Positions 1 through 64,000 of a stretch of DNA of 64,000 bases are shown here, one piece after another (position 1 is the stretch's first letter; each line of letters begins with the position of its first letter). Source of the DNA: Methylobacterium segetis (lineage in GTDB: Bacteria > Pseudomonadota > Alphaproteobacteria > Rhizobiales > Beijerinckiaceae). The stretch is from NCBI RefSeq assembly GCF_004348265.1, contig NZ_SMNT01000010.1, forward strand, positions 1-64,000. Reading direction: 5' to 3'. The notes below the pieces were generated by a model, which worked only from the letters and a program-made list of their open reading frames with translations, was not told the DNA's origin and ran no database searches. The translations under genes were made by a program, and so were the position numbers.

Positions 1-660
<660 letters not shown>

Positions 661-688
661 TCCGGCCGGTCCCCTCCCCTCGCGAACG

Positions 689-711
689 GCCCCGCCTCGG
701 CGGGGCTTTTT
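689..711 (+). terminator. Intrinsic terminator of ctrA
   Basis: Arms GCCCCGCC (689-696) and GGCGGGGC (699-706) form a perfect stem with a two-base loop, directly followed by five T residues. It lies 28 bases after the ctrA stop and separates ctrA from the convergent reductase gene. Confidence 0.85.
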
Positions 712-731
712 CGTGTCCGGGGACGCTCAGC

Positions 732-1793
732 CTACGGGATCAGCCGGTCCGCCCTCAGCCGGGCGAACAGGTCGAAGAAGGCGTCGTCGGTCGGCTGGTA
801 GTCGAGGAAGCCGAGCCGGCGGCTCTTGCTCATGTCGGTGACGACCTCGATCGGGCGCCCGAGATCGGCATCCGTGTGCCAGGCCGAGGCGAGGCGGGCG
901 AGATCGGGCTCGGCCAGCCCGTGGCGGGCCGCGATCCCGGCCCAGAGGGGCGCGTCCCCCGCCATCTGCTCCTCCAGGGGGCGGACCGTGCCGTCGAAGG
1001 GCGCGGCCTCGATGCCGAACCAGTCCGCGAGGCGACCCCACATCCAGCGCCAGCGGAAGACGTCGCCGTTGACGACGTTGAAGGCCTCGTTGGCGGCCTG
1101 CTGATTCGTCGAGGCCCAGAGGATGTGGCGGGCGAGGATCCGGGCGTCCGTCATGTCGGTCAGGCCGTTCCACTGGGCGGCAGAGCCGGGGAAACGGAAG
1201 GGGCGGCCGGTCTCGCGGCAGAGCGTGGCGTAGACGGCGAGCGTCGTGCCCATATTCATGGCGTTGCCGACGGCCTTGCCGATGATCGTGTGCGGGCGGT
1301 GCACGCTCCAGTTGAATCCGTCGCGGGCGGCGGCCTCGAAGACGGCGTCCTCCTGCGCGTAGTAGAAGTTGTCGATGTCGAGCCGGCCCTGCTCCTCGCG
1401 GAAGGGGGTCTGGGGCACGCGGCCCTGCCCGTAGGCCTCGAACGGCCCGAGATAATGCTTGAGGCCGGTGACGAGGGCGACGTGCCTGATCGTGCCTGCG
1501 GGGGCGAGCGCAGCGATCACGTTTCGCACCATCGCGGCGTTGATCGCGATCATCTCGGCCTCCGTCGGCCGGCGGGCCCAGGTCGCCAGCACGACGTGGC
1601 TCGGACGCAGGCCCGCGAGGGCGCGACCCAGCGAATCCGGGTCCTGGAGATCGGCCGCGACCGGCCGCACGCCGGGCTGGTCGCCGGGATTGCGGGCGAG
1701 CCCGGCCACCTCCCAGCCCTGCGCGACCATCAGCTCGGCCGTGGCGCTGCCGACGATGCCGCTCGCGCCGACGATGAGTGCGCTGCCTGCCAT
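732..1793 (-). CDS. PRISE-type short-chain reductase (progesterone 5-beta-reductase/iridoid synthase-like)
   Basis: A 353-residue NAD(P)H-dependent extended SDR. The N-terminal Rossmann motif GASGIVG is at residues 9-15. Two further motifs identify the PRISE branch: TGLKHYLG (Lys112) and NFYYAQED (Tyr145), which match the Lys/Tyr catalytic pair of plant progesterone 5-beta-reductases. These enzymes reduce activated C=C bonds of enones; the bacterial substrate cannot be told from sequence. It converges on ctrA, and 115 bases separate its start from the end of cheR, so it is probably transcribed alone. The family call is strong, the substrate unknown. Many genomes annotate such genes merely as NAD-dependent epimerase. 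Confidence 0.85.
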   Translation of the reverse strand: MAGSALIVGASGIVGSATAELMVAQGWEVAGLARNPGDQPGVRPVAADLQDPDSLGRALAGLRPSHVVLATWARRPTEAEMIAINAAMVRNVIAALAPAGTIRHVALVTGLKHYLGPFEAYGQGRVPQTPFREEQGRLDIDNFYYAQEDAVFEAAARDGFNWSVHRPHTIIGKAVGNAMNMGTTLAVYATLCRETGRPFRFPGSAAQWNGLTDMTDARILARHILWASTNQQAANEAFNVVNGDVFRWRWMWGRLADWFGIEAAPFDGTVRPLEEQMAGDAPLWAGIAARHGLAEPDLARLASAWHTDADLGRPIEVVTDMSKSRRLGFLDYQPTDDAFFDLFARLRADRLIP

Positions 1794-1908
1794 GTCCGAT
1801 CCTTCCCGATTGCCGCCCCCGCTGAGGCGGCAGTTAGGGAGGCCGGGTCCTGCCCGCCAGCGTGGCGGCGCGGCGGAAGCGGGCGGCGGGCGCCGCCCTC
1901 CCCTGCCC

Positions 1909-2775
1909 TCAGCGCAGGCCGGCGAAGCGCAGGGGCCGCGGGGCGGCCTCGGCGATGCGGGCGCCCGGCGGGTGGCCGTAGAGGCCCCGGTGCTCCGGGT
2001 TCGGCGCGAGGCGGTCGGTCAGGCCGATCACGGTCTCGGCCGCGCCGAGGAGGATCGCCCCGTCCGGCGCGAGGCAGCCGGCGAGCCGGCCGAGCACGTC
2101 GGCCTTGGTCGGCGCGTCGAAGTAGATCAGCACGTTGCGGCAGTAGATGATGTCGAACTGGCCGAGGGACTCGAACGGGTTCAGCAGGTTGAGCTGCCGG
2201 TAATCGACCATGCTGCGGATCGAGGGCGCGATGTGCCACTGCTCGCCCACCTGGGTGAAGTACTTGAGCAGCATCTGCACGGGCAGGCCGCGCTGGACCT
2301 CGAAGTGGCTGTAGAGGCCGAGCCGGGCCTTCTCGATCACCTCGGTGGAGAGGTCGGTGGCCACGATCTCGACCTGCCAGCCCTGGAGGCGGGGAGCCGC
2401 CTCCTGCAGGAGGATCGCCAGGGAATAGGGCTCCTGGCCCGTCGAGGAGGCGGCGCACCAGATCCGCAGGCGGCGCTGGGCCGCGCGGCGGGTCAGCGCC
2501 CCCGGCAGCAGCGTCTCCCGGAACAGGTCGAAGGGCACCCGGTCGCGGAAGAAGAAGGTCTCGTTCGTCGTCATCGCCTCGACGACGGCGCGCTCGATGG
2601 CGGTGTCGCGGGAGACCTTGAGGGCGCCGACGAGGTCGCGCAGGCTCGCGAGGCCGAAGCGCCGGCAGACCGGCCCGAGCCGGCTCTCGACGAGGTAGCG
2701 CTTCTCCGCGGTCAGGGCGAGGCCGGAGCGCTGCTTGAGGTAGCCGCGCAGGAAGTCGAACTCGAGCTCGGTCAT
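1909..2775 (-). CDS. cheR: Chemoreceptor glutamate methyltransferase CheR
   Basis: CheR transfers methyl groups from S-adenosylmethionine to glutamates of methyl-accepting chemotaxis proteins during adaptation. The 288-residue protein has the N-terminal helical CheR domain, the SAM-binding stretch IWCAASSTGQEPYSLA and the segment FDIIYCRNVLIYFD, all family hallmarks. The ATG overlaps the cheB stop in an ATGA arrangement (2772-2775), so translation is probably coupled. It is the last gene of the cheA-W-Y-B-R operon. No receptor gene lies nearby, so its targets are encoded elsewhere. Confidence 0.96.
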   Translation of the reverse strand: MTELEFDFLRGYLKQRSGLALTAEKRYLVESRLGPVCRRFGLASLRDLVGALKVSRDTAIERAVVEAMTTNETFFFRDRVPFDLFRETLLPGALTRRAAQRRLRIWCAASSTGQEPYSLAILLQEAAPRLQGWQVEIVATDLSTEVIEKARLGLYSHFEVQRGLPVQMLLKYFTQVGEQWHIAPSIRSMVDYRQLNLLNPFESLGQFDIIYCRNVLIYFDAPTKADVLGRLAGCLAPDGAILLGAAETVIGLTDRLAPNPEHRGLYGHPPGARIAEAAPRPLRFAGLR

Positions 2776-3941
2776 GCGCCCTGCCCCGTGATCAGGTTGC
2801 GGAGCGCCGGGCCGAGCTCGCCGAGCGGCAGCACGGCCTGGGCGAGCCCGGCCTTGGCGACGCTGCCCGGCATGCCCCAGACGGTGCTGGTCGCCTCGTC
2901 CTGGGCGAGCACCGCGCCGCCGGCCTCGACGAGGCTGCGGGCGCCGTTGGTGCCGTCCGAGCCCATCCCGGTGAGGATCACCGAGAGGGTGGCCGCCCCG
3001 AACAGGGCGGCGGCGTCCTGGAACAGAACGTCGACCGCGGGGCGGCAGAAATTGACCGGCGGCCCGTCGTCGAGGCGGATCACCGGTTCTCGGCCCCCGC
3101 CGCCGTGGAGGCGCATGTGGCGCCCGCCCGGCGCCACGTAGATGCGGCCGGGCTGGAGCGGCTCGTCCGCCTTGCCCTCGGCCGAGGGCAGCCCGACCCG
3201 GGCCCCGAGATGCTCGGCGAAGACGGCGGTGAAGACGGGCGGCATGTGCTGCACGATCAGCACCGGCAGGCGGCGCAGGGTGGCCGCGCCGATCTTCTCC
3301 AGGACCTCGCCGACGGCGCGGGGGCCGCCGGTCGAGGAGCCGATCAGGAAGACCTTCGGCGGCGCCGCCGTGCGGGTCCGCGGGCGCAGGGCGATCGGCG
3401 CGGCGGGGCGCGGCGGCAGCGGGGCGGGCGCGGCGGGCACCCCCGGCAGAGGCGCGGGCGCGGGCGGGGGGCCGCGGCGGCGGGCGCGGGCGGCGCCGAA
3501 CACCCGCACGCGCTCGATCAGCTCGACGCGGAAGGCGTCCGAGGTCGTGACGCCGCGGTTGCTCTCGGGCTTGGCGAGGTAGTCGACGGCGCCGAGCGCG
3601 AGGCATTTCAGGGAGATGTCGGCATTGCGGGTCGTCAGCGTCGACATCATCACGACCTGGAGGCCGGGGCTCTTGGCCAGCAGCAGCGGCAGCGCCTGGG
3701 TGCCGTCGAGTTCCGGCATGTCGATGTCGAGGAGCACCACGTCGGGGTCGTGGCGGGCCATCATCTCCAGGGCGATGCGGCCGTTGGCGGCGGTGCCGAC
3801 CACGGTGAAGCCCGCCTCCCCGATCCAGCGGGCCACGAGCCCGCGCACCACGGCCGAGTCGTCGGCGATGAGGACCTTGATCCGGCCCGGCGCGGCATGT
3901 CCCCCCGGCGCGGGCGGATGGGTGGCGGTGGCTGCCAGCAT
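2772..3941 (-). CDS. cheB: Chemotaxis response regulator / protein-glutamate methylesterase CheB
   Basis: CheB removes receptor methyl groups (and deamidates glutamines) when phosphorylated by CheA. The 389-residue protein has a receiver domain (about 21-140, acceptor Asp72 in LLDIDMPELDG), a Pro/Ala/Arg-rich linker (about 150-195), and the methylesterase domain with triad Ser203 (GSSTGG), His232 (VQHMP) and Asp329 (GMGSDG). The start is the ATG at 3941; no better in-frame start is seen after the preceding cheY. The stop overlaps the cheR start by 4 bases. The linker is longer than in enteric CheB. Confidence 0.96.
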   Translation of the reverse strand: MLAATATHPPAPGGHAAPGRIKVLIADDSAVVRGLVARWIGEAGFTVVGTAANGRIALEMMARHDPDVVLLDIDMPELDGTQALPLLLAKSPGLQVVMMSTLTTRNADISLKCLALGAVDYLAKPESNRGVTTSDAFRVELIERVRVFGAARARRRGPPPAPAPLPGVPAAPAPLPPRPAAPIALRPRTRTAAPPKVFLIGSSTGGPRAVGEVLEKIGAATLRRLPVLIVQHMPPVFTAVFAEHLGARVGLPSAEGKADEPLQPGRIYVAPGGRHMRLHGGGGREPVIRLDDGPPVNFCRPAVDVLFQDAAALFGAATLSVILTGMGSDGTNGARSLVEAGGAVLAQDEATSTVWGMPGSVAKAGLAQAVLPLGELGPALRNLITGQGA

Positions 3942-4012
3942 GGGGGGGGTTACGCCTTCAATACGCGTGACGGGGTCGGTGCCGGGGGCGTGCCCGCCCC
4001 CGGGTTGCAGGC

Positions 4013-4393
4013 TCAGGCCGCCTTCGCCTCCGCGAGGCCGACCTGCTCCAGCTTCGCCGTCAGGATGTCCCGGTCGAAGGGCTTCATGATGTACTCGTCG
4101 GCGCCCGCGTGCAGCGCGCGGGCGATCGCGCCGACGTCGTTCTCGGTGGTGCAGAAGAGCACCTTCGGCGCCGTCCCGCCCGGCGCCTGACGCAGCGCGC
4201 GGAGGAAGGCGTAGCCGTCCATATTGGGCATGTTCCAGTCGAGGAGGATCGCGTCGGGCATCGCCTCGGTGCAATGGTCGAGCGCCTTGGCGCCGTCCTC
4301 GGCCTCGATCACCCGGAGGCCGATCGTCTCCACGATGCGGCGGGCGACCTTCCGGATCACGGCGGAATCGTCGACGACGAGACAGGTCTTCAT
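4013..4393 (-). CDS. cheY: CheY-like single-domain response regulator
   Basis: A 126-residue stand-alone receiver domain with the acidic pair DD at residues 8-9, acceptor Asp52 in LLDWNMPNMDG, Thr/Thr in CTTEND and Lys in YIMKPF. It is the likely CheA substrate that carries the signal to the flagellar switch. It sits between cheW and cheB in the operon, with gaps of 25 and 71 bases. Alphaproteobacteria often have several CheY proteins, one serving as a phosphate sink; which this is cannot be told here. Confidence 0.92.
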   Translation of the reverse strand: MKTCLVVDDSAVIRKVARRIVETIGLRVIEAEDGAKALDHCTEAMPDAILLDWNMPNMDGYAFLRALRQAPGGTAPKVLFCTTENDVGAIARALHAGADEYIMKPFDRDILTAKLEQVGLAEAKAA

Positions 4394-4418
4394 GGTACTC
4401 CTCACGCTGTCCGATCGA

Positions 4419-4904
4419 TCAGGCGGCGACGGAACCGCGCCGCTCGCCGCCGAAGGCGAGGAGCGCGTCGACGTCGAGGATGACGAGCAGGCGCCCGTCG
4501 AGGCGGTGCACGCCGAGCGCGAGGTCGCGCCAGCGGGCATCGAGGTTGATTGGCACGGATTCGTGGGTGTCCGCCCCGAGTTTCAGCACCTCGCCGACGC
4601 CGTCGACCACGAGGGCGAAGGTCTCGCCCCCCTGCTCCAGGCCGATCGCCATCTTGTTGCCCTCGGTCTCGGCCGGCGGCAGGCCGAGGCGGCGGCGCAG
4701 GCAGAGCGCGGTGACGACGCGCCCGCGCAGGTTGAGGAGGCCGACGATCTCCGGCGGCGAGAGCGGCACCGGCGTGACGCCCGCCGGGATGAAGACGTCG
4801 TGCACCCGGTTGATGGCGAGACCGAACATGGTCTCGCCCACGAAGACGGTGACGAACTCGGTGGTGGCGCCGGCATCGGCGTTGGTGTTGGCGGCCTGCA
4901 TCAT
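4419..4904 (-). CDS. cheW: Chemotaxis adaptor CheW
   Basis: CheW couples CheA to chemoreceptors. The 161-residue protein is a single CheW domain: TEFVTVFVGETMFGLAI near the N-terminus, NLRGRVVTALCLRRRLG in the middle and DARWRDLALGVHRLDG near the C-terminus. The protein begins Met-Met, so the start may be 4904 or 4901. It follows cheA by 22 bases and precedes cheY in the same operon. Confidence 0.94.
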   Translation of the reverse strand: MMQAANTNADAGATTEFVTVFVGETMFGLAINRVHDVFIPAGVTPVPLSPPEIVGLLNLRGRVVTALCLRRRLGLPPAETEGNKMAIGLEQGGETFALVVDGVGEVLKLGADTHESVPINLDARWRDLALGVHRLDGRLLVILDVDALLAFGGERRGSVAA

Positions 4905-4926
4905 GATCGTACTCCGGAAAGCGGGC

Positions 4927-7653
4927 TCAGGCCGCCTGAGCGAGGGTGACCGCGTCGACCTCGGCGAGCGCCGCGATCAGCCCCGAGCGGTCGAACTTGG
5001 CGACGAGGTCGCTGATCGCGAGCGAGCGGGCGCGCTCGACCGCGTCGGCGCCGACGGAGCCCGTCAGGGCGATGACGGGCAGCCCGGCGAGGCGCTGGTC
5101 GGCCCCGCGCATGGCCGCCACGAGGTCGAAGCCGCTGCGGCCCGGCATCTCGAGGTCGGTGACGACGACGTCGATGCGGGCATTGGCCTGGAGGGCGGCG
5201 AGCGCCTGCTCCGCGCTCTCGACCGAGACCACGGCGTAGCCCGCGGCCTTGAGGACGGGGGTGAGCATGTCGCGGAAGAAGGCGGAATCGTCGACGAGGA
5301 GCAGGGTCGAGCCGCGCTTCTCGGCCTTCTTCGGGCCGCGCGCCCAGTCGTCGTAGGCGAGCGGCAGGAAGTGGGCGATGTTGATGATGTCGGTCGCCCG
5401 GCCGCGCAGAACCGCGGAGCCGATCAGGTCCGAGCGCTCGGCCGTGATCTCGATGTCGAGGCGCTCCTCGACGATGTCGACGATCTCGTCGACGACGAGG
5501 CCCATCGCCCGCTCGCCGTCCGAGAACACGACGAGCGCCTGCGTCCCCTCCGAGCGGATCGTGATCGCCTCGTCGGCCGGCACCAGCGGCATCAGGCGGC
5601 CGCGATACTGGATGAGGGGGCGCCCGCCGAGCCACTCGACCTTCGAGGCGTCGATCTCCTCGAGCCGGGTGACGAGGGAGAGCGGCACCGCCTTGAAGGT
5701 GCTGTTGCCGCCCTTGAAGACGAGGAGCGTCGCCTTGGCGTCGCCGGCTTCCGTCTCCTCGACCTCGGACTCGACCGGGATCGAGCCGGCCTGGGCGCTC
5801 TGGCTGACCTGCCGGGCGACGCCGTTCGGATCGACGATGAGCACCACGGCGCCGTCGCCGAGGATGGTGTTGCCGGCGAACAGCGGGATGTGGCGGAGCT
5901 TGGAGGACATCGGCTTCACGACGATCTCCTCCGTGTGGAAGACCTCGTCGACGAGGATGCCGAAGCGCTGGCGGCCGACCTGGGCCACGACCACGAAGCC
6001 GGTATCGACCTCGGCGCCGTCGCTCTGGCCGAGGAGGCCCGTGAGCGTGACGATCGGGAGCAGGCGCTCGCGCAGGCGCAGCACCGGCGAGCCGTTGATG
6101 CGCTCGACCCGCTGGCCGGTGCTCTTGTCGACGCGCACCAGTTCCAGCACCGCGACCTGGGGTACCGCGAAGCGGTTCTCGCCCGCCTTGACGATGAGGG
6201 CGGCGACGATGGCCAGCGTCAGCGGGATCTTGATCGTGAAGGTGGTGCCGCGGCCGAGCTGCGTGTTGATGTCGATGACGCCGCCGATCGTCTCGATGTT
6301 CGTCTTGACGACGTCCATGCCGACGCCGCGGCCCGAGACCGAGGTGACGGCCTTGGCCGTCGAGAAGCCGGCGTGGAAGATGAACTTCGCGACCTGCGCG
6401 TCGGTCATCTTCTCGATGTCGGCCTGGGAGGCGACGCCGCGCTCGACCGCCTTGCGGCGGATGGCGGAGAGGTCGAGCCCCTTGCCGTCGTCGGAGATCT
6501 CGATCGTGATCGTGCCGCCCTCGTGATAGGCGGCGAGCCGGATGGTGCCGCGGGCGGGCTTGCCGGCGGCCTTGCGCTCGGCGGCGCCCTCGATGCCGTG
6601 GTCGGCCGAGTTGCGCACCATGTGGGTGAGCGGGTCCTTGATGACCTCCAGGACCTGACGGTCGAGCTCCGTCTCGGCGCCCTGCATCACGAGGTCGATC
6701 TGCTTGCCGAGTTCGGAGGAGAGGTCGCGCACCACCCGCGGCAGCTTCTGCCAGGCATTGCCGATGGGCTGCATGCGCGTCTTCATGACGCCTTCCTGCA
6801 GCTCGGCCGTGACGTGGCTGAGGCGCTGCAGGGGCACCTTGTAGCTGGTGTCGTCGTGGCGGCGCGCGATTTCGAGGAGCTGGTTGCGGGTCAGCACCAG
6901 CTCCGAGACCATCGTCATCAGGTGCTCGAGCGTGTCGACGTTGACGCGGATCGTCTGCACCTTGCTCACCGCCGCCTCGCCCTCGGCGGCCGGGGCCTCG
7001 GGGGTGGCCGCCTTCGCGGGCGCGGCGACGGGGGGGGCCGGCTCCGGTGCCGGAGCGGGCGCTGCGGGACGCTCCGCCACGGCGGGCGGGGCGACGGCGG
7101 GCTTGGCGAAGGCGGGCTCGGCGAGAACGGGCTCGGGCGCGAACTCGTCCGGCCCGGGCGCGGCCAGGAAGGCGGCCTCGAGATCGTCGAGCGAGACCTC
7201 GCCGGGCTTCAGCTCGCGGACCACCGGGTCCGGCAGGGGCGGCGGCGCCACCGGCGCCGGGGCGGGAGCGGCCTCGACCGTGCCCTCGGACATCTTGTCC
7301 AGCGCGCCGATCAGGTCCTCGTCGGAGCCCGCGGGCTCCGTGCCGGTCGCCTCGAGATCGGCGAGGATCGCCTTGAGGCGGTCGAGGGTCGAGAGGATCA
7401 GGGTGACCGAGGCGGCGGTGGCGGGCAGGCCGTCCCGGAAGCGGCCCATCAGCGTCTCGGCGGCGTGCGCCAGCGCCTCGAGGCGCGGCAGGCCGAGGAA
7501 GCCGCAGGTGCCCTTGATGGTGTGGACGAGGCGGAAGATGTTTCTCAGGATCTGCTGGTTGTTGGGATCCTGCTCGAACCGCACCAGTTCGGTGTCGACA
7601 GTGTCGAGATGCTCACTGCTCTCGGTCAGAAACTCACGCAGCAAGTCGTCCAT
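4927..7653 (-). CDS. cheA: Hybrid chemotaxis histidine kinase CheA with C-terminal receiver domain
   Basis: CheA autophosphorylates and passes phosphate to CheY and CheB. The 908-residue protein has an HPt domain (phospho-His44 in RLVHTIKGTCG), a long Pro/Ala-rich linker, the dimerisation and ATPase domains (NSADHGIE, DDGKGLDLS, GRGVGMDVV), a CheW-like domain, a second CheW-like region, and a C-terminal receiver domain (LLLVDDSAFFRDML, acceptor Asp in VVTDLEMPGRSG). The second CheW region and receiver make it larger than enteric CheA (about 650 residues). The ATG at 7653 (MDDLLREF) fits HPt N-termini better than the ATG 27 bases upstream. It is the first gene of the che operon. Confidence 0.95.
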   Translation of the reverse strand: MDDLLREFLTESSEHLDTVDTELVRFEQDPNNQQILRNIFRLVHTIKGTCGFLGLPRLEALAHAAETLMGRFRDGLPATAASVTLILSTLDRLKAILADLEATGTEPAGSDEDLIGALDKMSEGTVEAAPAPAPVAPPPLPDPVVRELKPGEVSLDDLEAAFLAAPGPDEFAPEPVLAEPAFAKPAVAPPAVAERPAAPAPAPEPAPPVAAPAKAATPEAPAAEGEAAVSKVQTIRVNVDTLEHLMTMVSELVLTRNQLLEIARRHDDTSYKVPLQRLSHVTAELQEGVMKTRMQPIGNAWQKLPRVVRDLSSELGKQIDLVMQGAETELDRQVLEVIKDPLTHMVRNSADHGIEGAAERKAAGKPARGTIRLAAYHEGGTITIEISDDGKGLDLSAIRRKAVERGVASQADIEKMTDAQVAKFIFHAGFSTAKAVTSVSGRGVGMDVVKTNIETIGGVIDINTQLGRGTTFTIKIPLTLAIVAALIVKAGENRFAVPQVAVLELVRVDKSTGQRVERINGSPVLRLRERLLPIVTLTGLLGQSDGAEVDTGFVVVAQVGRQRFGILVDEVFHTEEIVVKPMSSKLRHIPLFAGNTILGDGAVVLIVDPNGVARQVSQSAQAGSIPVESEVEETEAGDAKATLLVFKGGNSTFKAVPLSLVTRLEEIDASKVEWLGGRPLIQYRGRLMPLVPADEAITIRSEGTQALVVFSDGERAMGLVVDEIVDIVEERLDIEITAERSDLIGSAVLRGRATDIINIAHFLPLAYDDWARGPKKAEKRGSTLLLVDDSAFFRDMLTPVLKAAGYAVVSVESAEQALAALQANARIDVVVTDLEMPGRSGFDLVAAMRGADQRLAGLPVIALTGSVGADAVERARSLAISDLVAKFDRSGLIAALAEVDAVTLAQAA

Positions 7654-8029
7654 CGGAAGTGCTCGGTTCGAGATCCGCACGGTATTCGTACTTCACCGAA
7701 TGTGACCGGGATGGGTTAGAGAACCGTTGCAGCAAGCACCCGGCGACCGGCCGTCGAGGCGGTCTCCGTGAGCGGTTTCGGTTGACGGATCGCGAGCGGA
7801 AGGGGCGCCGGGGCTGGTTCCGGGCCGGCCGGACGGGTGCGCGCACAGAGGCGCAGGCCGCGTGGGCGGCGAGAGACGAAAACGCTCACGGGGCCGTCGG
7901 GGCTGAGCGCGTCTCCCCTCTCCCGTTCGGGAGAGGGGTGGGGATTCGCCGAATCCGGAGAGACCGCGATCCTCGCCCGGTGCGCGAGCCCTGCCCGCGA
8001 CCTCTGCCGAACGGGAGCGGCGGGGTAGT
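7654..8029. other. Intergenic stretch between cheA and chpT
   Basis: 376 bases with no credible gene. It separates chpT from cheA, both on the minus strand, so it should hold the che operon promoter near its left end. It contains one copy of the recurrent extragenic palindrome (7915-7938). No clear -35/-10 pair was recognised. Short frames crossing it in all directions look like GC-driven noise. Confidence 0.6.
7915..7938. repeat. Extragenic palindrome, copy 1
   Basis: Arms CCCCTCTCCCG (7915-7925) and CGGGAGAGGGG (7928-7938) pair perfectly around TT. The same core recurs at 25417, 29142, 29210, 58697 and 58736. This copy lies about 90 bases beyond the chpT stop. There is no T tract, so it is not a classical terminator. 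Confidence 0.85.
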
Positions 8030-8764
8030 TCAGGCCAGCTGCGTGTCCGAGGGCTCGCTGTCGGCGGGGCGCGCATCCTCGGGCGTGGCGGCGGGGGCCG
8101 GCGCCTCGGGCTCGGCGGAGGCCGAGACCGGCTCGGCGAGGATCGTCACCTCGTCGCCCTCGATCGAGAAGCGCACGCTCATGCCCGCGGCGCGGGCCAC
8201 GAGGCCGGCATAGAAGGGCAGGATGCCATGCGCGTCGACGGTGCCGCTCTCCGGGCGGCCCGCGATGAGCTCCTCGACATGGGCGGGGATGCGGGCGTGC
8301 GAGCCCTTGGCCTTGAAGAGGAGGGTCGGCGCCTCGCCGTCACCGGAGACCTTCACGTCGATGAGGCCGCCGCGCGGGATCGCGCTCGTGGCGATCATGA
8401 CGAGGTTGAGCAGGAGCTTGACCTTGTTCTTCGGGAACAGGGCCTGGGGCGCGCTCCAGGTGAGCTGGGTCTTGTCGTCCGCGAACATCCCGCGGGAGAC
8501 CTTCTCCGCGTCGGCGAGGTCGATCGCCGCCCCGGCCGAGCCGGCGGCGCCGAAGGCGATGCGGGCGAATTGCAGCCGCGCCGAGGCCTGCCGCGCGCTC
8601 TTGCGGATGAGATCCAGGGCGAAGTCGCGCATGGAGGCGTCGTTGTCGTCCTCCAGCACCTCGAGCCCGTTGACGATCGCGCCGACCGGGCTGATCACGT
8701 CGTGGCAGACGCGGGAGCAGAGCAGGGCCGAGAGGTCGAGGGAATCGAGATTCACGGTGGTCAT
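8030..8764 (-). CDS. chpT: Histidine phosphotransferase ChpT
   Basis: ChpT relays phosphate from the hybrid kinase CckA to CtrA and CpdR. The 244-residue protein has the dimerising helical hairpin with phospho-His21 in CSRVCHDVISPVGA and NGLEVLEDD, followed by a degenerate Bergerat-like C-terminal domain, as in Caulobacter ChpT. The tail from about residue 215 is Pro/Ala/Glu-rich and likely disordered. The start ATG at 8764 places the His where the family has it. Its presence close to ctrA supports the call; the chemotaxis operon lies between them. Confidence 0.9.
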   Translation of the reverse strand: MTTVNLDSLDLSALLCSRVCHDVISPVGAIVNGLEVLEDDNDASMRDFALDLIRKSARQASARLQFARIAFGAAGSAGAAIDLADAEKVSRGMFADDKTQLTWSAPQALFPKNKVKLLLNLVMIATSAIPRGGLIDVKVSGDGEAPTLLFKAKGSHARIPAHVEELIAGRPESGTVDAHGILPFYAGLVARAAGMSVRFSIEGDEVTILAEPVSASAEPEAPAPAATPEDARPADSEPSDTQLA

Positions 8765-8926
8765 GGCGCGCTCCGCGCGTGGTTCATCGGGTGTCGGCTC
8801 GGGCCGCCGGCTCGCGCCGCGAGGGCCCATGCCGCACGGATAGACGGCGCATCCCGCTTTGAAAAGCGGCGGCGTCGCCCGCCGCCTCGGGTCGACAAGC
8901 GCGAACGCCTCGGGCATGACGGCCCG

Positions 8927-9775
8927 ATGACGCTCACGGAGCCGCAACGCGACCGCATCGCCGCGACGCTGGCGGGGATCGCCTGCGAGGCCGGCGAGAT
9001 CCTGCGGGCTCACCATGGCGGCGATTGCCCGCACGTGCTGAAGCCGGACGGCTCGCCCTCGAGCGTGGCCGACCTCGCGGCCGAGCAGCACATCCTGCAA
9101 TCCCTCGCCCAGGCCTTTCCCGAGATCCCGGTCGTGGCCGAGGAGACCTCCCACGACGCGCCGCCGGCCGACCTGTTCTTCCTCGTCGACCCCCTCGACG
9201 GCACGCGCGACTTCCTCGCCGGCAACCCCGAATACTCGGTCAATATCGGCCTCATCGCGGGCAACCGGCCCGTCGCCGCCGCGCTCGCCGCGCCCGGCCT
9301 CGGCCGGGTCTGGTTCGCGGGGGCGCAGCCCAGCGAGGCGCCGATCCGGGAGGGCCGCCCGGACGAGGCGAGCCCGATCCGCGTGCGCACCGCCCCGGCG
9401 AGCGGCCTCGTGGCGCTCGTCAGCCGCCGCCACGGGGACGTCGAGACCGAGGCCTGCCTCGCCGCCCTGCCGATCGGGGCGCGGCGCGGCGCCGCCTCGG
9501 CCCTGAAATTCTGCCTGATCGCCTCCGGCGAGGCCGACATCTACGTGCGCTGCGGCCCGACCATGGAATGGGACACGGCGGCCGGCGACCACGTCCTCAC
9601 CGTGGCCGGCGGCTGCACCCTGACGCCCACGGGCCGGCCGATGATCTACGGGCGCCACGCCCTCTCCTACCGCAACGGGCCCTTCGCGGCGCTGGGCGAC
9701 CGGAGCTACGCCGCCCGCGTCGGCCTGCCGGATCGCGGGCCGCTGATCCGGCCGCATTCGGCGGACGGGCTCTAG
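8927..9775 (+). CDS. cysQ: 3'(2'),5'-bisphosphate nucleotidase CysQ
   Basis: CysQ hydrolyses 3'-phosphoadenosine 5'-phosphate, a by-product of sulfate assimilation, and belongs to the inositol monophosphatase superfamily. The 282-residue protein shows the metal-binding EE at 72-73, the signature DPLDGT (Asp88, Asp91) and the CysQ-specific PTMEWDTAAGDH segment near the C-terminus. It starts at the ATG at 8927. Its TAG stop shares the four bases CTAG (9772-9775) with the stop of the convergent YHS gene. HisN or SuhB are less likely because of the PTMEWD motif. Confidence 0.9.
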   Translation: MTLTEPQRDRIAATLAGIACEAGEILRAHHGGDCPHVLKPDGSPSSVADLAAEQHILQSLAQAFPEIPVVAEETSHDAPPADLFFLVDPLDGTRDFLAGNPEYSVNIGLIAGNRPVAAALAAPGLGRVWFAGAQPSEAPIREGRPDEASPIRVRTAPASGLVALVSRRHGDVETEACLAALPIGARRGAASALKFCLIASGEADIYVRCGPTMEWDTAAGDHVLTVAGGCTLTPTGRPMIYGRHALSYRNGPFAALGDRSYAARVGLPDRGPLIRPHSADGL

Positions 9776-10257
9776 CCCGGCGGGTCCTCGATCAGCGGCC
9801 GCAGGGCCGGCCAGCCCGCCTCGGCCCGGCCCAGGATCTCCGGCTCGGCGAGGGCGCGCGCCCGGCGCTGCGCGTCGCGGAACAGGTAGAGCCGCGCATC
9901 GAGGATCGCGAAGACGAGGGGATCGGCATCGACGATGCGCCCCTGCGCGACGCCGACCGGATCGTGGCCGCCGAGGCGCGGCGCGTAGATCTCGGGATCG
10001 CGCCGGAACGCCTCGCGGTTGGCGCCCTTCGCGAAGCGCCAGCTCCGCCCGGCCCAGGCGACTTCATGGGCCGGGAGCCCGGCGACGGGGCCGCCGGGCA
10101 GGAAGTAGCTCACCGCGTCGTAGCCGTGCAGGGCCAGCGGCGCGAGCGCGGGGAGACGGCGCAGGCGCTCCTCCGCCTCCGGCCCGCCCCCGGCCCGCGC
10201 GGGCCGGCCGGCCGCCGCGGCGATGATCACGAAGCATTGACGGCGCGTTAACCACAT
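9772..10257 (-). CDS. YHS domain-containing exported protein
   Basis: A 161-residue protein. The N-terminus (RRQCFVIIAAAAG) looks like an export signal with a twin-Arg pair. The body carries a YHS-type domain, seen as LHGYDAVSYFLPGGPV, then WRFAKGANREAFRRDPEIYAPRLGG. YHS domains are linked to metal handling or to sensing, but no metal-binding set is certain here and no role can be assigned. The gene converges on cysQ with overlapping stops and diverges from eipA. Confidence 0.75.
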   Translation of the reverse strand: MWLTRRQCFVIIAAAAGRPARAGGGPEAEERLRRLPALAPLALHGYDAVSYFLPGGPVAGLPAHEVAWAGRSWRFAKGANREAFRRDPEIYAPRLGGHDPVGVAQGRIVDADPLVFAILDARLYLFRDAQRRARALAEPEILGRAEAGWPALRPLIEDPPG

Positions 10258-10490
10258 CCTGCAAAATTTCGCGTCAGACTCGCCGAATCAGGTCGCGCCC
10301 GGCCAGCCGCCTTCGAGCGCAGCGCGGGGGCGCTGGCAATCCCGCCGCCGGCCTGCGACGCCGCGGCGGGCCCGACGACCCGGCATTTCGCCACAATGGG
10401 GCCGGCGGGATGGAGGCGGCCGGCGGATCCCGCCGCCGGGCGCCGAAGCCCGACCGCTCGGAACGCCCGATGGCGAGCGAGGAGGAACCG

Positions 10491-11105
10491 ATGTCGAAGC
10501 CAGACCGAAACCACGATTCCGACCGGCGCCGCATCCTGGCGGGCGCCCTCGCCGCGGGCGCGGCCCTCGCCCTCGGCCCCGTCGCCGCGCTCGCCCGGCC
10601 GGGCGACGACCCGGGCAACCCGGATTCCTTCCGGCCGGCCGAGATCGTCGATTCCGGGCACCGCTTCTTCGGCACCGTCTCGCGCGGCCTCGCCCTCACG
10701 GTGCAGGAGGCGAGCCGCCGCTGGGGCGAGCCGAACGGCTACATCCTCGGCCAGGAAGCCTCCGGCGCCATCGTCGGCGGCCTGCGCTACGGCGAGGGCA
10801 CGCTCTACACCCGCAACGCGGGCCAGCGGCGGGTCTACTGGCAGGGGCCGACGCTCGGCTTCGACGTGGGCGGCGACGGGGCGCGCACCATGATGCTCGT
10901 CTACAACCTGACCTCGGTCCAGGACCTCTACCGCCGCTTCGGCGGCGTCGACGGCTCGGCCTATCTCGTCGGCGGCTTCGGCATGACGGCGGCCACCGCG
11001 GACGGGATCGTCGTGGTGCCGATCCGCAGCGGCGTCGGGGCCCGGCTCGGCATCAATGTCGGCTACCTGAAATTCACCAGCCGGCCAACCTGGAACCCGT
11101 TCTGA
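10491..11105 (+). CDS. eipA: DUF1134 / EipA-family envelope protein
   Basis: A 204-residue exported protein of the DUF1134 family, named EipA in Brucella, where it supports cell-envelope integrity. The N-terminus has RRRILAGALAAGAALALG, a signal peptide with a twin-Arg-like start. The mature part holds family features such as LTVQEASRRWGEPNGYILGQE and GGLRYGEGTLYT. The start at 10491 is preceded by GAGGAGG at good spacing, better than the upstream ATG at 10470. The periplasmic role is taken from the family. The 233 bases upstream are shared with the divergent YHS gene. Confidence 0.85.
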   Translation: MSKPDRNHDSDRRRILAGALAAGAALALGPVAALARPGDDPGNPDSFRPAEIVDSGHRFFGTVSRGLALTVQEASRRWGEPNGYILGQEASGAIVGGLRYGEGTLYTRNAGQRRVYWQGPTLGFDVGGDGARTMMLVYNLTSVQDLYRRFGGVDGSAYLVGGFGMTAATADGIVVVPIRSGVGARLGINVGYLKFTSRPTWNPF

Positions 11106-11262
11106 GGCCGCGCCGCGCCCCGCGCAGGGGCATCCCGCCCGGCCGCATTGCGGAACTTGCCCGCTGCGCGCGAAGATGGGTTAAAGACGGGGTTCGGCCG
11201 CGACGGGGCCCGCGAGGCGGGACCCGGCCGCGGAGGCCTGTCCGATCGATGAGCGTGCCCGC

Positions 11263-12072
11263 GTGATCGAAACCCTGCTGATCTTCGCGCTCGGCTTCCT
11301 GGCGGCGAGCCTGTGCATCCTGCTCGTGCTGCCGGCGGTCAACGCGCGCGCCGCCCGGCTCGCCCGCCGCCGGGTCGAGGCCATGTTCCCGCTCTCTTCG
11401 GGAGAGATCGCGGCGGAGAAGGACTTCCTGCGCGCCCAGTTCGCCGTGCAGCAGCGCCGGCTGGAGCGCCGGGTCGAGGCCGCCCTCGCCAAGCGCCACG
11501 CCGACATGGCCGAGATCGGCGCGCGCAGCATGGAGGTCGCCAAGCTCGCGCAACTGGTCGAGGCCCGCGACACGACGCTCGCCGAGCGCGTCGGCGAGAT
11601 CGCGGCGGCCCGGGGCGACATCGTGCGGCTCTCGGGCGACCTCGACGCCGCCCGCTCGGAGGGCGCGACGGGGCTCGCGACGCTCCACGCCCTCGAGGAG
11701 GCGCATTGCGAGCTTCTCGACAACCTCATCGCCACCCGCCACGAGCGCGACGCGGCCCGGGCCGCGGCCGAGCGGGCGGCCGAGGCGGACGCCGCCGCCA
11801 AGCCCGAGCCGCTCGCGGTGGATTCGGCCGTCGCCGACCTGCGCCGGCAGCACGCGGAGCTCTTCGCCGAGCGCGAGGCGCTGCGGGCGAGCCTCGCCGC
11901 CGCGGAGGATGCCCTCGCGCAATCCCTGTCCGATCGCGGCGAGGGTGCGGGCCCCGACATCGCCCGCGAGAACGCCGACCTGCGCCGGCGCATCACCGAG
12001 GTGGCCGACGCCGTGGCCGGGCGGGAGCGCCTGCCCAGCGTCGACGCCTTCCCCGCGGCGGCGCGATCATGA
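11263..12072 (+). CDS. Membrane-anchored coiled-coil protein of unknown function
   Basis: A 269-residue protein starting at a GTG; the ATG just upstream (11249) runs into a stop in its own frame. Residues about 4-25 form one transmembrane helix (LLIFALGFLAASLCILLVL). The rest is rich in Ala, Glu and Arg and looks like long coiled coils facing the cytoplasm. Similar single-helix coiled-coil proteins are widespread and unnamed in the Hyphomicrobiales. No catalytic motif is visible. It stands alone on the plus strand between eipA and a small Cys-rich protein. Confidence 0.75.
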   Translation: MIETLLIFALGFLAASLCILLVLPAVNARAARLARRRVEAMFPLSSGEIAAEKDFLRAQFAVQQRRLERRVEAALAKRHADMAEIGARSMEVAKLAQLVEARDTTLAERVGEIAAARGDIVRLSGDLDAARSEGATGLATLHALEEAHCELLDNLIATRHERDAARAAAERAAEADAAAKPEPLAVDSAVADLRRQHAELFAEREALRASLAAAEDALAQSLSDRGEGAGPDIARENADLRRRITEVADAVAGRERLPSVDAFPAAARS

Positions 12073-12224
12073 CGTCGCCGCGCCCGGGCGCTGCCTTGAG
12101 CGTGCGGACCCGCACCTGAAGGCCGCCGCATCGACACCGGATCACCGCCCCGTGCCTTGTTTCGACCATCGAGTGGCATCATCGGGGCATCATTCGTTTC
12201 TCGATCGACCAGGACCGTCCATTC

Positions 12225-12506
12225 ATGGCCTCGAAGTTCCCGTCCCTCGCCCTCGCGCTCGGCTTCGCCGCCGCGCTTGCCGCCCCGGCCCTCGCCGACC
12301 CCGCGCCGCAGACGAAGCGGGGCAACGAGACGCTGAAGAAGTACTGCACGGGCGACTACCTGACCTATTGCGGCAACCTCGCCCCCGAGGATCCGGCGAC
12401 GGACGCCTGTTTCGAGACGAACTGGAAGAAGCTCTCCGAGAATTGCCGCCGGGCGATCGACGCCTACCAGAAGACCCAGCCCGGCGCCGGCAACACGCGG
12501 GGCTGA
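12225..12506 (+). CDS. Small periplasmic protein with one Cys-rich repeat
   Basis: A 93-residue protein with a clear Sec signal peptide (about residues 1-24, cleavage after PALA). The mature part has four Cys in the pattern KYCTGDYLTYC ... ACFETNWKKLSENC. This resembles the GLG1-type Cys-rich repeat found in small exported proteins of the Hyphomicrobiales. The Cys likely form two disulfides in the periplasm. Function unknown. Confidence 0.75.
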   Translation: MASKFPSLALALGFAAALAAPALADPAPQTKRGNETLKKYCTGDYLTYCGNLAPEDPATDACFETNWKKLSENCRRAIDAYQKTQPGAGNTRG

Positions 12507-12626
12507 GCGATCGGCGCGCGGGGCTTCAGCTCGGCTGTTGCGCCCGCGCGCTCGTCTCGGCTATCGCCTGCGGCTAAGGTGGAGCGCCCCCCGGGCGAAA
12601 CCGCCAAGCGTGCCGGACCCGCGTCG

Positions 12627-12974
12627 ATGCTGCCTTCCCGCTCCCTGAAGCTCCTCATCGCGGCCGGCGCGATCGCCCTGGCGGTCTCGGCCTGCGGGCG
12701 GCGCGGCGCGCTCGAGCCGCCGGACGGCGCCGCCCGGCCCGGCCCGGTGGCCGGCGGCCCCCAGGCGCCCGCCAGCGCCCGCTCGCTGCCGACGAGCATC
12801 GGCCTCGGCAACGGCGCCGCCTCCCCCGATCCCGCCGCGGTCCAGGCCGGCGACGAACTGCCCCTCTCCGCCATCCCGCCGAGCGGCACCGAGGCGCCGC
12901 AGACGACGGGGCGCGGCGCGCGGCGCGGCTACACGGTACCCAGGCAGCCCTTCCTCCTCGATCCGCTGCTCTAG
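12627..12974 (+). CDS. Small LptM-like lipoprotein upstream of lysA
   Basis: A 115-residue lipoprotein: Lys/Arg-bearing N-terminus, hydrophobic core, and lipobox VSAC with the acylated Cys at residue 23, followed by GRRGALEPP. This Cys-Gly-x-x-G-x-L-xx-P start is typical of the LptM/YifL family, which assists assembly of the LPS translocon LptD in enterics. The Pro/Ala-rich rest is probably disordered. A small lipoprotein of this kind just before lysA is a common alphaproteobacterial arrangement. The start at 12627 was chosen because it begins the signal; an upstream ATG at 12579 adds 16 residues. Confidence 0.8.
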   Translation: MLPSRSLKLLIAAGAIALAVSACGRRGALEPPDGAARPGPVAGGPQAPASARSLPTSIGLGNGAASPDPAAVQAGDELPLSAIPPSGTEAPQTTGRGARRGYTVPRQPFLLDPLL

Positions 12975-13057
12975 GGGACGATCGGCGCGGGCTCGCGCCC
13001 CGGCCCCCGCCCCCCCACATCCCCGAGACCCGAACCCGCCCCGCGCCGGCCGCTGCC

Positions 13058-14326
13058 ATGCATCATTTCCACTACCGCGACGGCCGCCTGCACGCGGAGG
13101 ACGTCGACCTGACCGGCCTCGCCGACACGGTGGGCACCCCCTTCTACTGCTACGCCACCGCCACGCTGGAGCGGCACTACCGCGTCTTCGCCGACGCCTT
13201 CGCGGGCGACGACGCCCTCGTCTGCTTCGCCATGAAGGCGAACTCGAACCAGGCGGTGCTGCGCACCCTCGCCCGCGCGGGCGCAGGCATGGACATCGTC
13301 TCGGAGGGCGAGCTGCGCCGGGCGCTGGCCGCCGGCGTCGATCCGCAGCGGATCGTCTTCTCGGGCGTCGGCAAGACGCGCGACGAGATGGAGGCGGCGC
13401 TGCGGGCCGGCATCTTCTGCTTCAACGTGGAGAGCGAGCCCGAACTCGCCGCCCTCTCCGCGGTGGCGACGAGCCTCGGCCTGACCGCACCGGTCTCGAT
13501 CCGGGTGAACCCGGACGTCGACGCCGGCACCCACGCCAAGATCTCGACCGGCAAATACGAGAACAAGTTCGGCATCCCGATCACGCGGGCGCCCGCCGTC
13601 TACGCCGAGGCCGCGCGGCTGCCGGGCCTCAGGGTCTCGGGCGTCGACATGCATATCGGCAGCCAGATCACGGACCTCGCGCCCTTCGACAGCGCGGCCC
13701 GGCTGCTCGCCGACCTCGCCCGCGACCTGATGGCGGCGGGGCACGACCTGCACCACATCGATTTCGGCGGCGGCCTCGGCATCCCCTACCGGGACGACAA
13801 CGCGCCCCCGCCCGACCCCGCGGCGCTCGCCGCGGTGCTGCGCCCGCATTTCCGGCCGCTCGGCCTGCGCCCCGTCTTCGAGATCGGCCGCATGATCTCG
13901 GGCAATGCGGGCATCCTCGTCACCCGCGTGATCTTCGTGAAGCACTCCGAGGGGCGCACCTTCGTGATCGTGGACGGGGCGATGAACGACCTGATCCGCC
14001 CGACCCTCTACGAGGCGTTCCACGCGCTCCGCCCGGTGCGGGAGCCCGCGCCAGACACCCCCCGCATCGTCGCCGACGTGGTCGGCCCCGTCTGCGAGAC
14101 GGGGGATTATCTCGCCCTCAATCGCGAGATGCCCGAGGTGGCGCCTGGCGATTTGATCGCGGTGATGACGGCCGGCGCCTACGGGGCGGTCCAGGCCGGC
14201 ACCTACAACACGCGCCGCCTCGTGCCGGAGGTGCTGGTGCGCGGCGCCGACGCGGCCATCGTGCGCCCGCGCCAGAGCTACGAGGACCTGATCGGCCTCG
14301 ACCGGGTGCCGGACTGGCTGGGCTGA
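13058..14326 (+). CDS. lysA: Diaminopimelate decarboxylase LysA
   Basis: LysA makes L-lysine by PLP-dependent decarboxylation of meso-diaminopimelate, the last step of the pathway that includes dapA at 59.4 kb. The 422-residue fold-type III enzyme has the PLP lysine in CFAMKANSNQ, HIGSQI, the glycine loop DFGGGLGIPY, the Cys in GPVCETGDYL and AGAYG near the C-terminus. Two usually conserved spots differ: EIGR instead of EPGR, and GTYN near the substrate site. The length is normal. The lipoprotein gene precedes it by 83 bases. Confidence 0.95.
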   Translation: MHHFHYRDGRLHAEDVDLTGLADTVGTPFYCYATATLERHYRVFADAFAGDDALVCFAMKANSNQAVLRTLARAGAGMDIVSEGELRRALAAGVDPQRIVFSGVGKTRDEMEAALRAGIFCFNVESEPELAALSAVATSLGLTAPVSIRVNPDVDAGTHAKISTGKYENKFGIPITRAPAVYAEAARLPGLRVSGVDMHIGSQITDLAPFDSAARLLADLARDLMAAGHDLHHIDFGGGLGIPYRDDNAPPPDPAALAAVLRPHFRPLGLRPVFEIGRMISGNAGILVTRVIFVKHSEGRTFVIVDGAMNDLIRPTLYEAFHALRPVREPAPDTPRIVADVVGPVCETGDYLALNREMPEVAPGDLIAVMTAGAYGAVQAGTYNTRRLVPEVLVRGADAAIVRPRQSYEDLIGLDRVPDWLG

Positions 14327-14397
14327 GCAGGCGGCCGACTTTCCCTGTGTTCCTGCTGCCCTCGTCTGACTCGCATGATAGGCTTGCCTGGGAGGCG

Positions 14398-14657
14398 ATG
14401 CAGAGACGCGAGGCAGGCGCGAACGGCTGCAGGCCGTCTTCCCCGATCCGGCCTAACGGGCGATCGCGTGGCAGGATGTCGAGGCTGTGCTTCTGGCGGT
14501 GGGTTACCAACGCGTCGAAGGGGCCGGATCTCGCGTCCGCTTCGAGAAGCAACGCATCATCGCCAGCTTTCATCGCCCGCACCCTGCGAAGGAAGCGAAG
14601 CGGTATCAGGTGCGTGCCGCTCGCGAGTTCTTGCTCAAGCTCGGAGTGAAGCCGTGA
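14398..14657 (+). pseudogene. hicA: Decayed HicA-type toxin gene
   Basis: The frame ending at the TGA at 14655-14657 encodes a HicA-like C-terminus: GAGSRVRFEKQ, then FHRPHPAKEAKRYQVR and AREFLLKLGVKP. Upstream the same frame reads RERLQAVFPDPA, as in the N-terminal part of alphaproteobacterial HicA, then hits TAA at 14454-14456. No start codon exists in frame before that stop; the nearest ATG (14398) is in another frame, as if bases near the start had been gained or lost. Re-initiation at GTG 14487 would give 56 residues lacking part of the first helix. The stop overlaps the hicB GTG start. No annotation tool relying on an ATG would find it. Confidence 0.7.
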
Positions 14658-14995
14658 ACACGATGGCCTACAGGGGCTTCCACGCCCGCGTCGCGTTCGA
14701 CCCGGATGATGGCCTCTTCGTCGGGCAACTCTCCGGGATCAACGACGTCGTCGGCTTCCACGCGAATACCGTGGCCGGATTGACCGAAGCCTTTCACGAG
14801 GCGGTCGAGGACTATGTCGCGACGTGCGAAGCGGTGGGAAAGGCCCCGGAGAAACCCTATTCCGGCAAGGTGATGCTGCGCGTGGCGCCGGAGGTGCATG
14901 CCCGCGCGGCGCTGGCCGCAAGGCTGGCCGGGAAGAGCCTCAACCCGTGGGGCGAGGAGGTTCTGGCGGAAGCGAGCCGCAAGGCCGTGGGCTGA
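14654..14995 (+). CDS. hicB: HicB-family antitoxin
   Basis: HicB neutralises HicA and represses the pair's promoter. The protein (113 residues from GTG 14654, 110 from ATG 14663) has the HicB fold (YRGFHARVAFDPDDGLFVG, DVVGFHANTVAGLTEAFHEAVEDY) and a ribbon-helix-helix C-terminus (PYSGKVMLRVAPEVHARAAL ... GKSLNPWGEEVL) for DNA binding. The GTG overlaps the hicA stop as GTGA, the usual coupling, so I favour it. The toxin gene upstream looks broken, so HicB may now be a lone regulator or a remnant. Confidence 0.9.
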   Translation: MNTMAYRGFHARVAFDPDDGLFVGQLSGINDVVGFHANTVAGLTEAFHEAVEDYVATCEAVGKAPEKPYSGKVMLRVAPEVHARAALAARLAGKSLNPWGEEVLAEASRKAVG

Positions 14996-15004
14996 GCCCC
15001 GCCC

Positions 15005-15901
15005 CTAGCTCAGATCGAGCCTGCGCAGCGCGTCCGCGACCTGCTGCCGGGGCAGGCCGGTCAGCGGCAGGATCGGGCGCGGCGGCTCGGCGCGGCAGAG
15101 GCCGAGCAGGTCGGCGCTCGCGTACATCACCCTGAGGCTCGAATACGCCTTGAACAGGTCCCAGAGCGGCGCGAGCGTGGCGTTCAGCCGCCGCGCTTCC
15201 GCGGCGTTTCCGTCCCGAACCGCCCGGACGATCCGCAGGCCGGTCCTCGGGAACAGGCCCGCCATCACGCAGTACCAGGCGTCGGCGCCGGCGATCAGCG
15301 CCTCGACGGAGTTCCAGTCGCCGCTGACGCCGAGCGAGAACCCGTTCGGGACGACGCCGCGCCATGCGGCGAGGTAATCCCCGGCCGCCTGCGTGTCCGG
15401 CGCCGGGCTCTTGAGGGCGACGATCCCGGGGACATCCGCGAGGCGCCCGACAAGGGACGGCGTGAACCGGAAATGCGTCGTGGCCGGGTTGTCGTAGAGG
15501 CAGACCGGCAGGCCGCCCTCCCGCGCGACCGCGGCGACGTGCGCGAAGACCTCGTCCTCGGTGAGCGGCGTGTAGGAGACGGGAGCCAGGAGCCCGGCGG
15601 CGGCGCCGGCCGCCCTGGCGTCCTGCGCGAGGCGCACCGCTTCGTCGGTCCGAAGGGCGCCGATTCCGACGAGGATCGGCACCCGGCCCCCCGACACGTC
15701 GAGGTCGAGGGCGGCATCGAGGGCGCGGCGGCGCTCCGTGCGGGTGAGATAGGCGTAGGTTCCCGTGCTGCCGAGCAGGCCGACCGAGTCGACGCCTGCT
15801 GCGCAGAGCGGCTCGACGAGCCGGCGCAGGGCGGTCTCGTCGACCCGGCCGTCGGCGGCGGCCGGCGTGATCGGGAAGGCGGACAGCCCTGTGAGCGTCA
15901 T
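15005..15901 (-). CDS. Dihydrodipicolinate synthase-family aldolase/lyase (not the biosynthetic DapA)
   Basis: A 298-residue TIM-barrel of the DHDPS/N-acetylneuraminate lyase superfamily. It has the Schiff-base Lys164 (VALKSP), the Tyr136 of LYDNPA and the GSTGT loop at 45-49. The second DHDPS-like gene at 59.4 kb matches true DapA better (GTTGE, YNIPGR, GVKDAT), so this one probably cleaves or condenses another 2-keto acid. It lies 34 bases downstream of ltaE on the same strand, which suggests an amino acid or keto acid breakdown operon. Substrate unknown. Confidence 0.82.
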   Translation of the reverse strand: MTLTGLSAFPITPAAADGRVDETALRRLVEPLCAAGVDSVGLLGSTGTYAYLTRTERRRALDAALDLDVSGGRVPILVGIGALRTDEAVRLAQDARAAGAAAGLLAPVSYTPLTEDEVFAHVAAVAREGGLPVCLYDNPATTHFRFTPSLVGRLADVPGIVALKSPAPDTQAAGDYLAAWRGVVPNGFSLGVSGDWNSVEALIAGADAWYCVMAGLFPRTGLRIVRAVRDGNAAEARRLNATLAPLWDLFKAYSSLRVMYASADLLGLCRAEPPRPILPLTGLPRQQVADALRRLDLS

Positions 15902-15935
15902 GGCGTCGAGCCCTCCCGCGTCCGGCAGGCGACCC

Positions 15936-16985
15936 TCAGGCCGCCTCGTCCAGCGCCACCGCCCGCAGGTCCCGCGCCAGCGCGTCGACCCGGCCCGGGT
16001 CGGCGTCCCAGGCGAACATGAAGCGGGCGCCCCCGCCGATGAAGGTGTAGAAGCGCCAGCCCCGCGCCCGCAACGCCTCCATCCGGGCGGACGGCATCCG
16101 CAGGAACACCGCGTTCGCCTCGACCGGGAACATCAGTTCGACCTCGGGCAGGCCGGCGACGGCCTGCGCGAAGCGGGCGGCGCAGGCATTGCCGTGGCGG
16201 GCATTGGCGAGCCAGGCCCCGCTCTCCAGCATGCCGACCCAGGGCGCGGCGAGGAAGCGCATCTTCGAGGCGAGCTGGCCCGCCTGCTTGCAGCGGTAGC
16301 CGAAATCCTCCGCGAAATCGGGATCGAAGAACAGCACCGCCTCGCCCGCATGCATGCCGTTCTTGGTGCCGCCGAAGCAGAGCACGTCGATGCCCGCCTG
16401 CCACGTCATCGCGGCGGGGCTGCACTTCAGGCTCGCGCAGGCATTGGCGAAGCGCGCCCCGTCCATGTGCAGGCTGAGCGCCAGCTCCCGGCAGGTCGCC
16501 GAGATCGCCCGCAACTCGTCGAGGCTGTAGACCTGCCCCGTCTCCGTCGGCTGCGTGATCGTGACGACGCGGGGCTTCGGGAAGTGGATGTCGCTGCGGT
16601 TCGTGGCGAACGCGCGGATCGCCTCCGGGGTCAGCTTGCCGCCCGTCGTCCGGGCGGTGAGGAGCTTCGAGCCGTTCGAGAAGAATTCCGGCGCGCCGCA
16701 CTCGTCCGTCTCGACATGGGCCGAATCGGCGCAGATCACGCTGTGGTAGGATTGGCAGAGGGAGGCGAGCGCCAGCGAGTTCGCCGCCGTGCCGTTGAAG
16801 GCGAAGAAGACCTGGCAGGGCGTCTCGAACAGGGCGCGGAAACCGTCCGCCGCCCGCGCCGTCCAGGCATCCTCGCCGTAGGCAGCCGCGTGGCCCCGGT
16901 TCGCCTCCGCCATCGCCGCCCAGGCCTCGGGGCAGATGCCGGAGTAATTGTCGCTCGCGAATTGCTGTGCGTCGTCGGATGGCAT
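15936..16985 (-). CDS. ltaE: Low-specificity L-threonine aldolase
   Basis: A PLP enzyme that cleaves L-threonine or L-allo-threonine into glycine and acetaldehyde. The 349-residue protein carries Asp175 in HMDGARFANA (binds the pyridine nitrogen) and the PLP Lys208 in FGGTKNG. Length is typical. It is followed by the DHDPS-like gene and preceded by a small hypothetical gene 46 bases upstream, all on the minus strand and probably one operon. Related beta-hydroxy-amino-acid aldolases with other specificities cannot be excluded. Confidence 0.88.
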   Translation of the reverse strand: MPSDDAQQFASDNYSGICPEAWAAMAEANRGHAAAYGEDAWTARAADGFRALFETPCQVFFAFNGTAANSLALASLCQSYHSVICADSAHVETDECGAPEFFSNGSKLLTARTTGGKLTPEAIRAFATNRSDIHFPKPRVVTITQPTETGQVYSLDELRAISATCRELALSLHMDGARFANACASLKCSPAAMTWQAGIDVLCFGGTKNGMHAGEAVLFFDPDFAEDFGYRCKQAGQLASKMRFLAAPWVGMLESGAWLANARHGNACAARFAQAVAGLPEVELMFPVEANAVFLRMPSARMEALRARGWRFYTFIGGGARFMFAWDADPGRVDALARDLRAVALDEAA

Positions 16986-17031
16986 CTGGGGAGCCCTCGC
17001 CGCGTCTCGTCCGACGATAACGCGGCGCCCG

Positions 17032-17283
17032 TCAGACGGCGACCGCGCTGCCCTCGTCCATGCGCAGCGTCCAGGCGACGTGCCCGTCTGGATCGACGAT
17101 CCAGGCGAGGTTGGTGTCCGCGGCGAGGAGCTGGTGGGACCGCGTCAGGGCGACGGCGATGGCCTCGCGCAGGCTCGGCGCCTCGATTCCCTCGTCGCTC
17201 ACCGGGGATCGGACGATGCCGTTCCGCTCCCGCCAGGCGACGCGAAGGCGGTAGGTCGGCATGGCCTCGGCTCCGGTCGTCAT
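17032..17283 (-). CDS. Small hypothetical protein
   Basis: A protein of 83 residues from the ATG at 17283, or 76 from the ATG at 17262. It contains PTYRLRVAWRERNGIV, then SLREAIAVALTRSHQLL, and ends with WTLRMDEGSAVAV. No signal peptide, membrane segment or known motif is visible. It is the first gene of a minus-strand run with ltaE and the DHDPS-like gene. The region upstream holds a strong palindrome (17378-17401). Confidence 0.55.
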   Translation of the reverse strand: MTTGAEAMPTYRLRVAWRERNGIVRSPVSDEGIEAPSLREAIAVALTRSHQLLAADTNLAWIVDPDGHVAWTLRMDEGSAVAV

Positions 17284-17377
17284 CAGCTTGGCACCCCACC
17301 GTTGCCCCTGCAACCGTCTCATAGGCCCGCCATCCATTCCTGAACAGACGGCGCGACGGTGAGGAGAGCCTCGGCCT

Positions 17378-17401
17378 GGGCGCATTTGACCAAATGCGCC
17401 C
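17378..17401. promoter_or_regulatory. Perfect 24-base inverted repeat between divergent genes
   Basis: Arms GGGCGCATTTG (17378-17388) and CAAATGCGCCC (17391-17401) pair perfectly across two bases. A second inverted repeat follows, GCCCGTC (17398-17404) with GACGGGC (17425-17431), enclosing GCATGC. The site lies about 95 bases before the start of the small minus-strand gene and 105 before the TIGR02302 gene. There is no T tract on either side. A repressor or activator operator serving both directions is the best guess. Confidence 0.55.
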
Positions 17402-17505
17402 GTCTGTCCCAGCATGCTAGCCTGGACGGGCGGTGGATGCGCCAACGAAAGCGCGCCACCTTGCGGCAGGAACGGGCGGGGCACGGGACGACGACGCGCG
17501 TGAGC

Positions 17506-20142
17506 ATGGATTCTCCGAGACCGGCCGGGACCGACATGCGTGCGACCGACATGCGTGCGCGCCTCGACCGCCTCGTCGCGCGCTCCCGCGCGGCGGGGTT
17601 GTGGGAGCGGGCCTGGCCCGTCCTGTGGCGGGGGCTCGGCGTTCTCCTCGCCGTCCTCGCCGCCTCCTGGCTCGGCCTCTGGCTCGACCTCTCGCCCCCC
17701 TGGCGGATGGCGGGGCTCGCCGCCTTCGCCCTCGCCCTCGCCGCGGCGCTGCTGCCGCTGCTGCGCACGGGCCGGCCGGACCGGCGCGAGGCGCTCGCCC
17801 GGATCGACCGCGAGGCCGCCTCCCGCGACGGCGCGCTCGCCCACGGCCCGGCCCGGGCGATCGAGGACACGCTCGCCGTCGGCACGCAGGACCCGGCGAC
17901 CCGCGCCCTCTGGGCGCTCCACCAGCGGCGGGCGGCCGAGGCGGTGGCGCGGCTGCAGGTCGGCCTGCCGCGGCCGATGATGGTGCGGCACGACCCCTAC
18001 GCCCTGCGCGCGGCGCTCACGGTGGCGGCGGTGGCGAGCCTGTTCGTCGCCGGCTCCGAGTGGCGGGACCGCATCGGCACGGCCTTCGACTGGCGCGAGC
18101 CGCCGGCCGCCGGCCCGAACTTCCGCGTCGACGGCTGGATCGACCCGCCCCTCTACACCCGGATGCCGCCCCTCATCGTGACGATGAACGGCGCCGAGCA
18201 GCGCCTGCGCGCGCCCGTGAACTCACAGCTGATCGTGCGCATCGCCGGCGAGGGCCAGGCGGCGCTGACGCCGAATCCAGGCCTCAAGCCGCTGCCCGGC
18301 AAGGAGGCGCGCGCGGACCTGCGCGAGGACCGCTTCCAGGTCGTCGGGCCGCTGGCCGAGCTCGCCATCGCGGCGGGGGGCCAGAACCAGCGCCTCGTGG
18401 TGGAGGCGATCCCCGACAACCCGCCGGAGGTGCGCAGCGTCGGCGGCCCCGAGGTGAACGGCCGGGGCACCTTCAACCTGACCTACCGCGCCAAGGACGA
18501 CTACGGGATCAGCGCGGCGGAAGGGCTCGTCGAGCCCCTGAAGCCCGGCCGCTCGCTCGTGCCGCCGCCGAAGATCGCGCTGGCGCTGCCCGCTGATGCG
18601 AGCGGCGAGGCCGACACCAAGACGCTGGTCGACCTGACCGACAATCCCTGGTCCGGCGCGCGCATCCGCTTCACGATCGTCGTCAGGGACGAGGCGGGGC
18701 AAGAGGGCCGCACCGCGCCCGTCGAGATGACGCTGCCGGCGCGCCCTTTCAAGGATCCCCTCGCCCGCTCCCTCGCCGAGGAGCGCCGCCGCCTCGTGAC
18801 GGCGCCGGACGAGGAGCGCCGCCGGGTGCAGACCGCCCTCGACGCCCTGCTCATCGCGCCGGACCAGTTCACGCCCCAGCCCGCGATCTTCCTCGGCCTC
18901 AAGACCGCCGCCCGCCGCCTGCGGCAGGCCGGCACCGACGAGGCGCTGACGGAGGTCGCCGACCTCCTGTGGGAGATGGCCCTCAAGATCGAGGACGGCG
19001 ATCTCTCCGACGCCGAGAAGCAGCTTCGCCAGGCGCAGGACCGGCTCAAGGAGGCGATTGAGCGCAACGCCCCGGACGAGGAGATCAAGCGCCTGACCGA
19101 GGACCTGAAGCAGGCCCTCTCGAAATTCATGAAGGAGCTGGCCGACAAGCAGCGCCGGGAGCCGCGGGAGCCCGGCGAGCGCCAGAAGGAGGGCCAGCAA
19201 TCATCGAAGACCGTCACGCCGGACGATCTCGACAAGATGCTGAACGACCTCGCCGAGGCGATGAAGCGCGGCGACACCGCCGAGGCGCAGCGCCTGATGG
19301 AGCAGCTGCGCAACATCCTGGAGAACCTGCAGACCGCCGAGCAGGGCGGCAAGTCCGACCAGGCCTCCCGCGAGATGCGCAAGCAGATGCGCGACCTCGA
19401 CCAGATGGCCCGCGACCAGCAGGACCTGCGCGACGAGACCTTCAAGGAGGGCCAGCAGAAGCGCGGCGCCGAGCAGGGCCAGCGCGGCGGCCAGCGCCCG
19501 CAGCAGCGCGGCGAGCAGCAGGGCCAGCGCGGCCAGGGGCAGAGCAAGGATCCCGGCCAGGGCGCCCAGCAGGGCCAGGGCGAGGAGCAGCGCGGCCAGC
19601 GGGGCCAGGGCAGCCCGGGCAGCGGCGGCGGGTCGGGCAGCGGCAGCGTCGGCGAGCGCCAGCAGGCCCTGCGCCAGCGCCTGGAGGACCTGCAGCGGCG
19701 CATGAAGGAGAACGGCATGCGCGGCGAGGAGGGTCTCTCCGACGCCGAGGACGCCATGCGGCAGGCCGAGAACGCGCTCCGCCAGGGCAAGGAGGGCGAG
19801 GCGGTCGACGCGCAGGGCCGCGCCCTCGACGGGCTGAAGCGCGGCGCCGAGGGCATGCAGCAGCAGGCGCAGGAGATGGCCGAGGGCGAGGGCCAGGGCG
19901 AGCAGGAGGGCGGTCAGCAGCCCGGGCAGCAGGGCCAGGCCGGCGCCCGCGACGACGACCCCCTCGGCCGCCCGACCCGGGGCCGCGACATGTCGGACGG
20001 GCGCGTGCGCGTGCCCACCGCCGACGAGTCGGCGGTGCAGCGGGCGCGGCGCATCATGGAGGAGCTGCGGCGCAAGCTCGGCGACCCGACCCGGCCGCGC
20101 GAGGAACTCGATTATTTCGAGCGCCTGCTGCGGCGCAATTGA
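17506..20142 (+). CDS. TIGR02302-family (DUF4175) large membrane protein
   Basis: An 878-residue protein of a family found throughout the Hyphomicrobiales, function unknown. N-terminal hydrophobic helices are seen at about 40-60 (VLWRGLGVLLAVLAASWLGL), 65-85 and 165-185; the rest is probably periplasmic. The middle includes the conserved GWIDPPLYTRMPPLIV. From about residue 500 it becomes a charged coiled coil, with a Gln/Gly-rich low-complexity tract encoded at about 19450-19660 and again near 19870-19950, and ends EELDYFERLLRRN. The ATG at 17506 was chosen; GTG 17500 is also possible. Confidence 0.85.
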   Translation: MDSPRPAGTDMRATDMRARLDRLVARSRAAGLWERAWPVLWRGLGVLLAVLAASWLGLWLDLSPPWRMAGLAAFALALAAALLPLLRTGRPDRREALARIDREAASRDGALAHGPARAIEDTLAVGTQDPATRALWALHQRRAAEAVARLQVGLPRPMMVRHDPYALRAALTVAAVASLFVAGSEWRDRIGTAFDWREPPAAGPNFRVDGWIDPPLYTRMPPLIVTMNGAEQRLRAPVNSQLIVRIAGEGQAALTPNPGLKPLPGKEARADLREDRFQVVGPLAELAIAAGGQNQRLVVEAIPDNPPEVRSVGGPEVNGRGTFNLTYRAKDDYGISAAEGLVEPLKPGRSLVPPPKIALALPADASGEADTKTLVDLTDNPWSGARIRFTIVVRDEAGQEGRTAPVEMTLPARPFKDPLARSLAEERRRLVTAPDEERRRVQTALDALLIAPDQFTPQPAIFLGLKTAARRLRQAGTDEALTEVADLLWEMALKIEDGDLSDAEKQLRQAQDRLKEAIERNAPDEEIKRLTEDLKQALSKFMKELADKQRREPREPGERQKEGQQSSKTVTPDDLDKMLNDLAEAMKRGDTAEAQRLMEQLRNILENLQTAEQGGKSDQASREMRKQMRDLDQMARDQQDLRDETFKEGQQKRGAEQGQRGGQRPQQRGEQQGQRGQGQSKDPGQGAQQGQGEEQRGQRGQGSPGSGGGSGSGSVGERQQALRQRLEDLQRRMKENGMRGEEGLSDAEDAMRQAENALRQGKEGEAVDAQGRALDGLKRGAEGMQQQAQEMAEGEGQGEQEGGQQPGQQGQAGARDDDPLGRPTRGRDMSDGRVRVPTADESAVQRARRIMEELRRKLGDPTRPREELDYFERLLRRN

Positions 20143-20221
20143 GCAGGGCCGACCCCTGCCCCTCGGGGGCGGGCGCGTCTATGGTGCGCGCACGCGCATC
20201 CGTCCCGAACCATCCGGCCCC

Positions 20222-20407
20222 ATGTCCTCGAACACGCTCGTCCTGATCGCCTGCCTCGCCGTGGCGCTGGTGCTGTTTCTCGGCCTCGCCAACATGATGC
20301 GGGGCGGCAGCGCCAACCTCTCGCAGCGCCTGATGCGCCTGCGCGTGCTGCTGCAATTCCTGGCGATTCTCCTGATCATGGGCGTGGTCTGGTGGCGCTC
20401 GGCCTGA
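20222..20407 (+). CDS. Twin-transmembrane small protein (HIG1-like)
   Basis: A 61-residue protein with two membrane helices (about 6-24 and 41-57), joined by a short cytoplasmic loop RGGSANLSQRLMRLRV. This matches the small twin-TM/HIG1-like proteins of alphaproteobacteria, which usually lie just before the cobalamin adenosyltransferase gene and etfBA, as here apart from one intervening gene. HIG1 proteins associate with respiratory complexes in mitochondria; the bacterial role is unproven. Confidence 0.8.
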   Translation: MSSNTLVLIACLAVALVLFLGLANMMRGGSANLSQRLMRLRVLLQFLAILLIMGVVWWRSA

Positions 20408-20546
20408 GCGCCACTGTGGCGTGAACGCCGCACAGGCCCCGGATCGGCCCGGGGCGGGATGATTTCGCGGCGGCGAGGCGCGGCGCCGACTGCCGGCCTT
20501 CCGGACCCCGTGCTAGTCACGGACGGTACAACCGGATTTGCACCGC

Positions 20547-21179
20547 ATGATCGCTCGATCCCTCCGCTCCCTCGTCGGCGCGCTCGCCCTCTCGGCGACC
20601 GCCCTGGCCGGCCATCCGGGGAGCGCGGCGGATCTCGTGAGCCGGGCCCCCGCGCCCGTCGCCTACGCCCCCCCGGTGGCGCCCATGAGCATCGTCTCCG
20701 AGGTCCGCATCGGCGGCTCGGTGCAGGATCCCGGGAGCGCGGAGCGCAACACCTCGAACATCAACGGCGAGATCCTGTTCGCCAAGCCGCTCGTGAGCAT
20801 CGATCCGTTCTGGCAGGCCTTCGTGCCGCGCCCGACCGCCGGCGGCAGCTACAATTTCGGCGGCCGCACCAGCTACGGCTATCTCGGCGCCACTTGGACG
20901 GTCGACCTGTTCCCCGAGACCTTCAACCGGGTGGTCTTCCTCGAAGGCTTCTTTGGCGCGGGCTTCCACGACGGCAAGACCGGGCCGAAGGCGCTGCTGC
21001 CGCCGGGCTTCAACGCGCTGGGCTGCAACCCGCTGTTCCGCGAGGCGGCGGCTTTGGGCTTCCGCATCACCGAGCACCTGAGCATCATGGCGACGGTCGA
21101 GCACATGTCGAATGCCGGGCTCTGCATCGAGAATCGCGGCCTGACGAATTTCGGCGGCAAGATCGGCTATACCTTCTGA
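20547..21179 (+). CDS. PagL-like acyloxyacyl hydrolase (lipid A 3-O-deacylase)
   Basis: A 210-residue outer-membrane beta-barrel with an N-terminal signal peptide (cleavage probably after GSAA). The strongest mark is VEHMSNAGLC: His186 and Ser188 correspond to the catalytic His-x-Ser of PagL in its H-x-SNAG motif. The protein ends GKIGYTF, with the C-terminal Phe expected for a barrel inserted by BAM. PagL trims the 3-position acyl chain of lipid A. It sits between the twin-TM gene and the adenosyltransferase gene, which is not its usual place. An upstream TTG at 20538 is a weaker start. Confidence 0.8.
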   Translation: MIARSLRSLVGALALSATALAGHPGSAADLVSRAPAPVAYAPPVAPMSIVSEVRIGGSVQDPGSAERNTSNINGEILFAKPLVSIDPFWQAFVPRPTAGGSYNFGGRTSYGYLGATWTVDLFPETFNRVVFLEGFFGAGFHDGKTGPKALLPPGFNALGCNPLFREAAALGFRITEHLSIMATVEHMSNAGLCIENRGLTNFGGKIGYTF

Positions 21180-21213
21180 GCGAAGGTCCATTCCGAGGGA
21201 GCGTCCGGGCGCC

Positions 21214-21786
21214 GTGGTCACGCTGAACCGCATCTACACCCGTACGGGCGACAAGGGCACCACGGCGCTGGCCAACGGCGAGCGCCGCTCGAAGGCGGAT
21301 CTGCGCGTCGAGACCTACGGCACGGTCGACGAGACCAATGCCTGCATCGGTCTCGCCCGCCTCCACGCCGAGCCGCGGCTCGACGCGATGCTCGCCGCGA
21401 TCCAGAACGACCTGTTCGATCTCGGCGCCGACCTCGCCACGCCCGAGGGGCCGGAGCCGCCCGCCTACGAGCCCCTGCGGATCGTCGCGGCGCAGGTGAA
21501 GCGGGTCGAGGCCGATATCGACGCGCTGAACGCCGACCTCGCGCCCCTGAAATCCTTCGTCCTGCCGGGCGGGAGCCCGGCCGCGGCCGCGCTCCACCTC
21601 GCCCGCACGATCTGTCGGCGCGCCGAGCGCCTCGCCGTCGAACTGGCCTCGGTCGAGGGCGAGCGGATCTCGCCGGAGGCCCTGCAATACCTCAACCGGC
21701 TGTCGGACTTCCTGTTCGTGGCGAGCCGTTCCGCCAACGCGAACGGCGCCCAGGACGTGCTCTGGGTCCCCGGCAAGAACCGCTAG
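21214..21786 (+). CDS. PduO-type cob(I)alamin adenosyltransferase
   Basis: A 190-residue enzyme that attaches the adenosyl group of ATP to cob(I)alamin, giving coenzyme B12. Family marks are YTRTGDKGTTAL (ATP site) near the N-terminus, YGTVDETNA, and LSDFLFVASRSANAN near the C-terminus. It starts at a GTG (21214), 34 bases after the PagL-like gene. Its product is the cofactor of acyl-CoA mutases such as methylmalonyl- and ethylmalonyl-CoA mutase, which fits the acyl-CoA genes that follow. CobA-type enzymes are unrelated in sequence. Confidence 0.92.
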   Translation: MVTLNRIYTRTGDKGTTALANGERRSKADLRVETYGTVDETNACIGLARLHAEPRLDAMLAAIQNDLFDLGADLATPEGPEPPAYEPLRIVAAQVKRVEADIDALNADLAPLKSFVLPGGSPAAAALHLARTICRRAERLAVELASVEGERISPEALQYLNRLSDFLFVASRSANANGAQDVLWVPGKNR

Positions 21787-21866
21787 GCCGTCACCGTACC
21801 GCCTTTTCAAATCCGGCCCCGATACCGGCATTGCCGCAGCGCGGCGCCGGAGCCTTCGCACACGCG

Positions 21867-21895
21867 TTGACAAGGCGGAAATGTGGCCGTTACGG
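21867..21895 (+). promoter_or_regulatory. Candidate promoter of etfBA
   Basis: TTGACA (21867-21872), a 17-base spacer, then TTACGG (21890-21895). It lies about 110 bases before the etfB start. The -35 is perfect; the -10 is weak but ordinary for a GC-rich alphaproteobacterium. Confidence 0.45.
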
Positions 21896-22003
21896 TCCGC
21901 CGCCCTGCGCGAGCGGGGTTCGATCCCTTGAGATCGCAATGAGGCCGCGCGGAATCACGCGCCGGCCCGTCCACGATGTCCCGTGCGGAGGATTGAGACC
22001 GCC

Positions 22004-22753
22004 ATGAAGGTTCTGGTGCCCGTCAAGCGGGTCGTCGACTACAACGTCAAGATCCGCGTCAAGGCGGACGGCTCCGGCGTCGAGCTGTCGAACGTCAAGA
22101 TGTCGATGAATCCCTTCGACGAGATCGCCGTCGAGGAGGCGATCCGCCTCAAGGAGAAGGGCAAGGTCACCGAGATCGTCGCCGTCTCGATCGGCCCGCA
22201 GCAGGCGCAGGAGACGCTGCGCACCGCCCTCGCCATGGGCGCCGACCGCGCGATCCTCGTCAAGACCGACGTGAATTGCGAGCCGCTCGCCGTCGCCAAG
22301 CTCCTCAAGGCGGTGGTCGAGAAGGAAGGGCCGGAACTCGTCATCCTCGGCAAGCAGGCGATCGACGACGATTCGAACCAGACCGGCCAGATGCTCGGCG
22401 CACTGCTCGGCTGGCCACAGGGCACCTTCGCCTTCAAGGTCGAGTTCGGCGAGGGCACGCTCGACGTGACCCGCGAGGTCGATGGCGGCCTGCAGACGGT
22501 GACCCTCAAGCTCCCCGCGATCGTCACCACGGACCTGCGCCTGAACGAGCCACGCTACGCCTCCCTGCCCAACATCATGAAGGCGAAGAAGAAGCCCCTG
22601 GAGGAGGTGGCGCCCGACGCGCTCGGCGTCGACGTGACCCCGCGCCTCAAGGTGCTGAAGACCGAGGAGCCCCCGGGCCGCAAGGCCGGCGTGAAAGTCG
22701 GCTCACCGGCCGAGCTCGTCCAGAAGCTCAAGGTCGAGGCCGGCGTCCTCTGA
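22004..22753 (+). CDS. etfB: Electron transfer flavoprotein subunit beta
   Basis: EtfB binds AMP and, with EtfA, takes electrons from acyl-CoA dehydrogenases to the quinone pool through ETF dehydrogenase. The 249-residue protein begins [17 protein letters not shown] and has [26 protein letters not shown] and [21 protein letters not shown]-like signature sequence (here [19 protein letters not shown]), typical of group I ETF. The ATG at 22004 follows a GGAGG-like site (GCGGAGGA). It precedes etfA by 94 bases and forms an operon with it. Confidence 0.96.
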
Positions 22754-22847
22754 CCGGCGGGGCGCCCGCCGCCCCGCCCTCCCGTCACAGAAGCCCGCGC
22801 GCGGTCCCGACGCGGATCCCGGGCCGACCATCCGAGGTCTGAGACAC

Positions 22848-23795
22848 ATGGCAACCCTCCTCCTGATCGAGCACGACAACGGCGCGGTGAAGGATTCGAG
22901 CCTCAAGGCTCTCTCCGCCGCCCGGGAACTCGGCGCCCCCATCCACGCCCTCGTCCTCGGCTCCGGCTCGAAGCCGGCCGCGGAAGCCGCCGCCAGGCTC
23001 GAGGGCCTCGAGAAGGTCCTGAACGCCGAGGACGCGGTCTACGATCACCTCCTCGCCGAGCCGACCGCGGCGCTGATCGCGGGACTCGCCGGGCCCTACG
23101 AGGCGATCGTGGCGGCAGCCTCCACCACGGGCAAGAACGTGCTCCCGCGCGTGGCCGCCCTCCTCGACGTCGCGCAGGTCTCGGACATCATCAAGGTCGT
23201 CTCGCCCGACACGTTCGAGCGGCCGATCTACGCCGGCAACGCGATCCAGACCGTGCAGACGAGCGAGGCCAAGAAGGTCATCACCGTGCGCACGGCCGCC
23301 TTCAAGCCGGCGGGCGAAGGCGGCTCGGCCGCGGTCGAGGCCCTCTCGGCGCCCGCGCCCGAGGCCGGCGGCTCGACCTTCAAGGGCGAGGAGATCGCCA
23401 AGTCCGACCGTCCGGAACTCGCCGCCGCCCGCATCATCGTCTCGGGCGGCCGCTCGCTCGGCTCGGCCGACAAGTTCAAGGAGTTGATCGAGCCGCTGGC
23501 CGACAGTCTCGGCGCGGCGGTCGGCGCCTCGCGCGCGGCGGTCGATGCCGGCTACGCCCCGAACGACTGGCAGGTCGGCCAGACCGGCAAGGTCGTGGCG
23601 CCGGACCTCTACGTGGCCGTCGGCATCTCGGGCGCGATCCAGCACCTCGCCGGCATGAAGGATTCGAAGGTGATCGTCGCGATCAACAAGGACGAGGACG
23701 CGCCGATCTTCCAGGTGGCGGATTACGGCCTCGTCGGCGACCTGTTCCAGATCGTCCCCGAGTTGCAGGCCGAGATCGGCAAGGCCAAGGGGTGA
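22848..23795 (+). CDS. etfA: Electron transfer flavoprotein subunit alpha
   Basis: EtfA holds the redox-active FAD. The 315-residue protein has the N-terminal half resembling EtfB and the C-terminal FAD domain: [14 protein letters not shown], then [35 protein letters not shown] and [20 protein letters not shown], all highly conserved. It is expressed with etfB. A hairpin without T tract follows at 23815-23838 before hbd. Confidence 0.96.
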
Positions 23796-23814
23796 CCTGA
23801 GGCGCGACAGCCTC

Positions 23815-23838
23815 GGACGGGCGTTCGCGCGCCCGTCC
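23815..23838 (+). terminator. GC-rich hairpin after etfA
   Basis: Arms GGACGGGCG (23815-23823) and CGCCCGTCC (23830-23838) with loop TTCGCG, 20 bases past the etfA stop. No T tract follows, so it may be a weak or Rho-assisted terminator or an mRNA-protecting stem between etfBA and hbd. Confidence 0.45.
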
Positions 23839-23985
23839 CCGTTCCTGCGGAGATGGGCTCCACCGCGACGCGGGAATGTTCTAAGTAACCGAGACGACGC
23901 GTCCCCGGCAGGCCTCGGCGGAATCGGCGCCGTTCGGTGTAGGTAGCGTGGCCCGGGGGCCGCGCGGCGGGGGCACAGGGCTGAC

Positions 23986-24867
23986 ATGGGTATCGACGTC
24001 AACACGATCGGCATCATCGGCGCGGGCCAGATGGGCAGCGGAATCGCCCAGGTCTGCGCGATCGCCGGGCTCGATGTCCTCCTGAACGACCGCGATCCGG
24101 ACCGGATCACCGCGGGGCTCGCCACGATCGACGGCCATCTCGCGCGCGCGGTCTCGAAGGGCCAGATCACCGAGGAGCAGCGCCGGGCCGCCCGCGAGCG
24201 CATCGTCCCGGCCCCGGGCTTCGCGGACCTCGCACCGAGCGACCTCGTCATCGAGGCCGCGACCGAGGACGAGGCCACGAAGCGGCAGATCTTCTCGATG
24301 CTCTGCGCGCAGCTGAAGCCCGAGGCGCTCGTCGCGACGAACACCTCCTCGATCTCGATCACGCGGCTCGCCGCCGCGACCGACCGGCCGGAGCGGTTCA
24401 TCGGCATCCATTTCATGAATCCGGTGCCCGTGATGCAGCTCGTGGAGCTGATCCGCGGCATCGCGACCGAGGATGCGACCTACGAATCCGCGAAGGCCCT
24501 GATCGCCAAGCTCGGCAAGACCTCGACGATGTCGGAGGATTTCCCGGCCTTCATCGTCAACCGCATCCTGCTGCCGATGATCAACGAGGCGATCTACACG
24601 CTCTACGAGGGCGTGGGCTCGGTCGAGGCGATCGATACGGCGATGAGGCTCGGGGCGAACCACCCGATGGGTCCGCTGCAGCTCGCCGATTTCATCGGCC
24701 TCGATACCTGCCTGTCGGTGATGCAGGTCCTGTACGAGGGGCTGGCCGACTCGAAGTACCGGCCCTGCCCGCTCCTCGTGAAGTACGTCGAGGCCGGCTG
24801 GCTCGGCCGCAAGACCAAGCGCGGCTTCTACGATTACCGGGGCGAGCACCCGGTGCCGACCCGCTGA
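23986..24867 (+). CDS. hbd: 3-hydroxybutyryl-CoA dehydrogenase
   Basis: Oxidises 3-hydroxybutyryl-CoA to acetoacetyl-CoA with NAD(P)+, or the reverse. The 293-residue protein has the Rossmann motif GAGQMG (12-17), TNTSSISIT, the catalytic region HFMNPVPVM and the C-terminal [17 protein letters not shown]. Length and order are typical. It lies 190 bases after etfA, as in many alphaproteobacteria. In organisms using the ethylmalonyl-CoA pathway or polyhydroxybutyrate this step links acetyl-CoA and butyryl-CoA pools. Confidence 0.94.
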
Positions 24868-24897
24868 GCGGGCCGGCCCGGGGCTGCCTCTCCAAGA

Positions 24898-25200
24898 TCA
24901 GCGCGCGTTGCCGTTTGCGTTCGGCTGGGCGGGCTGCGGGTAGGCCGGGTTCTCGGTCGGCACGCTGCCGCTGTTCGAGGAGGCGGGCGCGTTGGACTTG
25001 CCGGTGACGGAGCCCGTCACTTCCTTGCGGGAGGCGTCCTGGCTCTGGCTCGCATAGTCCTTGGGGGAGTTGGCGCCGTTCCAGGTCAGCAGGCCGACCG
25101 TCGCGATCGCGAGCAGCACGAGGCTCGCGAGCAGGACGTAGAGGACCGGCTTGCCCCGGGATCCTTGGCGCGCATTCTCGTCGGGAAGCCGTTCAGCCAT
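24898..25200 (-). CDS. Small single-pass membrane protein
   Basis: A 100-residue protein with a short charged N-terminus, one transmembrane helix (about 19-40, VLYVLLASLVLLAIATVGLL) and a Ser/Asn/Pro-rich tail (NAPASSNSGSVPTENPAYPQ) that is probably periplasmic and disordered. It converges on hbd with 30 bases between the stops. No family recognised. Confidence 0.65.
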   Translation of the reverse strand: MAERLPDENARQGSRGKPVLYVLLASLVLLAIATVGLLTWNGANSPKDYASQSQDASRKEVTGSVTGKSNAPASSNSGSVPTENPAYPQPAQPNANGNAR

Positions 25201-25416
25201 TGCAAACCTCGTCTTTCCGCCACCGGGGGCGGGTGAATCTTCGGGATCGACACGCGATCGTGACGGCCGAAAACGCGGCGCTCCGGGGCCAAGTTCCTCC
25301 GGGCAGGCCCGACGGCTGGGGATGAGGGGCGCCGCGAGGCGCCGCTGCCGGGCGGAAATCCCGCCCGGTCGTCCTGGACGGCGAGGCATCGAAGCCGGTG
25401 CGGGAGGCACCTCGCG

Positions 25417-25442
25417 CCACCTCTCCCGAACGGGAGAGGTGG
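25417..25442. repeat. Extragenic palindrome, copy 2
   Basis: Arms CCACCTCTCCCG and CGGGAGAGGTGG pair perfectly around AA. It lies 23 bases beyond the stop of the quinone oxidoreductase gene. Same family as the copy at 7915. Confidence 0.85.
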
Positions 25443-25464
25443 AACGCCTGGGCCGAGCCGGATG

Positions 25465-26481
25465 TCAGCGCCCCGTCACGAGCAGGATCTTGCCGAGATG
25501 GGCGCTCGATTCCATCAACTCGTGCGCCTTGGCGGCCTCCTCCAGCGGGAAGGTCGCGTGGATGACGGGCTTGATCGCCCCGGATTCGAGGTCCGGCCAG
25601 ACGTCCCGGCGCAGGCCCTCGGCGATCTCGGCCTTCTCGCCCTTCGGGCGCGCCCGCAGCGTCGAGCCGGTGAAGGTCAGGCGCTTGAGCATCACGGGCG
25701 TGATGTTGAGCCCCTCGACCTTGTAGCCGCCCATGAGCGCGATCATCACGAGGCGGCCCTCGACAGCGAGGGAGGAGAGATTCCTCTGGAGGTAGCTCGC
25801 GCCGATCATGTCGAGGATCACGTCGACGCCCTTGCCCTCGGTCAGGCCCTTCACCGCCTCGACGAAATCGGTCTCGCGGTAATTGATCGCGGCATCCGCA
25901 CCGAGCGCCTCGCAGAAGCGGCACTTCTCGGGCGAGCCGGCGGTGGCGAAGACGCGGGCGCCGTGGCGCTTGGCGATCTGGATCGCCGTCGAGCCGATGC
26001 CGCTCGATCCGCCATGGACGAGGAAGGTCTCGCCGGCTTTCAGGCGGCCGCGCTGGATCACGTTCGAGTAGACCGTGAAGAAGGTCTCGGGGACGCCGGC
26101 CGCCTCGACGAGCGACAGGGGCTTCGGCTTCGGCAGGACCTGGCCCGCCTCGGCCACGGCGAACTCCGCGTAGCCGCCGCTGATCGTCAGCGCGCAGACC
26201 TCGTCGCCGAGGGAGAGGCCCGAGACGCCCTCGCCGAGGGCCGCGATGCGGCCGGCGACCTCGAGGCCCGGGATCTCGGTCGCGCCCTTCGGCGGCGGGT
26301 AATTGCCGAGGCGCTGCATCACGTCGGGCCGGTTGATGCCCGCCGCCGCCACCTCGATCAGCACCTGCCCCGATGCGGGCACCGGCAGCGGCGCCGTCTC
26401 CACCGCGATCACGTCCGGCCCGCCGGCTCCGGTAAAGCGGATCTGGCGCATGGTCTCGGGCAGGGTCCCGGTGGCTGGCAT
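25465..26481 (-). CDS. NAD(P)H-quinone oxidoreductase (zeta-crystallin/PIG3 type)
   Basis: A 338-residue medium-chain dehydrogenase/reductase without the structural or catalytic zinc ligands. Signatures are AGINRPDVMQRLGNYPPPKG near the N-terminus, GLEVAG, and the NADPH loop VHGGSSGIGSTAIQ followed by TAGSPEKC. PIG3-type enzymes reduce quinones by one electron, or act as enoyl reductases. It is transcribed alone, 106 bases downstream of the upp stop region, with an extragenic palindrome at its 3' end. Confidence 0.88.
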   Translation of the reverse strand: MPATGTLPETMRQIRFTGAGGPDVIAVETAPLPVPASGQVLIEVAAAGINRPDVMQRLGNYPPPKGATEIPGLEVAGRIAALGEGVSGLSLGDEVCALTISGGYAEFAVAEAGQVLPKPKPLSLVEAAGVPETFFTVYSNVIQRGRLKAGETFLVHGGSSGIGSTAIQIAKRHGARVFATAGSPEKCRFCEALGADAAINYRETDFVEAVKGLTEGKGVDVILDMIGASYLQRNLSSLAVEGRLVMIALMGGYKVEGLNITPVMLKRLTFTGSTLRARPKGEKAEIAEGLRRDVWPDLESGAIKPVIHATFPLEEAAKAHELMESSAHLGKILLVTGR

Positions 26482-26587
26482 CGCGGCGTCTCCTGAGGGT
26501 TGGCGGCTCTCGAGTCGCGCCCTTAGTTGCGGCCGGGCGCTGCCTTGGCAAGGGCGGCGTCCCGCCCGTCCACCTGCTTCCGGCCCG

Positions 26588-27229
<642 letters not shown>

Positions 27230-27291
27230 CGATCCTCTCCTGCCGTAGCGCGCGCCGACACGAAAGGCGCAACGGAGGCCCACATGCAAGA

Positions 27292-27321
27292 CGGGCTCCC
27301 CACCGTGAGGCGGGGAGCCCG
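27292..27321 (-). terminator. Hairpin downstream of the DUF2852 gene
   Basis: Arms CGGGCTCCCC (27292-27301) and GGGGAGCCCG (27312-27321) pair perfectly with a ten-base loop, 29 bases beyond the DUF2852 stop. No T tract is seen, so termination strength is uncertain. Confidence 0.55.
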
Positions 27322-27349
27322 GATCCGTGCGGTCCCGATGCGGGGCGGC

Positions 27350-27814
27350 TCAGACGCTCGTCGTGCCGTTCGGCCCCTGCGACCGGCGCTTGGCCATGAA
27401 GGCGTCGAACTGCTCGCGGTCCTTCGCCCGCTTCAGCTCCTCGACGAACTCGGCGAAGGCCCGGCTCTCCTCTTGGAGGGCGCGGCGCTGCGCGTCGAGC
27501 CGGTCGAGCTCGGCCTTGCGGTACTCGTCGAAGGCGAGGTTGCCGGTGCTGCCGTTCGCCGCCTCGAAAGCGCGGGCGAAGCGGGAGGCGGGGCGCGGGC
27601 CGCCGTTCCAGGAGGAGACGCCGCGGGTGGCGAGGTCACGCATCTCGGTGAGCGCCGGGTAGCCCGCGAGCTTCCAGGCGATGTAGGCGACCGCGAGCGG
27701 CCACCAGTAGATGAAGCTCACGACGATCGCACCGATCTCGATCGATCGGCGCGGGAAGGGGCCGCTGCGGCACACCTTGCCGCTCGACCAGGAGGAAGTG
27801 GAGGAGAAGCTCAC
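27350..27814 (-). CDS. DUF2852 membrane protein
   Basis: A 154-residue protein starting at GTG 27814. It has one hydrophobic helix at about 27-48 (IGAIVVSFIYWWPLAVAYIAWK), then SSWNGGPRPASRFARAFEAANGSTGNLAFDEYR, trimmed here as the hallmark of DUF2852, and a charged helical C-terminus (EFVEELKRAKDREQFDAFMA). The family is confined to alphaproteobacteria and has no known role. A 7+7 palindrome lies 21 bases before the start. Confidence 0.85.
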   Translation of the reverse strand: MSFSSTSSWSSGKVCRSGPFPRRSIEIGAIVVSFIYWWPLAVAYIAWKLAGYPALTEMRDLATRGVSSWNGGPRPASRFARAFEAANGSTGNLAFDEYRKAELDRLDAQRRALQEESRAFAEFVEELKRAKDREQFDAFMAKRRSQGPNGTTSV

Positions 27815-27834
27815 GGTTCACGGCTCCGATGTTA

Positions 27835-27853
27835 ATGTGAACCACATTCACAT
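27835..27853. promoter_or_regulatory. Operator-like inverted repeat before the DUF2852 gene
   Basis: ATGTGAA (27835-27841) and TTCACAT (27847-27853) are perfect inverted arms with a five-base spacer. It sits 21 bases upstream of the DUF2852 start and just past the 3' end of a TetR regulator gene, a position that would suit a repressor site. Confidence 0.5.
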
Positions 27854-27932
27854 GCAGGCGAGGCCGCGGGCTTTCAAGGGTAGCCGCCTCCTGTTTTCGC
27901 GGCGCGTCCGGATGCCGCGCAGGGCGGGCGCG

Positions 27933-28559
27933 TCAGGAGGGGTTCGCGGCCTTCGCGCCGTGCACGAGGGCGAGCACGCCGGCCCGCAGCAATTCGTACT
28001 TGTCGGGCACGCCCGGCCCCTTCGGGAGCTGGCCCGCCGCCGAGAGGGTTGCGAGCCCGTGCGAGAGCGCCCAGACCTCGAGGGCGATGAAGCGCGGATC
28101 CACCCCGCCGAAGCCTTCCGGGAAGGTCGATTGCAGGGCCTCGACGAGGAGGTCGAACGGGCTCGGCCGGCCCGGCTGCGGGGGGCCGAGCTGGACGCTG
28201 CGCGTCTCGAAGATCGCTGCGTAGTAGCCGGGCTCCTCCTCCGCGAAGGCGAGATAGGCCTCGCCCATGCGGGTGAAGCGCTCCAGCGGCGTGCCGCGGG
28301 AGGTGAGCGCCCGGGCGAGGCGCTCGGCGAGGTCCGTGAAGCCGCGGCCGGCTACCTCTTCGAGCAGGGCCTCGCGCCCGCGGAAATGGCGGTAGAGCGC
28401 GGCCGGCGTCACCCCGACGAGGCGGGCTGCGTCGACCAGCGTGAAGCCGCCGACGCCGCGCTCGGCGATGAAGCGGCGGGCGGCCTCGATCAGGGCTTCC
28501 TTCAGGTTGCCGTGATGGTAGCTGCGCCGGTCGCCCGGTCCCTCGCGCCACGGTCGCAC
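27933..28559 (-). CDS. TetR-family transcriptional regulator
   Basis: A 208-residue protein with the N-terminal TetR helix-turn-helix (GGFTLVDAARLVGVTPAALY, then RHFRGREALLEEV) preceded by RRSYHHGNLKEALIEAA. The C-terminal ligand domain is of the TetR_C type with WALSHGLATL. The GTG at 28559 has a strong site GAGGAG seven bases upstream; the ATG 60 bases further up lacks one. It is divergent from the small gene at 28775. The ligand is not predictable. Its target may be its own region or the palindrome before the DUF2852 gene. Confidence 0.88.
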   Translation of the reverse strand: MRPWREGPGDRRSYHHGNLKEALIEAARRFIAERGVGGFTLVDAARLVGVTPAALYRHFRGREALLEEVAGRGFTDLAERLARALTSRGTPLERFTRMGEAYLAFAEEEPGYYAAIFETRSVQLGPPQPGRPSPFDLLVEALQSTFPEGFGGVDPRFIALEVWALSHGLATLSAAGQLPKGPGVPDKYELLRAGVLALVHGAKAANPS

Positions 28560-28661
28560 AGAACTCTCCTCACACGCATCCGCCCATCCGCATACGGGCG
28601 AGCGGCCGCATGGTTTCAATCGCGGAGGCCTTCCCTATCACGGGACCGGCCGTTTTCGACC

Positions 28662-28675
28662 TGCAACGTGCAACA
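28662..28675. promoter_or_regulatory. Direct repeat in the TetR/28775 divergent region
   Basis: TGCAACG followed directly by TGCAACA, about 100 bases from both starts. A possible regulator-binding site; nothing further supports it. Confidence 0.3.
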
Positions 28676-28774
28676 GTAGACAGGAGTCTGGCTCCGCGGG
28701 CGCCTTGAGGCGGCCGCCGCCCGCCTGTAACGCTGGCGCGATGCGCGATCCCGACGCCTTCGCGGCCTGACACG

Positions 28775-29077
28775 ATGGCCTTCATCAGCCTGAAAGCCTG
28801 GAAGGCGCGCTCGGCCGAGCAGGCCGCCCAGTCGGCCCGCCTGAAATCCGAGATCGCGGCGGCCCTCGCGCTTGGCCCGGAGGACGCCCTCACGGTCAAC
28901 GCGATCGCCTGCCCCGACCCGGGCTGCCCCGACATCGAGACGGTGGTCCTCGTGATGCGCGCGCGCGAGCCGACCCGCGCCTTCCGCATCCGCCGCCCCC
29001 TGGAGGCGGTGGAGGCCGCCGACATCGAGACGATGGCGGAGGAGGAGCGCGGGCGGCGGGCAGCCGGCACGGCGTGA
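28775..29077 (+). CDS. Conserved small protein of unknown function
   Basis: A 100-residue soluble protein: helical N-terminus ISLKAWKARSAEQAAQS, then VNAIACPDPGCPDIETVVLV with two Cys in a CPDPGCPD turn, then ERGRR-type basic tail. Proteins with this Cys-Pro-Asp-Pro-Gly-Cys-Pro motif are seen in alphaproteobacteria, unnamed. The two Cys could bind a metal or be redox-active. Divergent from the TetR gene; two extragenic palindromes follow. Confidence 0.65.
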   Translation: MAFISLKAWKARSAEQAAQSARLKSEIAAALALGPEDALTVNAIACPDPGCPDIETVVLVMRAREPTRAFRIRRPLEAVEAADIETMAEEERGRRAAGTA

Positions 29078-29141
29078 TCGCGGGCCGGATCGCACGTCCG
29101 GACGGGTCGCACCCCTCACCCGGTCGTCTCGCGCCAACTCG

Positions 29142-29163
29142 ACCTCTCCCGAACGGGAGAGGT
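29142..29163. repeat. Extragenic palindrome, copy 3
   Basis: Arms ACCTCTCCCG and CGGGAGAGGT around AA. It is preceded by CCCCTCACCC (29112-29121), the complement of the GGGTGAGGG that accompanies the copies near 58.7 kb. Lies between the small conserved gene and deoB. Confidence 0.85.
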
Positions 29164-29209
29164 GGGGCGTCGGCCCCTCCACACGACCCTGAACCGATCA
29201 GCCGCGGGT

Positions 29210-29233
29210 CCCCTCTTCCATTCGGGAGAGGGG
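29210..29233. repeat. Extragenic palindrome, copy 4 (one degenerate arm)
   Basis: Arms CCCCTCTTCCA and CGGGAGAGGGG around TT, with two mismatched pairs. It lies 17 bases beyond the deoB stop and 46 bases from copy 3. Confidence 0.75.
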
Positions 29234-29249
29234 CCTGCCGCTCCACTCG

Positions 29250-30470
29250 CTACAGCCACGAGATCCCGTGCTCCGGCGCCCGGACCCGGAGATGCGCCGC
29301 GACCGTCGCGCCGATATCGGCAAAGCTTGCCCGCGCCCCGAGGTCGCGCGCCGCAACGCCCGGCCCGAAGGCGAGGATCGGCACCTGCTCGCGGGTGTGC
29401 TCGGTCCCGGTCCAGGTCGGGTCGTTGCCGTGGTCGGCGGTGACGATGCAGAGATCGCCCGCGCCGAGCGCCGCCTCGATCTCCGGCACCCGCGCGTCGA
29501 AGGCTTCGAGTTCGGCGGCATAGCCCGGCAGGTCGCGGCGGTGGCCGTATTCGGTGTCGAAATCGACGAGATTGACGAAGACGAGGCCGCCATCGGGCAG
29601 GTCGCGGAGGGCGTCGAGCGCCGCTGTCAGGCAAGCGGCGTTGCTGCCGGGCTTGATCTCGCGGCCGGTGCCGCGATGGGCGAAGATGTCGCCGATCTTG
29701 CCGACGCTCACCACGGCGCGCCCCGCATCGGCGAGGATGTCGAGGAGCGTCGGGGCCGGCGGCGTCACCGCGAAATCCTTGCGGTTGCCGGTGCGCCGAA
29801 AGCCCGCCTCCGCCGTGCCGACGAAGGGCCGGGCGATGACGCGCCCGACGCGGTAGGCATCGCAGAGGTCGCGGGCGATGCGGCAGAGATCGTAGAGGCG
29901 CTCCAAGCCGAACGCCTCCTCGTGGGCGGCGATCTGGACCACGCTGTCGGCGGAGGTGTAGCAGATCGGCTTGCCGGTGCGGACATGCTCCGCCCCGCAA
30001 TCGTCGATGATCGCGATGCCCGAGGCGTGGCGGTCGCCGAGGATGCCGGGCAGGTTGCCGGCCTCGATCAGCGCCCGCGTCAGCTCGGCGGGAAAGGCGG
30101 GACGCGTGTCGGGGAAGTGGCCCCAATCCTCCAGCATCGGCAGGCCGACGATCTCCCAGTGGCCGGACGGCGTATCCTTGCCGGCCGCCGTCTCGGCGGC
30201 GTGGCCGTGCGCGCCCCGGACCGGCCCCTGCGGCTCCAGGCCCGGCGGCACGCGGCCCGTGGCGCCCTGCGCGGCGAGGCCGAGGCCGAGCGCCGTCAGG
30301 TTCGGCAGGCGCAACGGCCCGGCGCGCAGGCCCGGACGGTCGCCGCGCCCGGCCGCGCAGCCCTCCGCGATGTGGCCGACCGTGTCCGCCCCCGCATCGC
30401 CGTAGCGCGCGCCGTCCGGCGCTCCGCCGATGCCGACGGAATCGAGCACGATGAGCAGGGTGCGGGGCAT
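29250..30470 (-). CDS. deoB: Phosphopentomutase
   Basis: Interconverts (deoxy)ribose 1- and 5-phosphate in nucleoside salvage; a member of the alkaline phosphatase superfamily with two Mn ions. The 406-residue protein has [12 protein letters not shown] at the N-terminus, [10 protein letters not shown] (the catalytic Thr region), [15 protein letters not shown] and the metal site TADHGNDPT. Length matches the family. The start is the ATG at 30470; the frame stays open upstream into yejF. It begins 11 bases after the yejF stop, so the two may be co-transcribed. Confidence 0.95.
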
Positions 30471-30481
30471 CGGCGCGGGGC

Positions 30482-32110
<1,629 letters not shown>

Positions 32111-32232
32111 CGAGATCCCGGCGGGCGGACACGGCGTGTGCCGTCCTTATAGCGCGGGCGGCGCCGAGGGCGAACGGCTGCGCCGGGGCGCGGGGACGCG
32201 GGGTCCCCCTCATCCTCCGCGAGGCCGCCGCC

Positions 32233-35200
32233 TCACCACGTCACGCGCAGGCCCGCATGCCCCTGGTTGCTCGCGGCCCGGGCGCGGTACTCCCCGCGAT
32301 AGCCCACGAAGAGGCTGACCCTGTCCGAGGACCACAGGCTCATCGTCGTCTCGACGAGCAGCCCGTCGCGCCCGGCGCGGGCATCGCGGGCGCGGAACGG
32401 CTGGTCGAGCAGGAAGGCCGTGGCGAAGGGCGCCGCCTGGACGAGGTCGTGCGTCCAGCCGAGGCAGATGTCCGGCCGCAGGCGCGCCCAGCTTTCCGGC
32501 AGCGCGTCGAGGCCGAGGGCGAGGCCGACGAGGCTGGTGGCGCGACCGAAGGTCTGGCCGGCGAAGGCGAGGCCGAAGCCCCCGGTCTCGGCGAAGCCCG
32601 CCCTGTGCAGATCGTTGTAGGAGAGGCCCGCGAGCGGCTTGACCCCGAGAAGCCCGGCCTGCGTCGGGACGAGGAGCCGGTAGCCCGCCTCCACCGAGGC
32701 GAGGGCGCCGAGCCCCTCCGTGCGCCCGCGCGCCGTGAGCGTCGCGCCGAAGGGCTGGAGGCTGCGGCGCGCGTCGAGATCCGCGTAGGCACCGCCGGCG
32801 CTCGCGTCGAGCTCGAAGCCGCCCCGCTGGACGCCGAGATAGGCCGCGCTGAGATAGGTGTCGGCCGTGCCGCCGACGCCCGGCGCCGAGACGCCGGAGC
32901 GGGCGTAGCCGAAGGCCGCGCCGACGAGGAGGTCCGCGTCGACGGCGCGGTCGGCGCCGAGCATGACGCCGCCGCCCTGCGCCCGCAGGCCCGGCCCCGC
33001 CGCGTCGGCGCCGATCCTCAGGGCGTTGCCGAAGCCGAGCCCCCAGACGCCGGAGCCCGCGGCCGGCGCACCGGGCAAGCCCCCGTCGAGGGCGGAGAAG
33101 CGCGTGGGCAGGGTCGCGGTCGGCGACAGGTAGAGGCCGCCCGTGCCGAGGCCGGTCGCGGCGGTGGCGAGGCTCGGGGCGAAGCCGCCCTGCACGGAGG
33201 CGGTGCCGGAGCGGAGCGAGGCCAGGCGCTGGCCGACGAGGCCCGTCAGGCGGCGTGCATCCTCGACGGCGGCCTGGGCGACGGCGCCGCTGCCGGCGCC
33301 CGAGAGCGCATCGAAGACCCGCGGCAGATCGGCCGCGGCCCGGCCGAAAAGCGGGTCGAACAGGGCGAGGGCGCGCTCGCTCATCGCGTCGCCGGGGGCG
33401 CCGCGGGCACGGTCGAGGGCCGCGCCGACGGCGCGCTGGCGCGCGCTCAGCGGCACGCCGTTCGCCTCCAGGCGGCCGTAGGCGGCGGGAGTGACCGCGC
33501 CGAGGATGGCGTCCGGCCGGTAGAGGAGATCGATCCGCGAGGCGGCGGGCAGGCCCGTGGCGCCGGTCTCGGACGTCACCTCGACGCTCGCGAAGCGTCC
33601 GAGGATCCGGGCGCCCCCCTCGACCATGACGACCGGGAACCGGGTGCCGATGGGCGCGACGACGCTCCCGGCCGGGATGCCGAACATGTCGAACACGAGC
33701 CGCCCGGCGGCGGTGAAGGCGTGGCCCGCGCCCGAGACCACCGCGACGCTGTAGCCGAGGCCGGCCTCGGCCGCGTCGGCCCCGTCGACGATGGCCTGGA
33801 AGGTCGCGCCGGGATCGAGCGTCAGGTTTCCGTGGACCACGAGGTCGCCGGAATTGCCGGAGCCGGGGCTCAGGAGACCCTTCACCTCGACGGTGCCGAA
33901 GATGTCGCCCTCGCCGCTGAGGGCGGCATCGCGGGCGATGGTCAGGCGCGGCGTCGTCAGGGTCCCATCGACCTCGATGTCGACGTTCTGCGCCCGCAGG
34001 GCACCCCGCAGGGTGGTGCGGCCGGCCACCTCGACCTTGCTGCCGGTGCCCTCCGCGCTGCCCGCCCCCGTGACCGTGATCTCGCCCTTCGCGGCGACGG
34101 GGGCGGACCAGTAGCGCGCCTCGCCCGGGCCGAGCGTCACGAGGGTCTGGTCGGCCTCCGGGTCGATCTGCGCCTTGCTCAATGCGAGGTCGAGGCGCAC
34201 GAGGCCGCGCCCGTAGATCTCGTCGGTGCCCCGGGCGCCGAGATCCTGCGCCGTGCCGAAGAGCAGCCGCACGATGTCGAGGGAGGAGTAGGTCGGGAAG
34301 GCCTGGAAGAGGACGGCGAGCACGCCGGACACGTGCGGCGCCGCCATCGAGGTGCCGGCGGTGTAGTGGTAGACCGCCTCGGCGTTCGGACCGACGACGT
34401 CCGTCCTCACGGAGCGCGGATAGGTCGAGAGGATGCCCTCCGCGCCGCTGCTGTTGCCGCCGCCGGGCGCGGAGACGCACCAGCGGGCGGAGACGCCGCA
34501 GCGGTTCGAGCTCGGCGCGATCGTGAGGTCGGCGCCGACATTGGCCACCGCCACGATGCTGCCGGGCAGCCGCCCCAGGGCGGAGAAGTCGTAGGAGCGG
34601 CCGCCATCGTCGTAGACGCCGCGGCTCCGGTTCTCCGGGCGGATATAGGGGAAGAGCGCGACGCCGGTCGGGTTTCCGGCGGTGGCGGGCGCATTCGTGG
34701 CGTCGTTGCCATTGGCGTAGACGAGGATCTTGCCGGCCGCGAGCGCCTTCGAGGCCGCCTCGTATTCCCGGCCGAGATCGCCCGTCCGCCAGATCCGGGC
34801 CCCCGCCGCGATCGTCGGCCCGTAGCTCCCGTTGATCACCCGGACGTCGGCGAGACCCGCGGCATAATCGAGGGCGCGATCGGAATCGAAGGCGCCCTCC
34901 CTCTCGGCGCCGATGCCCTTCAGGACGACGAGGTTCACGTCCGGGGCCACGCCCATCATGCCGCCGCCGTCCCGGGCCGCGCCGATCGTGCCGGCGACGT
35001 GGGTGCCGTGCCCGTCGACGTCGATGATCGCGAGCGTGGGGTCCTGGTCCCGCGGGAAGGCCCGGCTGCGGGCGTCGATCCGTCCCGCGAATTCCGGGTG
35101 GGTGCTGGCGAAGCCCTCCGCCGGGTTCCCCGTGCGGAACGTGGCGTCGATGCCGGAATCGATCACCGCCACGGTGACGCCCTGCCCCGTCAGCCCGCCG

Positions 35201-35508
35201 GCAACCGGCGCGCCGTCCGGACGGGCCGTCGCGTTGAGCGCGGCGGCCTGCCCGACCGCCCGGTTGCCCCAGTTCGCGTTGAACTCCAGCACCGTGCCCT
35301 GGGGCGTGCCCGCCGCGAGCGTCGGCTGCCGGAAGGCGAAGCCGTAGGGATCCTGCTCCGTCGCAGGCGGCGTCCGGGGCTGAAAATAGGGGAAGGTGGT
35401 CAGGTCCGGCGCCGTCTGCGCTCGGGCCGGATCGGCACCCGCGAGCGCGGTCGAGACGAAGAGCGCGGCCCGCACGCGACGGGACGATGAAGCGCGGCCT
35501 GCGAGCAT
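32233..35508 (-). CDS. Subtilisin-family (S8) serine protease autotransporter
   Basis: A 1091-residue type Va autotransporter. Signal peptide about 1-30 (cleavage after ARA). The peptidase S8 domain has Asp117 (AVIDSGID), His167 (DGHGTHVAG) and Ser387 (AGTSMAAPH). A passenger stalk (about 470-760) contains the autotransporter-associated repeat ([30 protein letters not shown]). The last 280 residues form the beta-barrel, ending in Trp. All three catalytic residues are present, so it should be active at the surface or be released. The ATG at 35508 follows GGGGGA; the ATG at 35535 is an alternative. It may process adhesins or feed on host or plant protein. Confidence 0.93.
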
Positions 35509-35867
35509 GCGGATTCCCCCAGGGGATGCGCGCATGCGCCGAGCGTATCCGGCGGCCGAAGCCCCCCGCCTCGCCTGCCGCGCCGTGCTCCCCGCCGCGA
35601 GCCTAGACGGGGCGCCTCAATCGACGAGAGCGCAAAAGCAACACCGATTGAAATTTAGACTTTACGAAGGCAGATATCGACAGGTGATCGCTCCTTGACC
35701 CGACAGTACAACTTGCGATTTGAAAGTGAGATCTTCTTGCAATCCCACGACATCTGGCGCGCGGCGGCGGCCGGCCTCCGCCTGAGCCGGCGCGGCCAAA
35801 TCCCTCCCGGCAGACCGGACGCCGCTTGCGCATTGAACGAGAGGCCGGGGGCTCTAGAACCCGCCGG
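35509..35867. other. Divergent intergenic region, locally AT-rich
   Basis: About 360 bases between the autotransporter and the transglycosylase. The part from about 35630 to 35750 is notably richer in A and T than its surroundings. It contains promoter-like hexamers on the plus strand, TTGAAA at 35648 and TTGACC at 35695 (followed 17 bases later by ATTTGA). No gene, tRNA or clear terminator is seen. Confidence 0.5.
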
Positions 35868-36881
35868 GTGATTCCCTCAGCCAAGATCCCGGCGGCCGCG
35901 GCCTGCCTCCTCGTCCTCGCCGCGCCCGCGCAGGCCCTTCCCACGGAGGGCGCCACCGAGACCGTCGAGCAGGCGCTCTGCCGCCTGATCGAGGGTTCGG
36001 CCCGCACCCACCGCCTGCCCGTGCCCTTCCTGACCCGGCTGATCTGGCGGGAGAGCAGCTTCCGGGTCGGCGTCGTGAGCCCGGCGGGCGCGCAGGGCGT
36101 GGCCCAGTTCATGCCGGGCACCGCCCGCGAGCGCGGCCTCCTCGACCCGTTCGACCCGGAGCAGGCGATCCCGCACGCCGCGCATCTCCTGGCCGACCAC
36201 CGGCGCCAGTTCGGCAATCTCGGGCTCGCGGCCGCGGCCGATAACGGCGGCCCGACACGCGTCGCGAACTGGCTCGCGGGCTCGGGCGGCCTGCCCGCCG
36301 AGACGCGCTCCTACGTCTACGCCATCACGGGGCGCCCCGCCGAGGATTGGCGCCCGGGCGCGGGCAGCGTCGAACTGGGGGCGCCGGAGGGGGGCCAAGC
36401 GGCGCAGCCTGACAAGAAGCCGGCGCAGCCCGACAAGACGCCGGCGCAGCCCGACGCGAACGCGGGGCCGCCCGGGGCGGGTCCGCCGGGGGGCGCAGGG
36501 AGGACGAGCAACAACGAGCGGAACGCGGTGGCCATCGAGGGCCCCCAGACCTGCCTGCAGGTGACGGCAGCGCTCCGCATCCCGTCGCGCGGCGACCGCT
36601 TCGCCCTCGGCCTGAACGAGGGGCCGGCCGCGCCCTGGGGCATCCAGCTCGCGGGCAATTTCTCGAAGTCGCTCGCCCTGCAGAGCTTCTCGCGGGCACG
36701 CAACCTCTACGCGAGCGTGATCGGCGAGGTCCGACCGATGATCATCGGCACCCGCCTGCGCAACCGGGGCACCCGCGCCTTCTACCGCATCCGCATCCCG
36801 GCCCAGAGCCGGCAGGCCGCCGACACGCTTTGCGGCAAGATCCGCACCGTGGGCGGCGCCTGCATCGTCCTGAAGACCTGA
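35868..36881 (+). CDS. Lytic transglycosylase with C-terminal SPOR domain
   Basis: A 337-residue exported protein that should cleave peptidoglycan at the MurNAc-GlcNAc bond. Signal peptide about 1-23 (AAPAQA). The SLT domain begins near residue 45, with catalytic Glu62 in IWRESSFR and GAQGVAQFMPGTA. A Pro/Gln/Lys linker with three repeats (AQPDKKP type) leads to a SPOR domain (about 245-337) that binds denuded glycan strands, often at the division site. The GTG at 35868 starts the signal peptide; a TTG at 35826 is less likely. Confidence 0.88.
   Translation: MIPSAKIPAAAACLLVLAAPAQALPTEGATETVEQALCRLIEGSARTHRLPVPFLTRLIWRESSFRVGVVSPAGAQGVAQFMPGTARERGLLDPFDPEQAIPHAAHLLADHRRQFGNLGLAAAADNGGPTRVANWLAGSGGLPAETRSYVYAITGRPAEDWRPGAGSVELGAPEGGQAAQPDKKPAQPDKTPAQPDANAGPPGAGPPGGAGRTSNNERNAVAIEGPQTCLQVTAALRIPSRGDRFALGLNEGPAAPWGIQLAGNFSKSLALQSFSRARNLYASVIGEVRPMIIGTRLRNRGTRAFYRIRIPAQSRQAADTLCGKIRTVGGACIVLKT
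36402..36464 (+). repeat. Three 21-base tandem repeats in the linker of the SLT-SPOR gene
   Basis: Units at 36402-36422, 36423-36443 and 36444-36464, each coding A-Q-P-D-x-x-P/A. Units 1 and 2 differ by two bases. The unit length keeps the reading frame, so copy-number change would only alter linker length. Confidence 0.8.
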
Positions 36882-36989
36882 CCGCACCACCCGAAGGCCC
36901 GGCCGGAATCCGTCCGAAACCATACCTTGGCCATGAATCCGCCCCGACCGGCGTGCGATCACGCGGCTCGGCGCGAACCAGAGAGACGC

Positions 36990-37898
36990 ATGCTCAGAGC
37001 CATCACCGCATTCGCCGGTCTCGTCTGCCTCGCCCTCACGGCGCTCGGGATGGGCGGCTGCTCGCCGCTCGCCCTGTTCGATGCGCTCGGGCCGCGGGAC
37101 CACGGCGGACGGCAGGCCCTGAGGAACCAGCCCTTCGGCGAGAACCCGCGCCGCCGCCTCGACGTGTTCGTGCCGGTCGACGCGCGGGCGCAGGCGCCGG
37201 TCCTCGTGTTCTTCTACGGCGGCTCCTGGCAGAGCGGCTCGAAGGAGGATTACGCCTTCGTCGGCCATGCGCTCGCCGCACAGGGCTTCGTCACCGTCCT
37301 GCCCGATTACCGCCTCTACCCGGAGGTGACCTTCCCCGGCTTCCTCGAGGACGGGGCGGCGGCGGTGGCCTGGGTGCGCGACAACATCGCGGCCTACGGG
37401 GGCGACCCGCGCCGGATCGTGCTCGCGGGGCACTCGGCCGGGGCCTACAACGCGGTGATGCTCGGGCTCGACCCGCGCTACCTGCGGTCGGCGGGCGTCG
37501 ACCCCAAGGTGATCCGCGCGGTCGCGGGCCTGTCGGGTCCCTACGACTTCCTACCCTTCGACCACGACACCTCGAAGCGCGTCTTCGGTCAGGCGGCCGA
37601 CCCGACCCTCACCCAACCCGTCACCTTCGCCGGCCCGCACTCACCGCCGACCTTCCTGGCGACCGGCGAGGCCGACACCGTCGTGCGCCCGCGCAACACG
37701 CAGAGCCTCGCGGCCAAGCTCCGCGCGGCCCGCGTGCCGGTGCAGGAGCGGATCTATCCGGGGCTCGACCACAGCGACACGCTGCTCGCCCTCTCCGTGA
37801 CCTTCCGCTCGAAGGCGCCGGAACTCGCCGAGATGGCGGCCTTCCTCAAGGCGCAGGCGGCCTCCCGCCAGCAGATGACGGTGGGCGTCCGGTACTGA
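36990..37898 (+). CDS. Alpha/beta hydrolase (carboxylesterase-type), exported or lipoprotein
   Basis: A 302-residue hydrolase. The N-terminus has a hydrophobic signal (ITAFAGLVCLALTALGMGGC) whose Cys could be lipidated, though the lipobox is weak. The oxyanion region is FFYGGSWQSG, the nucleophile elbow GHSAGAYNA, the acid Asp in ATGEADTVV and the His in PGLDHSDTL. This is the esterase/lipase group related to the kynurenine formamidase and hormone-sensitive lipase branches; substrate unknown. It converges on the Crp-type gene. Confidence 0.82.
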   Translation: MLRAITAFAGLVCLALTALGMGGCSPLALFDALGPRDHGGRQALRNQPFGENPRRRLDVFVPVDARAQAPVLVFFYGGSWQSGSKEDYAFVGHALAAQGFVTVLPDYRLYPEVTFPGFLEDGAAAVAWVRDNIAAYGGDPRRIVLAGHSAGAYNAVMLGLDPRYLRSAGVDPKVIRAVAGLSGPYDFLPFDHDTSKRVFGQAADPTLTQPVTFAGPHSPPTFLATGEADTVVRPRNTQSLAAKLRAARVPVQERIYPGLDHSDTLLALSVTFRSKAPELAEMAAFLKAQAASRQQMTVGVRY

Positions 37899-37915
37899 GC
37901 CGCCCCGCCGGCCGC

Positions 37916-38674
37916 TCAGGCCTGGAGCAGGTCGGTCCCGTTGGCGTCGAGGTGGCGGCCCTCGCGGTCGAGATGCAGGTAGTTCGCGCTGAACAGGGAC
38001 ACGCGCTGCAGCGCCTCGAGATCGGGAATCGTCAGCTGCCGGCCCTTGAGGACGATGAGCCCGTTGCCGCGCAATTCCTGCAGCACGCGGTTGACGTGCA
38101 CGTTCGACAGGCCCGTCGCGTCGCCGAGATCGACCTGGGTGACCGGCAGGAGGCAGCTGTCCCCCTCGGTCAGCCCGACCGCGCGCAGGCGGATGAACAG
38201 CTCGCACAAGAGGTGCCCGACCCGCTCCAGCCCGGTGCGCTGGCCGAGATTGACCGTCCATTCCCGCTGCACGGCGACCGTGACCAGCATCTCCCACCAG
38301 AGCGCCTGGGTGATCCGGGGATGCCGCTCGGTCAGGTCGAGGAGTTGCTCGCGCGCGATCTCCGCGAAGCGGACCTGGGTGATGGTGCTGATCGAGTGGT
38401 CCATCTCGCGCAGGACGAAGATGTGCGGGTCGCAGAGGTCGCCGGGCAGGAAGAACGAGATGATCTGCCGGCGCCCGTCCTCCAGCGTCTTGTAGCGGCA
38501 GGCCCAGCCGTCGAGCATCAGGTTGACGTGCTCGGGCGGGTCACCCTCGTGAATGATGTCCTGGTGGGGCCTGAGGCAGCGAACACGCTGGCTGGCGATG
38601 TCCCAGGCCGCGCGCCGGTCCGCGGCGGACAGGCGCGTGAACTGCTCCAGCTTGCGGATGAAGTGCTGCGGCAT
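37916..38674 (-). CDS. Crp/Fnr-family transcriptional regulator
   Basis: A 252-residue regulator with an N-terminal cyclic-nucleotide-binding-like domain (about 25-125: IIHEGDPPEHVNLMLDGWAC, SFFLPGDLCDP) and a C-terminal Crp-type winged helix (about 160-230: VTQVDLGDATGLSNVHVNRV). No Fnr-type Cys cluster is present, so oxygen sensing through an Fe-S centre is unlikely. Such proteins are numerous in Methylobacterium-like and Bradyrhizobium-like genomes. The ATG at 38674 was preferred to an upstream start at 38734. It diverges from the DUF6894 gene. Confidence 0.88.
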   Translation of the reverse strand: MPQHFIRKLEQFTRLSAADRRAAWDIASQRVRCLRPHQDIIHEGDPPEHVNLMLDGWACRYKTLEDGRRQIISFFLPGDLCDPHIFVLREMDHSISTITQVRFAEIAREQLLDLTERHPRITQALWWEMLVTVAVQREWTVNLGQRTGLERVGHLLCELFIRLRAVGLTEGDSCLLPVTQVDLGDATGLSNVHVNRVLQELRGNGLIVLKGRQLTIPDLEALQRVSLFSANYLHLDREGRHLDANGTDLLQA

Positions 38675-38823
38675 GCCATGCCTCTCCTGCCAGAGTAGCG
38701 GCACAGTAGCACACACCCCCCGCCCGAAACTCAACTATGTGAAGAGAACTCGACTGGGCGGGGCGTGCTCTTCTGGACACTCGACCCGGCCCGGTGCATG
38801 ATTGTGCGCAACCGAGTTCTTGG

Positions 38824-39261
38824 ATGCCGCGATACTACTTCCACCTCCGCACCCGGGATGCGCTGCAATGGGACCCGGAGGGCGTCTGCTTTCCGGGGCT
38901 CGACGAAGCCTATCTCGACGTGTGCCAGGCGGTCCGCGAGATCGCCGTCGAGTATCTGCAGACGGGACGTCCGCGGACGGAGGTCCGGTGCTACGCCTTC
39001 GAGATCACCGACGCCGAGGGCCGCCTCCTGATGGACGTGCCCTTCACGGAGGTCCTCGACGGACTCTCCTCCCGGCCGCGCCGCATGCCCGCCTCGGCGA
39101 TCAAGGCGCAGACCGAGATCGAGCGCACCCGCCGGCTGATCGCGTCCGTCGGCGAGCAGCGCGAGGCTCTCCAGGCGACGCTCGGCGAGACGCAGCTCCT
39201 GATGACGCGCCTGCGCGCCCTGTCCGAGGGACAGCGGGGCCTCAACCGGACGCGGCCCTGA
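38824..39261 (+). CDS. DUF6894-type protein with C-terminal coiled coil
   Basis: A 145-residue protein. The first half is a DUF6894-like domain: MPRYYFHLRTRDALQWDPEG, then SLDEAY-like LDEAYLDVCQAVREIAVEY. DUF6894 proteins occur in many copies in Methylobacterium and Bradyrhizobium; some are near regulators, function unknown. The second half (about 85-140) is helical and probably a coiled coil (QTEIERTRRLIASVGEQREA). It diverges from the Crp-type regulator with about 150 bases between, so that regulator may control it. Confidence 0.78.
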   Translation: MPRYYFHLRTRDALQWDPEGVCFPGLDEAYLDVCQAVREIAVEYLQTGRPRTEVRCYAFEITDAEGRLLMDVPFTEVLDGLSSRPRRMPASAIKAQTEIERTRRLIASVGEQREALQATLGETQLLMTRLRALSEGQRGLNRTRP

Positions 39262-39408
39262 CCAGGGGGTTCGGCTCTGGCCCGTCAACCTTACGACGCG
39301 AATTCGGGGCAGAACCTGGCCTGCGCGCACGGAAGGCGCGCGGGCTTGCGCTAGGATGAACCCCGTCCGCGGGTCAGCCGCCCACCCCCCGCTGAGAGGC
39401 CACGCCCC

Positions 39409-40734
39409 GTGTCATCGGCCGCACAGATCGACGCCGGCAGGGTCGCGGAGGCGCGCTCCGGGCGCGCCGCCCGGGACATCCCCGACTGGATGCGGATCGC
39501 CCTCAACGGCACCGTCATCGTCGTCTTCTGGAACCATCTCTGGTTCGCCGACCTCAGCGACCGCAGCCTCCTGGAGGCGGCCGAATCGGGAAGCCTGCTG
39601 ACGCAGGGCATCTTCATCGCCCTGGCCCTGGCCATGGGTGCCGCCCTCTGGCGGCTCGGCCTGGAGCGGCTGCGACCGCTGATGAGCTGGCCGATCCTGC
39701 TCTGCGCGGGCTGGCTCGCCCTCACCATCCTCACCTCCGTCGAGCCCCTCCTCTCGATCCGGCGCGCGATCCTGCTTCTGATCGCGGCGATGCTCGCCGC
39801 CGGCGTGCTCGTCGTCGCGCGCTCGGCTCGCCAATTCGCGCTGACCCTGGCGGCGAGCGCGCTCATCATCGTCATCTCGTCCTTCCTGGCGGTGGCCCTG
39901 GTGCCGCAGCTCTCGGTTCACTCGGCCTTCGACGTCCAGGCCGAGCCGGACCATGCCGGCCTCTGGCGGGGCATCTTCCCGCACAAGAACGAGGCGGGCT
40001 CGGTGATGGTGATCCTGATCCTCGTCGGCCTCTACGTGGCGGCGACGCTGAGCCGCTTCACCGGCTGGGTCATCGTGCTGCTCTCCGCGATCTTCCTCGT
40101 CGGCACCAACTCGAAGACCGCGATGGCCACGGTGCCGGTCATCCTCGCGGTGACGGGCCTCTGCCAGGTCTTCCGCGGCCCGTGGCTGCGCGCCCTGCTC
40201 CTCGTGGCGCCCATCCTCACCTTCTCCATCCTCTCGATCGGCTCGATCTTCCTGCCTCCCGTGAAGGACGTGCTCGAACTCCTCCTCAAGGACGCGAGCT
40301 TCACGGGCCGCAGCGAGATCTGGCAATTCGCCGTCGACAATATCCTCGTCCGGCCGGTGCAGGGCTGGGGCTACGGCGCCTTCTGGCTCACCGAGCGTAC
40401 CATGTACGGCAGCGCCACGATCTCGACCTGGGTGAACGGGGCGCGCCATGCCCACAACGCCTTCCTCGACACGGCCCTGACCACGGGCCTGCCGGGCCTC
40501 GGCATCGCGCTGCTCGTCTATCTCTACGGCCCCTTGCGCGACCTGAACCGCATCGCGGGCGCGCGCACGATCGACCCGACCACGATGCTGTTCATCCGGC
40601 TGTGGTTCTTCGCGATGATCTCGGCCTCGTTCGAGTCGGTGCTCTTCAACGGCAACAACCCGACCTGCTGCATGGTGATGCTCGCGATCTTCGGGCTGCG
40701 GATGCGCACGCAGCACGCCCTCGTGCGGCGCTGA
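39409..40734 (+). CDS. O-antigen ligase/polymerase-family membrane protein (ExoQ-like)
   Basis: A 441-residue polytopic inner-membrane protein with about ten predicted helices. It has the Wzy_C/ExoQ features: GLWRGIFPHKNEAG before a hydrophobic stretch, LVGTNSKTAMATV, and the periplasmic segment SFTGRSEIWQFAVDN with GYGAFW, where catalytic Arg/His residues sit in ligases. It starts at a GTG. Such proteins polymerise or ligate exopolysaccharide or O-antigen. No other polysaccharide genes are nearby, so it looks like an isolated copy. Confidence 0.85.
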   Translation: MSSAAQIDAGRVAEARSGRAARDIPDWMRIALNGTVIVVFWNHLWFADLSDRSLLEAAESGSLLTQGIFIALALAMGAALWRLGLERLRPLMSWPILLCAGWLALTILTSVEPLLSIRRAILLLIAAMLAAGVLVVARSARQFALTLAASALIIVISSFLAVALVPQLSVHSAFDVQAEPDHAGLWRGIFPHKNEAGSVMVILILVGLYVAATLSRFTGWVIVLLSAIFLVGTNSKTAMATVPVILAVTGLCQVFRGPWLRALLLVAPILTFSILSIGSIFLPPVKDVLELLLKDASFTGRSEIWQFAVDNILVRPVQGWGYGAFWLTERTMYGSATISTWVNGARHAHNAFLDTALTTGLPGLGIALLVYLYGPLRDLNRIAGARTIDPTTMLFIRLWFFAMISASFESVLFNGNNPTCCMVMLAIFGLRMRTQHALVRR

Positions 40735-40761
40735 CCCGCGCCGCACGAGGGAGGCGCCCCC

Positions 40762-42528
40762 TCACTCGGGCAGGGCGAACACGACGAGCGCGTCGCCCGT
40801 GCCGAAGCCGGACGCCTTGGTGAACGAGGAGCCGCCGGCCGCCACCGCCACGTACTGGCGCCCGTCGACCGCGTAGGTCACGGGCGGGCCGCTGATGCCG
40901 GCGCCGCACTGGAAGCGCCACAGCAGGCGGCCGTCCCGCGTGTCGTGGGCGTCGAGATGGCCGTCCTCCTCCCCGGAGAAGACGAGGCCCCCTGCCGTCG
41001 AGAGGGTGCCTCCCGACAGGCGGCTTCCCGCCTTCACCGACCACGCGATGGCGCCGCCCCGCGCGAGATCGACCGCGGTGAGCGTGCTGAAGGCGGGCTC
41101 GCCTCTCGCCTCGCTCGTCTCGGTGTAGCGGATCTCGGGCCGGCCGCCGGCCGCCGGCACGGTCTTGACCGTGTAGGTCGCGGCCCCGTGGCGGACCTGC
41201 GCGAAGGCCCGGCCGAGAGCCGCGTCGTAGGCGACCGGGTGCCATGAGATCGCGCCGAGGGGGCCGGGGCTCACGATCGTGCCCTCGGGGCTCGGGGGCG
41301 CGAACAGGTTCTTGTGCGCGATGACCGGCTCAGAGCGGGCCAGCAGGCGGCCCGTCGCCCGGTCGTGCACGTAGATCCAGCCCGTCTTGCTCGCCTGCGC
41401 CACCGCCTTCACGGGACCGTCCGGCGTCGGGTGGTCGAGGAGGAAGGGCGGGCTCGCCACGTCGTAGCCCCATTCCTCGTGAGGCACCTGCTGGAAGTGC
41501 CAGCGCAAGGCGCCCGTGCGCACGTCCAGCGCCACGAGGCTCATCGTGTAGAGGTTGTCGCCGGGGCGGGTCAGGCCGAAATTCTGGGGTGCCGGGTTGC
41601 CGGTGCCGAGGAAGATCAGGCCGGCCTGCGCGTCGTAGGCCGGGGTCATCCAGAGGGAGCCGCCGCCCACCCGCCACGCCTCGCGGTGCTGCGGGGCCGC
41701 CGCCTTCTCGGCGGCGATGTCCCGGTGGAGGGGCACGCCGTCCGGCGTCGTCGCGCGGAATTCGCCCTCCCAGCCGTCCTGCTTGGTGACGTACCAGCGC
41801 CAGCGCTCCTCCCCGGTCTTCGCGTCGTAGGCGGCGAGCCAGCCGCGGCGGCCGTAGCCGCCCTCGATGCCGACGACGGAGCCGCCGTCGAGGCCGCCCT
41901 TGTCGTCCTCGACGTGCAGCCCGTAGCCGGCGCCCGTGACGCCGACGATGACGAGCCCCTCGGCGACGAGCGGCGGCATCTTGAAGCCAAGGCGGCTGGA
42001 GCCCTGGACCGGCTTGTCGCCGAGCTGCGCCGAGAGGGCCGAGGCCGTCTCGGTCTCGCCCTCCTCAGGGCGCACCGCCTCCTTGTCCCAGACGAGCTTG
42101 CCCGTCTTCGCGTCGAGGGCGATGACCCGCCCGTCCATCGTCGCCTCGTAGACGAGGCCGTTCGCGACGGCGACGCCCCGGTTCGAGGGCGGCCCGAAGA
42201 TCTTCTCCGTTCGCGCCCTGTGGGTGTAGGTCCAGAGGACGCGGCCGGTTTTCGCCTCGAGCGCGGCGACGTGGTTGCCCGTCGCCGAGACGTACATCAC
42301 GCCCTCGACGATCACGGGCTCGGCCTGGAAGTAGCCGGTCACCCCGGTCTGGAAGATCCAGGCCGGCCGCAGCGCGGCGACGTTGCCGCGGTCGATCTGC
42401 GCGAGCCCGGCATGGTGCCGGTTCGAGGGATCGCCCCCGAACATCGGCCAATCCTCGGCGTGGGCGGGTCCGCAGACCGGGAAGGCGGCGGCGAGAGCCA
42501 GCGCCGCGGCGAGCCGGCCGCCCATCAT
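40762..42528 (-). CDS. PQQ-dependent dehydrogenase-family eight-bladed propeller protein
   Basis: A 588-residue periplasmic quinoprotein-type protein with a signal peptide (cleavage after PAHA, about residue 24). At least six Trp-docking motifs are visible (AKTGRVLWTY, AKTGKLVWDK, AKTGEERWRW, VRTGALRWHF, RDGRLLWRF). The segment GTGNPAPQNF ... RPGDNLYTMSLVALD is the conserved PQQ alcohol dehydrogenase region. No adjacent Cys-Cys pair of the methanol dehydrogenase type and no cytochrome c CxxCH motif were found, so it is not MxaF/XoxF-like in those respects. It overlaps the ankyrin gene by 4 bases and is probably co-translated. Substrate unknown. Confidence 0.85.
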   Translation of the reverse strand: MMGGRLAAALALAAAFPVCGPAHAEDWPMFGGDPSNRHHAGLAQIDRGNVAALRPAWIFQTGVTGYFQAEPVIVEGVMYVSATGNHVAALEAKTGRVLWTYTHRARTEKIFGPPSNRGVAVANGLVYEATMDGRVIALDAKTGKLVWDKEAVRPEEGETETASALSAQLGDKPVQGSSRLGFKMPPLVAEGLVIVGVTGAGYGLHVEDDKGGLDGGSVVGIEGGYGRRGWLAAYDAKTGEERWRWYVTKQDGWEGEFRATTPDGVPLHRDIAAEKAAAPQHREAWRVGGGSLWMTPAYDAQAGLIFLGTGNPAPQNFGLTRPGDNLYTMSLVALDVRTGALRWHFQQVPHEEWGYDVASPPFLLDHPTPDGPVKAVAQASKTGWIYVHDRATGRLLARSEPVIAHKNLFAPPSPEGTIVSPGPLGAISWHPVAYDAALGRAFAQVRHGAATYTVKTVPAAGGRPEIRYTETSEARGEPAFSTLTAVDLARGGAIAWSVKAGSRLSGGTLSTAGGLVFSGEEDGHLDAHDTRDGRLLWRFQCGAGISGPPVTYAVDGRQYVAVAAGGSSFTKASGFGTGDALVVFALPE

Positions 42529-43055
42529 GAGCGCACCGCCTTGGCGAGCTGGGCGGGGGTGTCGGCCGCGCCCATGGCCTGCGCCATCTCGGACGCGCTC
42601 TGGCCGCCCGCGTCGCGCCGGTCCGGATCCGCCCCGTGAGCGAGGAGCAGGTCGACCATCTCGGTCCGGTTGAACATCGCCGCGACCATCAGGGCGGTGC
42701 GGCCGCCCTCGCCGCTCCCGTCCACCGCCGCCCCGTGCGCGAGGAGGAGCCGGGCGATCCCGATCTCGCCCTTGAAGGCCGCGCCGGCCAGGGGCGTCTG
42801 GCCCCGGTCGTTGGCGAGTTCCGGGTCCCCGCCCGCCTCCAGGATCACGCGCGTGGCCTCCTCCTGCCCGTTATAGGCCGCGAGCATCAGCAGGCTGTCG
42901 CCCTTGTCGTTGCGCAGGTTCGCGGGCAGGCCCTGGCCGAACAGGGAAGCGAGGTCCTCCGCATGCCCCATCCGGGACATCTGGAAGACGCGGCCCGCGA
43001 AGGCGATGGTGTCGTCGTCGAGGGTCCGGGGCGGGGTGTCGGGAGCGTCGGGCAT
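42525..43055 (-). CDS. Ankyrin-repeat protein
   Basis: A 176-residue protein with about four ankyrin repeats from residue 48 on: KGDSLLMLAAYNGQEEATRV, RGQTPLAGAAFKGEIGIARL, GRTALMVAAMFNRTEMVDLL and the partial QSASEMAQAMGA. No signal peptide is seen, so it should be cytoplasmic, whereas its operon partner is periplasmic. Ankyrin repeats bind proteins; the partner is unknown. Its TGA overlaps the ATG of the dehydrogenase gene (ATGA). Confidence 0.88.
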   Translation of the reverse strand: MPDAPDTPPRTLDDDTIAFAGRVFQMSRMGHAEDLASLFGQGLPANLRNDKGDSLLMLAAYNGQEEATRVILEAGGDPELANDRGQTPLAGAAFKGEIGIARLLLAHGAAVDGSGEGGRTALMVAAMFNRTEMVDLLLAHGADPDRRDAGGQSASEMAQAMGAADTPAQLAKAVRS

Positions 43056-43551
43056 CGAGGTCTCGGATCAGGAAGAACGCCCGCGCATCTGGGACTCGAC
43101 GCATCACCTGTCCAGCGCTCGCGCATCACGCTTCGACGCGGGCGCAACCGGACCCGCCGCTCGCGGCGGCGGGCACGCGGTGGAGCCGATACTGATGCGG
43201 CATGGGGCGAAACCGCCCAGGAACGGAATCTTTTCAGTCTACAGCGTCATGCTCAAGCAAAACCTGCCCCCGCCGGAACAACCTGAACAAAAGTTCGGCT
43301 CCGCCGCTTGCTTCGAACACATTTCGCGCTTATCATATGTTAACTGTGATCGCTTACCGGCGCAGCATGGATCGGACGCGCCGGGCTTGGTCCTGCGTTT
43401 CGCCCCGAGGCGCGACTGGAAGCGCTCGCAAACCTTGTGAGGCCGGCGCCAGAACTGTGGCTGCGAAGCGGGACGGCGCGGATTTCTCGGAGGCTCGACG
43501 CGCCAAGCCGAGGCTTGAGAGAGACCGAAACACGACGCCTGTGAGCATCGC
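43056..43551. other. Divergent intergenic region between ankyrin and PAS-HTH genes
   Basis: 496 bases, with the part 43220-43370 clearly richer in A and T than the genes around it. It carries a good promoter-like pair on the plus strand (listed separately). Short open frames cross it on both strands but none has a ribosome site, a known motif or plausible composition. No structured RNA was recognised; the leader before the PAS-HTH gene is about 210 bases. Confidence 0.5.
43308..43336 (+). promoter_or_regulatory. Candidate promoter of the PAS-HTH tandem genes
   Basis: TTGCTT (43308-43313), a 17-base spacer and TATCAT (43331-43336). Among the better sigma-70-like matches in this GC-rich window, about 215 bases before the first regulator gene. 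Confidence 0.4.
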
Positions 43552-44598
43552 ATGCGGGACGACGCACTGAACCGAGCCTCTATCGCCCCGACGGGGCTCG
43601 CCTTCTCCTCGCGCGAGTTCCTGCGGCTCATCGAGAGCTGCGGATTGACCGGGACGTGGGGTTGGACCTTCGCCACGAACGAGCAGGTCTGGTCCCCCGG
43701 GCTCTACCGGATTCTCGGCCTGGACCCGAGCCGCGTGCGCCCGAGCTACGATTACTTCCTCAGCCTCGTCCATCCCGACGACCGCTCCGAGATCGAGACC
43801 ACGACGCAGGTGATGCAGGACGGCATCCTGCACGACCACACCTACCGGCTGATCCGTCCGGACGGGTCGCTCCGGATCCTGTCCGGCCGCGGCGAGGTCT
43901 ACCTCACAGCCGACGGGCGGCCGCGGGCCGCGGCCGGGATCGTCCTCGACGTGACGGGCCAGGAACAGCTCGCCCGCGCCCAGGCCGCGGAGCGGCGCCG
44001 GAAGCAGGCGCTGTTCGAGCAGGCCGGCGTGATCACGCACACCCTGCCGCCCGTGCTGGCCGAGGGCGAGACGCCCGACCTCGCCACCCTGACGGGCCTC
44101 TCCAGCGCCGCGGTCGGGGCCGCGGTCGGGGCTGGCGGGGAGCCGGGGGAGCACGCGCTCTGGCGCGAGGTGCTGGAGGCCGGTTTCCGCAGCGGCAACA
44201 CCTTCACCTCGATCGGGACACTCGCCCTGCCCGACGGGCGCCGGGAGCGTTTCCAGACGACGCTCGTGCCGATGCGCGACGTCGACGGCTCCATCCTGGA
44301 ATGGATCAGCCTGATGCAGCCGGCCAGCCCCGAATCCGATCTGCGCGCCGAGGAGAGCGCCGAGTTCGACGAGGGGATCGAGGGGTACCACCTGCGGGCG
44401 GCGCGCGGCCTGCTCGACTGGTCGATGACGGATCTCGCCAATGCCAGCAACCTCTCCTTCTCGACGATCCGGCGCCTCGAGGAGAACGCGGAAGGGCCGG
44501 CCAACCGCTCCCGCCGGGCCGTGATCTCCGCCCTGCGCGAGGCCGGGATCCGGTTCCCGCGGATCGACGGTTCCTCCATCGCGGTGGCCAAGGTCTGA
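43552..44598 (+). CDS. PAS-HTH regulator, tandem copy 1
   Basis: A 348-residue protein. A PAS domain lies at about 25-140 (WGWTFATNEQVWSPGLYRIL, LVHPDDRSEIE, RLIRPDGSLRILSGRGE, PAC-like GIVLDVTGQEQL). The middle (about 160-265) may be a second, divergent sensory domain. The C-terminus (about 282-340) is an XRE-like helix-turn-helix: [20 protein letters not shown], then [10 protein letters not shown] and REAGIRFPRID. No kinase or GGDEF domain is present, so it is a one-component sensor-regulator. The next gene is a close paralogue eight bases downstream. The ligand is not predictable. Confidence 0.78.
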   Translation: MRDDALNRASIAPTGLAFSSREFLRLIESCGLTGTWGWTFATNEQVWSPGLYRILGLDPSRVRPSYDYFLSLVHPDDRSEIETTTQVMQDGILHDHTYRLIRPDGSLRILSGRGEVYLTADGRPRAAAGIVLDVTGQEQLARAQAAERRRKQALFEQAGVITHTLPPVLAEGETPDLATLTGLSSAAVGAAVGAGGEPGEHALWREVLEAGFRSGNTFTSIGTLALPDGRRERFQTTLVPMRDVDGSILEWISLMQPASPESDLRAEESAEFDEGIEGYHLRAARGLLDWSMTDLANASNLSFSTIRRLEENAEGPANRSRRAVISALREAGIRFPRIDGSSIAVAKV

Positions 44599-44606
44599 GG
44601 CCTGCC

Positions 44607-45635
44607 GTGAACGGCCCCGTCACCGCCTCGGACCTCGCCTTCTCCTCCCGCGAGTTCCTGCGGATGATCGAGGAGTTTGGTCTGACGGGCCATTGGGGCT
44701 GGACCTTCGCGACGGACGAGCACGTCTGGTCGCCTGGGCTGTTCCGGCTGCTCGGGCTCGAGCCTGGACTCGTGCGGCCGAGCTACGACCTGCTCCTCCA
44801 CCTCGTTCATCCCGAGGATCGCGCATCGATCGACACCGCCGCCGAGGTGCGGGCGGGGCTGGCGCGCGAGGCCACCGTACGGGTGATCCGGCCGGACGGC
44901 GCGATGCGCATCCTGTCGATCCGGGCCGAGATCTACGTCGCGCCGGACGGGCGCCCGCAGGCAGCCGCCGGGATCGTGCTGAACGTCACCGACCGCGAGG
45001 CGCTGGTCCGCGCGCGGGCTGTCGAGAGGCGGCGGAAATGGGCCCTGTTCGAGCAGACCCGCTCCTTCACGTGCTCGGTCTCGAACTTCCCCGTCGGAAA
45101 TCTCCCTCACGAACTCAGTGTCCTGACCGGCCTGCCTCCGGAAATCTTGCGCTCAGAGCGTGGCCTCATCATCGCCAGGGAGGAACGAGCCTTCTGGATC
45201 GCGTTCGGGAACGAGTACTTTCCGTCCGGCAAGCCCTTCATCGCCAAGCCGCTTCTGAAACTGGCAGATGGGCAGACGGCCCGCTTCCGCACCGTCGTCG
45301 TTCCGACGCTGAATGCGGATGGCGGGATCGAGAGGTGGGACAATTTCGCGTTCCCGGCGGATCGCCAGGCCATGCTGCCGACCGATGATCTGCTGCGCGC
45401 GCTGCAGGAGCGGGTCGGCGGCCATCACATGCGAGCGGCCCGTGGCCTCCTCGACTGGTCGATGCACGATCTGGCTGCGGCGAGCGGCCTGTCCTTCTCG
45501 ACGATCCGACGACTTGAGGAGGATGTCGAGGCTACCGCCGCGCGGTCGCGCCACACGGCGGTCGCGGCGCTCCGCGCCGCCGGCATCCGCTTCTCGCTCC
45601 TCGACGGCGGTGCCATCGCCGTCGCCAAGGTCTGA
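44607..45635 (+). CDS. PAS-HTH regulator, tandem copy 2
   Basis: A 342-residue paralogue of the preceding gene, starting at GTG 44607. The PAS part is very similar ([48 protein letters not shown]), and so is the C-terminal helix-turn-helix ([32 protein letters not shown]). The middle differs much more ([20 protein letters not shown]). This pattern suggests a duplication followed by divergence of the second sensory region while DNA recognition was kept. The eight-base gap implies one transcript. uvrB follows after 47 bases on the same strand. Confidence 0.78.
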
Positions 45636-45682
45636 CGGGGGCTGCCCTTTCCGGCGCGGGCCGCAGCCGCCATATTCGGGGT

Positions 45683-48391
45683 ATGCCGATTCCCAAGAAG
45701 CCCCGCCACACCTCGGGCAAGGCCGAGAAGCCCGAGCTGAAGCCGCTCGACCCCTTCCTGGCCGAACTCCTCAACCCGGCCCTGAACCGCAACCGCCTGC
45801 CGGAGCCGCCGCCGGCGAGACCCGGCGAGCCGAAGCGGAAGGGCCGCGCGAAGAAGGCCGATCCGGCCGCCGCGACGGGCTTCGGCGAGGCGCCCCAGGC
45901 GAGCTACGCGCATGGCAGCGCGGCCGATGTCGACCCGCGCCTCGCCCAGGCGCTCGGCCTGCGCGACGGCGAGGACGGGCCGGCGCCCGAGGGCGCGGTC
46001 GAGGACGGGCAGACCTCGCTCGCCGCGGACGGCGTCTCGGCCACGGTCGACGCCCTCCAGCGGCTTCTGACCGAGGGCAACCCGCTCTTCAAGGACGGGC
46101 AGACCTGGGTGCCGCACCGGCCGGAGCGCCCGCAGAAATCGGAGGGCGGCGTCCCCTTCCGGCTGAAATCCGAGTTCACCCCCGCGGGCGACCAGCCGAC
46201 CGCGATCGCCGAGCTCGTCCAGGGCGTGAAGGCGGCCGAGCGCGACCAGGTGCTGCTCGGCGTCACGGGCTCCGGCAAGACCTTCACCATGGCCAAGGTG
46301 ATCGAGGCGACGCAGCGCCCCGCGCTCATCCTCGCGCCGAACAAGACGCTCGCCGCGCAGCTCTACGGCGAGTTCAAGAGCTTCTTCCCCGACAACGCGG
46401 TCGAGTACTTCGTCTCCTACTACGATTATTACCAGCCGGAGGCCTACGTCCCGCGCTCGGACACGTTCATCGAGAAGGAGAGCTCGATCAACGAGCAGAT
46501 CGACCGCATGCGCCACTCCGCGACCCGCGCCCTCCTGGAGCGGGACGACGTGATCATCGTCGCCTCCGTCTCGTGCATCTACGGCATCGGCTCGGTCGAG
46601 ACCTACACGGCGATGTCGTTCACCGTGAGCCTCGGCGAGAAGATCGAGCAGCGCCAGCTCATCGCCGACCTCGTGGCGCTCCAGTACAAGCGCATCCAGT
46701 CGGATTTCGCCCGCGGCACCTTCCGGGTGCGCGGCGACGTGATCGAGCTGTGGCCGGCCCACTTGGAGGATCGCGGCTGGCGGATCGGGCTGTTCGGCGA
46801 CGAGATCGAGAGCATCGTCGAGTTCGACCCGCTGACGGGCAAGAAGATCAACGAGCTGAAGTTCGTGAAGGTCTACGCCAACAGCCACTACGTCACGCCG
46901 CGCCCGACGCTGCAGCAGGCGATCAAGGGCATCAAGCACGAGCTGAAGGGCCGCGTCGAGGAGCTGACCCGGATGGGCCGCCTGATCGAGGCGCAGCGCA
47001 TCGAGCAGCGCTGCACCTTCGACATCGAGATGATCGAGGCGACGGGCTCCTGCAACGGCATCGAGAACTACTCGCGCTATCTCACGGGCCGCAAGCCCGG
47101 CGAGCCGCCGCCGACCCTGTTCGAGTACCTGCCCGACAACGCCCTCGTCTTCACCGACGAGAGCCACGTCACCGTGCCCCAGATCGGCGGCATGTACCGG
47201 GGCGACTTCCGCCGCAAGGCGACGCTCGCCGAGTACGGGTTCCGCCTGCCCTCCTGCCTCGACAACCGCCCCTTGCGCTTCGAGGAATGGGACGCGATGC
47301 GCCCGCAATCGGTCCACGTCTCGGCGACGCCGGGCAAGTGGGAGATGGAGCGCACGGCGGGCGTCTTCGCCGAGCAGGTCATCCGCCCGACCGGCCTCGT
47401 CGATCCCGTGATCGAGGTGCGCCCGGCCCGAAGCCAGGTCGACGACCTGCTGGGCGAGGTGCGCGAGGTGGCGCAGGCCGGCTACCGGACGCTGGTGACG
47501 ACGCTGACCAAGCGCATGGCCGAGGACCTGACCGAGTACCTGCACGAGAACAACGTGCGCGTGCGCTACATGCACTCGGACATCGACACGCTGGAGCGGA
47601 TCGAGATCATCCGCGATCTCCGGCTCGGCGCCTTCGACGTGCTGATCGGCATCAACCTGCTGCGCGAGGGTCTCGACATCCCCGAATGCGCCCTCGTCGC
47701 CATCCTCGATGCCGACAAGGAGGGCTTCCTCCGCTCCGAGACCTCGCTCGTCCAGACGATCGGCCGCGCCGCCCGCAACGCGGATGCCCGCTGCATCCTC
47801 TACGCCGATCAGGTCACGGGCTCGATGGAGCGGGCGATGGCCGAGACCGAGCGGCGGCGCCAGAAGCAGCTCGCCTACAATGCCGAGCACGGCATCACCC
47901 CCCAATCGGTCAAGCGCAACATCGGCGACATCCTGGAGAGCGTCTACGAGCGCGACCACGTGCGGGTCGATACGGGGCTGGCCAAGGACGCCGTCACCGT
48001 CGGCCACAACATGAAGGCCGTGCTGGCGGATCTCGAGAAGCGGATGCGGGCGGCCGCGGCCGATCTCGATTTCGAGGAGGCGGCGCGCCTGCGCGACGAG
48101 CTGAAGCGGCTCCAGGCGACCGAACTCCTCGTCGCCGACGACCCGATGGCCCGGCAGGCGGACGTGGAGCGCGAGGCCGGCCGCTACGGCGAGCGCGGCG
48201 GACGTGGGCGGCCCTCCGGCGGCAGCCGCATCGCCAAGCCGAGCCTCGACGACATGGGACCGGGCACCGACCGCGAAGTGCCCGTGGGCGGCCCGCCGCC
48301 CGCGTGGCAGGAACGGCCGAAGGCCCGCTCGACGCAGGGGATCGGCGGCCAGCGCCCGAAATACAAGGGCCGCGGCTCGCGGGACCGCTGA
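45683..48391 (+). CDS. uvrB: Excinuclease ABC subunit UvrB with long N-terminal extension
   Basis: UvrB verifies DNA damage delivered by UvrA and loads UvrC in nucleotide excision repair. The 902-residue protein has Walker A GVTGSGKT at 193-200, the beta-hairpin [20 protein letters not shown], the helicase motifs through [13 protein letters not shown], and the C-terminal UVR motif ([16 protein letters not shown]) that binds UvrC. In E. coli the Walker A is at residue 39, so about 150 extra residues precede the core here, rich in Pro, Lys and Ala. A Gly/Arg-rich tail of about 75 residues follows the UVR motif. The core looks fully functional. Confidence 0.96.
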
Positions 48392-48487
48392 GCGGCGGGC
48401 AGGTCCGGAACCTGGGGAGACCTCGCGCTTTCCTTCGGCAAGACACCGCAGATGCTGCGGCTCACCTTGCCTGAACGGGAGGCCGTC

Positions 48488-48841
48488 GTGCCCCATTCTC
48501 GTCGATGCCTTCGTCCCCGCGCCGGCGGCGCGGCGACCGGCCTGTTCCTCGGCGGCCTCCTCGCCGCCGCCACCGCCGCCATCGCCGTGCCGGCGAAGGC
48601 GCAGAGCGTCGAGAGCCGGCGCGACCAGCCGAACGCCTCGACCCTCCCCGCCGATTTCCCGACCGTGAAGAGCGGCGAGCGCGCCGCCGACCAGCGGGTC
48701 GGCGGCGTGGCGCCCCCGAGCGCGATCCGCTCGACCACGGCGGTCGTGCCCGCCTCGGGCGGCGGCAAGGCGGCGGTGACGAACCCCCTCGACCACCTGC
48801 CGAAGAGCGACCGCGCCGGCCTGAGCGGCCGCCGGGAATAG
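48488..48841 (+). CDS. Exported hypothetical protein
   Basis: A 117-residue protein starting at GTG 48488, which has GGGAGG eight bases upstream. The N-terminus is a long signal peptide (RRCLRPRAGG, then a hydrophobic LFLGGLLAAATAAIAV) with probable cleavage after PAKAQ. The mature part, about 80 residues, is Ala/Arg/Ser-rich and low in hydrophobic residues, with NPLDHLPKSDRAGLSGRRE at the end. No family recognised. An upstream ATG (48452) lacks a good site. Confidence 0.55.
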   Translation: MPHSRRCLRPRAGGAATGLFLGGLLAAATAAIAVPAKAQSVESRRDQPNASTLPADFPTVKSGERAADQRVGGVAPPSAIRSTTAVVPASGGGKAAVTNPLDHLPKSDRAGLSGRRE

Positions 48842-48926
48842 CGGCGCAGCGCCCGAACCGCCCCGCTCGCGCAACCGCGCCCGCATCTCCGCCGTTGAGA
48901 CGGGAATGCCGGCAAGGGAGCGCGCC

Positions 48927-49700
48927 ATGGGACTTCTCGATTCGGTCATCGGCGGGGTGCTGGGACAGGTGCTCGGCGGCGGGCGCGGGTCCGGCGGCCC
49001 CGGCAGCGCCCAGGGCGGCCCCGGCATGTCGCCGCTGGTGAAGGCCCTCCTGATGCTGCTCCTCGCCAAGGGCGCGAGCGGCGGCTTCGGCGACATTTTC
49101 GGGCGCGGCGGCCCGCAGCACCGCCCCGACGACGAGCCGGGCCCGGAGGACGACCGCTCCGGCGGCGCCGGCCCCTACGGGCGCGACGACCGCGACCCGT
49201 CCGGCGACATCGGCGGCTTCAACCAGGGCGGCTATGACCCGAGCGGCGCCCGCCGCGACGGCCCTCCCCCGCGCGAGGGCGATTACAGCGACCTCTCCGG
49301 CATGCTCGACGGGCCGGGCGATGCCGGCTCAGGCCGCGGCCCGGGCGCCGGCCCCTACGCCCATCTCGACCGCGAGCCCGGGGACCCGTTCGGGCAGGGC
49401 GGTCAAGGCGGCCAAGGCGGCCCCGATCTCGGCGGACTGGACGGCCTGGTCGAGCGCTTCCAGCGCGGCGGCCTCGGCGACGTGATCGGATCCTGGATCG
49501 GCCACGGCCAGAACCGGCCGGTTCAGCCGAACCAGCTCGCCCAGGCGCTCGGCCCCGACACGCTCGACACGCTGGAGCGCCAGACCGGGATGAACCGCGA
49601 CACGCTGCTCTCGCAGCTCGCGCAGGTGCTGCCGGAGGTGATCAACGGGCTGACGCCGCAGGGGCGGGTGCCGGGTGAGGAGGAGCGGAGGCGGTGGTGA
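48927..49700 (+). CDS. YidB-family (DUF937) protein
   Basis: A 257-residue protein with MGLLDSVIGGVLGQVLGGG at the N-terminus and the YidB C-terminal domain (about 170-250: GLGDVIGSWIGHGQNRPV, then LAQALGPDTLDTLERQTGMN and LLSQLAQVLPEVINGLTPQG). Between them is a long Gly/Pro/Asp-rich, probably disordered insert, which makes it almost twice the size of E. coli YidB. The start at 48927 follows AAGGGAG. Function of the family is unknown. It converges on fabF. Confidence 0.85.
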   Translation: MGLLDSVIGGVLGQVLGGGRGSGGPGSAQGGPGMSPLVKALLMLLLAKGASGGFGDIFGRGGPQHRPDDEPGPEDDRSGGAGPYGRDDRDPSGDIGGFNQGGYDPSGARRDGPPPREGDYSDLSGMLDGPGDAGSGRGPGAGPYAHLDREPGDPFGQGGQGGQGGPDLGGLDGLVERFQRGGLGDVIGSWIGHGQNRPVQPNQLAQALGPDTLDTLERQTGMNRDTLLSQLAQVLPEVINGLTPQGRVPGEEERRRW

Positions 49701-49708
49701 CGGTGTGA

Positions 49709-50968
<1,260 letters not shown>

Positions 50969-51046
50969 CGCGCTATCCCGAACCGTTCCGTTCCCTATGA
51001 ACGGCGGGCGGGGCGTTTCGGCCCCGGCCGCGCCGCTCGAAATATC

Positions 51047-51283
51047 TTACGCGGAGTTCTTCTCGAGGAACTTCACCGCGTCGCCGACCGTCTGGATGGT
51101 CTCCGCGGCGTCGTCCGGGATCTCGACGTTGAACTCCTCCTCGAACGCCATCACGAGCTCGACGGTGTCGAGGCTGTCGGCGCCGAGATCGTCGATGAAG
51201 TTCGCGCCCTCGACCACCTTCTCGGGCTCGACGCCCAGGTGCTCGACGACGATCTTCTTCACGCGCTCAGCGATATCGCTCAT
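51047..51283 (-). CDS. acpP: Acyl carrier protein
   Basis: The 78-residue acidic carrier of growing acyl chains. The phosphopantetheine site is Ser37 in [14 protein letters not shown]. The length and sequence are typical. It lies between fabG and fabF in the classic order. A candidate promoter lies about 100 bases upstream, consistent with strong separate expression of acpP. Confidence 0.98.
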
Positions 51284-51383
51284 TGTTGGTCCTCGTGTGT
51301 CCATCGTGATGGTGAAGGCGCCGTGGCCGCTCTCCCGTTGCCGGGCGTTTCGCTCAAGCGGCCGGTGTCCGATCGCGTGTCGT

Positions 51384-51412
51384 CTTGGACTTGCAACCCG
51401 CTGAACCGTCAA
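51384..51412 (-). promoter_or_regulatory. Candidate promoter of acpP
   Basis: On the minus strand TTGACG (51412-51407), a 17-base spacer, then TCCAAG (51389-51384). It lies in the 274-base gap between fabG and acpP. The -10 is poor; the position and -35 are the support. Confidence 0.4.
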
Positions 51413-51557
51413 CCCCCCTTGCACGGCTGCCGGGGTGTTAACACAGGGTTCCCGCGCTGGCGAGAGCCGGTTCACGAACCGTTCATCCCTGTGGTTTTCC
51501 GAACGTTTTCCTCGGGTTGTACCGGGGCCGGAGGATGCGCCGGGGGAGCCCCGCCGG

Positions 51558-52298
51558 TCAGAGCATGGCCATGCCGCCGTTCACGTGCAGCGTGTGGCCG
51601 GTGACGTAGGCCGCCTCGTCCGAGGCGAGGTAGACGGTGGCCGCCGCGACCTCCGCGCCACTGCCGAGCCGGCCCATCGGCACGCGGGTCAGGATGCCCT
51701 CGCGCTGCTTGTCATTGAGCTCGTCGGTCATCGGCGAGGCGATGAAGCCGGGCGCGATGCAATTGACGGTGATATTGCGGGAGGCGACCTCGGCGGCGAG
51801 CGCCTTGGTGAGGCCGACGAGGCCGGCTTTCGCCGCCGCGTAATTGCCCTGGCCCGGGTTGCCGGTGGAGCCCACCACCGAGCCGATATTCACGATGCGG
51901 CCGGAGCGGCGGCGCATCATGCCCTTCACGGCCGCGCGCGAGAGGCGGAAGGCGGCGGTGAGGTTGACCGCGAGCACCTGCTCCCACTCCTCGTCCTTCA
52001 TGCGCAGGAACAGGTTGTCCCGCGTGATGCCGGCATTGTTGACGAGGATGTCGAGCCCGCCGAGCGCCGATTCGGCCGCCGGCACCAGCGCCTCGACGGC
52101 CTGCGCGTCCGCGAGGTTGCAGGGGGTGACGTGGACCCGCTCATGGCCGAGCTCGCCCGCCAGCGCCTCCAGCGCCTCCTGGCGGGTGCCCGACAACGCC
52201 ACGGAGGCGCCCTGCGCGTGCAGCGCCCGGGCGATGGCCCCGCCGAGGCCGCCGGTGGCGCCGGTGACGAGGGCCTTGCGGCCGGTGAGATCGAACAT
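51558..52298 (-). CDS. fabG: 3-oxoacyl-[acyl-carrier-protein] reductase
   Basis: FabG reduces 3-ketoacyl-ACP with NADPH. The 246-residue classical SDR has the cofactor loop TGATGGLGG (12-20), NNAG (87-90), and the catalytic set Ser140, Tyr153 and Lys157 (NYAAAKAG). Its position after fabD and before acpP makes it the fatty acid synthase FabG rather than another SDR. The gap to fabD is 30 bases. Confidence 0.95.
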
Positions 52299-52328
52299 GG
52301 GATTACGTCCCTCGCGTGTGGCGGATGG

Positions 52329-53279
52329 TCAGAGCGTGGGCAAGGCCGCGACGTCGTCCGGCGTCCCGACGGGGCTGGCCGCGGCGCCCGGCACGATGCG
52401 CTTGACGAGGCCGGTCAGCACCTTGCCGGAACCCAGCTCGTAGAACGTGTCGACGCCTGCCCCGGCCATGGCGGCGACGCATTCGCGCCAGCGCACCGTG
52501 CCCGTCACCTGCTCGACGAGCGCGGCGCGGATCGCCTCCGGATCGGTCACGGGCGCGGCGCGGACATTCGCGTAGACGGGAATGATCGGGGCGGCGACGC
52601 GGACCGCGCCCAGGGCCTCGCGCATCGCGTCGGCCGCCGGGCCCATCAGGCTGCAATGGAAGGGGGCGGAGACGTTGAGGAGCACGGACCGCTTGATGCC
52701 GCGCCCCTGGGCGATGGACACGGCCCGCTCCACCGCCGCCTTGTGGCCGGAGAGCACGACCTGACCGGCGCCGTTGTCGTTCGCCACGTCGCAGACCCCG
52801 CCCCCTGCGGCCTCCTCTGCGGCCTCCGCCGCGATCTCGCGGGCAGCCTCCAACTCGGCGCCGATCAGCGCCGCCATGGCGCCCTCGCCCGGCGCCACCG
52901 CCCGCTGCATCGCCTCGCCGCGGATGCGCAGGAGCTTGGCCGCATCCGCCACCGAGAAGGTCCCGGCGGCGGCCAGCGCCGAGTACTCGCCCAGCGAATG
53001 GCCGGCCACGCTCGCGATGTCCCGGGAAAGGTCGAGGCCGCGCTCGGCCTCCAGCACGCGCAGCACCGCGAGGCTCGCCGCCATCAGGGCGGGCTGGGCG
53101 TTCGCCGTCAGCGTCAGCTCCTCGACCGGCCCCTCGAACATGATCCGGGACAGGTTCTGCGAGAGCGCGGCATCGACCTCGGCGAACACGTCCCTGGCGG
53201 CCGGGTGCGCCTCGGCGAGCGCCTTGCCCATGCCGACCGCCTGGCTGCCCTGACCGGGGAAGATGAGTGCTCGCGTCAT
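52329..53279 (-). CDS. fabD: Malonyl-CoA-acyl carrier protein transacylase
   Basis: FabD moves malonyl from CoA to ACP. The 316-residue protein starts MTRALIFPGQGSQAVGMG, has the nucleophile Ser95 in GHSLGEYSAL, an Arg in the LLRIRGEAMQ helix, and the catalytic His in NVSAPFHCSLM. It is the first gene of the fabD-fabG-acpP-fabF cluster, divergent from rpoZ with 192 bases between. Confidence 0.97.
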   Translation of the reverse strand: MTRALIFPGQGSQAVGMGKALAEAHPAARDVFAEVDAALSQNLSRIMFEGPVEELTLTANAQPALMAASLAVLRVLEAERGLDLSRDIASVAGHSLGEYSALAAAGTFSVADAAKLLRIRGEAMQRAVAPGEGAMAALIGAELEAAREIAAEAAEEAAGGGVCDVANDNGAGQVVLSGHKAAVERAVSIAQGRGIKRSVLLNVSAPFHCSLMGPAADAMREALGAVRVAAPIIPVYANVRAAPVTDPEAIRAALVEQVTGTVRWRECVAAMAGAGVDTFYELGSGKVLTGLVKRIVPGAAASPVGTPDDVAALPTL

Positions 53280-53471
53280 GGAGAGCCGCCCTTCGTCGCT
53301 CTGAAGGCTTGAGAAAGCGCGGCGCAGTCGCATCGCAAGCCCTCGGGTGTCAACAATGCAGCGCACAAATCGCCGCCACCGTTCAGCTTGTTGCATGGCG
53401 CCAACCGGTGTAAGACGCGCGATCATCTCCGAAAATCCTCGCGTCTTAAGTCCAGGAAGGAGCCGCCGCCC

Positions 53472-53885
53472 ATGGCTCGCGTCACCGTTGAAGACTGCAT
53501 CGACAAGGTCGAGAACCGCTTCGAGCTGGTCCTGCTGGCCAGCCACCGCGCCCGTCTGCTCGCCGCCGGCGCGCCGCTCACCGTCGACCGCGACCGCGAC
53601 AAGAACCCCGTCGTGGCGCTCCGCGAGATCGGCGACGAGACCATCACGGCGGACGACCTCAAGGAGCAGCTGATCCACTCGATGCAGAAATACGTCGAGG
53701 TGGACGAGCCGGAGGCCGAGACCGTGCCGCTGCTCTCCTCCTCGCCCGCCGCCGCGGCGGTGGCCCCGCAGGCCGCCTCCAGCGACGACAGCGCGGTGCA
53801 GTTCGACCGGATGAGCGAGGAGGACCTCCTGCGCGGCCTGGAGAACCTCGCCCCGCCGGTGGAGACCGACGACGAGGGCGACTGA
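53472..53885 (+). CDS. rpoZ: RNA polymerase omega subunit
   Basis: Omega helps assemble RNA polymerase and in many bacteria forms part of a ppGpp site. The 137-residue protein starts [20 protein letters not shown], continues [10 protein letters not shown] and NPVVALREI, which is the conserved core, and has an acidic C-terminal extension as in other alphaproteobacteria. The start at 53472 follows AAGGAG. A terminator follows the stop, so it is transcribed apart from the rsh gene downstream. Confidence 0.96.
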
Positions 53886-53913
53886 GCCGGAACGGACAGG
53901 CTCCCTGTCTCGA

Positions 53914-53937
53914 AACCCGGCCGCGAGGCCGGGTTTT
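53914..53937 (+). terminator. Intrinsic terminator of rpoZ
   Basis: Arms AACCCGGCC (53914-53922) and GGCCGGGTT (53927-53935) with loop GCGA, running into TTTT. Located 28 bases after the rpoZ stop. Confidence 0.85.
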
Positions 53938-54088
53938 CTCGTTTCCGGCCGAATTCGGCGCCTCTGCGACGCCGAGGGTCTGGCGCGCGCCTGTGCGATG
54001 CGGGAGACTTGCCGCCCGATCGCGCGGGACAGCGACCGCCGCGGTCTCGCGGCGCGGCATTGCAAGCAGGGGAAGGGTCCGTCGGCGG

Positions 54089-56329
54089 ATGATGCGCCAG
54101 TATGAACTCGTGGAGCGGGTGAAACGCTACAACCCCGCCGCGAACGAGGCCCTGCTCAACCGCGCCTACGTCTACGCCATGCGGGCCCACGGCACGCAGA
54201 AGCGCGCCTCCGGCGACCCGTTCTTCGCCCATCCCCTCGAGGTCGCGGCGATCCTCACGGATCTGCGCCTCGACGATGCGACGATCGTCGCCGCGGTGCT
54301 GCACGACACGGTGGAGGACACCGCCGCCACCCTCGACGAGATCCGCGAGCTGTTCAGCCCCGAGATCGGCGCCCTCGTCGACGGGCTGACCAAGCTGAAG
54401 CGGCTCGATCTCGTCTCGAAGCGGGCCGCCCAGGGCGAGAACTTCCGCAAGCTTCTGCTGGCCGTGGCGGCGGACGTGCGCGTGCTCCTCGTCAAGCTCG
54501 CCGACCGCCTGCACAACATGCGCACCCTCCACCACATGCCGCCCGAGAAGCGGATCCGCATCGGCGAGGAGACGCTCGACATCTACGCGCCGCTCGCCGG
54601 CCGCATGGGCATGCAGGAACTGCGCGACGAGCTCGAGGACCTCGCCTTCCGCAATCTCAAGCCCGAGATCTACGCCACCATCACGCAGCGCCTCACCGAT
54701 CTCTCGGCGAAGTCCGAGCGGCTCGTGGAGAGCATCGAGCAGGACCTGACGGCCAAGCTCGGCGCCCGCGGCATCACCGCGGAGGTGTCGGGGCGCCAGA
54801 AGCGGCCCTACTCGATCTGGTCGAAGATGGAGCGCAAGTCGGTCGCCTTCGAGCAGCTCTCCGACATCTTCGGCTTCCGCGTCGTGGTCGACACGGTGGC
54901 CGATTGCTACGGCGCGCTCGGCGTCGTCCACACGAGCTGGCCGATGGTCCCGGGCCGCTACAAGGACTACATCTCGACCCCGAAGCAGAACGATTACCGC
55001 TCGATCCACACCACGGTGATCGGGCCGAAGAGCCAGCGCGTCGAATTGCAGATCCGCACCGCGGAGATGGACGAGATCGCCGAGTACGGCATCGCGGCGC
55101 ACGCCCATTACAAGGAGGCGAACCGGGCCGGCGACGGCTCGATCCACCCGAAGCTCGCCACGGAGAGCGGCGCCTACCAGTGGCTGCGCCGCACGATCGA
55201 GCTGCTCGCCGAGGGCGACAGCCCGGAGGAGTTCCTGGAGCACACCAAGCTCGAACTGTTCCAGGACCAGGTCTTCTGCTTCACGCCCAAGGGCCGGCTC
55301 ATCGCCCTGCCGCGGGGCGCGACGCCGATCGACTTCGCCTACGCGGTCCACACGGATGTCGGCAATACGGCGGTCGGCGCCAAGATCAACGGCCGGATGG
55401 CGCCGCTCCTGCACGAGCTCGCCAACGGCGACGAGGTCGAGATCGCCCGTTCCGACGGGCAGACGCCGCCCGCTGCCTGGGAATCCCTCGTCGTCACCGG
55501 CAAGGCCCGCGCCGCGATCCGGCGGGCGACGCGCTCGGCCGTGCGCCGCCAATATGCCGGCCTCGGCCGCCAGATCCTCGACCGCGCCTTCGAGCGGGCG
55601 GGCAAGAGCTTCTCCGAGGACAAGCTGCGGGGTGCCCTCCCCCGCCTCGCCCGCGGCTCGACGGAGGACGTGTTCGCGGCGGTCGGGCGCGGCGAGATGT
55701 TCTCGGGCGACGTCGTGAAGGCGGTCTATCCCGACTACAAGGACGAGCGGCGCGCCGGCGGCGCCTCCGTGCAGCAGCCGCCCGCGAACGGGGCCGGCCG
55801 CCTCACCCGCTCGAAGGACCAGACGATGCGGCTCACCTTTCCCGGCGGGAACGGCGCCGCGGAGGACGGGCAATCGGACGCGATCCCGATCCGGGGGCTG
55901 GACGGCGACCTGCCCGTCAGCTTCGCCCCGAACGGCGGCGCCGTGCCGGGCGACCGCATCGTCGGCATCCTCACCCCCGGCATCGGCGTCACGATCTACC
56001 CGATCCAGTCGGCGGCGCTCGCCGCCTTCGACAACGAGCCCGACCGCTGGCTCGACGTGCGCTGGGACGTGGAGGCCGGATCGAGCGAGCGCTTCCCGGC
56101 GCGCATCGCCCTGCAATCGATCAACGAGCCCGGTACCCTGGCGCAGATCGCGCAGGTGATCGCCGACCACGACGGCAACATCGACAACGTCTCGATGAAG
56201 CGGCGCACGCAGGACTTCACCGAGATCGTGATCGATCTCTCGGTCTGGGACCTGCAGCACCTCAACGCGATCGTCGCGGAACTGCGCGGCAAGCGCGCGG
56301 TCAGCCGGGTCGACCGGGTCAACGGCTGA
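54089..56329 (+). CDS. rsh: Bifunctional (p)ppGpp synthetase/hydrolase (Rsh)
   Basis: The long RelA/SpoT homologue that makes and degrades the alarmone (p)ppGpp. The 746-residue protein has the HD hydrolase domain with His48 (FFAHPLE), HD at 72-73 and ED at 76-77 (LHDTVEDT), so hydrolysis should be active. The synthetase region ([20 protein letters not shown]) is also intact. TGS ([20 protein letters not shown]) and C-terminal ACT ([20 protein letters not shown]) domains follow. It begins Met-Met, 54089 or 54092. pyrE lies 76 bases downstream. Confidence 0.96.
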
Positions 56330-56405
56330 GGGCCGCTCCGCTTGCCTCGCCGTTTCGCCGCTGCCACAAGCGGCCCGTGATCCCCCGCCGCGGAGCCGCG
56401 ACCCC

Positions 56406-56996
56406 ATGAAGCCGGAGCAGGTGCTCGAAGAATTCCGGAATGCCGGAGCCCTGCTGGAGGGGCATTTCGTCCTCAGCTCCGGCCTGCATTCGGGCGTGTT
56501 CCTGCAGAAGATGGCGATCTTCTCCGAGCCGCCGCGGACCGAGCGCCTGTGCCGGGCGCTCGCCGAGGCCATCCGCGCGCGCTTCGGCGCGATCGACATC
56601 GTGGTCTCGCCCGCGATCGGCGGCATCGTGCCCGGCTACGAGACGGCGCGCCATCTCGGCGCCCGAGCGATCTTCGTCGAGCGCGAGCCGGGCGGCCCCT
56701 TCCAGCTCCGGCGCGGCTTCGCGATTCCGAAAGGGACCCGGGCCGTCATCGTCGAGGACATCGTGACGACCGGCCTGTCGGCACGCGAATGCCTCGCCTC
56801 GCTCCGGGACCAGGAGGGCGAGATCGTCGGCGCGGCCTGCCTGATCGACCGCTCGGGCGGGCGCGGCGCGATCGGCGTGCCGCTGCTCTCCCTCGTGACC
56901 CTCGACATCCCGGCCTATCCGGCCGACGCGCTGCCGCCGGACCTCGCTGCCATCCCGGCGGTGAAGCCGGGCAGCCGCGCCATACCGCTCGCCTGA
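56406..56996 (+). CDS. pyrE: Orotate phosphoribosyltransferase
   Basis: Makes orotidine 5'-phosphate from orotate and PRPP in pyrimidine synthesis. The 196-residue protein has [17 protein letters not shown] near the N-terminus, the catalytic loop [16 protein letters not shown] and the PRPP-binding [13 protein letters not shown]. Length is normal. It follows rsh on the same strand, a common alphaproteobacterial pairing, and is probably in the same transcript. Confidence 0.95.
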
Positions 56997-57106
56997 CGCC
57001 TCTGTCCGAGGCTCCCTTTGCGCCCGCCTCCGGCTGGGAGCGAGCGCGCGCAGGTAACCTCAGGTTTCGGGCGCGCAAATGCCCGCATCCGCTCCCGGCA
57101 CCTGCA

Positions 57107-57121
57107 CATGACATTGTCATG
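57107..57121. promoter_or_regulatory. Perfect palindrome upstream of a TTGACA box
   Basis: CATGACA (57107-57113), one T, TGTCATG (57115-57121). It ends nine bases before TTGACA, a position suited to an activator or repressor site. Confidence 0.5.
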
Positions 57122-57129
57122 GGCGCGGC

Positions 57130-57158
57130 TTGACACGCGCGAATCCGGCTTCCAAAGC
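57130..57158 (+). promoter_or_regulatory. Candidate promoter of the NYN gene
   Basis: TTGACA (57130-57135), 17 bases, then CAAAGC (57153-57158). The -35 is perfect, the -10 poor. It would give a leader of roughly 225 bases before the start at 57392. Confidence 0.4.
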
Positions 57159-57391
57159 TCTTTGCAGGTTCACCAAGCAAGTCGGCCGAGAAACGAACGC
57201 CTTTTTACTCGAAAAGCTTGGCGCACAATCTTTGTCGCAATCGTTTTTCAAGACTTCAGTCGGTAACATTCCACTCAGCCATTCATCTCCCGGGCGTCAG
57301 GCACCCATCTGAAACGGCCGCGCATTGCCGAAGCCCAGAGCCATTAAATCCCTTCGATCGATCCATTTTTTCAGAACAGGCGAACCGCGCC

Positions 57392-58060
57392 ATGAGCACA
57401 CAACAACGAAGCGCCCTTTTCATCGACGGCGCCAATCTTTACGCGACAACGAAATCACTCGGCTTCGACATCGACTACAAGCGTTTGCTGAAGGAATTCC
57501 AGAGCCGGGACAATCTGATCCGGGCTTTCTACTACACGGCCATGATCGAGGATCAGGAATATTCCTCCATTCGCCCGCTGATCGACTGGCTGGACTACAA
57601 CGGCTACCGCGTCGTCACGAAACCCGTGAAAGAATTCACGGATTCGATGGGCCGTCGCAAGATCAAGGGCAACATGGACATCGAGCTCGCGATCGATGCC
57701 CTGGAGCTCGCCCCCTATATCGAGCACATGATCCTGTTCTCGGGCGACGGCGATTTCCGCTCGCTCGTCGAGGCGATGCAGCGCCGCGGCGTCCGGGTGA
57801 CGGTGGTCTCGACCATCCAGACGCAGCCCGCGATGATCGCGGACGACCTGCGCCGGCAGGCCGACGAGTTCGTCGACCTCGTCCACCTGATGCCCAAGGT
57901 CGGGCGCGATCCGGGTGAGCGGAATACGCGGCCCGCCGGCGAGAATGGGCGCCCGTCCCGCGACTTCGCCGATCGGGCGCCGCCGCGCAGCAATCCGGGC
58001 CTCGAGAGCCGCTACGGTATCCGCCAGGGGCCGGCGCCCGACGAATCCGGCGAGGTCTAG
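57392..58060 (+). CDS. NYN-domain (LabA/DUF88-like) putative RNase
   Basis: A 222-residue protein with an N-terminal NYN/PIN-like domain (about 6-165): ALFIDGANLYATTKSLG with Asp12 and Asn15, KGNMDIELAIDAL, and ILFSGDGDFRSLVEAMQRRG, giving the acidic residues that bind metal. NYN proteins are RNases or RNA-binding regulators. A Pro/Arg-rich tail follows. Its stop overlaps that of the peroxiredoxin gene in CTAG (58057-58060). It has an AT-rich leader with a palindrome. RNA target unknown. Confidence 0.88.
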   Translation: MSTQQRSALFIDGANLYATTKSLGFDIDYKRLLKEFQSRDNLIRAFYYTAMIEDQEYSSIRPLIDWLDYNGYRVVTKPVKEFTDSMGRRKIKGNMDIELAIDALELAPYIEHMILFSGDGDFRSLVEAMQRRGVRVTVVSTIQTQPAMIADDLRRQADEFVDLVHLMPKVGRDPGERNTRPAGENGRPSRDFADRAPPRSNPGLESRYGIRQGPAPDESGEV

Positions 58061-58626
58061 GCGTCCGGCGCACGCAGCCAAGCGAGGACGTCGTCGGCGC
58101 TGCGATCCGGCGGGAAGACCGGGTAGAACACCTTCGTCACCACGCCCTCGTCGACGATCATCGTCAGGCGCCGCAGGAGGGTCTGTCCGGCCGCGACGAA
58201 GGTCGGCAGGCCGAGCGCCTTGGTGAAGGCGAGATGCGGGTCGGCCAGCAGCGTGAAGGGCAGGTGCAGCCGCTCCGCCGCCTCGCGCTGGTAGGCGCTC
58301 GTCTGCGTCGAGAGCCCGTGCAGGTGGGCGACGCCGAGGGCGCGCAACGCCGCGTGATGATCGCGGAAGCTGCAGGTCTGCGGGGTGCAGCCGCGCGCGC
58401 CCGGAATCAGGTCCCAATCGGGAACGAGGTTCGGGCGCCCCGGCTCGCCGGTGCGCGGATAGGCGTAGACGACGCTGCGCCCGGCGAGAGCGGAGAGCGT
58501 GACGCGCCCGCCATCGGTCGCCTCGAGCGACACGTTCGGCAGCCGCCGACCGACGAGATGGGCCGCCGCCCCGTCATCCTCCGGCACCGGCAGGTCCGGG
58601 GGCAGGCTGAGAAAGTCCGGTTCCAT
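58057..58626 (-). CDS. Peroxiredoxin (AhpC/TSA family, PrxQ/BCP-like)
   Basis: A 189-residue thioredoxin-fold peroxidase. The segment VVYAYPRTGEPG ... GARGCTPQTCSFRD contains the likely peroxidatic Cys80 and, five residues on, the resolving Cys85, the spacing of PrxQ/BCP enzymes. The C-terminus (LPTFVAAGQTLLRRLTMIVD, VFYPVFPPDR) is typical of this branch. It should reduce peroxides in the cytoplasm with thioredoxin. It converges on the NYN gene and lies downstream of smpB across two palindromic repeats. Confidence 0.85.
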   Translation of the reverse strand: MEPDFLSLPPDLPVPEDDGAAAHLVGRRLPNVSLEATDGGRVTLSALAGRSVVYAYPRTGEPGRPNLVPDWDLIPGARGCTPQTCSFRDHHAALRALGVAHLHGLSTQTSAYQREAAERLHLPFTLLADPHLAFTKALGLPTFVAAGQTLLRRLTMIVDEGVVTKVFYPVFPPDRSADDVLAWLRAPDA

Positions 58627-58696
58627 GAGAGAGCCTCCGCGCGGGCGTTCATCCTAGCCGCCGGAGCCGCGGGCGGCGAGGAGAGCGCGACGCACA

Positions 58697-58718
58697 CCCT
58701 CTCCCGTTCGGGAGAGGG
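58697..58718. repeat. Extragenic palindrome, copy 5
   Basis: Arms CCCTCTCCCG and CGGGAGAGGG around TT, followed by CTGGGGTGAGGG. It pairs with copy 6, 17 bases away, in the gap between the peroxiredoxin and smpB genes. Confidence 0.85.
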
Positions 58719-58735
58719 CTGGGGTGAGGGATGCG

Positions 58736-58757
58736 ACCTCTCCCGTTTGGGAGAGGT
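58736..58757. repeat. Extragenic palindrome, copy 6
   Basis: Arms ACCTCTCCCG and TGGGAGAGGT around TT, with one G-T mismatch. It lies 42 bases beyond the smpB stop and forms a doublet with copy 5. Confidence 0.85.
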
Positions 58758-58799
58758 GGGCGGCTCGGGATCCGTCCGCGCTCGCTCCCAGCCCGCCTC

Positions 58800-59273
58800 T
58801 CAGCCCCGGTCGCGCAGGAGGCGGGCCCGGTCGCGCTCCCAGTCGCGCTGCTTGGCGGTCTCGCGCTTGTCGTGGAGTTGCTTGCCCTTGCCGAGGCCGA
58901 GCTCGACCTTCGCCCGGCCGCGCTCGTTGAAGTAGATCTTCAGCGGGACCACCGTGAAACCCTGCCGCTGGGTGGCGCCGATCAGCTTGTCGATCTGCCG
59001 GCGATGCAGGAGGAGGCGCCGCGGCCGCTTCGTGTCGTGGTTGAAGCGGTTCGCCTCGAGGTATTCGGGAATGTAGGCGTTGAACAGCATCAGGTCGTTG
59101 CCGGACGGTCCGGCATAGGCCTCCCCGATCGTCGCCTTGCCGTTGCGCAGGGACTTCACCTCCGTGCCGGTCAGCGAGATGCCGGCCTCGAGGGTCTCCA
59201 TGATGGCGTAGTGAAAGCGCGCCGCGCGGTTGTCCGCGACGACGCGGCGGGACGGATCGGGTTTCGGGGCCAT
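58800..59273 (-). CDS. smpB: SsrA-binding protein SmpB
   Basis: SmpB carries tmRNA to stalled ribosomes for trans-translation. The 157-residue protein has [48 protein letters not shown], and the C-terminal tail [20 protein letters not shown] that mimics the anticodon stem. All are typical. It lies 81 bases downstream of dapA on the same strand. The tmRNA gene (ssrA) was not seen in the window. Confidence 0.97.
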
Positions 59274-59354
59274 CGCGCTTTCGTCTCACGCCGGCCGCCA
59301 AGGTGCGGCCGGGCCGGTCCATATGGGGTTCGCGCCCGCGCGCGGCGAGGCCGA

Positions 59355-60251
59355 TCAGCCCTCGAGCAACCCGGCGTGGCGCAGGGCGGCATCGACGATG
59401 GCGCGGGTGCCGGCGCTCACCGGCAGCAGCGGCAGGCGGACGTCCTCGCGCATGTGTCCGAGGCGGGCGAGAGCGTACTTCACCGGGGACGGGTTGGTCT
59501 CGAGGAAGAGGCTCGTGTGCAGCGGCAGCAAAAGGTCCTGGATGCGCAGGGCCTTCGCGTAGTCTCCGCCGAGCGTCGCTTCCTGCAGATCGGCGCAGAG
59601 ACGCGGGGCCACGTTCGAGACGACGGAGATGCAGCCGCGGCCTCCGTGCGCATTGAACCCCAAAGCCGTCGCATCTTCGCCAGAAAGCTGGATGAAATCT
59701 TCACCCATGGCTTGGCGTTGCAGGCTGACACGGTCGAGCTTGGCCGTGGCGTCCTTCACGCCGGCGATGTTCTTCAGCTCGAACAGGCGCGTCATCGTCT
59801 CGACGCTCATGTCGACCACCGACCGGCCGGGGATGTTGTAGATGATGATCGGGATGCCGACCGCGTCGTTGACGGCCTTGAAGTGGGCGTACAGCCCGTC
59901 CTGCGTCGGCTTGTTGTAGTAGGGCGTGACGATGAGCACCGCGTCCGCCCCGGCCCGCTCCGCATGACGCGCCCGCTCGACGGCCTCCGCGGTCGAGTTC
60001 GAGCCGGCGCCGGCCACCACCGGCACCCGGCCGGCGGCCTCGTCGATGCACACCTCGACGACGCGGTCGTGCTCGGCATGGCTGAGCGTCGGCGTCTCGC
60101 CGGTGGTGCCGACCGGCACGAGACCGTGGGTGCCCTGCGCGATCTGCCAGCTGACGAAGGCGCGGAAGGCCGCCTCGTCGAAGGCGCCCTCGCGGAACGG
60201 GGTCGCAAGCGCGGTCATCGAGCCGCGAAGGCGCGGGTGTGTCTCGGTCAT
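59355..60251 (-). CDS. dapA: 4-hydroxy-tetrahydrodipicolinate synthase
   Basis: DapA condenses pyruvate with aspartate semialdehyde, the first committed step to diaminopimelate and lysine. The 298-residue TIM barrel has the GTTGE loop (48-52), YYNKP with Tyr112, Tyr138 in IYNIPGRS and the Schiff-base Lys166 in AGVKDAT. It precedes smpB, a common alphaproteobacterial order, and diverges from slt with 185 bases between. lysA, the last step, is 46 kb to the left. Confidence 0.96.
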
Positions 60252-60436
60252 CCTGGCGTTCCCAGCCGTCGGTCTGCTCTCTCGCCGGATGCCCGGCCGC
60301 TCCCCGCGAGGAGCGGCGCAGACATAGGGCTTCCCTACCGCGCGCGCAAACCATCTGCGGACGCAGCTAATGACTTCTTAACGGAGGAGGGGCGAGCCTG
60401 GGACATGCGCCCTCCCGTCGGGGACTGATCCGAGCC

Positions 60437-62740
60437 ATGGCGACACTCTCCCGGCCCCCGCTGGCGGCCCTCGCCCTCACGTTGATGGCGGGCGCGACCC
60501 TGGCCGGCGTCGCCCTCGCCGCGACGCTGCCCGCGGCGCAGCAGGCGCCGGCCAGCGAGCCGGCCTCGCAGCCGACGCCGCCCGCGAGCGACGCGACGGC
60601 GCCCTCCGCCCAGGTCTCCGACGCGAAGCCGGCCGACCCGGTCGCGGCGGACGCCCTCCGGGTCGAGACGGGCACCGAGGAATCGCCGCCGGCGAAGGCC
60701 GTGCCGCCTGCGGCCACCTCCTACGCCTCCGCCGATCCGGAGGCGCCGATCGCCTTCCCGCTCCCCGATGCCGGGATGACGCCGGCCGCGCCCGTGCCGG
60801 AACTGCCCGATCCGGCCCGCGCCGCCCGCAGCGGCGAGACCGACGTGACGCAGCTGCGCCAGGCGATCGACCTCTACCGCAAGGGCAAGGTCTCGGAGGG
60901 CGACCGCCTGCGCGACGGCTTCGCCGACCCCGCCGCCCGCGCCCTCCTCGAATGGGTGGCGATCCGCGCCGGCGCCGGGATCGGCTTCGAGCGCGTCACG
61001 GCCTTCCAGCGGACCAACCCGGACTGGCCGGCCGGCCCGCTCCTGCGCCGCCGGGCCGAGGAGGCGCTGCTCGCCGAGCGGAAGAGCCCCGCCACGGTAC
61101 GCGCCTTCTTCGCGACCTCGAAGCCGTCGAGCGCCCCGGGCCGTTTCGCCCTCGCCCTCGCCTTCAGGGCGGAGGGGCTGAACGAGGATGCCGCCACGCT
61201 CGTCCGCGAGCTGTGGCGCGAGGACACGTTCGGGCGCACCCTCGAAGCCAAGGTGCTCGACGCGTTTCCCGGCGTGCTCGGCCGGGCGGACCACCGCTAC
61301 CGCATGGAGCGCGCGCTCCTGAAGGAGGATTGGGAGACGGCCGGCCGCGCGGCGGCCCAGGCGGGCGGCTCCTACGCGACGCTGGTGCGGGCGCGCCGGG
61401 CGGTCGAGGACAAGAGTTCGGGCGCGCTCGCCGCGCTCAACGCCGTGCCGCCGAGCCTGCGCAGCGATTCGTCCTACATCCTGTCCCGCGCGCAGTATCA
61501 CCGCCGGGCGGACCGGACGGGGGAGGCGGCGACGCTGCTCGCCGCCGCGCCCACGAACCCCGACGTCCTCGCCGACGGGGACGAGTGGTGGGTCGAGCGC
61601 CGGATCGTCGCCCGCAAGCTGATGGATCTCGGCGACGCCCGGACCGCCTACGCGGTGGCGAGCGGCCACAGCGCGCGCACCGTCGAGAAGCGGATCGAGG
61701 CCGAGTTCCACGCTGGCTGGATCGCCCTGCGCTTCCGGGGCGACGCGGTCGCCGCGAGCCTGCATTTCCGGCGCGCCGCCGATATCGCCGAGACCCCGAT
61801 CTCGGTGGCGCGGGCCGCCTACTGGCAGGGCCGGGCCGCGGAGGTGCTCGACCAGCCCGCCGACGCCAAGGCCTATTACGAGCGGGCGGCCCTTCAGCCG
61901 ATCGCCTATTACGGGCAGCTCGCCCGGGCGAAGCTCGGCCAGACCAGCCTGCCCCTGCGCAGCCCCGCCCCCCTCGACGCGGCCGCCCGCGCGGCCTTCG
62001 ACCAGCGCCTCTGCGTGCGCGCCCTGCGCCTCCTCGGCGAGGCCTCGCTCAAGGAACTCGCGCTGCCGCTCTACATCGACGCGGCGCAGAAACTCACCGA
62101 CCCGAGCGAGTTGCAGGCGCTCGGCGACCTCGCGACCGAGTTCAAGGATGCCCGCGCCCTCGTCGCCATCGGCAAGCTCGCGGTGCAGCGCGGCCTGCCG
62201 CTCGATGCCCACGCCTACCCGACGATCGGCATCCCGGCCTTCGAGGCCTTCTCCGCCGTGCCCCTGGTCGAGCGGGCGATGGTCTACGCGATCGCCCGCC
62301 AGGAGAGCCAGTTCGATCCGCGGGCGCAATCGGGCGTCGGCGCCCGCGGCCTCATGCAGATGATGCCGGCCACCGCCCAGCGCACGGCCAAGCGCGTGAG
62401 CACAAGCTACGACCAGGACCGGCTCACGAGCGACCCCGCCTACAATGCCCGCCTCGGCCAAGCCCATCTCGGCGAGCTGATGGAGGATTGGCGCGGCTCC
62501 TACATCCTCGCCTTCGCCTCCTACAACGCGGGCGGCGGCAACGTGAAGAAGTGGATCGACGCCTACGGCGACCCCCGCAAGGGGCAGGTCGACGCGATCG
62601 ACTGGGTCGAGCGCATCCCCTTCACGGAGACCCGCAACTACGTTCAGCGGGTGATGGAGAACCTGCAGGTCTACCGGAACCGCCTCGATGGCAAGAGCGC
62701 GCTCCTGATCGAGGGCGACCTGCAGCGCGGCGCGCGCTGA
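60437..62740 (+). CDS. slt: Soluble-type lytic transglycosylase Slt
   Basis: A 767-residue periplasmic peptidoglycan lyase that makes 1,6-anhydromuropeptides. Signal peptide about 1-33; a Pro/Ala-rich stretch follows to about residue 130. A long alpha-helical superhelix domain (about 130-590) leads to the C-terminal SLT domain with catalytic Glu623 in IARQESQFDP, then GARGLMQMMPATA and ASYNAGGGNVKKW. This is the Slt70 architecture. It is divergent from dapA. Confidence 0.94.
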   Translation: MATLSRPPLAALALTLMAGATLAGVALAATLPAAQQAPASEPASQPTPPASDATAPSAQVSDAKPADPVAADALRVETGTEESPPAKAVPPAATSYASADPEAPIAFPLPDAGMTPAAPVPELPDPARAARSGETDVTQLRQAIDLYRKGKVSEGDRLRDGFADPAARALLEWVAIRAGAGIGFERVTAFQRTNPDWPAGPLLRRRAEEALLAERKSPATVRAFFATSKPSSAPGRFALALAFRAEGLNEDAATLVRELWREDTFGRTLEAKVLDAFPGVLGRADHRYRMERALLKEDWETAGRAAAQAGGSYATLVRARRAVEDKSSGALAALNAVPPSLRSDSSYILSRAQYHRRADRTGEAATLLAAAPTNPDVLADGDEWWVERRIVARKLMDLGDARTAYAVASGHSARTVEKRIEAEFHAGWIALRFRGDAVAASLHFRRAADIAETPISVARAAYWQGRAAEVLDQPADAKAYYERAALQPIAYYGQLARAKLGQTSLPLRSPAPLDAAARAAFDQRLCVRALRLLGEASLKELALPLYIDAAQKLTDPSELQALGDLATEFKDARALVAIGKLAVQRGLPLDAHAYPTIGIPAFEAFSAVPLVERAMVYAIARQESQFDPRAQSGVGARGLMQMMPATAQRTAKRVSTSYDQDRLTSDPAYNARLGQAHLGELMEDWRGSYILAFASYNAGGGNVKKWIDAYGDPRKGQVDAIDWVERIPFTETRNYVQRVMENLQVYRNRLDGKSALLIEGDLQRGAR

Positions 62741-62788
62741 GGGGCTGACGAGCGCCGGTCCGGGCCGGCCTCGGGGGATGATCGCGAT

Positions 62789-63085
62789 CTACGCGCCGGC
62801 GGCCGGCTCGTGATCGCTGCGCGCACCGCGCGCGAGGGCTCCGAGGGCGCAGCCGCCGAGATAGGTCCAGAGCATCAGCGCCGCGCTCTCCGTCCAGAAG
62901 CCCGCCTCCCCGGGCACCAGCCCGGCCATGGCGACCGCGCCGAGGAGCGAGGCGGCGGTGAGGAGCCCGAGCCCGGCCGCGGCGCCGCGCGGCCAGCCGC
63001 CGAGCCAGCCGGCGCAGAGGCCGAGGGCGAGGCCGGCGGCGAGACCGGGCCAGAGGCTTCCGAGAAGCAGGGTCACCGAATCCAT
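62789..63085 (-). CDS. Small polytopic membrane protein
   Basis: A 98-residue protein with about three membrane helices (about 5-25 WPGLAAGLALGLCAGWLGGW, 32-55 AAAGLGLLTAASLLGAVAMA, 66-84 LMLWTYLGGCALGALARG). No charged catalytic motif is visible. It starts five bases after the stop of the OmpA-domain gene and is probably its operon partner. Family not recognised. Confidence 0.6.
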   Translation of the reverse strand: MDSVTLLLGSLWPGLAAGLALGLCAGWLGGWPRGAAAGLGLLTAASLLGAVAMAGLVPGEAGFWTESAALMLWTYLGGCALGALARGARSDHEPAAGA

Positions 63086-63090
63086 CCCAC

Positions 63091-64000
63091 TCACCCCCGC
63101 AGCGTGAAGACGATGGCCTGCGCGCCGGCCTCGGGCGCGCCGGCGGCCGCGCCGACCTGATCGGCCGCGGCACCCGCCTGGAGGAGGTAATCCACGATCG
63201 CCTGCGCGCGCAGGCGGGCGATGTCCGGTTCCGACTCGGCAACGGGAGCCTCGGCGGGCTTGGCGCCCTTGGCGGCCTTGGCGTTCTTGTCGGCGGCGGC
63301 CTTGCCCGCCTTCGCATCCTTGCCGGGGGCGGCCTCCTTGATGTGGGCAGTATCCTTGCCCTTGGCGGCATCCTTGCCGGGCGCGCTGCGTCCTGCGGCT
63401 TCCTTCGCCGCGTCCTTGTCGATCGAGGCCGTCGTCTGGACGGCGCCCGCGTCGGCGGACGGCGTCTCGCGCCGGCTGCCCGGCGGGTCGAGATGCCCGG
63501 CGACCTCGAACCGGAGATCGGGGCAGAGCTTGGCCAGGGCGGCGATGGCGTCGAGCACCGGATAGAAATCCGCGGCGAAGGCGCTGCTCCCGGGCGCGAA
63601 ATGCAGCGGATGGGCGCGCGTCTCGGCGGCGAGGTCGCGCCGGCAGGCATCGATCTCGCGCCGCTCCGGAGCACCCGGCGTGCTGACCGAGGCGGTGGCC
63701 CGCCACGCGGCCGGAAGCGCCGCCGGGAAACTCGTGCGCAGGCGGCGGCCGCTCTCCGGATAGAGGCTCGTCCCGGTGAGGGCGATGTCCCGGTCGGCAA
63801 CGGCGAGCTCGCCGCTCGCGAGGAGCGCGAGTTGCGGGATCGCGGTCTCCAGGGCAGCGACGAGATTGGGGGGCGCGCCCTCCGCGAGCCGCGTGCGATC
63901 GACGATGCGCTCGCGGATGAACCGGGGGCGGATCGCGGCGAGAACGCGCTCGCGCGCGGCGGCGTCCGGGAGGTGCCCGGCGAGCGTGAGGCCGTCGCCG
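63091..64000 (-). CDS. OmpA-domain protein (5' end beyond the window)
   Basis: The frame is open to the right edge; about 302 C-terminal residues are visible and the start lies outside. The first part resembles BON-like modules (LTLAGHLPDAAARERVLAAI, IALTGTSLYPESGRRL). The C-terminal OmpA-like domain has PLHFAPGSSAF, LRFEVAGHLDPPGS and ARLRAQAIVDYLLQAGAAA. Between the last two lies an insertion of roughly 75 residues rich in Lys, Ala, Asp and Gly (KDAAKGKD, KAGKAAADKNAKAAKGAK). OmpA domains bind peptidoglycan. BON plus OmpA architecture occurs in Hyphomicrobiales and in ArfA of mycobacteria. Confidence 0.78.
   Translation of the reverse strand, partial: GDGLTLAGHLPDAAARERVLAAIRPRFIRERIVDRTRLAEGAPPNLVAALETAIPQLALLASGELAVADRDIALTGTSLYPESGRRLRTSFPAALPAAWRATASVSTPGAPERREIDACRRDLAAETRAHPLHFAPGSSAFAADFYPVLDAIAALAKLCPDLRFEVAGHLDPPGSRRETPSADAGAVQTTASIDKDAAKEAAGRSAPGKDAAKGKDTAHIKEAAPGKDAKAGKAAADKNAKAAKGAKPAEAPVAESEPDIARLRAQAIVDYLLQAGAAADQVGAAAGAPEAGAQAIVFTLRG

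Follow-up and report, generated by a model that had tools for sequence, protein, structure and literature searches.

How did two similar regulator genes come to stand side by side in front of uvrB in Methylobacterium segetis, and are they a young pair or the remains of an older row of genes? The genes lie on the plus strand of the window, i.e., the whole stretch of 64,000 nucleotides that was analyzed. Gene A (43552..44598) begins with ATG and encodes 348 amino acids. Gene B (44607..45635) begins with GTG and encodes 342 amino acids; a later ATG at 44664 is a possible alternative start. The initial annotation described two same-strand genes eight bases apart, and the open reading frames agree with this (the gap is 44599..44606). 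Since only 8 bases separate them, A and B are probably co-transcribed. The array is flanked on the left by an ankyrin-repeat gene on the minus strand (42525..43055, Pfam Ank_2 109.4 bits) and on the right by uvrB on the plus strand (45683..48391, Pfam UvrB_inter, UvrB and UVR). The intergenic stretch between A and the divergent ankyrin gene (43056..43551) presumably holds the promoter region of A. Together with a PQQ-dehydrogenase-type gene (Pfam), which it overlaps by four bases, the ankyrin gene occupies 40762-43055, and the overlap suggests translational coupling of the two. The same pair of genes adjoins the array site in three other Methylobacterium genomes, designated here G019, G006 and G030.

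The initial annotation described A and B as a PAS domain fused to an XRE-like helix-turn-helix (HTH), with a variable region between them. The PAS and the HTH were correctly recognized; what was missed is that the middle region is itself a second PAS domain. The predicted architecture of both proteins is PAS-PAS-XRE, in which the PAS of the earlier description is PAS1 and its middle region is PAS2. All parts lie on the plus strand. PAS1 of A covers residues 20-134 (43609..43953) and carries an HP-D...R signature; it is marked by a PAS_3 match at 46-130, by the strands of the AF2 model and by conservation in the family. PAS2 of A covers residues 159-258 (44026..44325), as indicated by a PAS_4 match at 196-255, the family profile and AF2, and the XRE-type HTH covers residues 278-330 (44383..44541), where AF2 places helices and where HTH_3 is matched across the family. 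The corresponding parts of B are PAS1 at residues 14-127 (44646..44987; PAS_3 at 40-123 and AF2), PAS2 at residues 153-251 (45063..45359; AF2 and structural alignments to LOV chains, this domain having no Pfam PAS match of its own) and the XRE-type HTH at residues 272-324 (45420..45578; HTH_3 at 276-306 and AF2).

Two PAS folds per chain were found in both A and B when Pfam, profile, AF2 and structure searches were taken together. In Pfam, PAS_3 (54.9 bits) and PAS_4 (23.3 bits, cut-off 23.1) are above their cut-offs in A, and HTH_3 (20.8 bits) is below its cut-off of 23.0. Both PAS_3 (42.0 bits) and HTH_3 (23.3 bits) are above their cut-offs in B. HTH_3 is matched in 34 of 35 family members at E<=0.1. 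The mean pLDDT of the AF2 models is 84.6 for A and 87.6 for B. In the model of B, residues 153-251 follow the PAS-like order of strand, helices and strands, the second strand not being clear, and three LOV chains align with this part of the model at 140-252, 144-252 and 148-254 (Z 11.4-12.0). A profile built from 35 family members matches a PAS domain of the aerotaxis receptor Aer at positions 149-261 (8dik, E 3.6e-5) and 6hmj at positions 161-261 (E 3e-7); the middle stretch of the family profile taken alone does not pass. For both proteins, Pfam lists PAS and HTH families alone, with no kinase or other output domain among them. The NCBIfam rows for A and B are either HTH models or the PAS portions of kinases and cyclases, and no row reaches its cut-off.

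How different are the two proteins from region to region? The ends had been called nearly alike and the middle strongly different. In a global alignment of A and B, 92 of 139 positions are identical in the PAS part (66%) and 49 of 69 in the HTH end (71%), compared with 38 of 121 in the middle (31%) and 180 of 338 over the whole length (53%). The contrast is thus real, but nearly alike overstates identities of 66-71%. Pairwise identities in the family have medians of 46.4% for PAS1 (8911 pairs), 25.2% for the middle (8778 pairs) and 59.4% for the HTH (8777 pairs) over 134 rows, a broken gene included, and the middle is as similar as PAS1 in just 268 of 8645 family pairs. When 257 pairs with a PAS1 identity of 62-70% are compared, the A-B middle falls at the 23rd percentile. 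By these comparisons the pattern of conserved ends and a fast middle is a property of the whole family and is not peculiar to A and B. The dN/dS values of orthologue pairs bear out the proposal that the sensing region diverges fastest: the values are 0.47 for the middle and 0.08 for PAS1 between A and its G019 orthologue, and 0.70 and 0.28 between B and its G030 orthologue, all below 1. They are compatible with weaker constraint on PAS2 or with its diversification in general. A domain swap of the middle was also considered and rejected; A keeps one nearest orthologue through PAS1, the middle and the HTH, and B likewise keeps its own, which gives no sign of a mosaic.

That A and B are paralogues was confirmed. 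The further proposal, a recent tandem duplication in the lineage of the window with a rapidly diverging sensing region, draws on the adjacency of the genes across an 8-base gap and on their similarity, which just 3.6% (PAS) and 10.2% (HTH) of family pairs reach. However, nearer relatives of each gene exist elsewhere. In an IQ-TREE tree of 85 rows (84 of 133 family proteins and the broken G019 gene), A joins G019_C1_3365557 (100/96) and then G006_C24_160784 (100/99). B joins G030_C23_155217 (100/99) and next a group that contains G006_163920 together with four genes lacking a link to uvrB (99/99). The two genes fall into separate starred groups. Grouping with different orthologues in other species is the pattern that the initial annotation had itself named as the sign of an old divergence. 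A and B are 82% and 68% identical to their own orthologues in other Methylobacterium species, compared with 53% to each other. Forcing A and B to be sisters lowered the log-likelihood by 135.6 and was rejected (p-AU 3.9e-8), and the dS between A and B (0.89) is about twice that between A and its G019 orthologue (0.47) or B and its G030 orthologue (0.48). Joining the three A-type and two B-type genes in one old clade was not rejected (p-AU 0.104). Judged by trees and synonymous divergence, the A/B duplication is old and not recent, and a recent event in this lineage is so improbable that it can hardly be entertained.

The genome of the window holds seven full-length copies of the family. At E<=1e-40, 66 of the 99 genus genomes searched contain the gene family, and a single genome has as many as 10 matches (G006, one of them partial and one broken). 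Across the taxonomic family, 9 of 199 genomes have it at E<=1e-35, and 5 of the 9 belong to the genus itself; across the order the figure is 8 of 199 at E<=1e-40, 2 of the 8 again being of the genus. The view that this PAS-XRE type is uncommon therefore applies outside the genus but not within it. Among the best 80 loci, relatives beyond the genus come from Rhizobium, Bradyrhizobium, Devosia and others and show approximately 24-37% identity in the best segment; the named genus members include M. variabile, M. frigidaeris, M. soli and M. planeticum. A search of literature titles and abstract openings turned up, among the matches listed, none that names such a family.

The protein set used here has 133 full or nearly full-length sequences from 49 genomes. 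The genus search gave 150 matches, of which 117 are in the set, 30 were left out and 3 are broken G019 copies; 26 of the 30 left out are single-copy in their genomes with 34-42% identity. The remaining 16 proteins of the set come from further searches beyond that genus search. Partial pieces were excluded (14 rows, several of which show one piece in more than one locus or are truncated where a locus ends), with the exception of one that had passed a laxer limit; the broken G019 array gene was restored for the alignments and trees. Family genes stand in tandem rows of 2-4 both next to uvrB (L041) and elsewhere in the genus (L042, L043, L045-L049), and two more frameshifted family copies occur in G019 (L128, L129). 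The best reading of A and B is that they are ordinary one-component regulators of an apparently unstudied family with lively gain and loss.

Variations in the number of family genes between the ankyrin gene and uvrB have been observed among related genomes. There are two in the window, two in G019 (the second broken), four in G006 (the first broken), two in G030 and none in a further genome, G022. The second array gene of G019 (L040:5455-6960) has an in-frame TAA and has lost its HTH end, the first array gene of G006 is broken by a TAG, and the array of G022 (L241:1230-1440) is reduced to an HTH remnant spread over more than one frame. The space before the A orthologue of G019 is approximately 400 bases shorter than in the window. 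In a FastTree uvrB tree of 30 genomes, the window, G019, G006, G030 and G022 form one clade (support 1.0), within which G022 pairs with the genome of the window (support 0.96). The gene order in G006 is A-D-C-B; the window retains A and B, G030 retains C and B, and G019 retains A and the broken gene. If the broken G019 gene is D, a consistent order A-D-C-B fits all five genomes; this identity was not rejected (p-AU 0.42), and the gene sits on a long branch and is not paired with D in the best tree.

Is this site then the remnant of one ancestral array, or has it been filled many times? We consider it likely that A and B, as regulators with PAS1, a helical linker, PAS2 and an XRE HTH, are survivors of an array that the ancestor of a small Methylobacterium clade already carried between the ankyrin gene and uvrB and that was pruned differently in each lineage. 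The synteny, the order and the broken copies suggest the pruning of an older array as the simplest story, the direction from many genes to few following from parsimony. A second explanation is a permissive landing site in front of uvrB, at which different family members arrived independently. In at least 17 genomes the gene immediately upstream of uvrB, on its strand, is a family member, and these genes belong to several distinct family groups in which they are mixed with unlinked ones. In 13 of the 17 genomes (G083 among them) a single family gene stands before uvrB, and the flank examined contains neither an ankyrin nor a PQQ gene. In the 8 single-gene uvrB loci that were aligned, the left neighbor is presumably the end of a LysR-type gene. 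The label of being linked to uvrB requires 8 changes on the tree, at least 7 of them by the starred branches, and because of this repeated arrival and repeated loss both have to be considered. However, the order of the array is consistent over four genomes of the clade of the window and orthologues keep their place in it. Repeated arrival is regarded here as a tentative and rather doubtful alternative to the pruning of an ancestral array.

Does the array control uvrB? The functional operon that the locus brings to mind, in which the array senses UV, light or oxidative conditions and controls the neighboring nucleotide-excision gene, has in its favor that family genes of several groups precede uvrB on the same strand in those 17 genomes, the distance from the last family gene to the uvrB ATG being 43-100 bases in the 16 genomes measured. 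Against it, the link is present in just 8 of 41 genomes compared, and uvrB was kept in G022 when the array decayed. Also, the promoter-like element that precedes uvrB is found in array and non-array genomes alike. In the window this element, CTTTCCGG-N14-GCCATAT (45647..45675, plus strand), ends 7 bases before the uvrB ATG; the window holds one copy of it, and 0 of 100 shuffles have any. Where a family gene precedes uvrB, a looser form (CTTTCC, then CATAT) is present in 17 of 17 loci; where none does, it is present in 5 of 26. The uvrB start could be aligned in 21 of these 26 loci, and in them CCATAT (20 of 21) or CCATAC (1 of 21) stands exactly 7 bases before the ATG, the upstream parts varying. 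Since the element is kept with and without the array, uvrB most likely runs mainly from a promoter of its own whether an array is there or not, and its message is perhaps leaderless. A scan for sigma-70-type promoters in 43000-45800 gave 0 matches. SOS-type boxes (GTTC-N7-GTTC or GAAC-N7-GAAC) were found neither in 42400-46200 nor in 32 other loci (196,619 bases), and for the latter reason their absence at the array carries little weight against the operon. The script used does find a planted box and one at window position 51470, the single GTTC-N7-GTTC match of the whole window, near genes that we take to be those for acyl carrier protein and fab enzymes. The array may co-regulate uvrB, although the observations do not require it, and the functional operon as a whole is judged unlikely.

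Which known regulators do A and B resemble? In most proteins that combine PAS with a LuxR-type HTH, the PAS domain is N-terminal, according to the available part of PMC13060918. Like the PAS-LuxR proteins of the EL222 and FG214 type, A and B carry a cytoplasmic PAS sensor and an HTH on one chain; unlike them, A and B have an HTH of the XRE/HTH_3 type and two PAS domains. Membership in the PAS-LuxR group was rejected, there being no GerE row for A or B in Pfam at E<=1 or among the 22 families in the 35 members at E<=0.1. The LOV flavin-adduct cysteine motif, searched as GRNCR, is present in 0 of 134 rows, and a LOV photoreceptor was likewise rejected. The whole model of A matches structures with tandem PAS domains, first among them that of FixL (PDB 8js5-8js7): 8js5_B is the top Foldseek row for A (E 3.7e-12, TMq 0.41), and the FixL tandem ranks third in the family-profile search (E 2.2e-16, over profile positions 17-211). 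Unlike A and B, FixL is a histidine kinase. The heme histidine of FixL-type heme PAS domains is located in helix F-alpha (PMC10468136, available part). In the family alignment, the only histidines conserved in at least 90% are H74 of the HP-D motif and H280 of the HTH; a further HTH column has His in 68 of 133 rows. An H(P)(D/E)D...R motif of PAS cluster 8 has been described, its role being given as unknown in the available part of the same source, and the family shows it: H74 and P75 are each present in 132 of 134 rows and D77 and R99 in 134 of 134, R99 being the presumed arginine of the motif. Like XRE/HTH_3 regulators, A and B have a C-terminal HTH that matches HTH_3 (above the cut-off in B, below it in A); unlike them, this HTH is fused to two PAS domains. 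PpsR and CrtJ of alphaproteobacteria resemble A and B in that a C-terminal HTH comes after several PAS domains; their HTH is of the Fis type, unlike that of A and B, and the likeness is one of description. CstR of M. extorquens, as presented in the available part of PMC13344952, is a receiver protein and hence no member of the family.

It was proposed in the initial annotation that A and B keep common DNA targets. The recognition helices are similar across the seven copies in the genome of the window, the most different being that of copy C41 (SFATIRKLEGE) and that of the C77 copy being among the similar ones, and a helix of the form LS(F/L)ST(I/V)RRLE is present in 84 of 134 rows. Shared targets for A and B are plausible from these helices and would extend to all seven copies; as the helices are similar in all of them, shared targets would not be special to this pair. 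A near-palindrome, TTATCATATGTTAA (12 of 14; 43330..43343, plus strand), lies at approximately -220 of A, and similar elements precede the first array gene of G006 and of G030. It is a candidate operator site or promoter part, a function suggested by its conservation. With up to one mismatch, TTATCNTATGTTA is found at 2 places in the genome, as many as the control (2), and just one of these precedes a family gene. For ATCNNATGTTA, the upstream regions of 3 of 133 family genes contain it, and all three are the first genes of uvrB arrays. An operator common to the paralogues was not found by 6-8-mer enrichment in 133 upstream regions or in the footprints of six orthologue groups. The enriched 6-8-mers appear to come largely from the coding ends of the preceding gene or from close orthologues, and the upstream footprints of the six groups showed no evident common site among the matches listed.

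We propose that each protein would dimerize through its PAS domains and linker helix, and that PAS2, perhaps with PAS1, may sense a small molecule or redox state. The change in signal would be passed on to the C-terminal HTH, which would bind an operator that may be common to A, B and the five remaining copies. The first site to be targeted would most likely be the promoter region of the family itself, upstream of A. A more speculative extension would be a Methylobacterium sensor panel of up to ten genes per genome (G006), with one DNA-reading module, diversified PAS2 domains and one operator type, in which members beside uvrB tie leaf sunlight or oxidative signals to DNA repair; we regard this as a long shot.

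The locus shows that similar neighboring genes with a divergent middle can mimic a fresh duplication, where the history is one of gains and losses in an old family of many copies. With their similar recognition helices, the seven copies would provide a clean test of operator competition among paralogues that differ in PAS2.
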